NCBI GenBank assembly: GCA_947573925.1
Contig: CANPHS010000003.1
Span: forward strand, 1 to 48,448
Source: an uncultured Enterorhabdus sp.
Lineage (GTDB): Bacteria > Actinomycetota > Coriobacteriia > Coriobacteriales > Eggerthellaceae
Length of the DNA stretch: 48,448 nucleotides
Direction: 5' to 3'
Shown piece by piece: positions 1 through 48,448 of the stretch. The notes under the pieces are model-generated. The model was not told the origin of the DNA. It saw only the letters and a program-made list of their open reading frames with translations, and did not search any database. The translations under genes and the position numbers were made by a program. Numbering within the stretch: position 1 is the first letter of the stretch; every line of letters starts with the position of its first letter.

Positions 1-77
1 AAGGCGCTGCCCTTCGTTCCTTTCAGGGACCGAATTGCCCCTGCCGCCTTCGCGCGTCGTGCAGGCTCGCGAACCCG

Positions 78-122
78 TAAAAAGGAAAGTGGGCGCGCGA
101 GCCTTGAAACCCGCACGCCCAC
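78..122 (-). terminator. Rho-independent terminator of the haem/molybdopterin unit
   Basis: Read on the minus strand, an 11-bp stem (GTGGGCGTGCG paired with CGCGCGCCCAC, one G-U wobble) is followed by TTTCCTTTTTA. It lies 30 bp past the stop of the secreted-protein gene, so it probably ends the minus-strand transcript from 2268 down. Bases 1-77 hold no supported gene. Confidence 0.8.
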
Positions 123-151
123 TGAGGGGAGGGCTGGCTGAAAATCGTTGT

Positions 152-670
152 CTAGAACACCTGGGCCAGAGTGGCGATGCAGCTTAAGGCTACGCCCTGC
201 ACTTCGGCGTTCATGATAGCGCCGCCGCCAGGGCCGTTGGTGGAGCAGGCACAGCCCATGAGGTAGCTTGCGGCCTCGTCCTCAGCGGCCATCTCGTCCA
301 CGGTGGCGTCGAACGCAGCATCCCCGGCCGTAACGGCAATGGGGCCTGCCGAAGCAGCCTCGTATACGGGCAGCCCCTCGCACAGCACGGCGGCCGCCTT
401 GCTGAACATGCCGGCAATGGAGCCGTTGCCGCTCACTACAGCCTGGTCGAAGGAGAACTGCCCTTCCACCCGGTCAACAGCGGCAGCGGTCGTCGCATCC
501 GCCAGCCCCAGAGCTTCCGCGTCGGCGGCGAAGGCCACCTCGGCATCCGTCGGGGGAACTTCCTGGGCCGTGGCCATCACAGGGGCCATAGCGCCGGCGG
601 CACCAACCGTCAGAAGCACAGCGCTCGCAGCAGCGCCCACGGTCCGCGCAGAAATTGTCTTTTCCATCAT
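152..670 (-). CDS. Secreted small hypothetical protein
   Basis: A 172-aa protein with an N-terminal signal peptide (MMEKTISARTVG, then a hydrophobic Ala/Val/Leu core ending near ATAQE), so it is probably exported. I chose the ATG at 670 because AAAGGA sits about 5 nt upstream; the tracker start at 688 has no ribosome site. The mature part is acidic and Ala-rich. It ends with a small Cys-containing motif, CACSTNGPGGG, followed by a hydrophobic tail. I do not recognise the family. It follows the haem/molybdopterin lipoprotein gene by 26 nt on the same strand and precedes the terminator, so it is probably co-transcribed and may be an accessory extracytoplasmic partner (inference). Confidence 0.75.
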   Translation of the reverse strand: MMEKTISARTVGAAASAVLLTVGAAGAMAPVMATAQEVPPTDAEVAFAADAEALGLADATTAAAVDRVEGQFSFDQAVVSGNGSIAGMFSKAAAVLCEGLPVYEAASAGPIAVTAGDAAFDATVDEMAAEDEAASYLMGCACSTNGPGGGAIMNAEVQGVALSCIATLAQVF

Positions 671-696
671 GTCCATCCTTTCTCGCACGGGCCGTG

Positions 697-2268
697 CTAT
701 TCCGTAACTTTCACGATGACCGACGCGGGCACGTACTGCTCGGATCCCGCCGCATCGATGGCCTTCACCTGCAAGATATAGGTGCCGGCAGTGTCAGGCG
801 TCCAGGTGCCCTCGAAGCGCGTCCACTGCTTCTGGTCGAAGTCCGCGGGCACATCCAGCGTCGTCCAGGTGGTGCCATAGTCGGCGCTGAAGGCAATCTG
901 GGAAAGCTCGTGGCCGGCGTAGTTGTCCAGGTAGGCGTAACCGGACACGGGCACCGCCTCGCCCACCTTCACTTCGGTGCCATCTTTGGCCGGGCTGAAC
1001 CAACCAGCGCAGATAGTACCTTGGAACTGGCGCTTCATGCCGGCAACATCGTAGAGCATCCAGGGATTCGGGGTAGGATCGTTGGTGTTGAAGTCCATGG
1101 ACACGACCCACTTGTCCCACATAAGGCCGCTCACGCCGGGCAGCACGAAGGTGACCGGATAGCCCTGGTTCACCGTCAGCTCATGGCCCCAGTACTCCAG
1201 AGCGATCATTGCGTTTTGCTCCAGCAGGAAGTCGATATTGTTGCTGTGGCCCCATTCGTCGGCACCAGCGTTGGTCAGCGTGGTGTTGCCATCAGCCACG
1301 CCGCCGCAGGCCTCGATAAGGTCGGCCAGCAGCACGCCCTTGATGGGGATGTTGCCGATGAGCACCGAGTTGCTGGCGTTGGTAAAGCAGTCCTGGGTAA
1401 CGACCGCCTCGGTCTGGGGCAACGCACGCAACACGTCCAGCGTGAAGGTGCGCTCGTTGTTCACGCCGGTCACCGTCAGGGTGTAGTCCTCGGCGGAGAG
1501 CTCGGGCACAACGTAGTTGTTGGCCACGTACATATCGGCCTCGTCGCTCGTCGGTTGGGACAGATCAACGTTGATAGCCAGGGCGTTGTCGATGACCACA
1601 TCGTTAGCGCTGTGGTTGGAGCGCCCGCGCAGGCGCAGCCAGTTGTCCAGGCTCGGATCGGCCGCGTTCGCGTAGCCGCTCGCCTCGGCGGTGTACTTCT
1701 GCTCGTCGTACATGACCAACTCACCATCAGCGTTGGTCTCGTGGCAGCTCCAGCAATTGCCGTTCTCGGCATCAGTGAACGTAGCGCTTGCGTAATGGAT
1801 GTTGTGAATGCGCGTATCCAGGCGCGGGGCACCCAAGGCGGCGTTGAAGGTGTGGCACGTGGTGCAGTCCGTCCAGCCGTAGGTCTTCCCATAGCCGGCC
1901 GCGCTAGCCAGCACGTGCTGGATGGGAGCCACATCTCCGCTGATGGTGGTCCACAGGTCAGCATGGCAGGAATTACAGCCGCGATTGCCGTCGTTCATGT
2001 TGCGGCCATTGAAGCCGTCGCCGTCGGTGAAGTCGCCGGCGGACAGTTCCTGAAAGTTGGTGACGGCCATGCCGTCCACGCCCGTTTCCGCCAGGGCCTG
2101 TTCCTGGGCGGCGGTGTCCGTGGCCGTTACCTCCGCCGTAGTAGCGGGTTGGCAACCGGCGGCCACCACCACGGCCAGCGCCAGCGCGGCCACGGCTCCC
2201 GTCAGCGCTAGTCGGCGGCCGAGGCCCCCTCCTTTCCCTTCGGTCTTTTTTCCCATAGTACGTTTCAT
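697..2268 (-). CDS. Multihaem c-type cytochrome / molybdopterin oxidoreductase lipoprotein
   Basis: A 523-aa exported lipoprotein; the lipobox VAAGC gives Cys39 after a basic, hydrophobic signal. Three CxxCH haem-c motifs follow (CNSCH about 98, CTTCH about 135, CWSCH about 172). Next comes a sulfite-oxidase-type molybdopterin fold, with VVTQDCFTN as the likely Mo-ligand Cys region, and then an Ig-like dimerisation domain at the C-terminus. Haems plus Mo fold in one chain suggest an extracytoplasmic redox enzyme that passes electrons to or from the membrane; the substrate is unknown. The start is the ATG at 2268 with GGAGAGGAGA upstream, not the tracker start at 2334. It lies downstream of a LuxR-type regulator on the same strand, an arrangement common in Eggerthellaceae respiratory loci. 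Confidence 0.85.
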   Translation of the reverse strand: MKRTMGKKTEGKGGGLGRRLALTGAVAALALAVVVAAGCQPATTAEVTATDTAAQEQALAETGVDGMAVTNFQELSAGDFTDGDGFNGRNMNDGNRGCNSCHADLWTTISGDVAPIQHVLASAAGYGKTYGWTDCTTCHTFNAALGAPRLDTRIHNIHYASATFTDAENGNCWSCHETNADGELVMYDEQKYTAEASGYANAADPSLDNWLRLRGRSNHSANDVVIDNALAINVDLSQPTSDEADMYVANNYVVPELSAEDYTLTVTGVNNERTFTLDVLRALPQTEAVVTQDCFTNASNSVLIGNIPIKGVLLADLIEACGGVADGNTTLTNAGADEWGHSNNIDFLLEQNAMIALEYWGHELTVNQGYPVTFVLPGVSGLMWDKWVVSMDFNTNDPTPNPWMLYDVAGMKRQFQGTICAGWFSPAKDGTEVKVGEAVPVSGYAYLDNYAGHELSQIAFSADYGTTWTTLDVPADFDQKQWTRFEGTWTPDTAGTYILQVKAIDAAGSEQYVPASVIVKVTE

Positions 2269-2412
2269 GACGTTCTCCTCTCCTTGGGCTTCGTCGGTAC
2301 CTGAAACCATAGAGAAGAACTGCGCTGCGCACATCTACGCAACCTGCACATTTTCCTCTGAAACAGGGGCTATTTTTGCTGTGTACTTTTTATACAGTCG
2401 CTGTTGACCAGG

Positions 2413-3888
2413 CTATTTGCCCGAGATTGTTTCTGCAACCCGCGTTTCCACCAAGCTCCGCGCTTCATCGTAGGAATGCACGCCGAGCTTCATGTAACCC
2501 CGGTTGATGTGGTTGCGCACAGTGCCCAGAGAGATGCCCAGCACCTCTTCGATCTGCTTCGCACGATAGCCGCGCACCACCATGAGAAACACCTCGCATT
2601 CGCGCGGCGTAAGGCCGGCCGCGGCCGCAACGCCTTCCGCAGCTTCAAGGAAGGGCCGCCGACTTTCCGGCTGCACGGGAGCCGCCGCCTCCGCCTGGCG
2701 GGCCACAAGACCCCATCGCGTGCTGAGGGACTGGCGAGAAAGAAAAGCCACAGCCGCCCCGGCCAGAACAAACGCTAGCACCAGCACTATTACCGAGAGT
2801 TCCGGGCCCTGCGCCCATGCCAGCGGGACAGATGCCCCCGCAATGCCCGCCACCAAAGCAGCGCCGTAGTTCGCCACCGAGCCCTGGGCAAACACGAGCA
2901 GCGGCGATGAGGAGGTCTGGAACGCAATATCCAGATAGAGCACCTTGCAATACAGGTGATAGAGCATGATGGCCGCCGCCAACAGGCTACAGGTCAGCAG
3001 CAGGGGGAAGGCCTGGGGCGCTTGCATCATGAACAAACCCGTAGCGCACAGCATGAACGTGACGGCAAGCACGATAAGCCCGAGTCGATCTGCTTTTCGG
3101 CGATAATGTCCAATCAACAGGAACACCAGAGCAGCCGCAATCAGGCCGCCCACCATCGGCACCGCTAAGGCCTCGGTCCTTCCCACATCCATAAGGCTGA
3201 CCAGGCCTATGGCGAATCCGAAAACGCCCCACAGAGCTGCAGCAGCTATCGAAGGAACCAAGGGGATGGTCCAGCGATGACGGCGCTCGACCTCCGCACC
3301 GGCGGGAATGAGCATCGTATCCGATCCCAGTGTTGAGTCGGTAGCCAGCACGAGACATCCCAACGACCCCAACATGACCAGCGCCCCGAGGGCGGCGCCC
3401 AAAACTGTTCCCTCCAGCCCATGGAGCCCAGCAGCTACCAGCACACCGACAGCCGTTGTGGCGCCCATGGCCCCGTAAAGCGAGCCGCTGCTGCGCACGC
3501 ACACGATGCACATCCAGAGGATGGTGAGCACCAACGTAAGAACTCCCAGCACTCCCAAAAGCCACGGACTCATGCACCCGGCCAGCGCTTGCAGGGCGTA
3601 ATAGAACGTTCCCGCTACGGCGCAGCCAAACGCCAGGCCCACCACCACGAGCGACAGGCGGCAGCACGAGAAAACCCGCTGCCCGAGCGTCACAAGAAGC
3701 ACGGCTCCCAACACGTAACCGACAATGAGGGATGCCTGCAACCACGGATCCGCCGGATGACTCACGGCCACAGAAGACAGGGAACACAACACGACCAGCT
3801 GCACATTCCAAGCAATCCAGAGCGTCGTGCCCACGTACATAATCCAGCGATTGCGCCGCTGGATGCGAGATTTTTTCTCCTCCGACAT
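2413..3888 (-). CDS. Membrane-bound LuxR family transcriptional regulator
   Basis: A 491-aa protein with about 12 predicted membrane helices (residues about 15-400) and a C-terminal GerE/LuxR helix-turn-helix (TPRECEVFLMVVRGYRAKQI, then GTVRNHINRGYMKLGV). The family is a large Coriobacteriia paralogue set in which a polytopic sensor is fused to a DNA-binding domain. Start ATG 3888 is supported by GGAGGA 6 nt upstream; the longer tracker ORF has no such site. It lies 144 bp upstream of the haem/molybdopterin gene in the same direction, so local control of that operon is the simplest inference. The ligand is unknown. Confidence 0.88.
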   Translation of the reverse strand: MSEEKKSRIQRRNRWIMYVGTTLWIAWNVQLVVLCSLSSVAVSHPADPWLQASLIVGYVLGAVLLVTLGQRVFSCCRLSLVVVGLAFGCAVAGTFYYALQALAGCMSPWLLGVLGVLTLVLTILWMCIVCVRSSGSLYGAMGATTAVGVLVAAGLHGLEGTVLGAALGALVMLGSLGCLVLATDSTLGSDTMLIPAGAEVERRHRWTIPLVPSIAAAALWGVFGFAIGLVSLMDVGRTEALAVPMVGGLIAAALVFLLIGHYRRKADRLGLIVLAVTFMLCATGLFMMQAPQAFPLLLTCSLLAAAIMLYHLYCKVLYLDIAFQTSSSPLLVFAQGSVANYGAALVAGIAGASVPLAWAQGPELSVIVLVLAFVLAGAAVAFLSRQSLSTRWGLVARQAEAAAPVQPESRRPFLEAAEGVAAAAGLTPRECEVFLMVVRGYRAKQIEEVLGISLGTVRNHINRGYMKLGVHSYDEARSLVETRVAETISGK

Positions 3889-4148
3889 AGGCGATCCTCC
3901 GATATGCCCGATACATTTCGCCGGTTGCCAATGCGCCAGCCGTGCCGCCATTATACCTGAACCACAACACAGTCCGCGCCCCGGCGTGGCCGCGTAGGGG
4001 CAACGCTCGCCGAAGCGCCCCTCCCAACGAGGCTCCACCCCTTCAAGCCTCGATGTGAAGTTTCCGCTCTTGAGGGCGCGGGCGTTGCCAAGGGTCTGCC
4101 TTCTTGGGAAACTAGGCGCAGCGAAGAGGAAGCAGAGGAGGGCTTTTC

Positions 4149-4777
4149 ATGGCACAGGAAGAACGCGCGGAGCCGATGAGCGAATCGCACGCGGAACAGG
4201 CCGGCGAAACCCGGCAGAGCAACACGGTCACGTTCACGGCTTCGGACGGGATGCAGGTGGCCTTCCCGCTTGACTTCCTTATTGAACGCGGGGCTATTGT
4301 GGCCGATAAGATCAACGGGGAGGACATCGCCTCGGTGCTCGGATGCGCCAACCAGCTGTGGATTCCCGGCTTCCCTGCGAAGTACTTCGTGCGCGACATC
4401 GTGGCCATCGATTTTTCTTGGCAGGAGGAGCCGCCGGCGCTGCCCGACTTCATCGACGACGGCCACGACTACACCAACCGCCCCAACGTGTCGTGCAAGG
4501 CCGAATACGTGGGCACCGTGGGCGAACCCATGACCTTCGAGGGCTGGGCCGACGACTACGACAAGCGCATCGTGGCCGTGGAGTTCTCCCTAGATGAAGG
4601 GGCGCACTGGACGCGCCACGAAACCGCCGGCACCGATGCCGTGCGCTGGGTGTGGTGGACCTTCGAATGGACGCCCCCGGCCGAAGGCGATTACGTCATG
4701 CGCGTGCGGGCCGTGAACGAGAACGGCAAAGTGTCTCCCACCCCCGCCGAGCACCGCTTCTCAGTGATGGAGGGAAA

Positions 4778-4781
<4 letters not shown>
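4149..4781 (+). CDS. Half-size molybdopterin oxidoreductase-like protein
   Basis: A 210-aa soluble protein with no visible signal peptide. Residues about 28-95 (NTVTFTASDGMQVAFPLDFL ... LWIPGFPAKYFVRDIVAIDF) resemble the second half of the sulfite-oxidase-type molybdopterin fold; residues about 110-207 resemble the Ig-like Mo-co dimerisation domain. The first half, with the Mo-ligand Cys, is absent, so it may be a cofactor-less partner or a decayed enzyme. AGGAGGG 6 nt before the ATG supports the start. It is convergent with the serine acetyltransferase gene, and the two stop codons overlap. The domain resemblance to the protein at 697-2268 is visible by eye; the function is inferred only. 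Confidence 0.7.
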
Positions 4782-5719
<938 letters not shown>

Positions 5720-5787
5720 GGGGCCTCCTTGGGTCCAGTGGGGGGGGTGCCGCGCGGCACCCGAATTTCGTGTCAGCCACAGTGTAA

Positions 5788-5815
5788 TGAATAATCGGCC
5801 CCGCGCGGCCGTCAA
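5788..5815 (-). promoter_or_regulatory. Candidate promoter for serine acetyltransferase
   Basis: Minus-strand TTGACG, 16 nt, then TATTCA, about 70 bp upstream of the cysE start. Seen by eye; no transcription data. Confidence 0.35.
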
Positions 5816-6021
5816 CGGGAAAGAAAGCGCCCGCAGGTAGAAGGCGGCGCGGCAAGAGAAACATGGCAGCTTGGCGACGGATCCGCCCTCTTCCCCGGAC
5901 GACGCGGCGGGACGGCTACCATCGAGTCATAAGATACTGGATGCCCGAACGACGCCGAATCGCAGCCCGCACCTGGCGTCTTTGCCTCGCACGGAAGCCG
6001 GCCTCGCGGCTTCCCAAGCCC

Positions 6022-6070
6022 AAGCAGCCCCGTTGCCTCGCTCGCCGGGGCTGCTTGAATTTTCTTTCGC
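6022..6070 (+). terminator. Strong hairpin with plus-strand U-tract, no matching gene
   Basis: Perfect 11-bp arms AAGCAGCCCCG / CGGGGCTGCTT (6022-6032, 6046-6056), followed on the plus strand by GAATTTTCTTTC. It looks like a plus-strand terminator, yet no plausible plus gene precedes it. On the minus strand it sits 60 bp past the MFS gene but lacks a good T-run. The surrounding 5720-6118 stretch otherwise holds only the candidate cysE promoter. Confidence 0.5.
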
Positions 6071-6118
6071 TGTTGCTGGCGCAGCAGCGAAGTACGCCGA
6101 TGCTGCGGGGACAAAATT

Positions 6119-8095
6119 TTATTTACTGTTTTCCTCGCACTCGCACTCTTCGCCTTCTACACACTCGTTTTGGCCGGTGGGAGCGTCGCCGCAATAGAGG
6201 GCGCGGTCGGGGTTGCCGGCCAGGTAGGCGGCCATGGAGTACTGGGTGATGTCGCTGCGGTTGATGATGCCCACGATGTGGCCGTCCTCCAGCACCGGCA
6301 CCTTCTTCAGGTGGTTCTCGGCCAGCACGCGGCACACGTCGCGGATGTCGGCGTGCACCGACACGCACACGGGGCTCGCCGCGCCGATCTCGCTGGCCCG
6401 CATCTGCATCACCTTCGCCAGCTTCTCGTCGTAGCCCTCCTCGTCGGTCACCGTGCGGCTGATGAGCACGATGGGGTCGGTGAACGACTCCCGCCGCGGA
6501 CTCAGGCGCTTCAGGATGTCGCCGTCGGAGATGAAGCCCACCGGTTCGCCCGCCGCGTCCACGATGGGAGCCGCCGAGATGTTCTTGTCCACGAACAGGC
6601 GCATGGCCTCTTCCACCGTGGCCTCCTGCGTAAGCGAGTACACGTCGGTCTTCATGATGGCCGTGAGCAGCGACTTGCGTGCGCCGCCCTCGTCCACGGC
6701 CGCCTCCTCGCCGGGCTTGTCCTTCACCAGCGCGATGGTCATGATCAGGCCCACCAGGCACAGCAGCGTGCACACGAGGAACGCGGCGTTGATGCCGAAC
6801 ATGGTGCCCTGGGCGCTGCCGAACTCCGGCGTGGCGAAGCTCTGCACCTGGGTGGACACCGCGATGATGATGGCGGTGCCGAGGGAGCCCGCCACCTGGC
6901 GCAGGGTGTTGTTCACCGAGGTGCCGTGGTTCATCACCTTGTTGTCCAGGGCGTTCATACCCCAGGTGGTGATGGGCATGTTCACGAGCGACATGGAGAA
7001 CATGCGCACGGTGTACACGATGGTGATGTAGATGATGCTGGACGTGAGGTTCAAAATGGCGAAGGCGAAGGTGGTCAGCGTGAGCAGGCTCATGCCCACA
7101 ATGGCCATCTTGCGCGGGCCATGGCGGTCGAACCACTTGCCGGCGATGGGGTTCATGACGCCCATGAGGATGGCGCCGGGCATAAGCACGAGGCCCGACA
7201 CCGTGGCCGACAGCCCGTGCAGCGACTGCACGTAGATGGGCATGAGGATGCCGGCGGCCAGAAGCGCGCCCTGCACCAGCATGCCGATGATGGTGCCGAT
7301 GAGGAAGCGGCGGTTCTTCAGCACGTCCACCCGCAGCATGGGGTGGGGCAGGTGCGTCTGGCGGATGAAGAACCACACCACGCCGACGATGCCGAGCACG
7401 GTGGTGGCCACGGGCACCAGGGTGAGCCCCGCCGAGCCCAGGGCCGAGAAGCCGTAGAGCATGAGGCCGAACCCGAGGGTGGAAAGGGCCAGCGACAGCG
7501 GGTCGAGCACCGAGTCGCCCTTGTTCGCCGGGGCCTTGTTATCCACGAGGAACAGCGACGCGGCCGTAATGGCCAGCGCCAGCCCGAAGATAAGGTAGAA
7601 CAGGATGTGCCAGTCGGCCTGGTCGATGACGAAGCCAGCCACCGTGGGGCCGATGGCCGGCGCGAAGGCGATGACCAGGCCGAAGATGCCCATGGCCGAC
7701 CCGCGGCGATCCACGGGGAACACCAGCATGAGCACGGTCATGGTCACCGGCATGAGAATGCCGGCACCCGAGGCCTGCACGAGGCGGCCGGCCAGAAGCA
7801 CGGGGAAGTTCGGCCCGAGGGCGGCCAGGAGCGTGCCCGCGGCGAACAGCAACATAGAGGACACGAACAGCTTCCGCGTGGAGAACCGGTCCTGCAAGAA
7901 CGCCGTGATAGGAATCATGATGGCGTTCACCAGGGTAAACCCGGTGGTGAGCCACTGGGCGGTGGACTGGTCGACGGACATCTCCTCCATGATGGAGGGG
8001 AGCGCCGGCGTGACCAGGGTCTGGTTCAACACCGTCACGAAGGCCCCGAACACCAATACGGCCAGCATCATCCATTGCTTGCGGGTCAGTTTCAT
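6119..8095 (-). CDS. DHA2-type MFS multidrug exporter with C-terminal CBS pair
   Basis: A 658-aa inner-membrane protein. Residues about 1-480 form a 14-TM drug:H+ antiporter of the DHA2/EmrB type (LNQTLVTPALPSIMEEM in the first loop, then the LAGRLVQASGAGILMPV motif). Residues about 490-625 hold two CBS domains (DVYSLTQEATVEEAMRLFVD; ASPVCVSVHADIRDVCRVLA), normally ligand-binding regulators. The tail has a Cys/Glu cluster (CVEGEECECEE). GAGG lies 7 nt before the ATG. An MFS-CBS fusion is unusual and suggests that transport is gated by a nucleotide or other ligand (inference). The exported substrate is unknown. Confidence 0.87.
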   Translation of the reverse strand: MKLTRKQWMMLAVLVFGAFVTVLNQTLVTPALPSIMEEMSVDQSTAQWLTTGFTLVNAIMIPITAFLQDRFSTRKLFVSSMLLFAAGTLLAALGPNFPVLLAGRLVQASGAGILMPVTMTVLMLVFPVDRRGSAMGIFGLVIAFAPAIGPTVAGFVIDQADWHILFYLIFGLALAITAASLFLVDNKAPANKGDSVLDPLSLALSTLGFGLMLYGFSALGSAGLTLVPVATTVLGIVGVVWFFIRQTHLPHPMLRVDVLKNRRFLIGTIIGMLVQGALLAAGILMPIYVQSLHGLSATVSGLVLMPGAILMGVMNPIAGKWFDRHGPRKMAIVGMSLLTLTTFAFAILNLTSSIIYITIVYTVRMFSMSLVNMPITTWGMNALDNKVMNHGTSVNNTLRQVAGSLGTAIIIAVSTQVQSFATPEFGSAQGTMFGINAAFLVCTLLCLVGLIMTIALVKDKPGEEAAVDEGGARKSLLTAIMKTDVYSLTQEATVEEAMRLFVDKNISAAPIVDAAGEPVGFISDGDILKRLSPRRESFTDPIVLISRTVTDEEGYDEKLAKVMQMRASEIGAASPVCVSVHADIRDVCRVLAENHLKKVPVLEDGHIVGIINRSDITQYSMAAYLAGNPDRALYCGDAPTGQNECVEGEECECEENSK

Positions 8096-8430
8096 CTGCT
8101 ACCTCGTCTGCTTCTCGTCATCTTGCGTGCTTCTCGCGAATGTTTCTTGCGGGGGAATCTGACACACTTTACCACTGTGGGCCCCTCACCTTCCGCGCCC
8201 CGGGCCGAACGGTTGCGCGGCTGGCAACTTGCCCCGGCCCCCGGCGGACACGGGCGGCAGCCAGAGACGGCGGAAAGCAACAACACTGTGAAAGTTCGCC
8301 GTAATGCGGCATCAGTTCGGCGACTGAGCGGGGAAATCCCCTAGGATATGAGGCGTTACTATTACTGACGGGCTTGGCGTCTTCCGAAGGGGGACGTACG
8401 CCACGCCCACCGAAAGGATGACGATCCGGT
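8096..8430. other. Intergenic region between divergent genes
   Basis: This 335-bp gap should hold the promoters of the MFS gene (minus) and the CorC-like gene (plus). I see a short palindrome GGGGAAATCCCC near 8331 and a TACTAT box near 8355, but no convincing -35 element. Confidence 0.3.
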
Positions 8431-9741
8431 ATGTATACCGCAATCTGTCTGCTGTTGGTTCTCTTCTTCCTGTTGATGAATGCGTTCTTCGTTATCGCGG
8501 AATTTGCGCTTGTGCGCGTGCGCAAAAGCCAGATCGATATGGCCGTGGCCGAAAAGCGCCGGGGCGCCGAGGCCGCCCGCGATGTGACCACGCACATCAA
8601 CGCCTACCTATCGGCCTGCCAGCTCGGCATCACGCTCGCCTCCCTGGCCATCGGCTGGCTGGGAGAGCCCGCCGTGTCCGCCGTACTGGAAGCGCCGCTT
8701 CTGGCCTGGGGCTTCCCCGAATCGGCAGTGTATCCCATCTGCGTGGCGGTGGGCTTTTTCATCGTGACCACGCTGCACGTGGTGGTGGGCGAGCTCATTC
8801 CGAAATCCTTCGCCATCTTTGCCACCGAGAAGTACGCCCTGCACACCGCTGGTCCCCTGCGCGTGTTCTACCGCATCACCTACCCCGTCATGGTCATCTT
8901 CAACGGCATTACCAACGCGGTTATGCGCCTGTTCGGCCATGATCCGGCCGACGAGCACGAGGTGTACACCGGCGACGAGATCAAACTGCTCATCGACGAG
9001 TCCACCGAGAACGGCCTCATCGATCCCGAGCAGAACGAGTTCGTCGACAACATCTTCGACCTGGGCGACAAGGACGCCGAGGGCATCATGACCCCGCGCA
9101 CCGACGTCATCTGCCTGGACACCGAGGACACCCTGGAGGAGAACCTCGAGCTCATCCGCCAGTACAAGTACTCGCGCTATCCCGTGTGCAACGGCTCGAA
9201 GGACCACCTCGTGGGGTTCGTGCACACCAAGGACCTGGTGGACATGCCGCTGGACACGCCGCTTTCCGAGTGGAACATCCGCGAGCTGCCCGCCGTGCCC
9301 GAGAGCATTCCCATCGCGAAGCTGCTGGAGACCATGCAGGAGCGCTGCACGAAGATCTGCGTGGTGGTGGACGAGCATGGCGGCACGGCCGGCATCGTCA
9401 CCATGAGCGACATCATGGAGCAGATCGTGGGCCGCATCGACGACGAGTACGTGCACGACACCGACGACGACGTGGAGCAGCTGCCCGACGGCACCTATCA
9501 GATCAACGGCACTCTGGCCATCAACGACCTGGTGGAGCTGCTCGGCTTCGAGCCCGAAGAGGCCGACGACGTGGAAACTGCCGGCGGCCTGCTGCTCACG
9601 CTGTTCGACCGCATCCCCGACGAGGGCGACGTGGCCGTGCTGGAAGACCGCGGCACCAAGGTGACCTTCACCGTGCTGGCCATGGACCGCCTGCGCATCG
9701 ACCGCATCTGCATGGCCATCGACCGTCCGGACGAGGAGTAG
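8431..9741 (+). CDS. CNNM/CorC (hemolysin-C-type) membrane protein
   Basis: A 436-aa protein with the standard family architecture: an N-terminal DUF21/CNNM transmembrane domain (residues about 1-190, FFLLMNAFFVIAEFALVRVR), a CBS pair (about 205-330, IMTPRTDVICLDTEDTLEEN), and a C-terminal CorC_HlyC domain (about 345-430, INGTLAINDLVELLGFEPEE). Family members take part in Mg/Co efflux or tolerance; the name hemolysin is historical. The AAGGA upstream is 12 nt from the ATG, which is rather long. A strong terminator follows. Confidence 0.88.
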   Translation: MYTAICLLLVLFFLLMNAFFVIAEFALVRVRKSQIDMAVAEKRRGAEAARDVTTHINAYLSACQLGITLASLAIGWLGEPAVSAVLEAPLLAWGFPESAVYPICVAVGFFIVTTLHVVVGELIPKSFAIFATEKYALHTAGPLRVFYRITYPVMVIFNGITNAVMRLFGHDPADEHEVYTGDEIKLLIDESTENGLIDPEQNEFVDNIFDLGDKDAEGIMTPRTDVICLDTEDTLEENLELIRQYKYSRYPVCNGSKDHLVGFVHTKDLVDMPLDTPLSEWNIRELPAVPESIPIAKLLETMQERCTKICVVVDEHGGTAGIVTMSDIMEQIVGRIDDEYVHDTDDDVEQLPDGTYQINGTLAINDLVELLGFEPEEADDVETAGGLLLTLFDRIPDEGDVAVLEDRGTKVTFTVLAMDRLRIDRICMAIDRPDEE

Positions 9742-9789
9742 CGGGCAGCGGCTGCTCCCGCGCCGCAGCTCGCCCTGTTCCCTTACGCG

Positions 9790-9819
9790 AAAGACCCCGT
9801 ATCAAACGGGGTCTTTTTT
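9790..9819 (+). terminator. Rho-independent terminator
   Basis: AAGACCCCGT / ACGGGGTCTT stem with a 5-nt loop and TTTTTT, 49 bp after the CorC-like stop. It lies between convergent genes and may also weakly serve the minus-strand amidohydrolase gene. Confidence 0.9.
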
Positions 9820-9845
9820 CTGATCGGGAAAGAGGGGATGGGCGG

Positions 9846-10640
9846 TTACCCGATGGGCTCGCCTACGAAGCGCTCGGCGGTGCGCCAGGTGATGGCCTCA
9901 AACTCCTCGGGGGTGAAGGGCATCGCGGACAGCATGGCGTACTCGGTGGCGGGGCTCCACATGGGGAAGTCGCTGCCGAACATCACGCGGTCGGGCCCGT
10001 AGGCCCGCACCAGCTCCACCGTGCGCCGCGGGCCGAGGAACTCCAGGGCGCTCGAGGTGTCCACGAAGCAGTTCTCGTGCTCCAGGTACTCCAGGGCGTA
10101 GTCGAAGATGGACCAGCCGCCGAAGTGGGCCGCGTCCACCTTCAAATGAGGGAAGGTGCGCAGGATGTTCACGAGACGCCGCGGGTGCGAGTAGTCGTAG
10201 CGGTAGTCGCCCGTGTGGATGACGATGGGCAACCGCCCCTCGATGGCCTCGTACAGGCGCATGAGCCGCGGGTCGTCCATGTTCACCTTCTGCGTGTCGG
10301 GGTGAATCTTCACGCCCTTGAGGCCCAGCTCGATGGCCCGGTCGATCTCCCCCGCCACGTCCCCGTAGTCCTGGTGCATGGTGGCGAACCCGATGAACTC
10401 CGGATGCTGAAAGCACTGGTCGGCGATGAAGTTGTTGATGGTCTCCACCTGCCCCGGCGTGGTGGCCACGGAGTGCACAATGTGATGGGTGATGGGCGTG
10501 CCCTCGTCGGCCGCGAGCAGGGCCTCAGCCGACGCCACCGGAGCGGCCATGTCCACATGATAGAAATCGCCCACGGCACCGGACGCCTTCGAGGCAATCT
10601 TGCCAGGGTAAATATGGGAATGGGCATCAACGACAGCCAT
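9846..10640 (-). CDS. Amidohydrolase family protein (Amidohydro_2)
   Basis: A 264-aa TIM-barrel metal hydrolase or decarboxylase. It has the N-terminal metal motif DAHSHIYPG, the barrel segments LGLKGVKIHPDTQ and KVDAAHFGGW, and the C-terminal FGSDFPMWSP with the conserved Asp. The family (PF04909, ACMSD-related) hydrolyses or decarboxylates small carboxylates; the substrate cannot be read from the sequence. The start is supported by AAGGA 7 nt upstream. It is the last intact host gene before the prophage. Confidence 0.85.
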   Translation of the reverse strand: MAVVDAHSHIYPGKIASKASGAVGDFYHVDMAAPVASAEALLAADEGTPITHHIVHSVATTPGQVETINNFIADQCFQHPEFIGFATMHQDYGDVAGEIDRAIELGLKGVKIHPDTQKVNMDDPRLMRLYEAIEGRLPIVIHTGDYRYDYSHPRRLVNILRTFPHLKVDAAHFGGWSIFDYALEYLEHENCFVDTSSALEFLGPRRTVELVRAYGPDRVMFGSDFPMWSPATEYAMLSAMPFTPEEFEAITWRTAERFVGEPIG

Positions 10641-10757
10641 AGAGAATCCTTCGACGAGCCTGCGTGTCTTCCCTATTGTAAAGAGGCTTCTGTTTCCGGA
10701 AAATGACCAATTCGCTCATCTTGACGGCAAAACGAGTGAATGGCCCCGATTCCCTTG

Positions 10758-10886
10758 CTCGTGTGCAAAATGTGCGAATGAAGCGAGTCTTTGGAGCCAA
10801 ATGAGAGCGTCCGTGCACACTATTGTCGAATGAAGCGAGCTTTTCCAAGAACGCAACTCGCTTCATTGCAACATTTTGCACACGAG
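10758..10886. repeat. Intergenic inverted-repeat element with three related arms
   Basis: Arms 10758-10788 and 10856-10886 are 31-nt inverted repeats matching at 27 positions (core CTCGTGTGCAAAATGT ... ATGAAGCGAG). A third partial copy (TCGAATGAAGCGAGC) lies between them near 10826. It lies 118 bp upstream of the amidohydrolase start. It could be a REP-like host element or a regulator binding site. Confidence 0.7.
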
Positions 10887-10914
10887 AAGCATTTGGAGGG
10901 AAAAGACTTACTTA

Positions 10915-10949
10915 CTTGAAGAAAAACTGGCGGAGGAGGAGGGATTCGA
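10915..10949. repeat. Partial tRNA-Ser 3' end / extra att-like copy
   Basis: 35 nt identical to 11084-11118, including 22 nt of the tRNA-Ser 3' end. It is followed by unrelated sequence, so it is not a tRNA. It probably marks an older integration scar 169 bp outside the present attachment site. Confidence 0.75.
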
Positions 10950-11096
10950 TGCGCCTCCGCCTTCGGCGAATTCGCGAGACCTCGCTTCGCTCGGCCCAGA
11001 ACAGCCCACTGGGCTGTTCTGCCTTCGCAGGGTTCGAATCCCAACGTTGCTGGAACCGCGCCAAACGCGAAAAGATTCACTTGCTTGAAGAAAAAC

Positions 11097-11122
11097 TGGC
11101 GGAGGAGGAGGGATTCGAACCC
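11097..11122. other. attL: Prophage left attachment site (26-bp core)
   Basis: TGGCGGAGGAGGAGGGATTC and the next 6 nt are identical to the 3' end of tRNA-Ser at 48354-48379. The match ends exactly at the next base. This defines the integration core. An Int-arm-like TGTTGCGC lies at 11161 and a short hairpin GTCCCGG-TT-CCGGGAC at 11204, just past the integrase stop. Confidence 0.88.
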
Positions 11123-11230
11123 CTGGGAGCGACTTTCTGACCTGGGGTTACTCCGGGAAATGTTGCGCATTGCTGCGCGGTTCGGCACCGTCGGTCGCTC
11201 CCTGTCCCGGTTCCGGGACTTATGGAGGAG

Positions 11231-12349
11231 CTATGAACCGCCCATGGCCGCGTCGATGATGTCCGCGTCCCCGCGCAGGTCGGCCAGCTTCGGCTTGACG
11301 TATCGGTTGTAGGTGGTGGACGTGTCGCAGTGCCCCATCCACTTGGCCAGCCGGGCCACGTCTATGCCGGCGTTGATGCACGACGTGCCGAAGCTGTGGC
11401 GCATGGAGAACTGCGTGAGGTGCGGAAGCGGCTCGCCGTTATCGTAGCGCAGGCTCGCCCCGAACACCCGGGCGATGCGCTTGCGGGCGGTGGAGGGGCG
11501 CATCCTGGCGCCCTTGGAATCCACGACCACCGGCCCATCCCCGCCGCCCCAGGCCTCTATGCGCCGCAGGGCGTGGGAGGTCATGGGCACCGGGCGCACC
11601 GCCTTGGGGGTCTTCGGGTCTCCCAAGACCGGCTCACCCTCCCCCTGGGTGTACGCCTGCACGACCTGGATGCGGCGCTCGCCCGGGAAGACCGTCTCCC
11701 AGTCCAGTCCCAGCACCTCCTCCTTGCGCAGCCCGAAGCACAGGCCGAGCACGCACATGCGCTCCTCGGGCGTGTTGGGATAATGCTCCTCCATGAAGTC
11801 CAGCACCTTCTGTATCTCCGCGAAGGTTGACAGCCACACGCCGAAGTGGTCGTCCGGGTGCTGCGCCGCCTTGGGGTAGCTGTAGGTGAAGCCGGCGGGA
11901 TTCACGGGCATGGCGCCCATCTCAACCGCCAGGGAGAGCACCGAGGAGAGCGTCTCGCGGGCGTTGGTGGCCACCTTCTTGGAGCTGCACGAGGAGATCA
12001 TGCGCTGGATGCGCAGCCTGTCCAGGTCCTCCAGGGCCACGTCACCGAAGGCCGGCAGCAGCCTCAGGTTCAGATCCCGGTTGTATCCCTTCACCGTGGT
12101 GGGCCGCAGGGCCGCCTTCTGGGGCCAGAAGTACTCGTCCACGAACTCCCTGAACGTGATGCCGCCGTAGGACTTGCCCTGGAGCCGTTCCTTCAGCAGG
12201 AGCAGCTTGCGCTCTGCCGCCTCGGCGTCCTTCTTCCTGCGGTGCGTGGAGGTGCGCCGATCCGGCGATCCGTCCAGCCTCCTGCCCACGGTCACGTCGG
12301 CGATCCAGCCGCCCTCGGGCCGCTTCCTCACGGACATGGTACAATGCAC
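11231..12349 (-). CDS. int: Prophage tyrosine integrase
   Basis: A 372-aa tyrosine recombinase with an N-terminal arm-binding domain, a SAM-like core-binding domain (about 60-150) and a C-terminal catalytic domain. I see the first Arg (LGLCFGLRKEE), FSMRHSFGT (second Arg present; the usual first His is replaced), MGHCDTSTTY and the nucleophile Tyr in NRYVKPK. The gene lies next to attL and reads toward it, as expected for the lysogeny integrase. The tracker start is a GTG; an ATG at 12337 (SVRKRPEGGW) is an equally likely start. It catalyses insertion and excision at the tRNA-Ser 3' end. Confidence 0.92.
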   Translation of the reverse strand: MHCTMSVRKRPEGGWIADVTVGRRLDGSPDRRTSTHRRKKDAEAAERKLLLLKERLQGKSYGGITFREFVDEYFWPQKAALRPTTVKGYNRDLNLRLLPAFGDVALEDLDRLRIQRMISSCSSKKVATNARETLSSVLSLAVEMGAMPVNPAGFTYSYPKAAQHPDDHFGVWLSTFAEIQKVLDFMEEHYPNTPEERMCVLGLCFGLRKEEVLGLDWETVFPGERRIQVVQAYTQGEGEPVLGDPKTPKAVRPVPMTSHALRRIEAWGGGDGPVVVDSKGARMRPSTARKRIARVFGASLRYDNGEPLPHLTQFSMRHSFGTSCINAGIDVARLAKWMGHCDTSTTYNRYVKPKLADLRGDADIIDAAMGGS

Positions 12350-12382
12350 CTGCCTTCCGTTTATTCGGTGGGTCTACGTTGC

Positions 12383-12425
12383 GCCCCGCCCCCGTCTCGC
12401 CAAAGATCGGGCGGGGCCATTTCTA
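12383..12425. terminator. Hairpin between integrase and lysogeny module
   Basis: GCCCCGCCC ... GGGCGGGGC followed by CATTTCTATGTT on the plus strand. The T-run is weak in both directions. It is followed within 10 nt by a GCGACAC element. Confidence 0.45.
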
Positions 12426-12430
12426 TGTTC

Positions 12431-12454
12431 GCGACACTCCCCCTATGCTGAGTC
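12431..12454 (+). promoter_or_regulatory. GCGACAC element, copy 1
   Basis: GCGACACTCCCCCTATGCT. Related copies occur at 26351, 31676 and 45142. Each lies between transcription units; three of the four follow a terminator-like hairpin. A TATGCT box follows at the right distance to be a -10 element, so it may be a phage promoter. Confidence 0.45.
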
Positions 12455-12473
12455 CGTCAGATAGGAGAAGATC

Positions 12474-12572
12474 GTGAGAACGCTAGCCTTCCTTGCCTCG
12501 TGGTACATCGCCTGCATCCTCCTGGCCCTCGGAATCACCGCCGCCGGCTACCCTGTTCCACCGTTCGGATAG
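12474..12572 (+). CDS. Possible 32-aa membrane peptide
   Basis: A GTG start with AGGAG 6 nt upstream encodes VRTLAFLASWYIACILLALG and a short tail: one membrane helix. It is too short for the ORF track. It runs antisense to the last 90 nt of the minus gene 12483-13031 and lies just after the GCGACAC element. The ribosome site and the hydrophobic core are seen; expression is unproven, and the antisense overlap is a reason for doubt. Confidence 0.3.
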   Translation: MRTLAFLASWYIACILLALGITAAGYPVPPFG

Positions 12573-13031
12573 GGGCTTGACGAACGGCTTCATGACCGAG
12601 AAGAGCCCTTCGAGCATCAATCCGCCGATGAACCATGTGAACAGGCTCTGAGCCAGTCCGAGGACGCTCATCTGCCAACCCTGCGACACCCCGTAGAGCA
12701 CGTACAGGAGCCAGATGACCATAGTCAAGGCAAAAGCGGGGACGGCACGCACGAGAACCCCAACCGTCACAGCAACCGCCGTCTTTCCGTTCAACCGCGC
12801 ATCTAGCCTTTTCAACACCTTTTTCTCGTAGTCGTCCACTAGGACGCTGACAAAGGCCTTGCGATCCGTGGGGGTTTCCCTTAGGCGCCGTATTATCTCC
12901 AAATCCTTCAGGGTCGCATTGCGCCATGTAAGCTCAGACAGGATCCCCGTGCCGAGGTAACAGAGGGCACCGACGGCGAGCACTAGGGCGATGAGCCACA
13001 GGGGCAACCCACTGCCATCAAGTGAAACCAA
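12483..13031 (-). CDS. Prophage membrane protein in the lysogeny module
   Basis: A 182-aa protein with an N-terminal membrane helix (LPLWLIALVLAVGALCYLG), a cytoplasmic helical stretch rich in charge (about 35-85), then two or three more helices (about 88-145) and an acidic tail. I do not recognise the family. It begins with TTG after GGAGGTG. It sits with the lysogeny genes on the minus strand, so it is probably expressed from the prophage; such genes often serve superinfection exclusion or host fitness (inference). Confidence 0.65.
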   Translation of the reverse strand: MVSLDGSGLPLWLIALVLAVGALCYLGTGILSELTWRNATLKDLEIIRRLRETPTDRKAFVSVLVDDYEKKVLKRLDARLNGKTAVAVTVGVLVRAVPAFALTMVIWLLYVLYGVSQGWQMSVLGLAQSLFTWFIGGLMLEGLFSVMKPFVKPLSERWNRVAGGGDSEGQEDAGDVPRGKEG

Positions 13032-13062
13032 CCCGCGTCACCTCCCCACTCCATCTCTCCGG

Positions 13063-13635
13063 CTAGAACGTGAGGGAAATCGGGGCCTCGGCAACAACGT
13101 CTACTGAGGATCCGAGCACGACGAACTCCAGGTTCATGGACACGCTCTTGATCTCGTCGGTACTGGAGATGTTGGCCTGCTTCTGACTCAGCATGAACTG
13201 CGCAACCGCGCTCTTGCCCGCCTGTATCTCGGCACCGCCCACGGAATCGATGTCGAAGTCGTTGACCGCAAGCGTTCCCTGCTCCGCGATGCAGTTCACA
13301 TCCTGGCCGGTCTTATTCTCCACGACCAGGCTGAGAATGGACATGCCGGACACGTCCACATTCTCCAAGCTACCGAAGGTCACCTTCATGTCGTCACCGT
13401 CGTAGAGCACCTGGCCCTCCTGGCCCTGGGCGCCGTCCTGCGGCTCGGCCGCCTGCTCGGCCGCCTGATCGCTCGGCTGGGCTGCCGGGGCGTCACCCGA
13501 GACGAGACCGGTCACGCCGCCGTTGGTCGCCTTCTCCACGTTGGCGCCGAAGAAGAACACCCCTACTCCGCACACGATGACGAGCAACGCGATCAACACG
13601 TTGGCGAGGCATCCTTTTCCACTTCCATTTGCCAT
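13063..13635 (-). CDS. Membrane-anchored secreted protein in the lysogeny module
   Basis: A 190-aa protein with an N-terminal signal or anchor helix (CLANVLIALLVIVCGVGVFFF), a Pro/Gln/Ala-rich linker (about 45-70) and a C-terminal beta-rich, Ig-like domain (VTFGSLENVDVSGMSILSLV ...) similar in layout to the DUF4352/DUF5067 exported domains. GGAG is 6 nt upstream of the ATG. It starts 3 nt after the repressor stop, so it is co-transcribed with the repressor and expressed in lysogens. A lysogenic-conversion or exclusion role is inferred. Confidence 0.7.
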   Translation of the reverse strand: MANGSGKGCLANVLIALLVIVCGVGVFFFGANVEKATNGGVTGLVSGDAPAAQPSDQAAEQAAEPQDGAQGQEGQVLYDGDDMKVTFGSLENVDVSGMSILSLVVENKTGQDVNCIAEQGTLAVNDFDIDSVGGAEIQAGKSAVAQFMLSQKQANISSTDEIKSVSMNLEFVVLGSSVDVVAEAPISLTF

Positions 13636-13638
13636 GAC

Positions 13639-14313
13639 TTACTCCATTTCCCTCGGGGACTGGTACCAAACAATTACGCCGGGTATCTCCACGGCGTGGT
13701 CGCTGTCGCGCCTTATGATGATGTCCTCGTGCTCGGGGTTGTGGGACTCCGGCGAGAGGATCATCGTGTTCGCGGTCAGCCTGAGCCGGCGAACTATGTA
13801 GTCGGATCCGTCAACGGACGCGATCACGATGGAGTTGTCCCGCGGCTCCTTCTTCTTCGACACCACGAGGTCGCTGCCCTCGGGGAACGCCTTGTCCATG
13901 CAGTCGCCCTCGCTGGACACCACGAAGCACTCGGGGTCTGATTCCAGGATGAAGTCCGGTACCTTGACCATGGTGGCCTCGTCGTAAGTTTCCGGCTCGG
14001 TGAGCACACCGGCGTGGACGCGCCCGAGCCTGGGGGCCAGGCCCATCTTCATGCCTACAGCGGGGCGGGCGTTCTGCGGCATTGCCGGAACGGTTCCGTG
14101 TTCCTTCGCCGCGAGGCCGTAGTTCGAGGACAGGATGTCGTCCTCAACCAGGTTGAAGTACGCGCAGATGTTGCTCAGCGCCTCCTTGCGGGGCTTCGAT
14201 CCCTTGCGCCACCCGGTCACCGCGCCTGGTGTCACCTCGGCGATGCGAGCCAGGTTGTCCTGCGTGATGTCGTACTTGACCAGCAAGGCGTCTATGTTCT
14301 CTGCAACTCCCAT
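13639..14313 (-). CDS. Phage repressor, HTH_XRE plus S24 domain with altered dyad
   Basis: A 224-aa CI/LexA-type repressor. Residues about 1-65 form an XRE helix-turn-helix (YDITQDNLARIAEVTPGAVT). A linker carries the Ala-Gly cleavage-like site (GRVHAGVL). The S24 peptidase-like domain follows. Where LexA and CI have the nucleophile Ser in GDSM, this protein reads GDCM; where they have the catalytic Lys, it reads YIVRRL. Both residues of the dyad are therefore changed, so RecA-stimulated self-cleavage may be lost. Start ATG 14313 has GAGG 7 nt upstream. It is transcribed divergently from the Cro-like gene. Confidence 0.88.
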   Translation of the reverse strand: MGVAENIDALLVKYDITQDNLARIAEVTPGAVTGWRKGSKPRKEALSNICAYFNLVEDDILSSNYGLAAKEHGTVPAMPQNARPAVGMKMGLAPRLGRVHAGVLTEPETYDEATMVKVPDFILESDPECFVVSSEGDCMDKAFPEGSDLVVSKKKEPRDNSIVIASVDGSDYIVRRLRLTANTMILSPESHNPEHEDIIIRRDSDHAVEIPGVIVWYQSPREME

Positions 14314-14358
14314 GGCCAACCTCATTCATAAAATCTCAACTGATTGCTATATTCTACC

Positions 14359-14374
14359 AAGTTTTTGAAAACTT
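14359..14374. promoter_or_regulatory. Candidate repressor operator O1
   Basis: Perfect palindrome AAGTTTT-TG-AAAACTT in the repressor/Cro-like intergenic region. It sits between minus-strand TTGAGA and TAGAAT boxes that could form the repressor promoter. Confidence 0.6.
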
Positions 14375-14388
14375 TTCTCAATTTTCTC

Positions 14389-14403
14389 TTTAGTTTTTCT
14401 AAA
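14389..14403. promoter_or_regulatory. Candidate repressor operator O2
   Basis: TTTAG-TTTTT-CTAAA palindrome. It overlaps a possible plus-strand promoter (TTTAGT, 17 nt, TACGAT) of the Cro-like gene. The same sequence recurs at 14685. Confidence 0.65.
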
Positions 14404-14444
14404 CACTGTGATACGATACCTTCGGCAAAGAAAGGAGGTCACCC

Positions 14445-14684
14445 ATGCCAAAGAAGAGTTCTCTCAAGAGCTCGCAGTTCCGGGCCGCTCGCGGGGCGTC
14501 CTTGATGACCCTTGAACAAATAAAAACCGCCGCTGGCGTGGGGTCTATCAATACCTATATCGCTCATGAAGAAGAGCCTAGCGACTTCCGGTTGAGCGAG
14601 ATCGAGGGCATGTACCGCAGCATGGAAGAACCCGCAAGGACGCTTTTGCGGGATGCCGTCTGCGAAATTTTTTTGCCTTCGTAA
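14445..14684 (+). CDS. Small Cro-like DNA-binding protein
   Basis: A 79-aa protein in the position of Cro, divergent from the repressor. The basic N-terminus and the segment MTLEQIKTAAGVGSINTYIA look like a helix-turn-helix. A strong ribosome site (AAGGAGG) precedes the ATG by 6-7 nt. It is probably the early switch protein that represses the lysogeny promoter (position-based inference; no firm family match). Its stop codon overlaps operator O3. Confidence 0.7.
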   Translation: MPKKSSLKSSQFRAARGASLMTLEQIKTAAGVGSINTYIAHEEEPSDFRLSEIEGMYRSMEEPARTLLRDAVCEIFLPS

Positions 14685-14701
14685 TTTAGTTTTTCTAAAT
14701 T
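14683..14701. promoter_or_regulatory. Candidate operator O3
   Basis: AATTTAG-TTTTT-CTAAATT, with 7-bp arms; it contains the 15-nt O2 sequence in full. It lies between the Cro-like gene and the next gene, so the repressor may control the early operon at two points. Confidence 0.65.
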
Positions 14702-14734
14702 CAAGGCACCGGGAACTTTGAGAGGAGGTTGGAA

Positions 14735-14923
14735 GTGGAAGGACTGACTGGCGCGTTCATGTTCGCCGTGGTGACGATCCTGGCGAGGATCAGCTGGGAC
14801 CTGTTCTGCGTGCGGGAGTCCCTAGGAAAGGGAGAGCGTGCCAAGAAGAAGCATCCAGGCCACATTCGACGCGGCCCAGAAGGCGAATCCGCCCACGAAC
14901 TTGACGGGTCGCCAAGAGGCTAG
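14735..14923 (+). CDS. Small phage membrane protein
   Basis: A 62-aa protein with an N-terminal membrane helix (LTGAFMFAVVTILARISWDL) and a basic tail. I chose the GTG at 14735 because AGGAGG lies 6 nt upstream; the tracker TTG at 14729 abuts the ribosome site. It is the first gene after operator O3 in the early direction. Function unknown. Confidence 0.5.
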   Translation: MEGLTGAFMFAVVTILARISWDLFCVRESLGKGERAKKKHPGHIRRGPEGESAHELDGSPRG

Positions 14924-14999
14924 GTCGCGCAGCCCGCACCGGAGGTTGCGCGACGGGATTCTGGCCGCGACTGAGTACCGCGGGTTGTACCGCGAGTAG
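14838..14999 (+). CDS. Possible small basic protein overlapping the previous gene
   Basis: A GTG ORF (53 aa, PRRSIQATFDAAQKANPPTN ... EYRGLYRE) with AAGGGAG 4 nt upstream. It overlaps 86 nt of the 62-aa membrane-protein ORF in another frame. Only one of the two may be real over the overlap. The rest of 15000-15188 shows no gene. Confidence 0.25.
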   Translation: MPRRSIQATFDAAQKANPPTNLTGRQEARSRSPHRRLRDGILAATEYRGLYRE

Positions 15000-15188
15000 C
15001 GCCAGAGGGTATGTCGGGCGGCCTGCTCCATGCCGCGATTCGACCAAGGGTGTCGCCTGATTTTTACGGTCATCTGACCTGGTGTTTCTCTTCGTTGCAC
15101 CAGATCATACGCACAAAACGAAACACCCATTGAAGTAACACCGTCACGAAATCAGCACAAAGCCAGTTCAGAGAGGAGGTGACCAGAT

Positions 15189-15419
15189 ATGCCGGAGAAC
15201 GACTTCCCCGTGGAGGACAAGGCGCTGTTCGTGAAGCGATTGAACGAGGCGCTGGTCGAGTGCGGGGCCAACCGCTACGACTTCCTGCTGAGGACGCCCA
15301 TGGAGTACTTCACGGAGGGAAACCGCGAGTACGTGCGCTGCGGGAACCGCACCGCGTGCGTGAACATGGACTCGCTGCCCGCCCTGATGGGCGACGTCTA
15401 CCGCCAGGGGCTACTGTAG
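15189..15419 (+). CDS. Small early phage protein, unknown
   Basis: A 76-aa acidic protein (EDKALFVKRLNEALVECGAN, with two further Cys) and a good ribosome site (GAGAGGAGG) 8-9 nt from the ATG. No recognised domain. It ends 7 nt before the phage tRNA. Confidence 0.6.
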   Translation: MPENDFPVEDKALFVKRLNEALVECGANRYDFLLRTPMEYFTEGNREYVRCGNRTACVNMDSLPALMGDVYRQGLL

Positions 15420-15426
15420 GATACGC

Positions 15427-15502
15427 GGCCCCGTCGCCCAACGGAGAGGGCAACGGCCTCCTAAGCCGGACGGTGCGGGTTCGAGTCCCGCCGGGGCCGC
15501 CA
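15427..15502 (+). tRNA. Phage tRNA-Arg(CCT)
   Basis: A 76-nt cloverleaf: acceptor GGCCCCG/CGGGGCC, D-arm GCCC...GGGC, anticodon loop CTCCTAA (anticodon CCT, reads AGG), T-arm GCGGG-TTCGAGT-CCCGC, and encoded CCA. It lies inside the early operon. AGG is frequent in the phage genes (for example CAG AGG CAG AGG GCG AGG in the minor capsid gene) while the host genes here prefer CGC, so it may supplement decoding. Confidence 0.93.
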
Positions 15503-15510
15503 AATTTTTC

Positions 15511-15556
15511 AAATGAGTGTTACTTTCCGAGTTTTACCAGATCAGATAGGAGGAGA
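15511..15556 (+). repeat. 46-bp direct repeat, copy 1
   Basis: Identical to 17595-17640 and ends with TAGGAGGAGA as the ribosome site of the next gene. In both copies it also contains an ATG-led reading frame (MSVTFRVLPDQIGG) in frame with the downstream gene. Confidence 0.9.
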
Positions 15557-15557
15557 A

Positions 15558-15809
15558 ATGACACCTGAGAAGGTCGCCGAGGCCATGGAGGTCATGGCCG
15601 AGGCGCAGCGGGAGCCGCTTCCGCAAGGCGAGCTGCCCGTACCCTGCGACGTGCTCGTGGGGCGCGTCGGCGTCGATTACCAGACGGTGACCGTGACGCA
15701 GTGCTCAAGCCGCGTCGTGGACGCCCTGACCGACCACGGGTTCTACGTCCGCGTGTACGGGGGCGGGGCCCGGGTGGAATGGAGGGAGGGGGAATGCCGT
15801 GCGATGTGA
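15558..15809 (+). CDS. Small early phage protein, unknown
   Basis: An 83-aa protein (MTPEKVAEAMEVMAEAQREP ...) with GGAGGAGAA just upstream. The tracker start at 15513 lies in the 46-bp repeat and would add MSVTFRVLPDQIGGE; I prefer the ATG after the ribosome site. No recognised domain. It overlaps the next gene. Confidence 0.55.
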   Translation: MTPEKVAEAMEVMAEAQREPLPQGELPVPCDVLVGRVGVDYQTVTVTQCSSRVVDALTDHGFYVRVYGGGARVEWREGECRAM

Positions 15810-16021
15810 CCGAGAGCGCCACGGCGTGGCCCGTGGCCCCCGGGATGCCGCTGTACGTGACCATAAACGAGGCGGCCGAGATCACCGGGGTCTCCCGCGC
15901 CAAGCTGCGCGAGTGGGCCTACGACAAGGGCCGCCCCATCCCGCAGATGCGCCCGGGCAACAAGGTGCTGCTGCGAACCGCCGCCCTGCCCGCGTACCTG
16001 GAGGGGAGGGAGTGCCTGTGA
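15794..16021 (+). CDS. Excisionase-like HTH protein
   Basis: A 75-aa MerR/excisionase-type helix-turn-helix protein (HTH_17): YVTINEAAEITGVSRAKLRE, then a wing-like GNKVLLRTAALPAYLEG. Such proteins bend att DNA and direct excision, or act as regulators. The ATG is preceded by GGAGGGAGGGGGA and overlaps the previous gene by 16 nt. Family assignment is good; an Xis role is inferred. Confidence 0.75.
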   Translation: MPCDVTESATAWPVAPGMPLYVTINEAAEITGVSRAKLREWAYDKGRPIPQMRPGNKVLLRTAALPAYLEGRECL

Positions 16022-16266
16022 GGTGCTTCGAGATGCCGGCGCGGCGCGGGTCCAATCGCAAGCCGCGCCGGAAGGTGCACCGTCGCCCTTACGCGACCCC
16101 CGAAGTCTACCGCATCCTCAGGCCCCGCATCAAGGCCCTGGCCCGCACCGCCGCGCCTTACCTCGCCTGCCTTGCGCTGCTGCTGGCAGTGTGGGGCTAC
16201 TCGGTGGCCCTGTGGGACGTGGCCTACGGCTACGGTGCTTCGGAGGTGTCCCATGCTCAATGCTGA
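16018..16266 (+). CDS. Small membrane protein
   Basis: An 82-aa protein starting with a GTG that overlaps the previous stop. It has a highly basic N-terminus (MPARRGSNRKPRRKVHRR) and one membrane helix (APYLACLALLLAVWGYSVAL). Translationally coupled. Function unknown. Confidence 0.6.
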   Translation: MRCFEMPARRGSNRKPRRKVHRRPYATPEVYRILRPRIKALARTAAPYLACLALLLAVWGYSVALWDVAYGYGASEVSHAQC

Positions 16267-16693
16267 CGGGGTGGAGGCCGCCCTTTACGACGGTGTGACC
16301 ATGACGCCCGAGCGCCGCGTTGAGCACGCGCTCGCCTGGATCGCGGACGGCTACCCGAAGAAGTGGCTCAGGCTCGTCAACCTGTGCGAGCGGGCCATGA
16401 CGGAGGGCTGGCCCCGCATCAGGCGCGGCGACCTCTACGTGCTGGCGTCCCAGCAGGGGCTGGACATCACGCTGTGCCGGGAGTTCCGCATGGACAACAA
16501 CTTGTGGTCGGTGCTCTCGCGCTACCTGCTGATGTTCCGGCCATCCCTGGCCTCTGCCATCTTCCCCCGGTACACGCCGGAGCTTGACGAGGGGATGGAC
16601 TTCGAGGCGATGTGGCACCGCGACGTGGCGGCCACCACCTTCTTCCGCGCCCCCATGTGGATGGCGGCGGCCAAGAGGGGGCGGGCGGCGTGA
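16253..16693 (+). CDS. Early phage protein, unknown
   Basis: A 146-aa protein (MLNADGVEAALYDGVTMTPE ... LVNLCERAMTEGWPRIRRGD) with CGGAGG 6 nt from the ATG. It is helical, with no domain I can name. It lies directly before RusA, with overlap to both neighbours. Confidence 0.65.
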   Translation: MLNADGVEAALYDGVTMTPERRVEHALAWIADGYPKKWLRLVNLCERAMTEGWPRIRRGDLYVLASQQGLDITLCREFRMDNNLWSVLSRYLLMFRPSLASAIFPRYTPELDEGMDFEAMWHRDVAATTFFRAPMWMAAAKRGRAA

Positions 16694-16701
16694 GGGCGTC
16701 C

Positions 16702-17058
16702 ATGGTGATCGAGGGAGGCTTCCCGTCCCTCAACGACTACATCCGGGCGGTTAACGCCAGCCGCTTCAAGGGCAATGCCGTGAAGCGCGAGTGCACCGAG
16801 GCCGCCGCCTGGTGCGCCAGGGCCGCCCGGATGCCCCGCTTCTCCCGCCCCGTGACCGTGCGGTTCCTGTGGGTGGAGCGCAACCGGCGCCGCGACTTGG
16901 ACAACGTGGCGTTCGGCAAGAAGTTCATTTTGGACGGGCTGGTGGCGGCGGGCGTGATCGGAAACGACACGCCCCAGTACGTGCGGGGGTTCACCGACTC
17001 CTTCGCCTACGACGCCAGGAACCCGAGGATAGAGGTGGAGGTGACCGACGAGGCATGA
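16702..17058 (+). CDS. rusA: RusA-type Holliday junction resolvase
   Basis: A 118-aa endonuclease that cuts four-way junctions during phage recombination and replication. The family pattern is visible: MVIEGGFPSLNDYI at the start, the RRRDLDNVAFGKKFILDGL active-site block with conserved acidic residues, and GVIGNDTPQYV. A GTG at 16690 overlapping the previous stop is an alternative start (VRAS before MVIEG). It works with RecT and the replication genes downstream. Confidence 0.88.
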   Translation: MVIEGGFPSLNDYIRAVNASRFKGNAVKRECTEAAAWCARAARMPRFSRPVTVRFLWVERNRRRDLDNVAFGKKFILDGLVAAGVIGNDTPQYVRGFTDSFAYDARNPRIEVEVTDEA

Positions 17059-17600
17059 CGAGGAAGGGCGCGAGGCAGCGCGAGTGGACGGTGGCAGAAC
17101 TCCAGCTGCTCAGGGACAACGCGGGGAAGGTGCCCCGCCGCGAGCTGAGCCGGATGCTGAAGCGCGGGGCAGGGTCGGTGAAGCAGCAGGTGTACCGCAT
17201 GCGGGCGCAGGGCGAGGACATTACCCTGCGGTGCTTCCGCAGCAGGCTGTCCACGTGCCCCGCCTGCGGCGCCCTGCGATCCCGCATGGGCAGCGAGGGC
17301 ATCTGCGAGCCGTGCCGCAGGAGGAGGCAGCTGGCCAAGGTGCACGAGCGCATCTCCCACCTGCTGGCGCAGCTGCCCCCTGATGAGCGGGCCGTCTACG
17401 ACGACACCGAGGCCGAGACCGAGTCCTCCCTCGACCCCATGCCCCCTCCCCCGCCCCTCGTCGGCCTGACCGCCTACGAGCGAGAGAGGGCCCTGGAGGC
17501 CCGCGAGATCGCCGTGGAGGACTGGCTCGCCCGAAACCTCAGGCGGCAGGTAAAGGCCGCCCAGAAGCGCAAGGAGCGCATCGCGAAAAAACTGAAATGA
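17055..17600 (+). CDS. Phage HTH / zinc-ribbon protein
   Basis: A 181-aa basic protein. Residues about 10-55 look like a SANT/HTH fold (REWTVAELQLLRDNAGKVPR). A treble-clef or zinc-ribbon pair of CxxC motifs follows (CPACG at about 77, CEPC at about 91), then a Pro-rich linker and a basic helical C-terminus. Probably a DNA-binding early regulator (inference). The ATG overlaps the RusA stop. Confidence 0.65.
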   Translation: MTRKGARQREWTVAELQLLRDNAGKVPRRELSRMLKRGAGSVKQQVYRMRAQGEDITLRCFRSRLSTCPACGALRSRMGSEGICEPCRRRRQLAKVHERISHLLAQLPPDERAVYDDTEAETESSLDPMPPPPPLVGLTAYERERALEAREIAVEDWLARNLRRQVKAAQKRKERIAKKLK

Positions 17601-17640
17601 GTGTTACTTTCCGAGTTTTACCAGATCAGATAGGAGGAGA
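17595..17640 (+). repeat. 46-bp direct repeat, copy 2
   Basis: Identical to 15511-15556. It overlaps the stop of the preceding gene and supplies the ribosome site of the ParB-like gene. Confidence 0.9.
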
Positions 17641-17647
17641 TACCGAA

Positions 17648-18868
17648 ATGCAAGTGATCGAGACCGTCAGCATCGATGACGTGTTCCCGCTGGAGGACGA
17701 GTACGGCAACGACCTCGCCCGCCGGGACTACACCCTCAAGGCCAACAAGGAGTACGTGCGCCGCCTGGCCGACAGCTTCGACAAGGAGACCGGGCGGCCC
17801 GACGAGCTGGTGACGCTCGTGCGGGACGGCGGCATCTACCGCGTCAAAGCCGGCAACTCCCGCGTGGAGGCCATGCGCCTCCTGGGCACCAAGACGTTCC
17901 CCGCCATCATCGACGAGGACGACACCGTGCAGTCCTGCGTGGAGGCCGCCTGGCGCACCGACACCAAGAAGACCTACGAGGCCGAGGAGAAGGCCGAGAT
18001 CTTCCGCGCCCTCACCCTGTTCGGCGACGACGAGTACGTGGCCGAGACCACCGGCACGGACATCGAGCGGGCACGGCGCATCCGCCGGGGCGCCAAGCAC
18101 GCGGAGGAGGCCGTGGACCAGATGCCGCTGGAGTGGTACGAGGCCGTGGGCGAGGCCGAGGAGGCCGGCGACGCCGAGATGGTGGCGGCCCTGACCGTCG
18201 CCAGCGCGTCCACGTGGCAGAGCGCGCGGCGGGGGCTGCTCGGGCGACGCGCGGAGGCCGGGCGGGCGGATGAGCTCAGGGAGGCCCTGGCATGGGCCGG
18301 GATCGCCGTGGCCGAGGACGGAGCAGACCGCTCGGACATGCGGTACGTGTCCACAGTCGCAACGGCGAGCGACGTGAAGGGCCGCGAGTGGCCGGAGGGC
18401 AGCGTGGCGTACATGCAGGGAGGAGCTACGGCCTACGTGTACGTCCCCGCCAAAGGGGCCGATCCCGTGGCTGAGGAGCGGCGGCGACTGATGGACGAGA
18501 CGAAGGCAGTCCGCGAGGAATGGCTCTCGGAGGCCATCCTGGGCGACCTGGGGCAGTTGGCACCGCTCATGGAGCTTCCCGGGCAGTGCGAGAGCCCGTA
18601 CTGGAACGGCATAAACAGCATGCTGTCCCACCTGGTCGACGACCTTCCCAAAGTTCCGGCGGACGCCGTGAACTCCTACATGGGGAGCAGCACGGCGCCG
18701 TGGTACGAGAACGGCAGGGGCGCCTACGAGCCCGAAGCCGGCAAGTGCCGAAAGTTCGTCGCGCTCACCGACGCCATGGAGCTGTGCGGCTACGAGCCGC
18801 CCGAGGCCGAGCAGCGCCTGTACCAGATGTGCGTCGACGCCATCGGGAAGGAGGGCACCGATGAGTAG
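17648..18868 (+). CDS. ParB/Srx-fold phage protein
   Basis: A 406-aa protein. Residues about 1-90 form a ParB-N/sulfiredoxin-like domain (KANKEYVRRLADSF, then YRVKAGNSRVEAMRLLGTKT), and the ParB-like helical middle follows (AEEKAEIFRALTLFGDDEYV). The C-terminal half is unassigned. Phage ParB-like proteins bind DNA, act as nucleases or regulate; which applies here is not visible. The ATG is set by TAGGAGGAGA in the repeat; the tracker start at 17597 lies inside the repeat. Confidence 0.78.
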   Translation: MQVIETVSIDDVFPLEDEYGNDLARRDYTLKANKEYVRRLADSFDKETGRPDELVTLVRDGGIYRVKAGNSRVEAMRLLGTKTFPAIIDEDDTVQSCVEAAWRTDTKKTYEAEEKAEIFRALTLFGDDEYVAETTGTDIERARRIRRGAKHAEEAVDQMPLEWYEAVGEAEEAGDAEMVAALTVASASTWQSARRGLLGRRAEAGRADELREALAWAGIAVAEDGADRSDMRYVSTVATASDVKGREWPEGSVAYMQGGATAYVYVPAKGADPVAEERRRLMDETKAVREEWLSEAILGDLGQLAPLMELPGQCESPYWNGINSMLSHLVDDLPKVPADAVNSYMGSSTAPWYENGRGAYEPEAGKCRKFVALTDAMELCGYEPPEAEQRLYQMCVDAIGKEGTDE

Positions 18869-19361
18869 CATCACCCCCGACGAGCGCCTGGCGCTGCTGG
18901 CCGCCATGTCGAAGGCCGTCAAGCCGCAGCTGGACGAGGCGAAGCGCGAGGCCCAGGAAGGGCTCATGGACAGGTTCGCCGAGGACGGCACCGACCGCCG
19001 CGCCATCATGGTCGGCGGCTCCAAGGTCGGCGAGGTCGGCATGAGCTTCAGCAAGGCCGCGCCGTCCATCAGGCCCGGGCACGAGCGCGAGGCCCTGGAG
19101 GCCGCCATCGACATGGGCCTGGTGGACTGGTCGAAGGTCGGCTCCGTGCTCGTCCGCGACTGGCAGAAACGCTTCTCGCAGGTGGGCGACGCGGTGGTGG
19201 AGGCCCAGAGCGCCGAGCTGATCGAGTGGCTCCAGTGGGAGCCGTCCCGACCCAAGTCGGCGGCGGTGCGCGGCTGCAAGCCGGAGGACGTGCTGCCGGC
19301 CCTGCGGGCCAAGCTCGGCGAGGGCTTCGCCCAGGCGCTCTTGGGGGCCGGCGATGAGTAG
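18861..19361 (+). CDS. Phage protein upstream of recT, unknown
   Basis: A 166-aa protein (PDERLALLAAMSKAVKPQLD ... SVLVRDWQKRFSQVGDAVVE). No nuclease motif is seen, so it is probably not the usual exonuclease partner of RecT. It overlaps both neighbours by 8 nt, so translation is coupled to the ParB-like and RecT genes. Confidence 0.65.
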   Translation: MSSITPDERLALLAAMSKAVKPQLDEAKREAQEGLMDRFAEDGTDRRAIMVGGSKVGEVGMSFSKAAPSIRPGHEREALEAAIDMGLVDWSKVGSVLVRDWQKRFSQVGDAVVEAQSAELIEWLQWEPSRPKSAAVRGCKPEDVLPALRAKLGEGFAQALLGAGDE

Positions 19362-20259
19362 CGAAATGGAGGTGGTGCGTTTCGAGGCGGACAACGGCCA
19401 GGAGATCACCGTCACCGAGCAGGACGTGCGCGACCTCCTGGCGGCCGGCGGCAACGCCGTGCAGAACGTGACGCCCCAGGAGATCAAGGCGTACCTGCGC
19501 CTGTGCCAGGCCCAGCGCCTCAACCCCTTCACCAAGGACGCCTACATCGTCAAGTACGGGAGCTCCCCGGCCACGGTCATCGCCGGCAAGGAGACGTTCA
19601 CCAAGCGGGCGCAGCGCAACCCCAAGTTCCGGGGCTACACGGCGGGCATCACCGTCGCGCGCCCGGACGGCACCATCGACCGCCGCGAGGGATCCATGAT
19701 GGTGCAGGGCGACACGCTGGTGGGCGGCTGGTGCAGCGTGAGCATCGAGGGCTACGACCGCCCCATGTACGACGAGGTGGCCTTCGGCGAGTACACCACC
19801 GGCAAGAGCAACTGGGCCAAGATGCCGGCCACCATGATCCGCAAGGTGGCCATCTGCCACGCCCTGCGCGAGGCGTTCCCGGAGGATCTGGGAGGGCTCT
19901 ACGGCTCCGAGGAGATGGACCAGGCCCGGGAGCGCCAGGGAGCGCCCGCGGTGCCGTACCAGGCCCCGCAGCCGTGCCCTCAGCAGGCGCAGCCGGCACC
20001 CCAGGCGCAGCAGCCCCGCCAGCACTCCCCGCTCGACCTCTACAAGCTGGCGCTCATCCGCGCCCGCGACGAGCGCGGGGTTCCCTGCGAAGACGCCATG
20101 GCCGCCGTGGAGGCGGCCCTCGGCAAGCCCCGCGAGGAGTACGACGCGGACGATTTGGCCGCGGCCGTCGTGGTGGTGGACGGCCTGGGGCAGCCCGAGC
20201 CGGAGTACGAGGTCGTGGAGGAGCAGCTTCCCCTGGCCGACGACGACATACCGTTTTAG
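19354..20259 (+). CDS. bet: RecT/Bet single-strand annealing protein
   Basis: A 301-aa phage recombinase of the RecT/Bet family. The signature region is clear: TPQEIKAYLRLCQAQRLNPF, TKDAYIVKYGSSPATVIAGK, then RRNPKF-like and KMPATMIRKVAICHALREAF. It anneals complementary strands during recombination-dependent replication. The C-terminal third is a Gln/Pro-rich linker plus a charged tail ending DDDIPF, resembling the acidic tip of SSB-interacting proteins. No exonuclease gene is visible next to it. Confidence 0.92.
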   Translation: MSSEMEVVRFEADNGQEITVTEQDVRDLLAAGGNAVQNVTPQEIKAYLRLCQAQRLNPFTKDAYIVKYGSSPATVIAGKETFTKRAQRNPKFRGYTAGITVARPDGTIDRREGSMMVQGDTLVGGWCSVSIEGYDRPMYDEVAFGEYTTGKSNWAKMPATMIRKVAICHALREAFPEDLGGLYGSEEMDQARERQGAPAVPYQAPQPCPQQAQPAPQAQQPRQHSPLDLYKLALIRARDERGVPCEDAMAAVEAALGKPREEYDADDLAAAVVVVDGLGQPEPEYEVVEEQLPLADDDIPF

Positions 20260-20267
20260 GAGCTGCC

Positions 20268-20969
20268 ATGGGAATGACGATCCAGGACGATATGTGGGAG
20301 GCGGCGAAGATGCTCCCCGAGAAGCAGAGGGCCCCCTTCGTCCATGCCCTCGTGGCCTACGGGATGGACGGGGCCGAGCCGAAGGGGACGCCCCCGTGGC
20401 TGCCCGTCTTCCACGTGATCCGCGACCGGCTGAGGATGTCGGCCGAGGCGTCCGAGAAGGGCCGCAGCATGGCCCGGGCGCGGTGGGACAAGAAGCGCCA
20501 GCAGGATGCGGCGGCACCGCTCGTGCATATGCAGCAGCATATGCACGAGCATGATGCTGGCGGCGTGCCTGTGCATGATGCTGAGTATGAGAGTGAGATA
20601 GAGGATAGGAACCCCCCTATAGTCCCCCCTTATGCCGAAGTCGATTTTGACGCGCCCGCCCCCGGCGCCAACTTCTCCCTCCAATGCCTGGCCGCCCTCA
20701 CGGAGGTGTCGGGCCAGACGTACACCACGATGCCGGCGAAGTGCCGCCGCGAGCTGGAGAGGGCCGAGGGCCGCTTCACGGCGGACCAGGTGCGGGCCAT
20801 GGTCGAGTTCAAGCGCGACGAGTGGCGGGCCAAGGACGCCCGCGACGGCACCACGTTCTCGCGGAACCTGACCCCGAACACGCTGTTCAGCCCGGACCAC
20901 TTCGAGCAGTACATGGGCCAGTCAATGGCCCACCGGGAGGAGGCGGGGCGCTATGCGGATTACGACTAG
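20268..20969 (+). CDS. Phage replication initiator / replisome organizer
   Basis: A 233-aa protein. The N-terminal region (about 1-85) resembles the DUF6291-type domain (MLPEKQRAPFVHALVAYGMD). A His-rich linker follows, then the conserved phage replication C-terminal domain (about 140-225, FSLQCLAALTEVSGQTYTTM ... FSRNLTPNTLFSPDHFEQYM). It should bind the phage origin and recruit the loader encoded next. The linker-coding DNA contains a perfect inverted repeat and direct repeats that look like the origin. TAGGAG lies 6 nt before the ATG. Confidence 0.8.
   Translation: MGMTIQDDMWEAAKMLPEKQRAPFVHALVAYGMDGAEPKGTPPWLPVFHVIRDRLRMSAEASEKGRSMARARWDKKRQQDAAAPLVHMQQHMHEHDAGGVPVHDAEYESEIEDRNPPIVPPYAEVDFDAPAPGANFSLQCLAALTEVSGQTYTTMPAKCRRELERAEGRFTADQVRAMVEFKRDEWRAKDARDGTTFSRNLTPNTLFSPDHFEQYMGQSMAHREEAGRYADYD
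20519..20583. other. Putative phage replication origin inside the initiator gene
   Basis: A perfect 14-bp inverted repeat with a 4-nt loop (GCTCGTGCATATGC-AGCA-GCATATGCACGAGC, 20519-20550), followed by two GCATGATGCTG direct repeats (20549, 20573) and an AT-richer purine tract. The layout recalls lambda, where O iterons lie in the O linker. Confidence 0.6.
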
Positions 20970-21729
20970 GCGGCGTCCCTCCGTGCCAGACCCCAAGCCG
21001 TGCGAGCACTGCGGGCGCCTCCTTGCCCCGCGCACCGTGGAGGTGGAGTTCGGCATGCAGGGCACGAGCGAGGTGTTCGCCGGCTGGGAGCCGTGCGGCT
21101 GCGAGGGCGCCGTCGCCGCCAGGGCCGAATGGGAGGCCGGGCGGGAGCGGGCGGAGCACGCGGCCGAGGAGGCCCGCTGGGAGCGGACGCTCGAATCGTC
21201 CGGAATCCCGCCCCGCTACCGGGGGGCGACCCACCCCTGGGCCGCGAGGCTGGCCGGGCGTCTTTCCGCGGGCGACGGCGTGTACCTGCACGGGCCCAAC
21301 GGCACCGGCAAGACCACGCTCGCCTGCGCGGCGGCGCTCATCTGCATGCGCAATGGGATGGGCGTCAAGTTCGCCGTGGCGACCAAGCTGCTGGACGGCC
21401 TGCGCGAGTTCGGCGACGGGCAGCGCGAGCTGCTGGAATCGCTCGTCCGGTGCGACCTGCTGATCGTGGACGACCTGGGCAAGGAGGGAGCGGCCACCCC
21501 CAGGGCGGCGGAGAAGCTGTTCGACCTGTTCAACGACCGCTACAACGCCCAGACGCTCGCCGACCCGAAGCCGATCCTGGTGACGAGCAACTTCCCGCGC
21601 GGGGAGGTCGCCGCCCGGGTGAGCCAGGGCGGCTCCGGCTTGGCCATCGCCAGCCGGCTGAAGGAGACAACCTATGCCGTCCCCATGGACGGCGAGGACT
21701 GGAGGAAGGGAGGCGCCCGTGAGCGATAG
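20953..21729 (+). CDS. DnaC-like helicase loader ATPase
   Basis: A 258-aa AAA+ protein that loads the host replicative helicase at the phage origin. It has an N-terminal zinc-binding segment (CEHCGRLL ... CGC), Walker A (LHGPNGTGKTTLAC, about 112-125), Walker B (CDLLIVDDLGKEG, about 173-185) and the sensor region PILVTSNFPRG. It overlaps the initiator gene by 17 nt, the classic O-P type pair. The ATG is 9 nt from GGAGG. Confidence 0.9.
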   Translation: MRITTRRRPSVPDPKPCEHCGRLLAPRTVEVEFGMQGTSEVFAGWEPCGCEGAVAARAEWEAGRERAEHAAEEARWERTLESSGIPPRYRGATHPWAARLAGRLSAGDGVYLHGPNGTGKTTLACAAALICMRNGMGVKFAVATKLLDGLREFGDGQRELLESLVRCDLLIVDDLGKEGAATPRAAEKLFDLFNDRYNAQTLADPKPILVTSNFPRGEVAARVSQGGSGLAIASRLKETTYAVPMDGEDWRKGGARER

Positions 21730-22015
21730 CGTCATGCAGGACCGGCGCGAGTGCTACGCCACCCGCGCCACCGTGGGCCTGGACAGGCACCACGTGTTCA
21801 AGGCCTCCCGCCGCAAGGCCAGCGAGGAGATGGGCCTGTGGGTGTGGCTGCGCCACGACGTGCACATGGCCATGCACGACCACCGCCCGCCCTGGGAGGC
21901 GCTGGAGGAGGCCCTGAAGGCCGCCGCCCAGCGGGCCTGGGAGGAATCGGGCGGCACCCGCGCGGAGTGGATGCGCCGCATCGGCGCGAACTACCTGGGA
22001 GGGGATGCGGAATGA
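21719..22015 (+). CDS. HNH-like small phage protein
   Basis: A 98-aa protein with the His-rich pattern RHHVFKASRRKASEEMGLWV followed by HDVHMAMHDHR, typical of small phage HNH-like proteins (LERHHVF family). A recombination or repair nuclease role is inferred. The GTG start overlaps the loader gene by 11 nt with GGGAGG upstream. Confidence 0.7.
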   Translation: MSDSVMQDRRECYATRATVGLDRHHVFKASRRKASEEMGLWVWLRHDVHMAMHDHRPPWEALEEALKAAAQRAWEESGGTRAEWMRRIGANYLGGDAE

Positions 22016-22269
22016 GCGGCAACTATCCCGACGGCACATGGGCCGGCGACCCCCGCGCCCCGTGGAACCGGCAGGACCCTCCCCGCCGCTGCGACCTCTG
22101 CGCCGAGTGGAGGGAGTGCCCCTGCGGCTGCGGCGAGGGCTGGTGCTCGGAGCTGTCCGAGTTCACCGCGCCCGACCCCACCGACGAGTGCGACGCCTTC
22201 GACGGCGACGCCGAAGAATACGACGACCCCCGCATCGACCAGGTGCGGGAGGAAGGATGGACAAAATGA
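22012..22269 (+). CDS. Cys-rich small phage protein
   Basis: An 85-aa acidic protein with a CDLC ... CPCGCGEGWC cluster that probably binds zinc. No family name. Overlaps both neighbours. First of a run of small Cys-rich genes. Confidence 0.6.
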   Translation: MSGNYPDGTWAGDPRAPWNRQDPPRRCDLCAEWRECPCGCGEGWCSELSEFTAPDPTDECDAFDGDAEEYDDPRIDQVREEGWTK

Positions 22270-23123
22270 CCGGAAAAGACCCCAAGGACATGACCGCAAG
22301 CGAGCTGCTGCGGAAAGTGGATAGACACCCGTGCTCCATGTGCCATCTCGTCATGGCGGGAGAAGAGTCGTGCGCCACGACAGCCTGCGAATCCTGGGCG
22401 TACCGCCTCGCCGACAAGGTCGACGCCGAGCTGGCCCAGGCCACCGCCTATGGAATCTCCGAGGGCTTCAATTCATCCCTGCGGGCAGGTGCCGAGCTAT
22501 GGGCCAAGGCCAACGGCTGGCCCGACTTCCGCGATGGGGATGACTTCGGGCAGTGGCTCGACCGCTGCGCCCTCCCGCGCCCCTGCTACGAGAACGGCGA
22601 GCCTGTGCAGTTCGGCGATTCCTTCCTGCGATGGGACGGGAAAAGCGGCAACGATGGCGAGAAAGTTACCGAAATCACGGTTCGAGGCGGCGATTGCTAC
22701 CGTTGGAGCCTCAATGGCGATTGCTGCACGAGCCAGCTTGTCAAGCGCCCCGCCCCCGAGGTGCTGGGGGCCGACGGGCTGCCCGTCGTGGCGGGGGAGG
22801 AGGTGTGGAGCCTGTCCGGCACGGGGCCTCACACGGTGGGAACCGTTTACACCGACATTCAGGCTCCAGACGGGAGAGACTGCCCATGGGCCGACATCGA
22901 CAACGATGGGACATGGGCGTGCGTCGAATCGCTCACCCACACCCCTCCCGAAACCCAGGCGCGCATCGACGATGACGCCACGCTGCACCCTCGCGTGTAC
23001 TACGCAGAGCATATCGGCCACGACGTTGACTTGAAGGACGACGCAGAGGTCACCGAGGCCATGGTGCGCGACCTGCTGCGGCGGCAGAGGGAGCTGGACA
23101 AGCGGAAGGGGGGCGCGGAATGA
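22257..23123 (+). CDS. Early phage protein of unknown function
   Basis: A 288-aa protein. The N-terminus has a Cys cluster (CSMCHLVMAGEESC). The middle is helical. The C-terminal part (ADGLPVVAGEEVWSLSGTGP ... HTPPETQARIDDDATLHP) is a beta-rich module common in gut siphovirus early proteins that I can recognise but not name. The start could also be the ATG at 22266. Confidence 0.6.
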   Translation: MDKMTGKDPKDMTASELLRKVDRHPCSMCHLVMAGEESCATTACESWAYRLADKVDAELAQATAYGISEGFNSSLRAGAELWAKANGWPDFRDGDDFGQWLDRCALPRPCYENGEPVQFGDSFLRWDGKSGNDGEKVTEITVRGGDCYRWSLNGDCCTSQLVKRPAPEVLGADGLPVVAGEEVWSLSGTGPHTVGTVYTDIQAPDGRDCPWADIDNDGTWACVESLTHTPPETQARIDDDATLHPRVYYAEHIGHDVDLKDDAEVTEAMVRDLLRRQRELDKRKGGAE

Positions 23124-23308
23124 TCTGCCCGATGACGCTTGCAAACAACGAAGCTTTCAACCACGGGGCCATGGAGTGCGACCCAGACTGCGCGTGGGCG
23201 TTCGAGTGGAACGGAAAGCTGTCCTGCGCGATCGCCATACACTGCGTTGGGATGCAGGGAGTCAACGCGCAACCGCTAGATGATGATTCCGAGAAGGGAG
23301 GCGAGTAG
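23120..23308 (+). CDS. Small Cys-containing phage protein
   Basis: A 62-aa protein (MECDPDCAWAFEWNGKLSCA) with four Cys in the first 43 residues. It overlaps the previous stop by 4 nt. Unknown function; a possible metal site. Confidence 0.5.
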   Translation: MICPMTLANNEAFNHGAMECDPDCAWAFEWNGKLSCAIAIHCVGMQGVNAQPLDDDSEKGGE

Positions 23309-23310
23309 CC

Positions 23311-23844
23311 ATGTGCGAGTACTGCGAGAACACGAAGCTCCTCGGAAATTCGAAGAGCCTCATCGAGGGCGTTGACGCCGCGATCGATGGAGGCAAGCTG
23401 CGCGTCAGCGGATGGTTCGACGGAATCGCGGGCGTGCAGCCGCTGTACATCCCCGTCAACTACTGCCCCATGTGCGGGCGCGACCTGAGAGGAAACGACA
23501 TGCCTAGGCTCTACATCTCCGGCCCCGTGACGGGCAAGCCGGACGGCAACCGCGAGGCGTTCGAGGAGGCGCGCAGAGAGCTGCGTCACTGGCACATGGT
23601 GAGCATCCCGCACGAGTACGTAGATGCCGAAACGACGCACGAAGAGGCCATGGCCATCCTCTTGCACCAGCTGACGGATCGCACGTACTCGTACCGCAAG
23701 GGAAAGTGCGCCAACCTCTACGACGGCGTGGCCATCCTCCCCGGCTGGGAGCAGTCGGAGGGCGCGAGGCTTGAGAAGGCCGTGGCCGAGGCCTGCGGGA
23801 TACCGTGCAAGACCGTGGACGAGTGGTTGGAGGAGGCGCGATGA
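23311..23844 (+). CDS. Zinc-ribbon fused to DUF4406-type domain
   Basis: A 177-aa protein. Residues 1-62 carry CEYC and CPMCG, a zinc-ribbon-like small domain normally found alone in phages. Residues about 64-177 form a DUF4406 domain (PRLYISGPVTGKPDGNREAF, then LPGWEQSEGARLEKAVAEA), related to nucleoside 2-deoxyribosyltransferases. The second half has its own possible start (ATG 23500 region) preceded by GAGAGG. It may be a fusion of two phage genes. A nucleotide-processing role is inferred. Confidence 0.72.
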   Translation: MCEYCENTKLLGNSKSLIEGVDAAIDGGKLRVSGWFDGIAGVQPLYIPVNYCPMCGRDLRGNDMPRLYISGPVTGKPDGNREAFEEARRELRHWHMVSIPHEYVDAETTHEEAMAILLHQLTDRTYSYRKGKCANLYDGVAILPGWEQSEGARLEKAVAEACGIPCKTVDEWLEEAR

Positions 23845-24155
23845 GGAAAATCGAGGTGCCGAAGCTGATCGAGCCGTGGCGCATCATCTGCGCGGCCCAG
23901 TCGGAGCCTGACTACAGCGAGGAGCGGTACATCCTCATCTACGCGGGCGAGAACGTGTGGGACGACGAGTTCGCGGTCATCGAGGGCGGCCACTGCTCGT
24001 GCTATGGATGGAACGATGTCACATGGGACGGCGTTGAGTACGGGCGCGACGAGCTGCTGAAGCTCGCCGAGTCGAAGATCGGCGACAGCGGTTGGTACTG
24101 CCGATGCGAGCAGCGTTTTTGGAAGCTGGTCGTTATGGCGTTGGAGGTGTCCTAA
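23841..24155 (+). CDS. Small phage protein, unknown
   Basis: A 104-aa acidic protein (KLIEPWRIICAAQSEPDYSE) with several Cys (HCSCYGW, WYCRCEQ). No named family. Its ATG overlaps the previous stop (ATGA). Confidence 0.55.
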   Translation: MRKIEVPKLIEPWRIICAAQSEPDYSEERYILIYAGENVWDDEFAVIEGGHCSCYGWNDVTWDGVEYGRDELLKLAESKIGDSGWYCRCEQRFWKLVVMALEVS

Positions 24156-24385
24156 TGAACGACTATGAGCGCGGCGAAGAGCAGATATGGCGCGCAACCG
24201 AGGCAAACTGCCGCCAGACGACGTGGGTTAGTGTAGGCGGCCTGGTGCGGTGCGAGAGATGTGTCAACTGGGGCGCGTTGGCGGGTAACTACTCTCCCGA
24301 CTGGTGCCCAGTAGTGCAGAAGCACACGAGACCGACGGACTGGTGCTGCTGGGGCGCGGGGAAAGGAGAATCCGATGAGCGATGA
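24155..24385 (+). CDS. Small Cys-rich phage protein
   Basis: A 76-aa protein with CERC ... WCPVV ... WCCWG, a probable zinc site. The start overlaps the previous stop (TAATG). Function unknown. Confidence 0.55.
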   Translation: MNDYERGEEQIWRATEANCRQTTWVSVGGLVRCERCVNWGALAGNYSPDWCPVVQKHTRPTDWCCWGAGKGESDER

Positions 24386-24704
24386 GCTTAAGCCTTGTCC
24401 GTTCTGCGGGGGCGAGGCGAAGGCGTTCTACTGTGAAGAAAGCGGCACGTTCGATGTGCAGTGTCAGCAGTGCGGAGCGATTCCCTTCATAGGGTCGCGT
24501 ACATCCGAAAGGAAGACGATGGCCGATGTCATCGCCGCCTGGAACGCCCGCGCCGAGCACACGTGCCGAATTGAGCCGGCTAAAGACGGCGGCTGGTACT
24601 GCTCGGAGTGCCATGTTTGGATTTCCCCTTCCCCCATGGCGAACGCCACGGAGTACCTGCTTCCCCGTTGGTGCCCGAACTGCGGCGCGAAGGTGGTGGG
24701 GTAG
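24375..24704 (+). CDS. Lar-like restriction alleviation protein
   Basis: A 109-aa protein. Residues 1-57 match the Lar restriction-alleviation pattern (ELKPCPFCGGEAKAFYCEES ... CQQCGAIPFI ... VIAAWNAR). The second half holds another ribbon (WYCSECHVWI ... RWCPNCG). Lar of the Rac prophage modulates host type I restriction and modification, so this may protect phage DNA. An extended two-ribbon form is often seen in Gram-positive phages. Confidence 0.75.
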   Translation: MSDELKPCPFCGGEAKAFYCEESGTFDVQCQQCGAIPFIGSRTSERKTMADVIAAWNARAEHTCRIEPAKDGGWYCSECHVWISPSPMANATEYLLPRWCPNCGAKVVG

Positions 24705-25001
24705 ATGAGAAGCATAAGCTACCGATTCGCTCCCAACGACGCCGTAGCCGCCGAGCGGGAGCAGATGGAGCCCGTGTCCGGGGTGCCCATGGTGCGGGTG
24801 CTCGACGCCGACGGCAAGGAGCTCTTCCGGGGCTGGTACGTGCGCCACGAGTGCCGCCAGCCCTACGTGATGGACGACGAGCTGCGGCCCAGCGACGTGG
24901 CCCATCTCGTCGCCGTGTCCGGCTCCGCCGACTGGGGCCTTGAGCGCCCCCTGCGCATCATCGAGGTCACGCCGCCGCACCGCATCGAGGTGATCGCATG
25001 A
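24705..25001 (+). CDS. Phage protein, unknown
   Basis: A 98-aa beta-rich protein (VPMVRVLDADGKELFRGWYV). No recognised family. It directly follows the Lar-like gene and overlaps the next start by 4 nt. Confidence 0.5.
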   Translation: MRSISYRFAPNDAVAAEREQMEPVSGVPMVRVLDADGKELFRGWYVRHECRQPYVMDDELRPSDVAHLVAVSGSADWGLERPLRIIEVTPPHRIEVIA

Positions 25002-25189
25002 GCATGGCCGAATTGTTTGTCGCATGCATCTCCGTCTTCGGCCTTATCGTTCTCTTCGTCGTCCTCTTCGCGGCCGCCGTGTCTGTTGGCATCTTGCTCT
25101 GCGCCACGCTGTGGGCGCTCGTCAAGCCGTTGCTCGCAGGAGCCATCGACGCCTGGATGGAGTGGTTCGAGCGGAGGACGGAATGCTAG
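24998..25189 (+). CDS. Small phage membrane protein
   Basis: A 63-aa protein with one or two long membrane helices (LFVACISVFGLIVLFVVLFA, then LLCATLWALVKPLLAGAI). Unknown; it overlaps both neighbours. Confidence 0.55.
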   Translation: MSMAELFVACISVFGLIVLFVVLFAAAVSVGILLCATLWALVKPLLAGAIDAWMEWFERRTEC

Positions 25190-25284
25190 CCCGCGCCGCC
25201 ATGGCGGCGGTGCTCGTGCCCGTGGGTGTGGTGTGCTGGATGTCGTGGAGCGAAGGAAGGAGGTGCAACTGGTGGGCAAGGTAG
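25183..25284 (+). CDS. 33-aa membrane peptide
   Basis: Too short for the track in this frame: MLARAAMAAVLVPVGVVCWM and a basic Cys/Trp tail. CGGAGG lies 5 nt before the ATG, which overlaps the previous stop. One membrane helix. It may be a coupled leader to the methyltransferase gene, whose start it overlaps. Confidence 0.4.
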   Translation: MLARAAMAAVLVPVGVVCWMSWSEGRRCNWWAR

Positions 25285-26291
25285 TGGACTGCTTCGCCGG
25301 CGGGGGCGGCGCCTCCACCGGCATCGAGGCTGCCTTGGGCAAGCCGTGCGACATAGCCGTCAATCACGACCCCAAGGCCATCGCGATGCACCGGGCGAAC
25401 CACCCGCGCACGCACCACGTGACCGAGGACATCTTCGAGGCCGATCTTCGGCACCTCGTGGGCGACGAGCCGGTGGACGTGATGTGGGCCAGCCCGGACT
25501 GCACGAGCCATTCCCGGGCCAAGGGAGGGGCGCCGCGCCTGTCGGGCCTGCGGATGCTGCCCTGGGCCGTGCACAAGCACGCGAGCGAGATCAAGCCAAA
25601 CGTGATCTTCATGGAGAACGTGGCCGAGATACAGAAGTGGGGGCCGCTCGGCTCCGACGGGCGGCCGATCAAGGCCCGCGAGGGCGAGGAGTACAACCGC
25701 TTCGTGGAGGCCATGGGAGAGCTGGGCTACACCTTCGAGTGCCGCGAGCTGTCGGCCTGCGACTACGGGGCGCCGACCACCCGCCGCCGGTGGTACGCCG
25801 TGCTCAGGCGCGACGGGCTGCCAACCCGGTGGCCCGAGCCGACCCACGGGGACGGCCTGTTCGGCGAGCCCTACGTGCCGGTGTCGGAGTGCATCGACTT
25901 CTCGGACACCGGGGAGTCGATCTTCGGCCGCAAGCGCCCCCTGGCCGAGGCCACCATGCGCCGCATCGCCAGAGGGCTGCGAAAGTTCGTGCTGGACGAC
26001 CCGGAGCCGTTCCTGGTGCAGATCGGCTACGGGGAGCGCCCGGGCCAGGCGCCGAGGATAGGGTCGGTGCGCGAGCCTCTGGGCACGGTGGTGGCCCAGG
26101 GCGTCAAGCACTACCTGTGCACGCCGTTCGTCACGAAGTTCTACGGCACGAACACCGGCCACAGGGTGGACGAGCCGCTGCACACCATCACAGCCTCGTC
26201 GGGCCACCTCCCGCGAGGAGACGAGCCTCGCCGCGGAGGAGAGGTTGGGCTAGCGACACAGTTGAGACCATGCAGGTGCGCGGGGTTCTGA
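25272..26291 (+). CDS. DNA cytosine-C5 methyltransferase, C-terminally shortened
   Basis: A 339-aa protein with motif I (DCFAGGGGASTGIEAALG), the catalytic Cys of motif IV in ASPDCTSHSRAKGG (a PDC variant of PC), the ENV motif VI (FMENVAEIQKWG) and a motif VIII-like TRRRWYAVLR. The target-recognition region continues to HTITASSGH. After that, the expected motifs IX and X (the RxLTxRE...QGFP and GNAV type) are absent and the last 35 residues look unrelated. It may be inactive or split. It could protect phage DNA against restriction. GTG start 9 nt after AAGGAGG. Confidence 0.78.
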   Translation: MGKVVDCFAGGGGASTGIEAALGKPCDIAVNHDPKAIAMHRANHPRTHHVTEDIFEADLRHLVGDEPVDVMWASPDCTSHSRAKGGAPRLSGLRMLPWAVHKHASEIKPNVIFMENVAEIQKWGPLGSDGRPIKAREGEEYNRFVEAMGELGYTFECRELSACDYGAPTTRRRWYAVLRRDGLPTRWPEPTHGDGLFGEPYVPVSECIDFSDTGESIFGRKRPLAEATMRRIARGLRKFVLDDPEPFLVQIGYGERPGQAPRIGSVREPLGTVVAQGVKHYLCTPFVTKFYGTNTGHRVDEPLHTITASSGHLPRGDEPRRGGEVGLATQLRPCRCAGF

Positions 26292-26319
26292 TCGGTGCGC
26301 CCGCGCCCTCCTTCTGATT

Positions 26320-26350
26320 GGGCCGCCCTGGAGGGCGGCCCGCTGCTTTT
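26320..26350 (+). terminator. Rho-independent terminator, end of early operon
   Basis: GGGCCGCCC...GGGCGGCCC hairpin followed by GCTGCTTTT. It separates the early genes from the packaging module. Confidence 0.75.
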
Positions 26351-26374
26351 GCGACACCTCCCCCACCATGACCC
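26351..26374 (+). promoter_or_regulatory. GCGACAC element, copy 2
   Basis: GCGACACCTCCCCC directly after the terminator and about 45 nt before the first packaging-module gene; probably a promoter or other regulatory element of the late genes (inference). Confidence 0.45.
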
Positions 26375-26394
26375 CGAGAGAGAGGAGGTGCCCC

Positions 26395-26541
26395 GTGCCC
26401 CTGAGCCAGATGGAGTGCTGCAAGTGCCGCGGCAAGTTCCCCGTGCGCCGACAGCGCGGCAAGCTGCGCAAGCGAGACCATATCAAGACCATGTGGTGCC
26501 CGTGGTGCAAGAGCGTCACGCCGCACCGCGAGAGGTTCTAA
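26395..26541 (+). CDS. Small zinc-ribbon protein before the terminase
   Basis: Absent from the ORF track. A 48-aa basic protein with two CxxC motifs (CCKCRGKF, CPWCKSV) around a basic block (RRQRGKLRKRD). The GTG start has AGAGGAGG 7-8 nt upstream. Its TAA abuts the terminase GTG, so translation is coupled. It could be a DNA-binding packaging accessory (inference). Confidence 0.65.
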   Translation: MPLSQMECCKCRGKFPVRRQRGKLRKRDHIKTMWCPWCKSVTPHRERF

Positions 26542-28197
26542 GTGCTCACCCCCAAGCAGGAGAAATACTGCCAGGCCCGCACGCGCGGGCTCTCCCAGCG
26601 CCAGGCGTACCGGGAGGCGTACCCCTCGGCAATCCGGTGGAAGGAATCCACGGTCGATACCAAGGCGTACGAGCTGGAGCGCAATGGTGAGATTTTGGAT
26701 AGGCTCGCCTACCTTCGCGAGGCCGCCGCCAAGGAGGCACGCATCACCCGCGCCCAGGTCATCGACCGCTTGGCCGACATAGCCGAGGACGCCTACGAGC
26801 GGGCCCGCGACGCCAGCCCCCTCAACTACGGCGCCGCTTCGAGCGCCGCCATCAGGAGCAGCGAGGCCCTTCTCAAATGGCTGCCCGAGGACGAGCCCGA
26901 GGCGCGGCCCGTGTTCGTGGCGGACTTCGGCCTCCTCATCGCCCCGGCCTTCCTGCGGCCCCACCGCCTCATCGCCGCGGGCGAGATCACCGACGTGTGG
27001 CTCGGCGGCGGCCGCGGCTCCATGAAGTCCTCCTTCGCCGCGCTCGAATTGGTCAACTGGATAGAGCGCCACCCCGACCAGCACGGCCTGGTGCTGATGC
27101 GCTACAAGAACTCCCTGCGCGACTCCGCCTACGCCCAGGTGGTGTGGGCCGTCAACATGCTGGGCCTGGCCGGCGAGTACGACATGCCGGACTCGACCCT
27201 GCGCATCAGGAAGAAATCGACGGGACAGCTCATCCTGTTCCGCGGGTGCGACAACCCCAAGAAGATCAAGTCCGTCAAGGTCCCCTTCGGCCACATCGGC
27301 ATCGGCTGGTACGAGGAGGCGGACATGTTCCGCGGCATGGCCGAGATCCGCATGGTCAACCAGTCGCTCACGCGCGGCGGGGCCGACTTCGTGCGCATCT
27401 ACAGCTACAATCCCCCGCGCTCGAAGACCTGCTGGATCAACGAGCACACCGAGGCCATCGAGGCGGCCGGCGGCGAGGTGTTCCGCTCGACGTACCTTGA
27501 GGCCCCGGCCGAATGGCTGGGAGCGCAGTTCATTGCCGACGCCGAGGAGCTGCGGCGCACCGACCCCAAGTCCTACGAGCACGAGTACCTGGGAATCCCC
27601 GTGGGCCTCGGCGGCAGCGTGTTCGACAACGCCGTGTTCCGCGAGGTGACAGACGAGGAGATAGCCGCCTTCGACAACATCAGGTGCGGCCAGGACTTCG
27701 GATGGTGGCCCGACCCGTGGGCCTTCGTCGTCAGCGAATGGCACCAGGCGAGCAGGACGCTCACCACGTACATAGAGGACGGCGGCAACAAGCTCCAGCC
27801 GGACGAGCAAGCCCAGCGCATCATCGACTTGCTCACATGGGCCGACGAACCGGGCGAGGCCCCCGAGTACCACCGCCTCACGGTGCGCTCCGACGATGCC
27901 AACCCCACCGCCATAGCCGCGCAGAAAGCTGCGGGAGTGAAGGCCGTGGCCGCCCAGAAGGGGAACATGCGCATGGCCTCCTACGAGTTCCTGGCCTCCA
28001 TCACCTGGATCATCGACCCCGAGCGGTGCCCACGCCTGGCCAAGGAGGTCAGGCAGATGGAGTACGAGCAGAACGCCGACGGCGAGTGGCTGAACTCCAT
28101 CCCCGACGGCAACGACCACTGGGTGGACTCGGCCCGCTACTCGGTCATGGACATCGCACGCAAGGGCAAGATGGCCTACGCGACATGGGCGGAATAA
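26542..28197 (+). CDS. Fused small-large terminase (PBSX-type TerL)
   Basis: A 551-aa packaging motor. Residues 1-about 105 form a terminase-small-subunit domain (LTPKQEKYCQARTRGLSQRQ, the usual TerS start). Residues about 125-551 are the large subunit: Walker A variant LGGGRGSMKSS, Walker B IGWYEEADMF, the arginine/coupling region, and the RNaseH-like nuclease with Asp residues in CGQDFGWWPD, RSDDANP and NDHWVDSARY. No separate TerS gene is seen. GTG start. It cuts concatemers and drives DNA into proheads; a fusion of both subunits is uncommon. Confidence 0.92.
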   Translation: MLTPKQEKYCQARTRGLSQRQAYREAYPSAIRWKESTVDTKAYELERNGEILDRLAYLREAAAKEARITRAQVIDRLADIAEDAYERARDASPLNYGAASSAAIRSSEALLKWLPEDEPEARPVFVADFGLLIAPAFLRPHRLIAAGEITDVWLGGGRGSMKSSFAALELVNWIERHPDQHGLVLMRYKNSLRDSAYAQVVWAVNMLGLAGEYDMPDSTLRIRKKSTGQLILFRGCDNPKKIKSVKVPFGHIGIGWYEEADMFRGMAEIRMVNQSLTRGGADFVRIYSYNPPRSKTCWINEHTEAIEAAGGEVFRSTYLEAPAEWLGAQFIADAEELRRTDPKSYEHEYLGIPVGLGGSVFDNAVFREVTDEEIAAFDNIRCGQDFGWWPDPWAFVVSEWHQASRTLTTYIEDGGNKLQPDEQAQRIIDLLTWADEPGEAPEYHRLTVRSDDANPTAIAAQKAAGVKAVAAQKGNMRMASYEFLASITWIIDPERCPRLAKEVRQMEYEQNADGEWLNSIPDGNDHWVDSARYSVMDIARKGKMAYATWAE

Positions 28198-28218
28198 TCG
28201 AAGCCGCGAGAGAGGAGC

Positions 28219-29622
28219 ATGGGCTTGGCGAAGAACGAGTTCAAAATACCCGACCTGATCGTCCGCTACATCAAGAGGGCGGGCTACCGGATCGACACGG
28301 CCATGGCGCCGCACATCAACGAGTGGTGGAACTGGTACACTTGCTCCGACGCCTGGTACGAGCTGGAGTACCGCAAGCCGGACGACAGCACCGGCACGCG
28401 CCGAAGGCTCTCCCTGCACCCGCACCGCAGGGCGTGCAGGGAATGGGCCTCCATGCTCCTCAACGAGGATACGGGCATATCGGTCAACAAGAGCAAGGCC
28501 AACGAATGGCTCCAAACCTACCTGGAGGAGCACGGGTTCTGGCCCACCGGGCAGCAGCTCATCGAGAAGGCGTGGGCGCTCGGCACGGGAGCGTGGGCGC
28601 TGCGGTTCGACATAGGCGCCTCGGAGACCGATTCCAAGGTGTTGGTGCGCTGTTACGACGCTCGCATGGTCGTGCCCCTGTCCTGGACTCCCGATGGCGT
28701 GACCGAGTGCGCGTTCGTCACGGAGGTGTCCATAGAAGGCAAGAGGGCGCACCAGCTCTGCATGCACGTGATCGAGGAGGGCCGCTACGTCATCAAGACA
28801 GCCATGTTCCAGGGGAACCGAGAACTCGTCCCCGAGGAGCACGGGGCGCTGTCCTCATTCGACACGAAGTGCGCCACCCCCACCTTCGCACTCGTGAGGC
28901 CGGCCATCGAGAACACTGCCGTTGACCTGTCCCCCTACGGCATGAGCGTGTTCGCCGACGCGCTGGATGCGGCAAAGTCGGTCGATCTTGCCTACGACGC
29001 CCTGTTCCAGGAGATCGAGTTGACGGAGGCCATCGTGTTCCTGGATGAGTCGATGATCGACTTGCGCGACGATCACGGGAAGGCCGTGCCGGTCGCCATG
29101 GGCGACGGGGACAGGAAGTTCCGCAAGCTGGAGGGTCAGGACGGCAAGAACCTCTACGAGGTGTACTCCCCCGCCATCAGGACGGAGCCCATCCGCTCCG
29201 CCCTGGACGTGGCCCTCGCCGAGTTCGGCGATCTCGCCGGCTTCGGGCAGAACTACTTCACCCTTGACAAGTCGGGCGGCCTGAAGACCGCCACCGAGGT
29301 GTCCGCCGACAACTCGGCCCTCATGCGCAACATCCGCAAGCACGAGAACTCCATCAGGCGCTCGCTCCAGACGATCACGGGAAGCCTGCTCACTTGCGCC
29401 CGGATCCACTGCGGCGCGAAGATCGAGAAGAACTTCGGCCCGATAGAGGTGTCCTTCGACGACTCCATCATCGTGGACACCCAGGCCGAGAAGAACATGA
29501 TGCTCGCGGAGATCGCCGCAGGCGTGGTGCCGGCGTGGAAGTACATGGCCACGTTCTTCGACATGTCCGACGAGGAGGCCATGCGTTTGATCGGCACGAA
29601 CTCCGTGGACATGGGGGCGTAA
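28219..29622 (+). CDS. Portal protein (SPP1-type)
   Basis: A 467-aa protein forming the dodecameric DNA entry vertex. It has the portal layout (INEWWNWYTCSDAWYELEYR near the start; RIRSAL-like and TATEVSADNSALMRNIRKHE near the end). It follows the terminase by 21 nt with AGAGAGGAG before the ATG. Confidence 0.9.
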   Translation: MGLAKNEFKIPDLIVRYIKRAGYRIDTAMAPHINEWWNWYTCSDAWYELEYRKPDDSTGTRRRLSLHPHRRACREWASMLLNEDTGISVNKSKANEWLQTYLEEHGFWPTGQQLIEKAWALGTGAWALRFDIGASETDSKVLVRCYDARMVVPLSWTPDGVTECAFVTEVSIEGKRAHQLCMHVIEEGRYVIKTAMFQGNRELVPEEHGALSSFDTKCATPTFALVRPAIENTAVDLSPYGMSVFADALDAAKSVDLAYDALFQEIELTEAIVFLDESMIDLRDDHGKAVPVAMGDGDRKFRKLEGQDGKNLYEVYSPAIRTEPIRSALDVALAEFGDLAGFGQNYFTLDKSGGLKTATEVSADNSALMRNIRKHENSIRRSLQTITGSLLTCARIHCGAKIEKNFGPIEVSFDDSIIVDTQAEKNMMLAEIAAGVVPAWKYMATFFDMSDEEAMRLIGTNSVDMGA

Positions 29623-31427
29623 TGCTGACCCCCGAGCAGGCCGAGGGCGCCGGTGAGCTGGTGGCCGAGGTGTACCGCCAGATAGAGGCCGAGCTTCTGG
29701 AATACCTCGTCGCCAAGATGATAGAGGGCGACGTGTCCGGGCAGAGGGCGGCCACCGCCCTGAACCTGCTGGCCCAGTCGATGCCGACCGAACTCAAGAA
29801 GATCATCGACGCCCATGCCGACGAGATCGACGACACCGTGCGGCAGGAAGTGGAATCCGCCCTCTCCGCGTCAGACGCCTTCGACCTGGCCCGCATCACC
29901 GCTGCGGCGGGCGTAACACTGGCAGATTCCGCCCTCACCGCCCAAACCGCCGCCGTGGCCACGGGGGCCAGGGACGTGCTGGCCCGCGACAACCTGGATC
30001 TGTCGGCGGCGGCACGGTCGAAGTTCCTGCAATGGAGCACGTGGGCGGCCACCCAGGCGGCCACGGGCAACATGACGGCCGACAAGGCGCTGCACAGGGC
30101 CGTGCGAGAGCTTGCCAAGGGCGGCCTGGGCATCGAGTTCGTCACCTACCGCGACGAGGGGACGGGCAAGGTCACCGTCACAAACCGCGTGGACGTGGCC
30201 GTGCAGCGCCACCTGCGCACGCTCATAGCCCAGGGGGCTGCCGAGCTGACCATGGCCCGCATCCAGGACGCGAGGGTGGAGTTCGTGGAGGTGTCCAGCC
30301 ACTACGGGAGCCGTCCGTCCCATGCTGAATGGCAGGGACGCTGCTACCATGTGGGTGGCGCCGTGGAGGTTGACGGCGTGCGCTACGAGGACTTCGAGTT
30401 CGGCACCGGCTACAAGGGGACGTGCGGCCCCTACACCGCTCTGGGCGACCAGCTCCTGGGCGTCAACTGCCGGCACTCGTTCGCACCCTGGCAGCCGGGA
30501 ATGCCCCGTGCCTACTCTCCCGACCCCGAGCACCCCAGCGGCATCCCCTCGGACGAGGCCTACGCCCTGGCGCAGAGGCAGAGGGCGAGGGAGCGCCGCA
30601 TCCGCGAGACAAAGCGCGAGCTGGCCGCAGCCGAACAGCTGTGGGCGGCCGACCCGACGGCGGAGCACCGTGCAGAGGTGGACAAGCTGAAACTGAAGCT
30701 GCGCCGCCAGCAGGAGGGCATGCGGAAGTTCATCAAAGAGGCCAACGCGAAATGCAAACCGGGAACCGAGGTGCTGCACCGCCAGCCCCGCCGCGAGTGG
30801 GCCGGTGACAGGCCGAAGTCTGCTATCATGGAGAACATGAGACATAAGGAACCGCTAGTGAAGATGGCCAAGGACAGGAACGCCCTGTCCGTGTCCCCCG
30901 CTGTCAACGCGAAGGGGTTCCACGACGCGTTCAGCGCCATGCCCGTACCGAAGCCCGTGGCCGAGAGCGCGTACCGCGAGGCGGGGCGCATCCTGTCGGC
31001 CTGCGACGGCACCGAGTTCGAGCACCTTGTCGCCATCGACGCCCGCACCGGCGTCCTAGTGGCAGACAACCTGGACGTTGCACCGACGCGGGCCAGGGCC
31101 ACCGGCTTCCGCAATTCCGACATCGCAAAGATACGGCAGTGCAGCGGCGGCGTCGTGACGATACACAACCACCCGGGAAGCAAGCAGCCTTCGTTCCGCG
31201 ACGTGGTAACAGCAGCGGAGAACGCGGAGGTGCGGGCGTCCATCGTGGTGGGCCACGACGGCTCCGTGTGGTATGTATCCGTAAACGACCCGTCGGTTGC
31301 AGACCAGCTCCTGGCAGCCTATAATGAGTCAAAAGCGTACTTGGGAGAATTCGCAGAGCAAGCGGCTCTCAAGACTATGCTTGAAGACGATAAATCAAAT
31401 TTGATCGATTGGAGGAGGCTGAGATGA
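29622..31427 (+). CDS. Minor capsid protein (min_cap2 type) fused to a JAMM/RadC-like domain
   Basis: A 601-aa virion-associated protein. Residues about 1-400 match phage minor capsid protein 2 (VEVSSHYGSRPSHAEWQGRC and LGVNCRHSFAPWQPGMPRAY are the family core). After a basic coiled-coil linker, residues about 445-575 form a JAB/MPN metallopeptidase-like domain with the JAMM signature TIHNHPGSKQPSFRD. Fusions of this kind are known in polymorphic-toxin-like phage head proteins, where the C-terminal domain may be injected or may process other proteins. The ATG overlaps the portal stop. Confidence 0.88.
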   Translation: MLTPEQAEGAGELVAEVYRQIEAELLEYLVAKMIEGDVSGQRAATALNLLAQSMPTELKKIIDAHADEIDDTVRQEVESALSASDAFDLARITAAAGVTLADSALTAQTAAVATGARDVLARDNLDLSAAARSKFLQWSTWAATQAATGNMTADKALHRAVRELAKGGLGIEFVTYRDEGTGKVTVTNRVDVAVQRHLRTLIAQGAAELTMARIQDARVEFVEVSSHYGSRPSHAEWQGRCYHVGGAVEVDGVRYEDFEFGTGYKGTCGPYTALGDQLLGVNCRHSFAPWQPGMPRAYSPDPEHPSGIPSDEAYALAQRQRARERRIRETKRELAAAEQLWAADPTAEHRAEVDKLKLKLRRQQEGMRKFIKEANAKCKPGTEVLHRQPRREWAGDRPKSAIMENMRHKEPLVKMAKDRNALSVSPAVNAKGFHDAFSAMPVPKPVAESAYREAGRILSACDGTEFEHLVAIDARTGVLVADNLDVAPTRARATGFRNSDIAKIRQCSGGVVTIHNHPGSKQPSFRDVVTAAENAEVRASIVVGHDGSVWYVSVNDPSVADQLLAAYNESKAYLGEFAEQAALKTMLEDDKSNLIDWRRLR

Positions 31428-31582
31428 CACAAGAAGAGAAGCTTTTCATGGTGTGCGATGACACCAACAACGATATCGATCTCGACGACATCAATCTCGA
31501 TGATCTCCCCAAAGAGCTTTTAGAGAGAATGCGCAAGGCCATGGAGGACGCAAAGGCCATTGCAAAGCCCGCGGCTGCATAG
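31424..31582 (+). CDS. Small acidic protein after the capsid-JAMM fusion
   Basis: A 52-aa protein too short for the track: MTQEEKLFMVCDDTNNDIDL, strongly acidic in the middle and helical at the end. GGAGGAGG lies 6 nt upstream and the ATG overlaps the previous stop. Its position recalls an immunity or inhibitor partner of the JAMM domain (inference). Base composition is AT-richer than its neighbours. Confidence 0.6.
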   Translation: MTQEEKLFMVCDDTNNDIDLDDINLDDLPKELLERMRKAMEDAKAIAKPAAA

Positions 31583-31632
31583 CCGCATCCAACCCAAGGC
31601 ATGACGGAACGGCTCACGGGCCGCCCGTCCGC

Positions 31633-31660
31633 AGCCCCGCCACGGCGGGGCTTTTCTTTT
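31633..31660 (+). terminator. Rho-independent terminator
   Basis: AGCCCCGCC/GGCGGGGCT hairpin followed by TTTCTTTT. It separates packaging/portal genes from the head module. Confidence 0.85.
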
Positions 31661-31675
31661 GTCAAAAGTCCTCCG

Positions 31676-31700
31676 GCGACACCTCCCGGATACTGCCCCT
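31676..31700 (+). promoter_or_regulatory. GCGACAC element, copy 3
   Basis: GCGACACCTCCCGGATACT, 16 bp after a terminator and about 100 bp before the scaffold gene; candidate promoter of the head genes. Confidence 0.45.
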
Positions 31701-31777
31701 TGCTTGGGATAGCGCGAAAAACCCACCCACGAGCGGAGAGAACCGCGCAAACAAACCTGGGATGAAAGGAGCAGGTA

Positions 31778-32311
31778 ATGGGAGCAGAGGACTTGGGCAA
31801 GCAGGCAGAGCCGCAGGAACCCGCCGGGAACGAGCATCAAGGCTCGACCGGCGAGGGCAACACCGACCCGAAGGCGGGGGCGACCGACCCGCAGGGGGAC
31901 GGCGACCCCGACGACGGCGTGGTGGACAGCCACGGCCAACCCGGCATCAACAGGGAGCGCCACGACCGCGAAATCGCCGCGAAGGACGCCCGGATCGCCG
32001 AACTGGAGGGGAAGCTGGAAGATGCCTCCAAGACGGAGCAGGGCCGCGCCGACCTCAAGAAGGAGATCGACAAGCTGCGGGCCGAGCAGGCCGACGAGCG
32101 AGTGGCCCACAAGCTGGAGCTGGCGGGCTGCGTCGATCTGAAGGCCGCGAAGGCCCGCCTGGACGACTTCGGCGGCGACGTGGACAAGCTGAAGTCCGAG
32201 TGCCCCTACCTGTTCGCAGAGAAGAAGCAGACCGGCTCCACCGGCCTGGAGGCTTCGGGCGCTGCTTCCGGCGGCCCGGCCAAGACGATCCGCGATGCCC
32301 TGAGGGGCTAG
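31778..32311 (+). CDS. Capsid scaffolding protein
   Basis: A 177-aa protein: disordered acidic N-terminus (about 1-65), a long coiled coil (about 68-118, REIAAKDARIAELEGKLEDA) and a C-terminal basic capsid-binding end. This is the GP20-type scaffold layout, and it directly precedes the capsid gene. AAAGGAG precedes the ATG. Confidence 0.85.
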   Translation: MGAEDLGKQAEPQEPAGNEHQGSTGEGNTDPKAGATDPQGDGDPDDGVVDSHGQPGINRERHDREIAAKDARIAELEGKLEDASKTEQGRADLKKEIDKLRAEQADERVAHKLELAGCVDLKAAKARLDDFGGDVDKLKSECPYLFAEKKQTGSTGLEASGAASGGPAKTIRDALRG

Positions 32312-32323
32312 AGAGGAACCCAA

Positions 32324-33220
32324 ATGATCACGCTCGCAGAACTGGCGACCAACGCCGACGGCAAGCTCGTGCAGGGCTTCGTCAACGAGATCATCACCGA
32401 TAGCTACCTGCTCTCGGCGCTGACCTTCGACGACTGCCTGAACTCCACGGGCACGTCCGACCTGACGTACACCTACAAGCGCGTGAAGACCCCGATGGAG
32501 GCCAAGTTCCGCGCGCTGAACACCGAGCCCGAGAAGAGCAAGCCGGAGATCGAGCGCGTCACCACCCAGGTGGCCATCCTCTCCGACGCCTGGAACATGG
32601 ACCGTGTGGCCAAGGAGGCGGCGTCCGACCTGTACGAGCTGCACCTGGTGGAGTCGAAGAACGCCATCATCCGCAAGTTCAACGCCACCATCATCGGCGG
32701 CGACACGACCGTGGACGAGAACGGGTTCGACGGCCTGAGCAAGGCCGTGACCGGCACCTCCACCGACTTCACGTCCGCGGTCGATCTCGATGCCCTCGAA
32801 AAGGCCTCCGCTTTGGCCTTCGCCGAGGAGATGGACAATTTCCTGTCCGCGCTCATGCGCGATCCAGACGTGCTGCTGGTGTCCCCGCGAATGAAGGTGA
32901 AGATCAACGCTATCTGCCGCATCCTGGGCATCAGCAACGTCACCATGGACTCCGCCGGCCACCGCGTGAGCGCATGGGACGGCATCCGTATCGAGGAGCT
33001 GCGCGACGGGGCCCTCAAGACCAACGACATCTACGCCGCTTGCCTCGGTATGGACGGCTTCCACGGCATTACGCTGAAGGGCGGCAACGCCGTGAGCGTC
33101 AACCTCCCGAACTGGGAGGCGCCGGGAGCGGTGAAGACGGGCGATGCCGAGTTCGTTTGCGGGTGCGCCCTCAAGGCGACGAAGGCGGCGGGCGTCCTGC
33201 GTGCCAAGCCGGCCGAATAG
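32324..33220 (+). CDS. Major capsid protein (HK97 fold)
   Basis: A 298-aa shell protein with no processed delta domain apparent (a separate scaffold is present). Typical regions: TLAELATNADGKLVQGFVNE at the start, SDAWNMDRVAKEAASDL in the spine helix, and DVLLVSPRMKVKINAICRIL in the A domain. Position after the scaffold confirms the call. Confidence 0.9.
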   Translation: MITLAELATNADGKLVQGFVNEIITDSYLLSALTFDDCLNSTGTSDLTYTYKRVKTPMEAKFRALNTEPEKSKPEIERVTTQVAILSDAWNMDRVAKEAASDLYELHLVESKNAIIRKFNATIIGGDTTVDENGFDGLSKAVTGTSTDFTSAVDLDALEKASALAFAEEMDNFLSALMRDPDVLLVSPRMKVKINAICRILGISNVTMDSAGHRVSAWDGIRIEELRDGALKTNDIYAACLGMDGFHGITLKGGNAVSVNLPNWEAPGAVKTGDAEFVCGCALKATKAAGVLRAKPAE

Positions 33221-33594
33221 TGGCCACGGCGCCGACATACCGGTACTACCGCGACAGCTACGGCGGAACCGCCGTGCCCGAGGCCGAGTGGGCGCACCGC
33301 TCGGCCCGGGCGGCCGCCTGGCTCGCCAGGACCGAGGCGCTCTCTACCGTCACGCCCTGGGGCGACCCCGACGAGTGCCGGGCCATGGCCCTGTGCGCCC
33401 TGGCCGACAAGGCGGCAGAGCTTGACGCGGCGGCTGAAGATGCCGAGGTGTCCTCGGTGTCCGTCGGCTCGGTGAGCACGTCCTACGACGCCACGCGGGG
33501 AGGGTCTATCGACCTATCCCCCGCCGGGCGCGAGCGGGCCATGCTGTCGGCCGTGTCCCCCTGGCTGCACGTGTACCTGGGGGTGCGCCTGTGA
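33220..33594 (+). CDS. Head-tail connector (adaptor-like)
   Basis: A 124-aa helical protein in the gp6/gp15-adaptor position, directly after the capsid gene. GTG start (VATAPTYRYYRDSYGG) overlapping the capsid stop by one base. No clear ribosome site; translation is probably coupled. Confidence 0.72.
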   Translation: MATAPTYRYYRDSYGGTAVPEAEWAHRSARAAAWLARTEALSTVTPWGDPDECRAMALCALADKAAELDAAAEDAEVSSVSVGSVSTSYDATRGGSIDLSPAGRERAMLSAVSPWLHVYLGVRL

Positions 33595-33941
33595 GGCGCC
33601 CCGATTACAGGCTGTGCGACCAGACGGTGACCGTATACCGCCGCAACGGGCGGGACGATATCTCCCGCACCGTCTTCGACCGGGCATTCCTGGACATCAA
33701 GAAGGTGCGCAACGTGGAGAAGACGGGCAGCGACGGGGCCATGTCGTTTTTGCTCGTCATCCTCGGCGACGCCGACGTGCGGGATGGCGACAAGGCCATC
33801 CACGGCGAGGGGCCGGAGATCGGCACCGACGCCGAGTGGCAGCAGTTCGTCCCCTCCAAGGTGCGCGGCCTATGCGCCGTGCGCTGGGCCGACCCCAAGT
33901 ACCTGGGCGGCGAGGTGTGCCACGTCGAGGCGGGCGGATGA
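33591..33941 (+). CDS. Head-closure-like protein
   Basis: A 116-aa beta-rich protein (RRPDYRLCDQTVTVYRRNGR; GDADVRDGDKAIHGEGPEIG) in the stopper/head-closure slot and resembling DUF6751-type phage proteins. GTG start overlapping the connector stop by 4 nt. Confidence 0.65.
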   Translation: MRRPDYRLCDQTVTVYRRNGRDDISRTVFDRAFLDIKKVRNVEKTGSDGAMSFLLVILGDADVRDGDKAIHGEGPEIGTDAEWQQFVPSKVRGLCAVRWADPKYLGGEVCHVEAGG

Positions 33942-33942
33942 C

Positions 33943-34311
33943 ATGATCGTGAGAGTGGACGCCAGCATCAACCCGCCGAGGGAGATCATGGAGCAGCTGG
34001 GCGTGACCGAGCGCGGGCACGTGCAGGAGTTCCTGACTGACCGCGTGCTGTTCCGCATGCGGCGCTACATGCCCTGGCTCTCCGGCATGACGGCCACGAG
34101 CCTCACCCAGGCCACTTCACCGTCAACCATCACCGTCAACGCGCCTTACGCCAAGCGGCTGTACGAGGGGTTCTCCGAGGCGGGCAACCCCCTAAACTAC
34201 ACGACCATCACCAACCCCTACGCAGGTCCGCGCTGGGACGAGACCCTGGTCTCCCGCGAGGGCGCGGCTATCGCGCAAGAGGTTCAGCAGTTCGTGGAGG
34301 GAAGGCCATGA
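33943..34311 (+). CDS. Minor capsid protein 2-like (PF11114 type)
   Basis: A 122-aa protein with RYMPWLSGMTATSLTQATSP and APYAKRLYEGFSEAG, typical of small neck proteins (HK97 gp10-like). Start ATG 33943. Neck or head-tail joining role. Confidence 0.72.
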   Translation: MIVRVDASINPPREIMEQLGVTERGHVQEFLTDRVLFRMRRYMPWLSGMTATSLTQATSPSTITVNAPYAKRLYEGFSEAGNPLNYTTITNPYAGPRWDETLVSREGAAIAQEVQQFVEGRP

Positions 34312-34757
34312 GCGACGCGCTTGGGAAAATGAGAACGTTCGTGGAGGGCTTCCCGGACTTCGACATCCTGGGGAGCCTGGAAATCGACTGGACGGACGAG
34401 GTGCCCAACTGCGCGGGCCTGTTCCCCGCCGGCATGGTGGAGGTGTCCCGCAAGGCGGACATCACGGGCAACGTGGCCGTGACGAACCAGTACAACTTCG
34501 CGCTGTACGCCCGGCTGCCCAAGATGGGCCAGCCCGACGACGCCGGTGCGGAGCTGAACGCCTCGTGGGTCATGGCCTTCCAGGAGTGGGTGCAGGCCCA
34601 GTCCGTCCTGGGGCTCGCCCCGGCCTTCGGTGACAACCCGAGGAGCGAGAGGATCGCCGCCAGCAACGGCGCGCTCTACTCCGCCGGCGACGAGGGCACC
34701 GCCCTCTACGCCGTGCAGCTGTCAGTCAGATTCGAGAAACGCTACAAGAGGAGCTAG
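34308..34757 (+). CDS. Minor capsid protein 3-like / tail terminator
   Basis: A 149-aa protein (EIDWTDEVPNCAGLFPAGMV; NQYNFALYARLP) of the Minor_capsid_3 type, in the position of the tail terminator that caps the tail tube. The ATG overlaps the previous stop. Confidence 0.72.
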   Translation: MSDALGKMRTFVEGFPDFDILGSLEIDWTDEVPNCAGLFPAGMVEVSRKADITGNVAVTNQYNFALYARLPKMGQPDDAGAELNASWVMAFQEWVQAQSVLGLAPAFGDNPRSERIAASNGALYSAGDEGTALYAVQLSVRFEKRYKRS

Positions 34758-34759
34758 AA

Positions 34760-35299
34760 ATGGCAGGATCAACGGCCAACACCTTCAACACACCTGCGGA
34801 CCAGACCATCGCCCGCGAGCAGCTGGTCTGCTACCTCAACACCGCCACCTACGCCTCCCCCACCTGGGCGGCGCTCGGCAAGCGCGTCGAGGACTCCACC
34901 ATGGACTTCGACTGGGGCGACGAGACCAAGCAGGACATCCTGGGCAACGTCCACACCACCATGAAGAAGCCCGTCATCACCCAGAGCTTCGACCCGTGCA
35001 ACCTTGACTCCGCGGACAGCGCCATCGCAAAGGTGTGGCAGACCGCCGTGCACGACCAGGACCCGCAGAAGCTCTGCAACATGGACATCCTGGTGGTGCA
35101 CCTGTACGCAGGAACGTCCTCGGCCCCGTTCGCGGAGCGTTACCCCGCCTCCATGGTGAAGCCCACGGGCCTCGGCGGCGAGGGCGGCGGCTCCATCGAG
35201 ATGCCCATCGACGTGACCTACGGCGGCAAGCGCGAGACCGGCACCGCGGCCGTGGCCGACGGCGCGGTGACCTTCACGCGCGACGGCGCGGCGAGCTAG
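34760..35299 (+). CDS. Major tail tube protein
   Basis: A 179-aa protein (REQLVCYLNTATYASPTWAA; DETKQDILGNVHTTMKKPVI), beta-rich, in the tail-tube slot between the terminator and the chaperone genes. It should polymerise into hexameric rings. Confidence 0.8.
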   Translation: MAGSTANTFNTPADQTIAREQLVCYLNTATYASPTWAALGKRVEDSTMDFDWGDETKQDILGNVHTTMKKPVITQSFDPCNLDSADSAIAKVWQTAVHDQDPQKLCNMDILVVHLYAGTSSAPFAERYPASMVKPTGLGGEGGGSIEMPIDVTYGGKRETGTAAVADGAVTFTRDGAAS

Positions 35300-35307
35300 G
35301 GGGAGAC

Positions 35308-35763
35308 ATGGCCAAGGAGCTGAACTTCGAGACGGGCGTGGTGGAGTACACCATCAACAGTGCCGCCACCGCCCGCTTCAACCCGACGGACGCCATGTTC
35401 GTGGAGCGCATGTACAACACCTTCGGCGAGCTTGCCGACAAGCAGGACGAGTTCGAGGCCCGCGTGGCCGAGATCGGCGAGGACGGCGAGGCCATGTTCG
35501 CCTACGCCGCCGAACGCGACCGGGACATGCGCGGCATGATCGACAACCTGCTGGGCGCCGGCGTGGCCGACGCGCTGTTCCCCGGCATGAACTGCTACGC
35601 CCTGGCCGACGGGCTGCCCGTGTGGATCAACCTCATGTTCGCCGTGGCCGACGAGGTGGAGGCCACCTTCACCGACGAGCAGAAGAAGTCCGACCCGCGC
35701 GTGAAGGCCTACAACGGCAAGTACGCCGCCATGGCCAAGAAGTACAAGAGGGCCAGGAAGTGA
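35308..35763 (+). CDS. Tail assembly chaperone
   Basis: A 151-aa acidic, helical protein (AKELNFETGVVEYTINSAAT) between the tube and Gp15 genes, the usual place of the first tape-measure chaperone. No clear slippery heptamer is seen; the following gene starts separately at GTG. Confidence 0.75.
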   Translation: MAKELNFETGVVEYTINSAATARFNPTDAMFVERMYNTFGELADKQDEFEARVAEIGEDGEAMFAYAAERDRDMRGMIDNLLGAGVADALFPGMNCYALADGLPVWINLMFAVADEVEATFTDEQKKSDPRVKAYNGKYAAMAKKYKRARK

Positions 35764-36323
35764 TTCCCGACGCCCCCTGGGAGCTGCCGGAGTCCGCCGT
35801 CATCGGCGGCGAGGAGTGGGAGATCAACTCCGACTTCCGCTGCGCCCTGGACACCATAGCGGCCATGAACGACCGCGAGATAGACGACGGGGAGAGGACG
35901 GGCGCCGTCCTCTCCCTCCTTTTCCCCGACTACGAGGACATGCATATGTCCCACGTCCAGGAGGCCCTTGACTTCGCCTTCTGGTTCGTAGGCGGCGGAC
36001 AGCCCCAGGGCGGCCAGAAGCGCCCCAAGCTCATGGACTGGGCGCAGGACTTCCCCATCGTGGTGGCGCCAGTGAACCGGGTGCTCGGGTTCGAGGCCCG
36101 CGAGGCGCCCCACCTGCACTGGTGGACGTTCCTGGCGGCCTACAACGAGATCGGCGACTGCCTGTACGCGCAGGTGGTGTCGATCAGGAAGAAGCTCAAG
36201 CAGGGAAAGAAGCTGGACAAATCGGACCAGGCCTTCTACCGCGCCAACAGGGAGCTGATTGACATGAGGGGAAGGGCGACCTCCGCCGAGGAGGACATGT
36301 TCGACGAATGGACGAGGGGGTAG
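35760..36323 (+). CDS. Gp15-family tail assembly protein
   Basis: A 187-aa protein of the bacteriophage Gp15 family (WELPESAVIGGEEWEINSDF; MDWAQDFPIVVAPVNRVLGF; LHWWTFLAAYNEIGD), the second tail chaperone slot. The GTG overlaps the previous stop. Confidence 0.85.
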   Translation: MIPDAPWELPESAVIGGEEWEINSDFRCALDTIAAMNDREIDDGERTGAVLSLLFPDYEDMHMSHVQEALDFAFWFVGGGQPQGGQKRPKLMDWAQDFPIVVAPVNRVLGFEAREAPHLHWWTFLAAYNEIGDCLYAQVVSIRKKLKQGKKLDKSDQAFYRANRELIDMRGRATSAEEDMFDEWTRG

Positions 36324-36326
36324 GCC

Positions 36327-38849
36327 ATGGCATCCGACGGAACGATCACGTTCTCCACGGCGCTGGACAACTCGCAGCTGGAGAAGGGCATCAAGGCCGC
36401 CGAGCGCGAGGTGAAGCGCATCGAGGATAAGGTCTCGCGTGCCGAGACCACCAAGAGCGGCATCGAGAAGCAGATGGAGGCCGCAGAGGCCGCCATCAAG
36501 GAGACCGGCTCGGAGATCGACCGCCTCAACGCCAAGATGGCCGGGTTGGGCGGGGTGTCCGGCACCCGCGAGGGCTACGAGGCCCAGCGGGCCGAGATCG
36601 AGGGCACCGCCTCCGCGCTCGCGGCCGCACAGGCCCGGATGGAGTCCCAGGTCGCCGGCATCGACAAGCTGAACGGGCAGTGGCAGAAGGCCGACGAGCG
36701 GGCGCGGGCCTACACCGAGCAGCTGGGGCAGGCCAAGTCCCGCGCGGCGGAGCTGGGGGCTGAGTACCAGCGTTCGATGGCACGCGCGGCATCCTCCGCC
36801 GACATGGTGCGCAAGCGCCAGTCCGGGATCGGCGAGGCATACGCCAAATCGGTGGCCGCAGGCACCATGGACGCCGGGAAGTCGCTGTCGGCCTCGGAGG
36901 CCCGCTTCGCGCAGTTCTCCAAGCGCATAAAGACCATGATGAAGGACGCGTTCATCTTCTCTGGCGTACTCGTGGCCCTGAACGCCGTGAAGGAGCACCT
37001 GGCCGAGACCATGAAGGAGAACGACCGGTTCGCGGCGTCCTACGCCGTCCTCATGGCCACCATGAAGGGCTTCGCGGCACCGCTCGTGAACGCGGCAACG
37101 GCGGCCCTCACCGGCCTCATGAACATGCTGTCCCGGATGCTCGCGACCCTGGCGCAGCTCATCGACTCGGTGTTCCGCACCGACCTCTCCGGCTCAATCA
37201 AGGCCGCGAGGGCGGCCGCCCAGGCCGCCGAGCGCGAGGCAAAGGCCAAGAAGAAGACCGCCAAGGCGGCCAAGGAGGCCGCGAAATCGATCATGGCCTT
37301 CGACGAGATCAACGCCATGCAGGCGGACAAGAAGGACGAGAAGGACGACGAGCCCGCCGAGAAGCCGCTCGACTTCGACGCCCTGGGGGCCGGCAAGATC
37401 GACGAGGCCCTGGGGGCCATCATGGCCGTGCTGGGCGCGGCGCTCTTGGCCGTGGGCGCAATCCTGTGCTTCTCCGGCATCAACATCCCCCTCGGCATCA
37501 CGCTCATGGCCGTCGGGGCGCTCATGCTCTACACGGCCGTGCAGGAACAGTGGGGGAAGCTGCCCGCCGAGGTGCGGGAGGCCATCACGACGGCCCTCGT
37601 GATCGGCGGCCTGCTGTGCCTCGTCGTGGGTGCCGTCCTCGCCTTCTCCGGCGTCAACGTCCCCCTGGGCGTGGGGCTCATCGCCGCGGGCGCGGTAATG
37701 CTCGGGGCGGCGGTCGCCCTCAACTGGGGCAGCATGAGCGCCGAGGCCCAGGGGGTGGTGTCCGTCATGATGGGCATCCTGGGCGCGGCCCTGCTCGTCA
37801 TCGGCGCCATTCTGACCTTCACCGCCGCCAACCCCATGCTGGGCGTGGGGCTCATGATCCTGGGGGCCGCCGTGCTCGCGGCCGTGGTGGCCCTCAACTG
37901 GCAGAGCATGCCCGAGGAGGTGCAGGGCGTGGTCTCCGCGATCATGCTGATCGTCGGCATCGCCTTCCTCGTGCTCGGCGTGGTGCTCGCCTTCGCGGCT
38001 CCGGGGGCATGGGGGCTGGCGCTGGGCCTCATCATCGTGGGGGCCGCCGCCCTCGCCGGGGCGGTCGCCCTCAACTGGGAGAAGATGCCCAAGGAGGTCA
38101 GGGACACGGTGTCCACCATCATGGGCATCGTGGGCGGGGCCCTCGTGGTCATCGGCGTAATCCTGCTGTTCACCGGTGCGGGAATCCCCCTCGGCGTGGG
38201 CTGCATCCTCGCGGGCGCGGGACTGCTCGCCGCAGACGCCGCCCTCAACTGGGACTTCCTCAAGGACAAGATCGCAGAGATATGGGCGTCGATCTGCCGC
38301 TTCTGGGACGACAACATAGCCCAGGTGTTCACCGAGCAGTTCTGGGAGGATTTGTGGAAGTCCATGGTGAACGGCCTCATCTGGGCCATCAACTCCGGGC
38401 TGTCGGCCTTCGGCGGTTTCCTCAACGACATCTCGTCGGGCATCGGCGGCCTCTTGGGCGCCGTCGGCATCAACGACTGGTCGGGGTGGAACGTGCAGAT
38501 GCCGCAGATACCCTACCTGGCCCAGGGCGCGGTCATCCCGCCCAACCGCAAGTTCGCCGCCGTGCTGGGCGATCAGACGAGCGGCAACAACCTGGAGGCC
38601 CCCGAATCCCTCATCCGCCAGATCGTGCGCGAGGAGTCCGGGGGCATCGACGCCGACGCGCTGGCCTGGGCGGTGCAGCAGGGCGTGGCCATGGCCATCG
38701 TGCAGGCCATGCCCTCCCAGGGCGCCGGCGACAGCGACGCTACGATGGTCCTGCAAGTTGACGGCGAGGAGCTTGCCCGGGCCGTGGCCCGGGGCAACGC
38801 CTCGCTCATGTGGAAGGGGGCGTTGAGCCCCGAGATCCAGTTCGCGTAG
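36327..38849 (+). CDS. Tape measure protein with tandem membrane repeats
   Basis: An 840-aa protein that sets tail length and is ejected during infection. It has an N-terminal coiled coil (about 1-200) and a hydrophobic region with an Ala/Lys-rich stretch. Residues about 355-650 hold five tandem repeats of about 60 aa, each made of two membrane helices (AVGAILCFSGINIPLGI ... ALNWGSMSAEAQGVV; ALNWQSMPEEVQGVV; ALNWEKMPKEVRDTV). About 10 predicted helices could form the membrane channel. The C-terminus is a tail-tip domain. Confidence 0.9.
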   Translation: MASDGTITFSTALDNSQLEKGIKAAEREVKRIEDKVSRAETTKSGIEKQMEAAEAAIKETGSEIDRLNAKMAGLGGVSGTREGYEAQRAEIEGTASALAAAQARMESQVAGIDKLNGQWQKADERARAYTEQLGQAKSRAAELGAEYQRSMARAASSADMVRKRQSGIGEAYAKSVAAGTMDAGKSLSASEARFAQFSKRIKTMMKDAFIFSGVLVALNAVKEHLAETMKENDRFAASYAVLMATMKGFAAPLVNAATAALTGLMNMLSRMLATLAQLIDSVFRTDLSGSIKAARAAAQAAEREAKAKKKTAKAAKEAAKSIMAFDEINAMQADKKDEKDDEPAEKPLDFDALGAGKIDEALGAIMAVLGAALLAVGAILCFSGINIPLGITLMAVGALMLYTAVQEQWGKLPAEVREAITTALVIGGLLCLVVGAVLAFSGVNVPLGVGLIAAGAVMLGAAVALNWGSMSAEAQGVVSVMMGILGAALLVIGAILTFTAANPMLGVGLMILGAAVLAAVVALNWQSMPEEVQGVVSAIMLIVGIAFLVLGVVLAFAAPGAWGLALGLIIVGAAALAGAVALNWEKMPKEVRDTVSTIMGIVGGALVVIGVILLFTGAGIPLGVGCILAGAGLLAADAALNWDFLKDKIAEIWASICRFWDDNIAQVFTEQFWEDLWKSMVNGLIWAINSGLSAFGGFLNDISSGIGGLLGAVGINDWSGWNVQMPQIPYLAQGAVIPPNRKFAAVLGDQTSGNNLEAPESLIRQIVREESGGIDADALAWAVQQGVAMAIVQAMPSQGAGDSDATMVLQVDGEELARAVARGNASLMWKGALSPEIQFA

Positions 38850-38861
38850 GAAGGAGGGCGC

Positions 38862-39257
38862 ATGGCGGCTCTTGCCGTGGGCACGTCGGTGTCCTCCCTC
38901 AAAGACGTGCCGGTGGAGCCGGACGTGATCGACTGGGACGTGAACGACATCTCGTCGCCCGACGCGGGGCGCGTGCAGGACGCCAACTGCACCATGTACA
39001 AGCGCCGCATCGGGCGCAAGCGCAAGCTGTCCCTGGCCTGGCACAACCCCACGCTGGCCCAGGCATCGGGGATCCTCAAGATGTTCGCCCCCGAGTACGT
39101 GCACGTGCGCTTCCTGGACGTCGAGGAGGGCAAGTTCATCACGCGCGAGTTCTACACCGGCGACAAGAAGGCCCCGTTCCGCCGCATCAACCTCACCGGC
39201 CCGTCGGGCCAGACCGCCGTCATATCCGCCCTCTCCTTCGACATCGTTGAGAGGTAG
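38862..39257 (+). CDS. DUF6711-type distal tail protein
   Basis: A 131-aa protein (DWDVNDISSPDAGRVQDANC; RKRKLSLAWHNPTLAQASGI), of the small tail protein family encoded after tape measure genes in Gram-positive siphoviruses. AAGGAGG precedes the ATG. Probably part of the baseplate hub. Confidence 0.75.
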   Translation: MAALAVGTSVSSLKDVPVEPDVIDWDVNDISSPDAGRVQDANCTMYKRRIGRKRKLSLAWHNPTLAQASGILKMFAPEYVHVRFLDVEEGKFITREFYTGDKKAPFRRINLTGPSGQTAVISALSFDIVER

Positions 39258-39260
39258 CCG

Positions 39261-41465
39261 ATGATCAACACGTCATTCGAGTTCCGCCAGAGGATCGCCG
39301 ACACCGCCGACGTGCGCGTGAGGGCCCAGCTCGTGCTGGCCGACGGGAGGCGGATGGACCTTTCCGGCGACGACATAGCCGGCAACTCGCTGGCCTTCGA
39401 CCAGTCGGTGTCCTCGCAGGGCAGTTTCGACGTCGGCGGCGCCATCGTCGGCGGGCTGAAGCTCACCCTCAACAACGACGGGCGGCGCTTCGACGACATC
39501 GACTTCGACGGATCGCGGATCATCCCATCCGTTGGCGTGGACGTGGGCGGGGAGGTGGAGTGGCTGCGCAAGGGCACCTACTGGGTGGAGCAGCCGAGGA
39601 GCTATAGCGAGACCATCCCCCTGTCATGCGTCGATTCGATGTCGAAGTTCGACGTGCCCTACTCCAGGGTCGGCACGCGCTACCCCGCCACCGCCCAGAC
39701 GGTGGTGCGTGACGTGTGCCAGGCCTGCGGCGTGCCCCTCCTGGACGCCGCCTTCCACGGCTGGCAGACCGTCTTCAAGCAGCGCCCCGACAACGACCCC
39801 ACGTGCCGGCAGGTGCTCTCGTGGGCGGCCCAGGCCACGGGCAACTGGGCGAGGGTGACCGCCGACGACCGCATGGAGCTGGCGTGGTACGACCCCTCCG
39901 TGTGGGACGAGGAGGACTGGCTCGACGGCGAGGAGTTCGACGACGCCAGCCCCTACCAGAGCGGCAGCGACGCCGACGGCGGCAACTTCATCGACTACTC
40001 GTCGGGCGATTCCTACGACGGCGGCAGCTTCGAGACGGGCCGCATCGTGCACATCCACGCCTACTCCGACGCCACCCTGGCCACCGACGACGTGGTGGTG
40101 ACCGGCATCCGCGTGACCGCGTCCGACGAGGTGCGGCCCGACGGCTCCAAGGGCGCCAAGGGCGAGACGGTGACGGTGGGATCGGAGGGTTACGTGCTGG
40201 AGGCGTCGGGCAACCCGCTGGTGTCCTACGGCGAGGCCCGCGCAACGGCGTCCCGCATAGCGGCCCGCACGGTGGGCCTGCGCTTCCGCCCCTTCGACGT
40301 GTCCTGCATAGGCGACCCGAGGGTTGAGCCCGGAGACCCCGCCATCATCACCGACCGCCACCAGAACGCCCACAGGGGCTACCTCACGCGCGTGGCCTAC
40401 AAGGTCGGCGGCTTCGCTGCCTACTCCTGCTCGGCGAAATCGCCGCTGCGCAACGCGGCGGCAGGAGGCGGGGCGTTCACGCGGGCCATCCTGGGCCTGG
40501 CCGAGGACGTGCGCAACGAGCAGACGGCCCGCGAGATCGCCTTGCAGCGCCTCAACGACGACCTTGCGGCGGCACCGGGCATGTACGTCACCACGAAGAG
40601 CGAGGACGGCGGCACCAGCTGGTACCTGCACGACAAGCGCGACCTCAAGGACTCCAAGATCGTGTGGAAGGTCAACTCCGCCGGGTTCGGAATGTCCATC
40701 GACGGCGGGAAGAACTACTCTTACGGCCTGGACAAGTGGGGCAACGCCATCCTCAACACGGTGTACGCCATCGGGCTGAATGCCGACCACATCACTGCCG
40801 GCAGCCTGCGCGTGAGAAGCGGCGGCAAGACGATCTTCTGCGCGGACGTGCGGGCGGGACAGTTCTGGTGGGATTCCACGTACAGCAAACTGTCGAACAC
40901 CGGCGCGCTCACGGTAACTTCAGGCAAAATCGCCGGGTTCACCGTCTCGGGCAACAAGCTGTACACCTCACGGAGTTCTTTGAAAAGCATTGCAAACGGT
41001 GTTTATGTGGGAAGCGACGGCATTTCAACGGGCAACGGTGCCAACTGGTGCGCCATCTCCAGCGGGGCCTTCTTCGGAGGAAATGGCAGTTCGACTGAAA
41101 AGGGATGGCTATCCCTCGCCTACAACTTCCCCTCATCTAAAAAGCAAGTCTCGATCTTGGCGGGACAGGCCGGCGTGTGCATCCTGGGCGGCCTGTATGT
41201 CGGGAACTACGTATCACGTGGAAGTTCCCCTTCCGTTTGGGAGGGAACGAGTCCGACTTTAAGATGCTCACGTATAAAAAGCGGCTACACCGTGAAAAGA
41301 GTGGCACTGACGGGAAAGCGAACCCTGCAAGTTGCCTTGGCAAATGACAAGGGGCAGGTTGTCGGGTGCGACAAGATAACCGTGTTCAAGGATGTCACGT
41401 TCACACCTGGAGCAATCACCCAGGAAAGCCTGACGTTCAAGAAGGGCATTGTTATAAGTTCCTAG
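39261..41465 (+). CDS. Tail tip / receptor-binding protein with variable C-terminus
   Basis: A 734-aa tail protein. The N-terminal half (about 1-420) resembles the tail hub region of siphovirus tail proteins (KLTLNNDGRRFDDIDFDGSR; GVDVGGEVEWLRKGTYWVEQ). The middle has GGTSWYLHDKRDLKDSKIVW and the phage structural IDGGKNY-type repeat. From about residue 545 the DNA becomes AT-richer and Ser/Gly/Lys-rich (SSLKSIANGVYVGSDGISTG), suggesting a transferred host-specificity domain. Confidence 0.82.
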   Translation: MINTSFEFRQRIADTADVRVRAQLVLADGRRMDLSGDDIAGNSLAFDQSVSSQGSFDVGGAIVGGLKLTLNNDGRRFDDIDFDGSRIIPSVGVDVGGEVEWLRKGTYWVEQPRSYSETIPLSCVDSMSKFDVPYSRVGTRYPATAQTVVRDVCQACGVPLLDAAFHGWQTVFKQRPDNDPTCRQVLSWAAQATGNWARVTADDRMELAWYDPSVWDEEDWLDGEEFDDASPYQSGSDADGGNFIDYSSGDSYDGGSFETGRIVHIHAYSDATLATDDVVVTGIRVTASDEVRPDGSKGAKGETVTVGSEGYVLEASGNPLVSYGEARATASRIAARTVGLRFRPFDVSCIGDPRVEPGDPAIITDRHQNAHRGYLTRVAYKVGGFAAYSCSAKSPLRNAAAGGGAFTRAILGLAEDVRNEQTAREIALQRLNDDLAAAPGMYVTTKSEDGGTSWYLHDKRDLKDSKIVWKVNSAGFGMSIDGGKNYSYGLDKWGNAILNTVYAIGLNADHITAGSLRVRSGGKTIFCADVRAGQFWWDSTYSKLSNTGALTVTSGKIAGFTVSGNKLYTSRSSLKSIANGVYVGSDGISTGNGANWCAISSGAFFGGNGSSTEKGWLSLAYNFPSSKKQVSILAGQAGVCILGGLYVGNYVSRGSSPSVWEGTSPTLRCSRIKSGYTVKRVALTGKRTLQVALANDKGQVVGCDKITVFKDVTFTPGAITQESLTFKKGIVISS

Positions 41466-41478
41466 CTTAGGAGGACTT

Positions 41479-41649
41479 ATGAAGAGAATCGACGACAGCA
41501 TTATGGTTGAGAAAGATGGAAAGATGTTCCTCGCTCCTGGATCAGATGCCGCCATGTACTCGGCAGGCAATTACGGCGTGTACCGAATTGAGTACATCCC
41601 GATCAACGCTATAGCGGATGAGCAGCAGAAAGAGCAGGAGACCCGATGA
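41479..41649 (+). CDS. Small tail-region protein
   Basis: Below the track cutoff: 56 aa (MKRIDDSIMVEKDGKMFLAP), with TTAGGAGG 4 nt upstream. It overlaps the DUF1617-like gene by 4 nt. AT-richer than average, like the end of the preceding gene. Unknown. Confidence 0.65.
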   Translation: MKRIDDSIMVEKDGKMFLAPGSDAAMYSAGNYGVYRIEYIPINAIADEQQKEQETR

Positions 41650-42029
41650 AAGTCAAGAAGGCCAATCTTGAACTAGAGAATATGCTTGCCAGCTTATCGT
41701 CGGTAATCGACCGAACGGACGTCATCGGCTACACGGCCGCGAAGAACACGCTCGCAATTCAGGGCGCAATCACCGCCTATATCGAGACTCGCGATAGGCT
41801 GATCGAAAAGTATGGCGATCAGGAGACGGACGCCAACGGCGTCCCGACAGGCCGCATGCACATCGACCCATCTATGGATGACTTCCCCGCGTTCCTGGAA
41901 GAACTCCAGCAGATAGCGAACAGGGAATCAAAAGTGACCGTAGAAACCCTCCCCTACGCCGAGGCCATCGGCAAGATCAGCGGCACGCAGCTCCTCGCCT
42001 TGGACTGGATGTTCGAGGAGGGCGACTGA
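41646..42029 (+). CDS. DUF1617-like tail protein
   Basis: A 127-aa helical protein (KKANLELENMLASLSSVIDR; AITAYIETRDRLIEKYGDQE) of the DUF1617 type found in siphovirus tail-fibre operons. The start overlaps the previous gene (ATGA). Confidence 0.7.
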   Translation: MKVKKANLELENMLASLSSVIDRTDVIGYTAAKNTLAIQGAITAYIETRDRLIEKYGDQETDANGVPTGRMHIDPSMDDFPAFLEELQQIANRESKVTVETLPYAEAIGKISGTQLLALDWMFEEGD

Positions 42030-42736
42030 TGGCTATCCAACACAGGCGCGGCATTTACAGCCGCTTCGACCCCTCCCGCCTGGTCGCGGGCGAGTGGGCC
42101 GTGGTGCTCTCGGGCGACCCCGACGCCAAGGACGGCAAGGCGGCCTACGTGTGCTTCGCCGCCGGCGACGTCAAGCGCGTGGCCACCTACGAGGACATGA
42201 TGGACTGGCTCCTGGGCCTGCGCGAGGACGTGATCACCGCCGTGGTGGACTCGGCCACCTCCGAGATCAGGGCCGAGCACCTGCAGATGATGGGCGACGC
42301 GCAGACGGCCGAGGCGGCCAGGGCCGCGGCCGAGCAGCTGCGCAGTGATGCCGAGGCGGCCAGGGCGTCGGCCGAGTCCTCGCGGGCGACCGCCGAGCAG
42401 GCCCGCGCCGCCGCCGAGCTTGAGCGGGCGCGGAAGATCGCGGCCTTCGAGGCTGCCGTGGCGGCCGGGGAGTTAGACGGGGCCACCTTCACGCCCAGCG
42501 TGAGCGAGGCCGGCCTCCTGTCGTGGACCAACGACAAGGGCCTGCCCAACCCCGTCACCGTGGACGTTCGCGGCCCCAAGGGCAACGACGGCGCGGTGTC
42601 GCAGATCGGCACGGGCCTCTACGCGTTCCAGGTGGCGCGGGACGGGCACCTGCACCTGCTGCACGGCGAGGAGGCCGAGGTGCCGGACATGGAGATAAGG
42701 GACGACGGGCACCTGTGGGCGCTCGTGGGAAGCTAG
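42029..42736 (+). CDS. Tail fibre / baseplate protein with Ala-rich coiled coil
   Basis: A 235-aa protein: N-terminal attachment domain (AIQHRRGIYSRFDPSRLVAG), an Ala/Glu-rich coiled coil (about 85-145, AEAARAAAEQLRSDAEAARA), then a collagen-like GPKGNDG and a small C-terminal head. Typical of trimeric fibres. It overlaps its upstream neighbour by one base. Confidence 0.78.
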   Translation: MAIQHRRGIYSRFDPSRLVAGEWAVVLSGDPDAKDGKAAYVCFAAGDVKRVATYEDMMDWLLGLREDVITAVVDSATSEIRAEHLQMMGDAQTAEAARAAAEQLRSDAEAARASAESSRATAEQARAAAELERARKIAAFEAAVAAGELDGATFTPSVSEAGLLSWTNDKGLPNPVTVDVRGPKGNDGAVSQIGTGLYAFQVARDGHLHLLHGEEAEVPDMEIRDDGHLWALVGS

Positions 42737-42744
42737 GAGTAGAC

Positions 42745-43371
42745 ATGCCTTACATCGACTTGGGGCCGGTCGTCGGCAAGGACGGCGGGTTCGGGAACAT
42801 CACGAGCGACTACGTCAACGACGGCGGCAGCCCCGGCGTGGAGATCACCATGAGCGGCGAGGACGCCGCGAAGGACTTCCACTTCGAGTTCAAGAACCTG
42901 GTTAACGACCCGCTGACGAGCGCGGAGGTGAAGGCCATCGCCGCCGGCGAGCAGGTGCAGTCCTCAAGCGTCGTCAACGGCACGACACTGAGCCAGTTCT
43001 TCGGGCTGCTCGCCGAGGCGTTCGCGCCGGCCGACCACCAGCACGACGCCTCGGACGTGACGTCAGGCACGTTCTCGGGCGACATGCTGGCCGACAAGGC
43101 CGTGACCGCCGACAAGATCGCAGATAATGCGATAACCGCCGCCCAGATAGCCGACGGCACCATCACCCAAGCCAAGCTCGACGAGGCAACCCGGGATTGC
43201 TTGTCCCCGGTTCGAGTATGGGGAGGGGGAGAGTTCCCCTACAACAAGCCCACGGACCGCTCCTTTAGGGCATTCGGAGTCTACGGCTACTACGTCGCCG
43301 TTGACTCCGGGTCCAACGTTTGGGGCGGCTGCATCCTGAGCGATAACACCGTGACGTGGGTTAAGAGGTGA
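42745..43371 (+). CDS. Tail fibre with switchable C-terminus (expressed cassette A)
   Basis: A 208-aa fibre. The constant part (about 1-150) ends with the typical fibre repeat HQHDASDVTSGTFSGDMLAD and KADKI/ITAAQIADGTIT-type turns. At codons 151-154 (DCLS) it enters the 12-bp site ATTGCTTGTCCC, and the last 54 residues (PVRVWGGGEFPYNKP ... VTWVKR) are cassette A, lying wholly inside the 190-bp inverted repeat. The same 12-bp site, in the same frame, precedes two other C-termini. Inversion would replace cassette A with B (giving about 248 aa) or C (about 250 aa). ATG after AGGAGT. Confidence 0.88.
   Translation: MPYIDLGPVVGKDGGFGNITSDYVNDGGSPGVEITMSGEDAAKDFHFEFKNLVNDPLTSAEVKAIAAGEQVQSSSVVNGTTLSQFFGLLAEAFAPADHQHDASDVTSGTFSGDMLADKAVTADKIADNAITAAQIADGTITQAKLDEATRDCLSPVRVWGGGEFPYNKPTDRSFRAFGVYGYYVAVDSGSNVWGGCILSDNTVTWVKR
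43196..43207 (+). other. Shufflon site s1
   Basis: ATTGCTTGTCCC, plus orientation, inside the fibre frame (GAT TGC TTG TCC). Junction of constant region and expressed cassette. Confidence 0.8.
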
Positions 43372-43382
43372 TTGCTTGTCCC
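43371..43382 (+). other. Shufflon site s2
   Basis: ATTGCTTGTCCC, plus orientation; its first base is the last base of the cassette A stop codon (TGA). Begins cassette B in the same frame phase as s1. Confidence 0.8.
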
Positions 43383-43666
43383 AGAAAGACTGGATCGCCA
43401 TCTCCGAGGGCGTGATGGCGGCCAGGGCGGGTATGTTCGCGGTGGTTCTGGTCGACGTTCAGAAAAACTTCGCGCCGCGGGAGTGGACGGAGCTCGCCAC
43501 CCTCCCGGAGGGGATGAGGCCCGGCAGGACCCTCTACATGGACTCCCAGATAGGGGGCTACACCGCCCGCGCCTACGCCAACGCCGACGGCCTGCTGCAG
43601 GTCTACAACCTGCGATCTGCCGCCGGCAGCGCGATGGCCGACACTCTGCTCGTGCCGCTGGTGTGA
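43376..43666 (+). CDS. Silent tail-fibre C-terminal cassette B
   Basis: A 96-residue frame beginning with TTG TCC inside site s2: LSQKDWIAISEGVMAARAGM, then LATLPEGMRPGRTLYM and ARAYANADGLLQVYNL. It reads like a beta-rich fibre tip. It has no ATG; a TTG after AGAGGTG could start it weakly, but the phase of the 12-bp site shows that it joins the fibre frame after recombination. It ends 3 nt from the stop of cassette C on the other strand. Confidence 0.82.
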   Translation: MSQKDWIAISEGVMAARAGMFAVVLVDVQKNFAPREWTELATLPEGMRPGRTLYMDSQIGGYTARAYANADGLLQVYNLRSAAGSAMADTLLVPLV

Positions 43667-43669
43667 CCC

Positions 43670-43966
43670 CTACGCGGCGTAGGAGTCGTGCCAGCGGCAC
43701 GACGTGCCCACGGTGCCCCCGTGCACCCTGATGCGGCCCTCCTCGATGGCGAGGTGCCCTGCCGGCGTGTCGCAGTACACGATGCCGGCCAAGGGCGCGG
43801 GCAGCGCGGGGCTGGTGAGTACCTGCTCGTACCCGCCGGTATGGGCGTAGACGCAGGTGATCAGCCCCGACACGTGCACGGTGTGCCCGTCGCGGTAGAT
43901 GCGCACCTGCTCGATCTTGTGGGTGGCGTTGGCAGTGTTCGCGGCCACCTCGTTTCTCTGGGACAA
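43670..43966 (-). CDS. Silent tail-fibre C-terminal cassette C
   Basis: A minus-strand 98-residue frame beginning TTG TCC in site s3: LSQRNEVAANTANATHKIEQ, then RIYRDGHTVHVSGLITCVYA and SPALPAPLAGIVYCDTPAGH, ending CRWHDSYAA. It looks like an alternative fibre tip similar in style to B (a TVSG-like strand, LP.PL). Inversion between s1 and s3 would join it in frame to the fibre constant region. Confidence 0.82.
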   Translation of the reverse strand: MSQRNEVAANTANATHKIEQVRIYRDGHTVHVSGLITCVYAHTGGYEQVLTSPALPAPLAGIVYCDTPAGHLAIEEGRIRVHGGTVGTSCRWHDSYAA

Positions 43967-43971
43967 GCAAT
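43960..43971 (-). other. Shufflon site s3
   Basis: ATTGCTTGTCCC on the minus strand, opposite in orientation to s1 and s2. Begins cassette C. Confidence 0.8.
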
Positions 43972-44146
43972 CACCTCTTAACCCACGTCACGGTGTTATC
44001 GCTCAGGATGCAGCCGCCCCAAACGTTGGACCCGGAGTCAACGGCGACGTAGTAGCCGTAGACTCCGAATGCCCTAAAGGAGCGGTCCGTGGGCTTGTTG
44101 TAGGGGAACTCTCCCCCTCCCCATACTCGAACCGGGGACAAGCAAT
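43971..44146 (-). pseudogene. Silent second copy of cassette A
   Basis: Minus-strand DNA encoding LSPVRVWGGG ... VTWVKR, identical to the expressed cassette, without a start codon or constant region. It shows that the arm has been duplicated in inverted form. Confidence 0.85.
44135..44146 (-). other. Shufflon site s4
   Basis: ATTGCTTGTCCC on the minus strand, at the outer edge of the right arm, 3 bp from the recombinase stop codon. Confidence 0.8.
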
Positions 44147-44149
44147 GCC

Positions 44150-45118
44150 CTACGCGGCCATGGGCAGCTCCACGGGTGCGGGGGTCAGCTGGATGCCCCT
44201 GTACATGTCGTCGCAGGTCTTGCCGAGTATGCGGCGGGACAGCTTGCGCTGGGCGCGGAGCACCTTGGCGCGGGTAAGCGCGATGTAGTAGCGGTAGCAC
44301 GTGCCGATGTCGCTGTGCCCGAGCATCCCCGCCAGGTCGTTGATGGGCACGAGGTCGGCGGCCAGGGTCGCGAACGTGTGCCTGAAGTTCTGCATGGTGA
44401 TCTTGGGCAACTTGTGGGTCTTTATCCACCGCCGCACCCGGTAGGACGCCTGTGCGGGCGTCAGCTCGCCGATCACGCGGCCCTTGGGGCGGCCCCGCCC
44501 CACCCATATCTGGTGCAGCCTGTCCAAGGCCCAGGGCGGCAGGTACAGGTCGCGCTCGCCCTTGGCGGTCTTGGTCGGCCATTCGCGCGTGCCGTCCGAT
44601 GTCGTCTGGAGCGTGGCGCGTATGGGCACGAGGCCGGTGCGCCAGTTGACCTGCTCCCACTTGAGGGCGTAGCTCTCGCCGGGCCTGAGCCCCAGCGATG
44701 CCGAGAGGATGACCGTGGCCTCCACCTCGCAGCCCACCATGCCGCGTATGAGCTTTTTCAGCCTGCGGTGCGTCAGCGTCTCGGGCCGGTAGGCGGGCAC
44801 GCGGGGCTTCTCCACGTGCTGGGTGGGGTCCCACACCCTCATGCGCCACTTGGCGAGCGCCCAGCGCACGATCTGGCGCAGGCACTTGTACGCCTTCCAC
44901 GCGCCCCCGGGGCCGCACTCCTTGGCCATGTCGTCAACCCAGGCCTGCACCTCGTCAGGGTCGATGGCCGCGATGGTCGCGCCCGCCCAGCGGGGCAGCA
45001 CGTGGAGCCTGATGCTGCTCTCGTAGCCGTCAACCGTGTTGGTGCGGCGGCGCGACCTCTTGGCCGGCAGGTAGTGCTCCAGGGCGATCTGCCCGATGGT
45101 GAGGGATGCGGGGTTCAT
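44150..45118 (-). CDS. Tyrosine recombinase, probable shufflon invertase
   Basis: A 322-aa tyrosine recombinase: N-terminal core-binding domain (DEVQAWVDDMAKECGPGGAW) and catalytic domain with the first Arg (SLGLRPGESYALKW), the beta-hairpin Lys region (TKTAKGERDLYLP), NFRHTFATL (second Arg; the usual first His is Gln) and LGHSDIGTCYRYYIAL with the nucleophile Tyr. Start ATG 45118 has GAAGGAGG 6 nt upstream. The phage already has an integrase at its other end, and this gene stops 3 bp from an array of inverted sites, like Rci of plasmid R64. It most probably inverts the fibre cassettes (inference). Confidence 0.85.
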   Translation of the reverse strand: MNPASLTIGQIALEHYLPAKRSRRRTNTVDGYESSIRLHVLPRWAGATIAAIDPDEVQAWVDDMAKECGPGGAWKAYKCLRQIVRWALAKWRMRVWDPTQHVEKPRVPAYRPETLTHRRLKKLIRGMVGCEVEATVILSASLGLRPGESYALKWEQVNWRTGLVPIRATLQTTSDGTREWPTKTAKGERDLYLPPWALDRLHQIWVGRGRPKGRVIGELTPAQASYRVRRWIKTHKLPKITMQNFRHTFATLAADLVPINDLAGMLGHSDIGTCYRYYIALTRAKVLRAQRKLSRRILGKTCDDMYRGIQLTPAPVELPMAA

Positions 45119-45141
45119 GGGGGCCTCCTTCTGTTTGCTTT

Positions 45142-45165
45142 GCGACACGAACCATAGTATCGGGC
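45142..45165 (+). promoter_or_regulatory. GCGACAC element, copy 4
   Basis: GCGACACGAACCATAGTAT between the recombinase start and the holin gene; candidate promoter of the lysis genes. Confidence 0.4.
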
Positions 45166-45194
45166 CGTAAGGAGATGCGAGAGAAAGGAGACCC

Positions 45195-45680
45195 ATGGAT
45201 GCAGCGATCGACTGGCATCCCATCGCCGTGATCACAGTTCTGATGGTGCTCGATATCCTCACAGGATTCGGCGGCGCAGCGAAGGACAGCACCGTGGAGT
45301 CCGGCAAGATGCGCGAAGGCCTTTGGCACAAGGCGGGGTTCTACGGCCTCGTAGCCCTTGCCGCCGTATGGGAAGTCGGAAGCGTGTGGCTCAATGCGGA
45401 GGTGTCTGGCATCGGGGTGTCCGTGCCGCAGATACCCGCAGTGGGCGCGGTGTGCACATTCGTAGCGGCAACCGAGGTGGTCTCCATTCTGGAGAACCTG
45501 TGCGTGCTCAACCCGGACATCGCCGAGCTGCCGGTGATCAAGCGGCTGAAGCCCCACGACCTGGAAAAGGCGGCGGAGAAAACGGGCGCCGATGACTGGA
45601 AGACCGTTGTAACGGAAGACGACGATGACTGGGGCTACAGCCCCATGTACGACGGCGACGACGAGATGGAGGCGGAGTAA
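45195..45680 (+). CDS. Holin
   Basis: A 161-aa protein of the phage holin/toxin-secretion type (PF05105-like): an N-terminal helix (PIAVITVLMVLDILTGFGGA with the conserved D-x-x-TG), two more hydrophobic segments (KAGFYGLVALAAVWEVGSVW; AVCTFVAATEVVSILENLCV) and an acidic C-terminal tail. It permeabilises the inner membrane and lies directly before the endolysin. AAAGGAG precedes the ATG. Confidence 0.88.
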   Translation: MDAAIDWHPIAVITVLMVLDILTGFGGAAKDSTVESGKMREGLWHKAGFYGLVALAAVWEVGSVWLNAEVSGIGVSVPQIPAVGAVCTFVAATEVVSILENLCVLNPDIAELPVIKRLKPHDLEKAAEKTGADDWKTVVTEDDDDWGYSPMYDGDDEMEAE

Positions 45681-46576
45681 TGACGAAGGTTGCTAACTGC
45701 GGGCACGACGAGCGCGGCAAGTACTCTGGGGGGAAGCCCGGAGACCAGTCCGGCACGGAGTGGTACGTCCGAGAGGACTACGACTTCGGCCAGAGCGTGT
45801 TCCTGGTGCACCCCAACGACAAGGTGAACGACCTCATGGCCCGCATGGCCGTCAACGGGGCCAGGAACGACCACGTGGGCTACTGCCAGGGGCACCGCAC
45901 CACGTTCTACGAGGCCTTGAAGCGCAACAAGTGGGTGGTGGGCACGATCAAGGAGGACTGCGAGTCGGACTGCTCCTCGGGCGTGGCGGCCCTGGGCGAG
46001 GCGTGCGTGCAGCGCCTCAAGCTCGGCAAGGCCCACATCTCCAAGGACGTGTACACCGGCAACCTCAAGGCGGCCTTCGTCGCGGCGGGGTGGAAGGCCT
46101 ACACCAAAGCCGAGCTGCTTGGGAAGTACGGCAAGAAGCCCAAGGGCTGCATCCAGCTCAACCCGAGCCGCCACGTGAACGTGGTGGTGGAGGGGGCGTC
46201 CAACCTGGCGGCGGCCGCGAAGCCGAAACCCAAGCCCTCGTCCGGCGCTAAGGTCGCCAAGCCGAGCGCCGCGTGGGTGAGGTCTTTGCAGGACGCCTGC
46301 AACAAGGCCGGCCGCAGCAAGCAGGCCGTGGACGGCATCCCCGGCCCCGACACGCTGGCCGGCTGCCCGACCCTGCGCAGGGGCGGCAAGGGCGCAATCG
46401 TCAAGCTCATGCAGCAGCGCCTCGTCTCCCTGGGATACTCCTGCGGTAGCTGCGGCGCGGACGGCGACTTCGGCCCCGGCACGGAGGGCGCGGTGCGCAA
46501 GTTCCAGGCGACCGCGGGCATCGCGTCCGACGGCATCGCAGGACGCGACACGTGGCGCAAGCTGCTCTGCCTGTAG
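45680..46576 (+). CDS. Endolysin with C-terminal peptidoglycan-binding domains
   Basis: A 298-aa lysin. The N-terminal catalytic domain (about 1-170) has a Cys (VANCGHDERGKYSGGKPGDQ) and a late His (NPSRHVNVVV), suggesting an NlpC/P60- or CHAP-like cysteine peptidase. A Lys/Pro-rich linker and a peptidoglycan-binding module follow (LRRGGKGAIVKLMQQRLVSL ... DGDFGPGTEGAVRKFQATAG). The first base of its ATG is the last base of the holin stop, so the two are coupled. Confidence 0.85.
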   Translation: MTKVANCGHDERGKYSGGKPGDQSGTEWYVREDYDFGQSVFLVHPNDKVNDLMARMAVNGARNDHVGYCQGHRTTFYEALKRNKWVVGTIKEDCESDCSSGVAALGEACVQRLKLGKAHISKDVYTGNLKAAFVAAGWKAYTKAELLGKYGKKPKGCIQLNPSRHVNVVVEGASNLAAAAKPKPKPSSGAKVAKPSAAWVRSLQDACNKAGRSKQAVDGIPGPDTLAGCPTLRRGGKGAIVKLMQQRLVSLGYSCGSCGADGDFGPGTEGAVRKFQATAGIASDGIAGRDTWRKLLCL

Positions 46577-46602
46577 AAAGCGCGGCGGCAGATCGATCAA
46601 CC

Positions 46603-46636
46603 GCCCCGGCTCGCAGAGCCGGGGCCTTTTCTTTTT
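46603..46636 (+). terminator. Rho-independent terminator after the lysis genes
   Basis: GCCCCGGCTC-GCA-GAGCCGGGGC followed by CTTTTCTTTTT. Confidence 0.9.
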
Positions 46637-46647
46637 GGAGGTGCGGA

Positions 46648-47454
46648 ATGGGAAAGGGCGGCGCCACATCCCAGACGAAGGAGCTGTTCGAGGACTACGA
46701 CGGCTTCGTGGAGAAGTTCAAGCCGAAGAAGACCACCGACGACTGCTACACGCCGCCGCAGGTGTACCGGGCCGTCCTGGACTGGGCGGCGGCCGAGTAC
46801 GGCCTTGCCGGCCGCGAGATCGTGAGGCCCTTCTTCCCGGGCGGCGACTACGAGCGCCACCCGTACCCGGAGGGCTGCGCCGTGGTCGACAACCCGCCGT
46901 TCTCCATCCTGGCCCGGATCGTGCGATTCTATATGGCGCGGGGCATCGACTTCTTCCTGTTCGCCCCGGCGCTCACGGTTTTCGGCCTGCTGCGCCAGGA
47001 GGGCGTCTGCGCCGTGTGCGCCGGCGCGGCGGTGGAGTATGAGAACGGGGCCCAAGTGAACACCAGCTTCGTCACCAACATGGAGCCGTGGCGGGCGCGG
47101 TCGGCCCCCGACCTGAACGAGGCGATCGCCCGCGCCGTGGCGGACTTCCGCCGCGAGAGGCGGCGCGAGCTGCCCAGGTACGAGTACCCCGACGCGGTGC
47201 TGACGGCCGCCAGGCTCAACTACATGAGCAACCACGGGACCGACTACCGCGTGGCCGCCGGCGACTGCTCCAGGATCTCGGCCATGGACGCGCAGCGGCC
47301 CCACGGCAAATCGGTGTTCGGGGGGGGGTTGCTCCTCTCCGAGCGTGCGGCGGCAGAGCGTGCGGCGGCAGAGCGTGCGGCGGCAGAGCGTGCGGCGGCC
47401 AGAAAATGGGAGCTGTCGCCGCACGAGCGGGAGGCGCAGCGCCGGCTCGGGTAG
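46648..47454 (+). CDS. Adenine DNA methyltransferase (EcoRI-like) with G9 tract
   Basis: A 268-aa protein with the N6-adenine methyltransferase motif IV as DNPPFS (VVDNPPFSILARIVRFYMAR) and the layout of the EcoRI-modification family (TTDDCYTPPQVYRAVLDWAA; FLFAPALTVFGLL). Near codons 225-227 the DNA has nine consecutive Gs, and 20 bases later four perfect 15-bp repeats encode ERAAA units. G9 tracts in methyltransferases are typical slippage switches. Losing one G would fuse the frame to the downstream amidase frame. GGAGG precedes the ATG. It could methylate phage or host DNA in the lysogen. Confidence 0.78.
   Translation: MGKGGATSQTKELFEDYDGFVEKFKPKKTTDDCYTPPQVYRAVLDWAAAEYGLAGREIVRPFFPGGDYERHPYPEGCAVVDNPPFSILARIVRFYMARGIDFFLFAPALTVFGLLRQEGVCAVCAGAAVEYENGAQVNTSFVTNMEPWRARSAPDLNEAIARAVADFRRERRRELPRYEYPDAVLTAARLNYMSNHGTDYRVAAGDCSRISAMDAQRPHGKSVFGGGLLLSERAAAERAAAERAAAERAAARKWELSPHEREAQRRLG
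47320..47328 (+). repeat. Poly-G (G9) tract
   Basis: Nine Gs inside the methyltransferase coding region; a candidate slipped-strand site. Confidence 0.95.
47341..47400 (+). repeat. Four tandem 15-bp repeats
   Basis: GAGCGTGCGGCGGCA repeated four times (last base differs in copy 4), in frame, encoding (ERAAA)x4. Changes of copy number would keep the frame. Confidence 0.95.
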
Positions 47455-47461
47455 CAGGACG

Positions 47462-47505
47462 AACGCCCCGGCCCCTCGCAGCGATGCGGGGGGGCCGGGG
47501 CGTTT
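47462..47505 (+). terminator. Rho-independent terminator
   Basis: AACGCCCCGGCCCC ... GGGGCCGGGGCGTT stem followed by TTCTGCGTTT, directly after the methyltransferase stop. Confidence 0.85.
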
Positions 47506-47566
47506 TCTGCGTTTAGGCCGCTTGTTGCCAGTCCGCAGAAATAAGAGCGAATCCCCACGATCGACA

Positions 47567-48133
47567 TACTATATAAATGTTATCCCTTATCTTTCTCGGG
47601 CCTACCACTTCCTCGTTCGCAAGGACGGCTCCGTGTGGCGTCTGCGCCCCGAGAGCACGGTCGGCGCACACGCCCAGGGCGCTAACTCCGATTCGATCGG
47701 AATCTGCTTTGAGGGGAGCTACAACAAGGAGTCTATGCCCCAGGCCCAGATCGACGCGGGCCGCGAGCTGGTGGCCGAGCTGAAGAAGAAGTACGACATC
47801 TCGAAGGTTGTGCGCCACAAGGACGTTGGAAATACCGACTGCCCAGGCAAGAACTTCCCGTTCGACGCGATCGTGGCCGGCGCTCAGAAGAAGCCTGCCG
47901 CCGCCAAGCCCGCTGCGAAGCCCAAGGCCGTCAAGTACAAGATCACCACGAAAAGCGGCGTGAACATCCGTAAGAAGCCCGACACCAAGGCCTCGAAGGT
48001 CGGGGCCTACGCCAAGGGCGACGTGGTGACCGTCTCCGAGACCAAGACGGTCTCCGGCAACCTGTGGGGCAAGACCTCCAAGGGCTGGTTCGCCATCAAG
48101 TATGGCGGCGCGAGCTACGCGAAGAAGTGCTAG
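47567..48133 (+). pseudogene. 5'-truncated N-acetylmuramoyl-L-alanine amidase with SH3
   Basis: From about 47597 the frame reads AYHFLVRKDGSVWRLRPEST ... VRHKDVGNTDCPGKNFPFDA, the Amidase_2/PGRP catalytic core with the later His and Cys zinc ligands, then an SH3-type wall-binding domain (KITTKSGVNIRKKPDTKASK). The N-terminal ~60 residues with the first zinc His are missing, and there is no in-frame ATG until MPQAQ. It is therefore probably inactive. The frame is open back to 47345, through the terminator, in phase with a one-G deletion in the methyltransferase. The intact endolysin at 45680 probably does the lysis. Confidence 0.82.
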
Positions 48134-48156
48134 TCTCGGGAATCGATTGAATTTTC

Positions 48157-48192
48157 AGGCCCCGGCTACGCATTAATGCGTAGCCGGGGCCT
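48157..48192 (+). terminator. Perfect 36-bp palindrome terminator
   Basis: AGGCCCCGGCTACGCATT and its exact complement, followed by TTTTCTG. Confidence 0.9.
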
Positions 48193-48196
48193 TTTC

Positions 48197-48281
48197 TGTT
48201 GCGAGATGTTGCGTTGTGGATTTGCTTGACAAACCGCGCGAACGTGCTTCACGGGGCACACAATGTTGCGCGATGTTGCGC
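48197..48281. repeat. Int arm-type repeat cluster (TGTTGCG)
   Basis: TGTTGCG at 48197, 48207, 48264 and 48274, with ATGTTGCGC in the last two; a matching ATGTTGCGC at 11160 lies inside attL. Candidate integrase arm-binding sites at both prophage ends. Confidence 0.6.
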
Positions 48282-48311
48282 AAGTTGTGGAAAGATACGG
48301 AACGATATGAC

Positions 48312-48346
48312 AAGAAACCCCAGGATTGACCTGGGGTTTCTTTTAA
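48312..48346 (+). terminator. Rho-independent terminator at prophage right end
   Basis: GAAACCCCAGG-ATTGA-CCTGGGGTTTC followed by TTTTAATTT, 8 bp before the tRNA. It probably insulates the prophage from the tRNA gene. Confidence 0.85.
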
Positions 48347-48353
48347 TTTGCAG

Positions 48354-48379
48354 TGGCGGAGGAGGAGGGATTCGAACCC
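48354..48379. other. attR: Prophage right attachment site (26-bp core)
   Basis: The 3' end of tRNA-Ser (including CCA), identical to 11097-11122. The prophage end therefore restores an intact tRNA. Confidence 0.88.
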
Positions 48380-48446
48380 TCGTCACCGGGAGCACCGGTG
48401 AAACGGTTTTCGAGACCGCCGCATTCAACCACTCTGCCACCCCTCC
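48354..48446 (-). tRNA. tRNA-Ser(CGA)
   Basis: A complete 93-nt tRNA: acceptor GGAGGGG/CTCCTCC, anticodon loop CTCGAAA (anticodon CGA, reads TCG), a long variable arm (CACCGGTGCTCCCGGTG), T-arm GAGGG-TTCGAAT-CCCTC and encoded CCA. The prophage is inserted at its 3' end. Confidence 0.95.
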
Positions 48447-48448
48447 GC

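Follow-up and report, generated by a model that had tools for sequence, protein, structure and literature searches.

Can a repressor of the LexA/CI type still cut its own chain when both residues of the catalytic dyad have been replaced and, if so, by what chemistry? LexA-like proteins are described as serine peptidases whose Ser-Lys dyad is highly conserved (PMC7101444). A sequence-only reading of the 48,448-nucleotide stretch of DNA from an uncultured Enterorhabdus sp. analyzed here (the window) had pointed out a putative phage repressor with Ser-to-Cys and Lys-to-Arg substitutions at this dyad and a retained Ala-Gly cleavage-like site, and had proposed either a non-cleavable, antirepressor-dependent protein or a Cys-based mechanism.

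The gene product combines an N-terminal HTH_26 domain (PF13443) with a C-terminal Peptidase_S24 domain (PF00717; E=1.1e-15). Its AlphaFold2 model, obtained with a 92-sequence alignment, has a mean pLDDT of 90, with the minimum (61-65) at residues 101-120, the span containing the cleavage loop. In Foldseek searches, the model matches LexA (Thermotoga, E. coli), lambda CI and UmuD', with E-values of about 1e-8 to 1e-6 for LexA and lambda CI. By both fold and domain content, this protein belongs to the Peptidase S24/LexA-CI superfamily. The Table gives the longer reading frame; the real start is probably the ATG at 14313 (224 aa), as chosen in the sequence-only reading, because homologues open with MGxPENID and GAGG lies 6 bases upstream of that codon.

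Table. Positions in the window of the repressor gene, its critical residues and the associated switch and integration features
Feature	Position	Strand	Description
Repressor gene, HTH + S24	13639..14325	-	228 aa from ATG 14325; Pfam, AlphaFold2, Foldseek
Cys142 (TGC)	13900..13902	-	position of LexA catalytic Ser119, EGDCM motif; alignment, codon check
Arg179 (CGC)	13789..13791	-	position of LexA catalytic Lys156, YIVRRL motif; alignment, codon check
Ala105-Gly106	14008..14013	-	predicted scissile bond, equivalent to LexA Ala84-Gly85; GRVHAG; alignment
His104 (CAC)	14014..14016	-	P2 of cleavage site; invariant in Cys class (58/58), absent from Ser-Lys class
Divergent cro-like gene	14445..14684	+	79 aa; many relatives carry a homologue in the same divergent arrangement
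Predicted operator	14389..14403		TTTAGTTTTTCTAAA, between repressor and cro-like gene
Second predicted operator	14685..14699		identical TTTAGTTTTTCTAAA, just downstream of cro-like gene
Tyrosine integrase	11231..12349	-	Pfam
attL	11097..11122		26-bp core identical to 3' end of tRNA-Ser
attR	48354..48379		26-bp core inside 3' end of tRNA-Ser(cga) (48354-48446, -)

Besides terminase, portal, major head, tape measure and tail genes, the apparently intact prophage enclosed by the att sites encodes RusA, RecT, a DnaC-like loader and a methyltransferase, together with a holin and a product that matches peptidoglycan hydrolases. With a divergent cro-like gene and predicted operators beside the repressor, and an integrase and att sites in the same element, this is an ordinary lysogeny switch. 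Across 0.95 Mb of repressor-centered loci, all other matches to TTTAG-N5-CTAAA adjoin a repressor or a cro-like gene, and a relative with 79% identity (L006) has the operator-like sequence TTTAGTAAAACTAAA. That the gene encodes the master repressor (CI) of a Coriobacteriia prophage is part of an overall explanation that we consider reasonably probable. The host genome encodes a Ser-Lys LexA and RecA; the actinobacterial LexA-box pattern CGAACNNNNGTTCG is absent from the window and from the genome, and its genome-wide absence makes it uninformative on LexA control.

Several other features of this element were observed. Just beyond attL, at 10928-10949, 22 bp of the att core recur as a second, partial copy, which may be the trace of a previous integration into the same tRNA-Ser. 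A 46-bp perfect direct repeat (AAATGAGTGTTACTTTCCGAG...) at 15511-15556 and 17595-17640 makes two different phage genes begin alike (MSVTFRVLPDQIGG); the repeats flank about 2 kb containing RusA and an HTH_17 gene, and a tRNA-Arg(cct) (15427-15502) lies just upstream of the first copy. Between the repressor and the integrase, two predicted membrane or exported proteins without family matches (12483-13635) are candidate lysogenic-conversion or superinfection-exclusion factors: that at 12483-13031 is 97% identical to a protein in viral contig L052, and that at 13063-13635 is 54% identical to one in L019 that adjoins another Cys-type repressor. A Lar-type restriction alleviation protein (PF14354; 24375-24704) adjoins the phage DNA methyltransferase (25017-26291).

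Alignment with E. coli LexA, in which phmmer and MAFFT agree on the residue equivalences, bore out both the dyad substitutions and the retained Ala-Gly site. No alternative Ser or Lys at the catalytic positions emerged when the repressor was realigned, and the structural comparison suggested in the sequence-only reading, run on the AlphaFold2 model, recovered the folds of both LexA and CI. The protein is thus S24/LexA-like by fold and by its Ala-Gly linker site but falls outside the Ser-Lys definition by its catalytic residues. Nor does it resemble non-cleavable CI proteins, in which nucleophile and site are lost: here, Cys and HAG are kept and co-conserved. Two features had been overlooked, namely, the invariant His at P2, where E. 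coli LexA has Ala83, and the retention of Arg179 in dead relatives.

Homologues were collected from whole genomes, named genome contigs and viral contigs; close relatives were found in the Coriobacteriia Adlercreutzia, Gordonibacter, Collinsella, Olsenella and Atopobium. Removal of duplicates left 155 unique S24 domains, the majority of them from Coriobacteriia, which were aligned together with E. coli LexA and scored at three positions. P2 His, Cys and Arg occur jointly in 58 of these proteins, and 52 have an AAG/SAG/AGG site with Ser and Lys. A recognizable site is missing from 23 proteins with another residue and Arg, from 12 with Ser and Arg, and from 8 that retain Cys, including one truncated fragment and three proteins with a displaced His; 3 rare mixed combinations make up the rest. 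None of the Ser-Lys proteins in the aligned set has a P2 His, and all 24 additional S24 proteins (20 from other Actinomycetota and 4 phage repressors) are Ser-Lys proteins without it. When viral contigs were searched with the window repressor alone, no match was found; INPHARED phage records yielded distant matches only (<34% identity), and the four examined (Lactobacillus JNU_P9, Marinitoga, a faecal phage clone and Staphylococcus phage 47) have Ser-Lys. The Cys-His-Arg clade is provisionally, and apparently, confined to Coriobacteriia, the scan of genome contigs beyond Actinomycetota having used one Cys-containing motif.

Within the Cys class, whose members mostly share 30-50% pairwise identity with the window protein, His, Cys, Arg and the P1' Gly are conserved in 100% and the P1 Ala in 93% (weighted), four members having HPG, HMG (twice) or HTG instead. 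The dyad change is not a chance event, since 58 diverse proteins all have the Cys, the Arg and, ahead of them, the His, and none of the Cys-class proteins that retain the site has reverted to Ser, although Ser is one base away from Cys. Exceptional combinations were also seen: in four Cys-bearing proteins without any such His (L126, L128, L196, L200), the site or the G-x-C motif is broken; two proteins (L167 and L177) show the opposite intermediate, Ser and Arg with an intact SAG site; and a distant phage repressor (L073) has Cys and Lys with a normal SAG site, from which it follows that Cys arose at the nucleophile position more than once. Glu occupies the nucleophile position, and Arg that of Lys, in a second S24-like protein of the same genome (L003, G000:C120) and in relatives (L170, L171, L158 and L181), all of which have RSG in place of AG; they represent a conserved and apparently non-cleaving regulator.

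In the phylogenetic tree, the Arg/Cys-type group (83 rows) is split from the Ser-Lys proteins at 100% SH-aLRT, and the window repressor falls, with its P2 His, Cys and Arg, in the single Cys-His-Arg clade. Because the Cys class forms one supported clade, the origin of this combination counts once and replication comes from losses alone. In the best tree, which was built quickly and has many weak branches, deep ones included, Cys was lost in about six lineages inside the clade, and His was lost in all of them; no protein in the aligned set kept His after the loss of Cys. An independent-pairs test had too few supported contrasts for significance. A Pagel-type comparison of dependent and independent trait models in the 80-row clade coupled Cys to the P2 His (LR 25.5, p 4e-5, 4 df; LR 26.5 in a first run), with likelihood-ratio p-values that are conditional on the quick tree and a linker alignment that is uncertain among degenerate members. 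Coupling was also found to G80 (LR 24.4), G117 (LR 13.5), A84 (LR 13.1) and G85 (LR 11.9), and was not significant for 19 other conserved columns or for Arg at the Lys156 position (LR 1.1). In the fitted rates, loss of His precedes loss of Cys and not the reverse. The coupled residues are thus those of the cleavage motif and of the loop at the active site, the pattern expected if self-cleavage is under selection.

From these comparisons, we consider it fairly likely that this clade switched its self-cleavage chemistry from Ser-Lys to Cys, with the window repressor as a member in which a His of the cleavage site assists. Cys142 would attack the Ala105-Gly106 bond in its own chain, and His104, at P2 on the cleavage loop, would give or take a proton when the loop docks, making the reaction a substrate-assisted, single-turnover one. 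Arg179 presumably stays protonated, and so could not simply replace Lys as the general base, but may hold the site together or stabilize the thiolate. Cleavage would part the HTH from the dimerizing domain and induce the prophage, the trigger being possibly a RecA filament or possibly another, non-SOS signal. The His could serve docking or a cofactor rather than proton transfer.

One lineage bears directly on the role of the imidazole. In L125, L129 and L198, VTCMG replaces HxG, so that Cys stands in place of the P2 His; the nucleophile Cys is kept, and His takes the place of Arg. L117 and L121, which form the sister lineage, have HMG together with Arg. His has thus left P2 and emerged at the former Lys position; although a single event, this is what one would predict were the imidazole the important element. 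A more specific formulation, in which these LexA-fold proteins are cysteine proteases cutting themselves with substrate assistance, the catalytic P2 His leaving with the product and having moved to the former Lys position in one lineage, is one that we put forward tentatively, as somewhat less probable than not.

How do other explanations fare against the same observations? The Cys-Arg change might have abolished self-cleavage altogether, leaving induction to an antirepressor or to dilution, as in phage 186 and Gifsy-type phages. The replacement of Lys by Arg does remove the known general base, and degenerate relatives in the same clade, those with another residue or Ser, all with Arg and without a site, suggest that non-cleavable repressors are viable in these genomes. 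It is these relatives, however, that lost the site, whereas the 58 Cys-Arg-His proteins all keep the P1' Gly and nearly all the Ala-Gly bond, and no antirepressor was recognized among the prophage genes, several of which have no family match. The comparative evidence argues against a dead, antirepressor-dependent protease, and we regard this explanation as unlikely. Of the two possibilities raised in the sequence-only reading, the Cys-based mechanism is favored, given that Cys and Ala-Gly are kept together and Cys-less lineages lack the site, whereas the non-cleavable alternative better describes the degenerate sister class.

It seems likewise improbable that the classical dyad geometry persists with Arg substituting for Lys, at high pH or with RecA, the P2 His being a residue of subsite or RecA-docking specificity. 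In its favor, the fold and site are conserved, and His disappears together with the other site residues, which is how a specificity residue would behave; cleavage of LexA K156R at high pH is a lead that is not counted as evidence here. Yet every relative in the clade that lacks Cys and the site retains Arg, whose conservation is therefore independent of cleavage, and in one lineage His was relocated to the very position of the base. As Arg is kept even in dead relatives, Arg179 is a clade marker, probably with a structural or electrostatic role, and is probably not the catalytic element. Least likely, in our view, is a sensor (thiol redox, metal or heme) made up of Cys142 and His104 and acting by altering repressor conformation or gating cleavage, for example in response to oxygen or oxidants: both residues are invariant, the cleavage loop docks beside the nucleophile in the LexA fold and the hosts are mostly gut anaerobes, but coupling to Cys extends to no other conserved Cys, His or acidic residue, a metal site with 3-4 ligands is not evident, and the joint loss of the scissile Ala-Gly and Cys points to cleavage.

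The proposed Cys-His chemistry can be set against several known systems. LexA, lambda CI and UmuD share with the window repressor the S24 fold (with an HTH in LexA and CI), an Ala-Gly type scissile bond and the G-x-nucleophile-M motif, and the role of repressor in a divergent switch also has its counterpart among them; the repressor described here differs in having Cys for Ser, Arg for Lys and an invariant P2 His. Phage 186 CI has altered catalytic residues, has lost the cleavage site and is non-cleavable. In LexA of Synechocystis PCC6803, which has Gly-Gly and Asp, the cleavage site is lost as well (PMC3091678). Both have the LexA/CI fold with altered catalytic residues but, unlike the window repressor, resemble its degenerate sister class. 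IrvR of Streptococcus mutans, a RecA-independent LexA-like regulator, is also a CI-like S24 repressor outside the standard SOS scheme, but it keeps and needs Ser224-Lys260, whereas in the window repressor the dyad itself is changed (PMC7101444). A precedent for the chemistry is subtilisin H64A, where the catalytic imidazole that the enzyme lacks is provided by a His at P2 of its substrate, which raised activity 400-fold (Carter and Wells; PMC12018205); that system is an engineered Ser protease with a different fold that works in trans, whereas the one proposed here would be natural, intramolecular and Cys-based. A literature search on S119C/K156R LexA, S60C UmuD and Cys-type S24 proteins returned nothing usable.

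The Cys-His-Arg clade would break the Ser-Lys rule for LexA-like proteins, would show how a self-cleaving switch can exchange its nucleophile within an unchanged fold, and would be a natural case of substrate-assisted autoproteolysis. The clade supplies its own controls in the form of Ser-Lys, Cys-Arg-His, degenerate and His-swapped proteins. For the prophages of gut Coriobacteriia, including relatives of Gordonibacter, Adlercreutzia, Collinsella and Olsenella, this would mean that many could answer to a non-SOS or differently tuned signal.

Follow-up and report, generated by a model that had tools for sequence, protein, structure and literature searches.

The Rin shufflon is an established type of inversion system, reported with read evidence of inversion from Bifidobacterium prophages (PMC6109161) and also from prophages of Eggerthella lenta (PMC8778435). 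In the Bifidobacterium systems, a constant receptor-binding protein gene precedes alternative C-terminal cassettes that lie behind short asymmetric sites, the active tip is normally a cassette enclosed by a direct pair of such sites, and the distal tyrosine recombinase is arm-less and separate from the integrase (PMC6109161). The E. lenta shufflon genes are reported to carry H-type lectin domains (PMC8778435). Multiple inversion by a tyrosine recombinase also characterizes the R64, or IncI, shufflon, in which Rci and its sfx sites switch the PilV pilus adhesin of a plasmid. The sfx site is asymmetric: its 7-bp spacer and its right arm are conserved, whereas its left arm varies (PMC11852207). 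Tail fibres are likewise switched by DNA inversion in phages Mu, P1 and p15B, through the serine recombinases Gin, Cin and Min, and Min also serves a multi-cassette system. The sites of these invertases are 26 bp long and work with an enhancer.

The type is thus known, and what is new is the locus described here as a further member. We consider it very probable that this locus is a Rin-type shufflon in an Adlercreutzia prophage, switching the tip of a fibre among three alternative cassettes, A, B and C. Like its Bifidobacterium counterpart, it has a constant fibre gene with in-frame alternative C-termini, a short local site, a direct pair of these sites flanking one cassette, and an arm-less tyrosine recombinase distinct from the prophage integrase. 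It departs from the reported system (PMC6109161) in its site, which is ATTGCTTGTCCC rather than TTCCCTAACCC, and in its tips, of which there are three different ones rather than five, with one present twice in the assembly. The clade 1 Rin shufflon of E. lenta belongs to the same host family, and its reported 8-bp repeat ttccgtat lies within ATTCCGTATCCC, which is the site seen most often in the relatives; the likeness is drawn from site and host, and the site cores differ (GCTTG here, CCGTA there; PMC8778435). Our sites resemble R64 sfx in form. R64 has a longer conserved site, whereas the present locus has a 12-bp site and a prophage fibre gene between tail and lysis genes. Unlike in the Gin, Cin and Min systems, the enzyme beside the segment is a tyrosine recombinase.

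The window, that is, the whole stretch of 48,448 nucleotides analysed, is one complete contig of a 2.42-Mb metagenome-assembled genome (MAG) of 213 contigs, whose lengths go down to 2507 bp, a pattern typical of a short-read bin. The MAG is assigned to Adlercreutzia on the ground that two genomes sharing its genus are A. caecimuris B7 and A. muris. A prophage spans about 11.1 to 48.4 kb of it, and the shufflon lies between the tail genes and the lysis genes. The landmarks of the prophage are as follows.

11097-11122, plus strand: probable att core, left copy, TGGCGGAGGAGGAGGGATTCGAACCC, a 26-bp repeat
11231-12349, minus strand: prophage integrase, separate from rin, 372 aa, SAM-like domain from residue 65
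13639-14325: S24-type repressor
26542-28197: terminase
28219-29622: portal
36327-38849: tape measure
39261-41465: tail protein
45195-45680, plus strand: holin (Phage_holin_4_1)
45680-46576, plus strand: endolysin (ELLD domain and PG_binding_1)
48354-48379, plus strand: probable att core, right copy, inside the 3' end of tRNA-Ser(cga)
48354-48446, minus strand: tRNA-Ser(cga)

An exact 46-bp direct repeat (15511-15556 and 17595-17640, spacing 2084 bp) was set aside as a candidate att site because the 26-bp repeat in tRNA-Ser fits better. One of its copies lies 8 bp past tRNA-Arg(cct), and the other overlaps the start of a ParB-like gene at 17597. The left end of the prophage (10915-11122) holds two stretches resembling the 3' end of tRNA-Ser (10928-10949 and 11097-11122), 169 bp apart, a doubling that is perhaps the trace of an earlier integration. 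Two further repeats were observed, a 15-bp tandem repeat of GAGCGTGCGGCGGCA in about four copies (47341-47399) and, near the right end of the prophage, an inverted repeat consisting of AGGCCCCGGCTACGCATTAATGCGTAG and its overlapping reverse complement (48157-48192).

The shufflon itself comprises these elements.

42745-43371, plus strand: receptor-binding or tail-fibre gene as assembled, 208 aa, constant part joined to cassette A
43196-43385, plus strand: left 190-bp arm, cassette A with two direct sites
43196-43207, plus strand: rix site s1, ATTGCTTGTCCC, which with the upstream GGG gives the form GGGA-N7-TCCC
43371-43382, plus strand: rix site s2, direct repeat of s1, overlapping the TGA stop of cassette A
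43370-43666, plus strand: cassette B, alternative C-terminus of 98 codons that continues the frame of the constant part
43670-43972, minus strand: cassette C, 100-codon alternative C-terminus, frame as for B
43957-44146, minus strand: right 190-bp arm (A'), exact reverse-complement copy of the left arm, either a real duplicate or an assembly chimera
43960-43971, minus strand: inner right rix site, at the start of cassette C
44135-44146, minus strand: outer right rix site, with the stop codon of rin 3 bp away
44153-45118, minus strand: rin, arm-less tyrosine recombinase, 322 aa, adjoining the cassettes

The ATG of the fibre gene is preceded by GGAG, and its constant N-terminus (42745-43194) encodes 150 residues that are 60% and 48% identical to the constant parts of two related loci, L046 and L045. 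PHROGs matches to tail-fibre families (phrog_892, E 5e-7, and phrog_28766) suggest that the constant gene forms the base of a receptor-binding fibre, to which the cassettes would add receptor-binding tips. At the site, GAT TGC TTG TCC C carries the reading frame of the constant gene into each of the three cassettes, which yield full fibres of 208 (A), 248 (B) and 250 (C) residues; the stop codon of A falls inside the next site, s2. The cassettes have no match to one another at E 1e-5, and A is present twice at 100% identity in the assembly, the second copy being a possible artefact. Outside the locus, B shares 33% identity with a rin-proximal cassette of L043, and C shares 65% with cassettes of L033, L044 and L048. 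A Pfam search of A, B and C returned no family; among ten cassettes of relatives only two were matched, to H_lectin (below the cut-off) and to Gp53-like_C. Such H-type lectin-like and gp53-like fibre C-termini in the relatives fit with receptor binding by the tips.

The two 190-bp arms are reverse complements of one another with zero mismatches, and a chance origin for so long a perfect inverted repeat is excluded. On the outside their identity ends precisely where the outer sites end, and on the inside it runs 3 bp beyond the inner sites. The sequence-only reading had proposed that each arm is bounded by two direct sites, and the exact site positions bear this out: the left pair is direct, the right pair is direct, and the two pairs face in opposite directions. 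ATTGCTTGTCCC occurs in four exact copies in the window and nowhere else in it or in the MAG. Taken alone, the repeated 12-mer is weak evidence, because the right sites are copies of the left ones through the arm duplication and because 11% of crude shuffles of the 1.4-kb region contain some repeated 12-mer. The sites become convincing because related loci carry 3 to 12 copies of the same form at the same places. Copies of ATTGCTTGTCCC were also sought in 140 genomes of the family, which gave only single or scattered matches outside the window, and the site extended by three bases gave only 24 single, scattered matches in IMG/VR.

The gene beside the outer right site, rin, has AGGAGG ahead of its ATG at 45118. 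Its product contains the Pfam domains PF00589 and PF14659, is XerC/XerD-like in sequence, and has an AlphaFold model (pLDDT 86.7) that matches Tn1549 Int, XerA and lambda Int. Residues R145, K183, R246, H268 and Y277 are conserved in an alignment with relatives and, by our own assignment, fit the catalytic set of tyrosine recombinases. The SAM-like domain starts at residue 13, as against residue 65 in the phage integrase, whose N-terminus is about 50 residues longer ahead of that domain; Rin thus lacks the arm-binding domain. The roughly 45 residues past the catalytic tyrosine carry a conserved motif, GKTxDDMYxGI, and this C-terminal stretch could correspond to the additional domain that Rci has at its C-terminus. 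Rin is 35% identical to the recombinase of Bifidobacterium phage PMBT6 and 31% identical to that of phage ctl617, and the repeated TTCCGTAACCC adjoins both of those genes; its kinship to Bifidobacterium Rin is judged through these two enzymes. PHROG labels Rin an integrase, and the enzyme might on that account be the integrase of the phage, with the cassettes static. We find this scarcely credible, given that a second, longer integrase adjoins the probable att site at 11.1 kb, that Rin sits between the tail and lysis genes, and that its versions in relatives adjoin shuffled cassettes. Most likely, Rin inverts DNA between oppositely oriented sites and thereby selects the fibre tip.

Relatives of Rin with 45-77% identity are found in Eggerthellaceae genomes and in IMG/VR. 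Fifteen related loci share the layout, in Adlercreutzia caecimuris, A. muris, A. faecimuris, Parvibacter caecicola, Gordonibacter, Enteroscipio and IMG/VR phages, and each carries next to rin 3 to 12 copies of one 12-bp site (ATTCCGTATCCC, ATTCGCTGTCCC, ATTCCTTGTCCC, ATTCCTTATCCC or ATTCCAAATCCC). In complete loci the series of sites begins inside the constant gene and finishes beside the rin stop codon or close to it, and each cassette starts with a site. All of the shufflon sites match ATT-N5-TCCC, with an N5 that is uniform inside a locus and varies among loci. The sites of the relatives were picked by a script with the pattern ATT-N6-CCC, so that the site ends are partly imposed; a pattern-free repeat finder had found the same repeats. 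L052 gives one additional ATT-N5-TCCC match: the left arm of one of its sites fits as well, and the site therefore matches when read in reverse. Two loci with Rin proteins of about 50% identity (L054 and L056) had no such repeated site in the DNA examined.

The Rin proteins of L046 and L048 are 96% identical, yet their sites have the cores CGCTG and CCGTA, respectively. Such a pairing is expected if two partner sites need to agree in the core, as their overlap, and the enzyme recognizes the frame around it. The constant ATT-N5-TCCC frame is probably what the enzyme would need, and N5 (GCTTG in the window locus) is probably the overlap that partner sites would have to share. The third base upstream of the sites is G in 89% of cases, and the complete site may accordingly be longer than the 12-mer: an inverted repeat of imperfect form, GGGA-N7-TCCC, with a loose left arm and with the 12-mer as its spacer and right arm.

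Comparisons among the relatives place the recombination events at these sites. L033 (A. caecimuris B7) and L044 (IMG/VR 3300005461_001043) have in common a two-cassette segment of 596 bp, 94% identical and site-bounded, that lies in opposite orientations. An identical left flank continues into different cassettes, with the switch at the site, when L033_3 is compared with L044_6 and L043_1, and the constant genes of L036 and L047 are 93% identical as far as the site and divergent beyond it. These junctions uphold the earlier proposal that exchange is located at the 12-bp site. They also bear on the idea that the arms recombine solely by general homologous recombination, with the 12-mers incidental. 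For such recombination, 190 bp of perfect identity suffices. We reject homology as the sole route, as very improbable, because the relatives, which have no long arms and just 12-bp sites, nonetheless display an inverted segment and junctions whose exchange stops at the site; nor could this route bring B or C behind the constant region, despite their in-frame design.

Two further pairs differ in another manner. L049 (IMG/VR 3300006139_000064) has one extra, rin-proximal cassette of 163 bp, site included, relative to L039 (Parvibacter caecicola DSM 22242), and the flanks around it are 98.6% and 92% identical between the two. L044 and L048 (IMG/VR 3300027374_000008) are 100% identical over 5416 bp ending at the final base of a rix site, past which their rin regions are about 70% identical; judged from these sequences, the pair looks like a natural recombinant of two phages at the 12-bp site. 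Both cases indicate that exchange at direct sites and between loci has occurred on an evolutionary scale.

Three points about the window locus are inferred: its sites are substrates of this Rin, it is still switching, and its tips recognize receptors. Rin would pair two oppositely oriented sites and exchange strands inside the 12-bp site, inverting the intervening DNA. Each inversion would set A, B or C in frame behind the constant part, so that whichever cassette adjoins s1 would supply the C-terminal tip of the fibre. Computer enumeration for four sites, by inversion only, gives six isomers, four presenting A, one B and one C. The isomer logic of the sequence-only reading proves correct: recombination of s1 with the inner right site places C behind the constant region, recombination with the outer right site places the copy of A there, and two steps are needed for B. 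The parental and fully inverted forms yield an identical fibre, as had been claimed, and can be told apart only by words of 192 bp or more. The accompanying warning that short reads would miss switching consequently applies only below a sequence length of 192 bp; switching would be visible to longer reads and to read pairs. Searches for close relatives, in which the prophage was compared with phages by megablast for a form with another isomer and cassette A and the constant protein were searched in IMG/VR, found none.

The duplication of A, on which the earlier reading also relied, is exact in the contig, and may be either real or an artefact of assembly. None of the 15 related loci contains a duplicate, and no pair of cassettes within any of these loci exceeds 40% identity. 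A locus with a single A and three sites (constant-s1-A-s2-B|C-s-rin) has four isomers, which together contain all of its substrings in this contig's sequence to a length of 604 bp. Three cassettes with three sites probably make up the natural unit, and the exact second A may therefore be chimeric, joined from two isomers; an assembler could produce this contig from a population in which some molecules read constant-A-B|C-rin and others constant-B|C-A'-rin. We put the chance that A' is such a chimera at slightly better than even. Besides the substring result, the contig contains precisely the junctions expected (constant-A, A-B, A-C and A-rin), the locus is the sole one of 16 that joins one flank to two partners within itself, the arms are 100% identical, and the source MAG has a short-read character. 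Misassembly of shufflons is documented, long reads included (PMC5430464), and four related contigs (L034, L037, L040 and L043) end inside or beside the shufflon. Against a chimera, the same artefact is absent from the metagenomic relatives, the contig passes both copies of A unbroken, and a recent genuine duplication would likewise be identical. A comparison of the window ends with the other contigs of the MAG, made in search of the word length of the assembler, found only short tRNA-like matches in common.

That A' is real, with A excised or copied by recombination at direct sites and inserted at the rin-proximal site, we rate at a little under even; both weights are judgements and not computed values. 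The gain and loss of cassettes at direct sites among the relatives make a real copy possible. L049 and L039 differ by exactly one such rin-proximal cassette, L044 and L048 part at the last base of a site, and the edges of A' coincide exactly with sites. Set against this are the lack of duplicates in the relatives, the reported avoidance of deletion between direct rix sites (PMC6109161) and the fact that the artefact requires no additional event. More speculatively, and in our view unlikely, Rin would go beyond inversion, cutting out and inserting individual cassettes at direct sites and linking the arrays of different phages at the site, with A' as a freshly captured cassette. If this were true, Rin shufflons would grow and swap tips in a somewhat integron-like way, and the N5 core would be a matching code that separates the arrays of different phages.

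Whichever origin A' has, the locus carries a caution that mirror-image cassettes in MAG shufflons can arise from assembly. The comparison yields a simple site rule, ATT-N5-TCCC with a locus-specific core. The available portions of PMC6109161 and PMC8778435 mention neither a common site frame with a locus-specific core nor the gain and loss of cassettes at direct sites. Such natural gain and loss bears on how deletion between direct rix sites is avoided, a question raised in PMC6109161. The presence of Rin shufflons across the gut prophages of Eggerthellaceae suggests that this route of receptor switching is widespread among the Actinobacteria of the gut.
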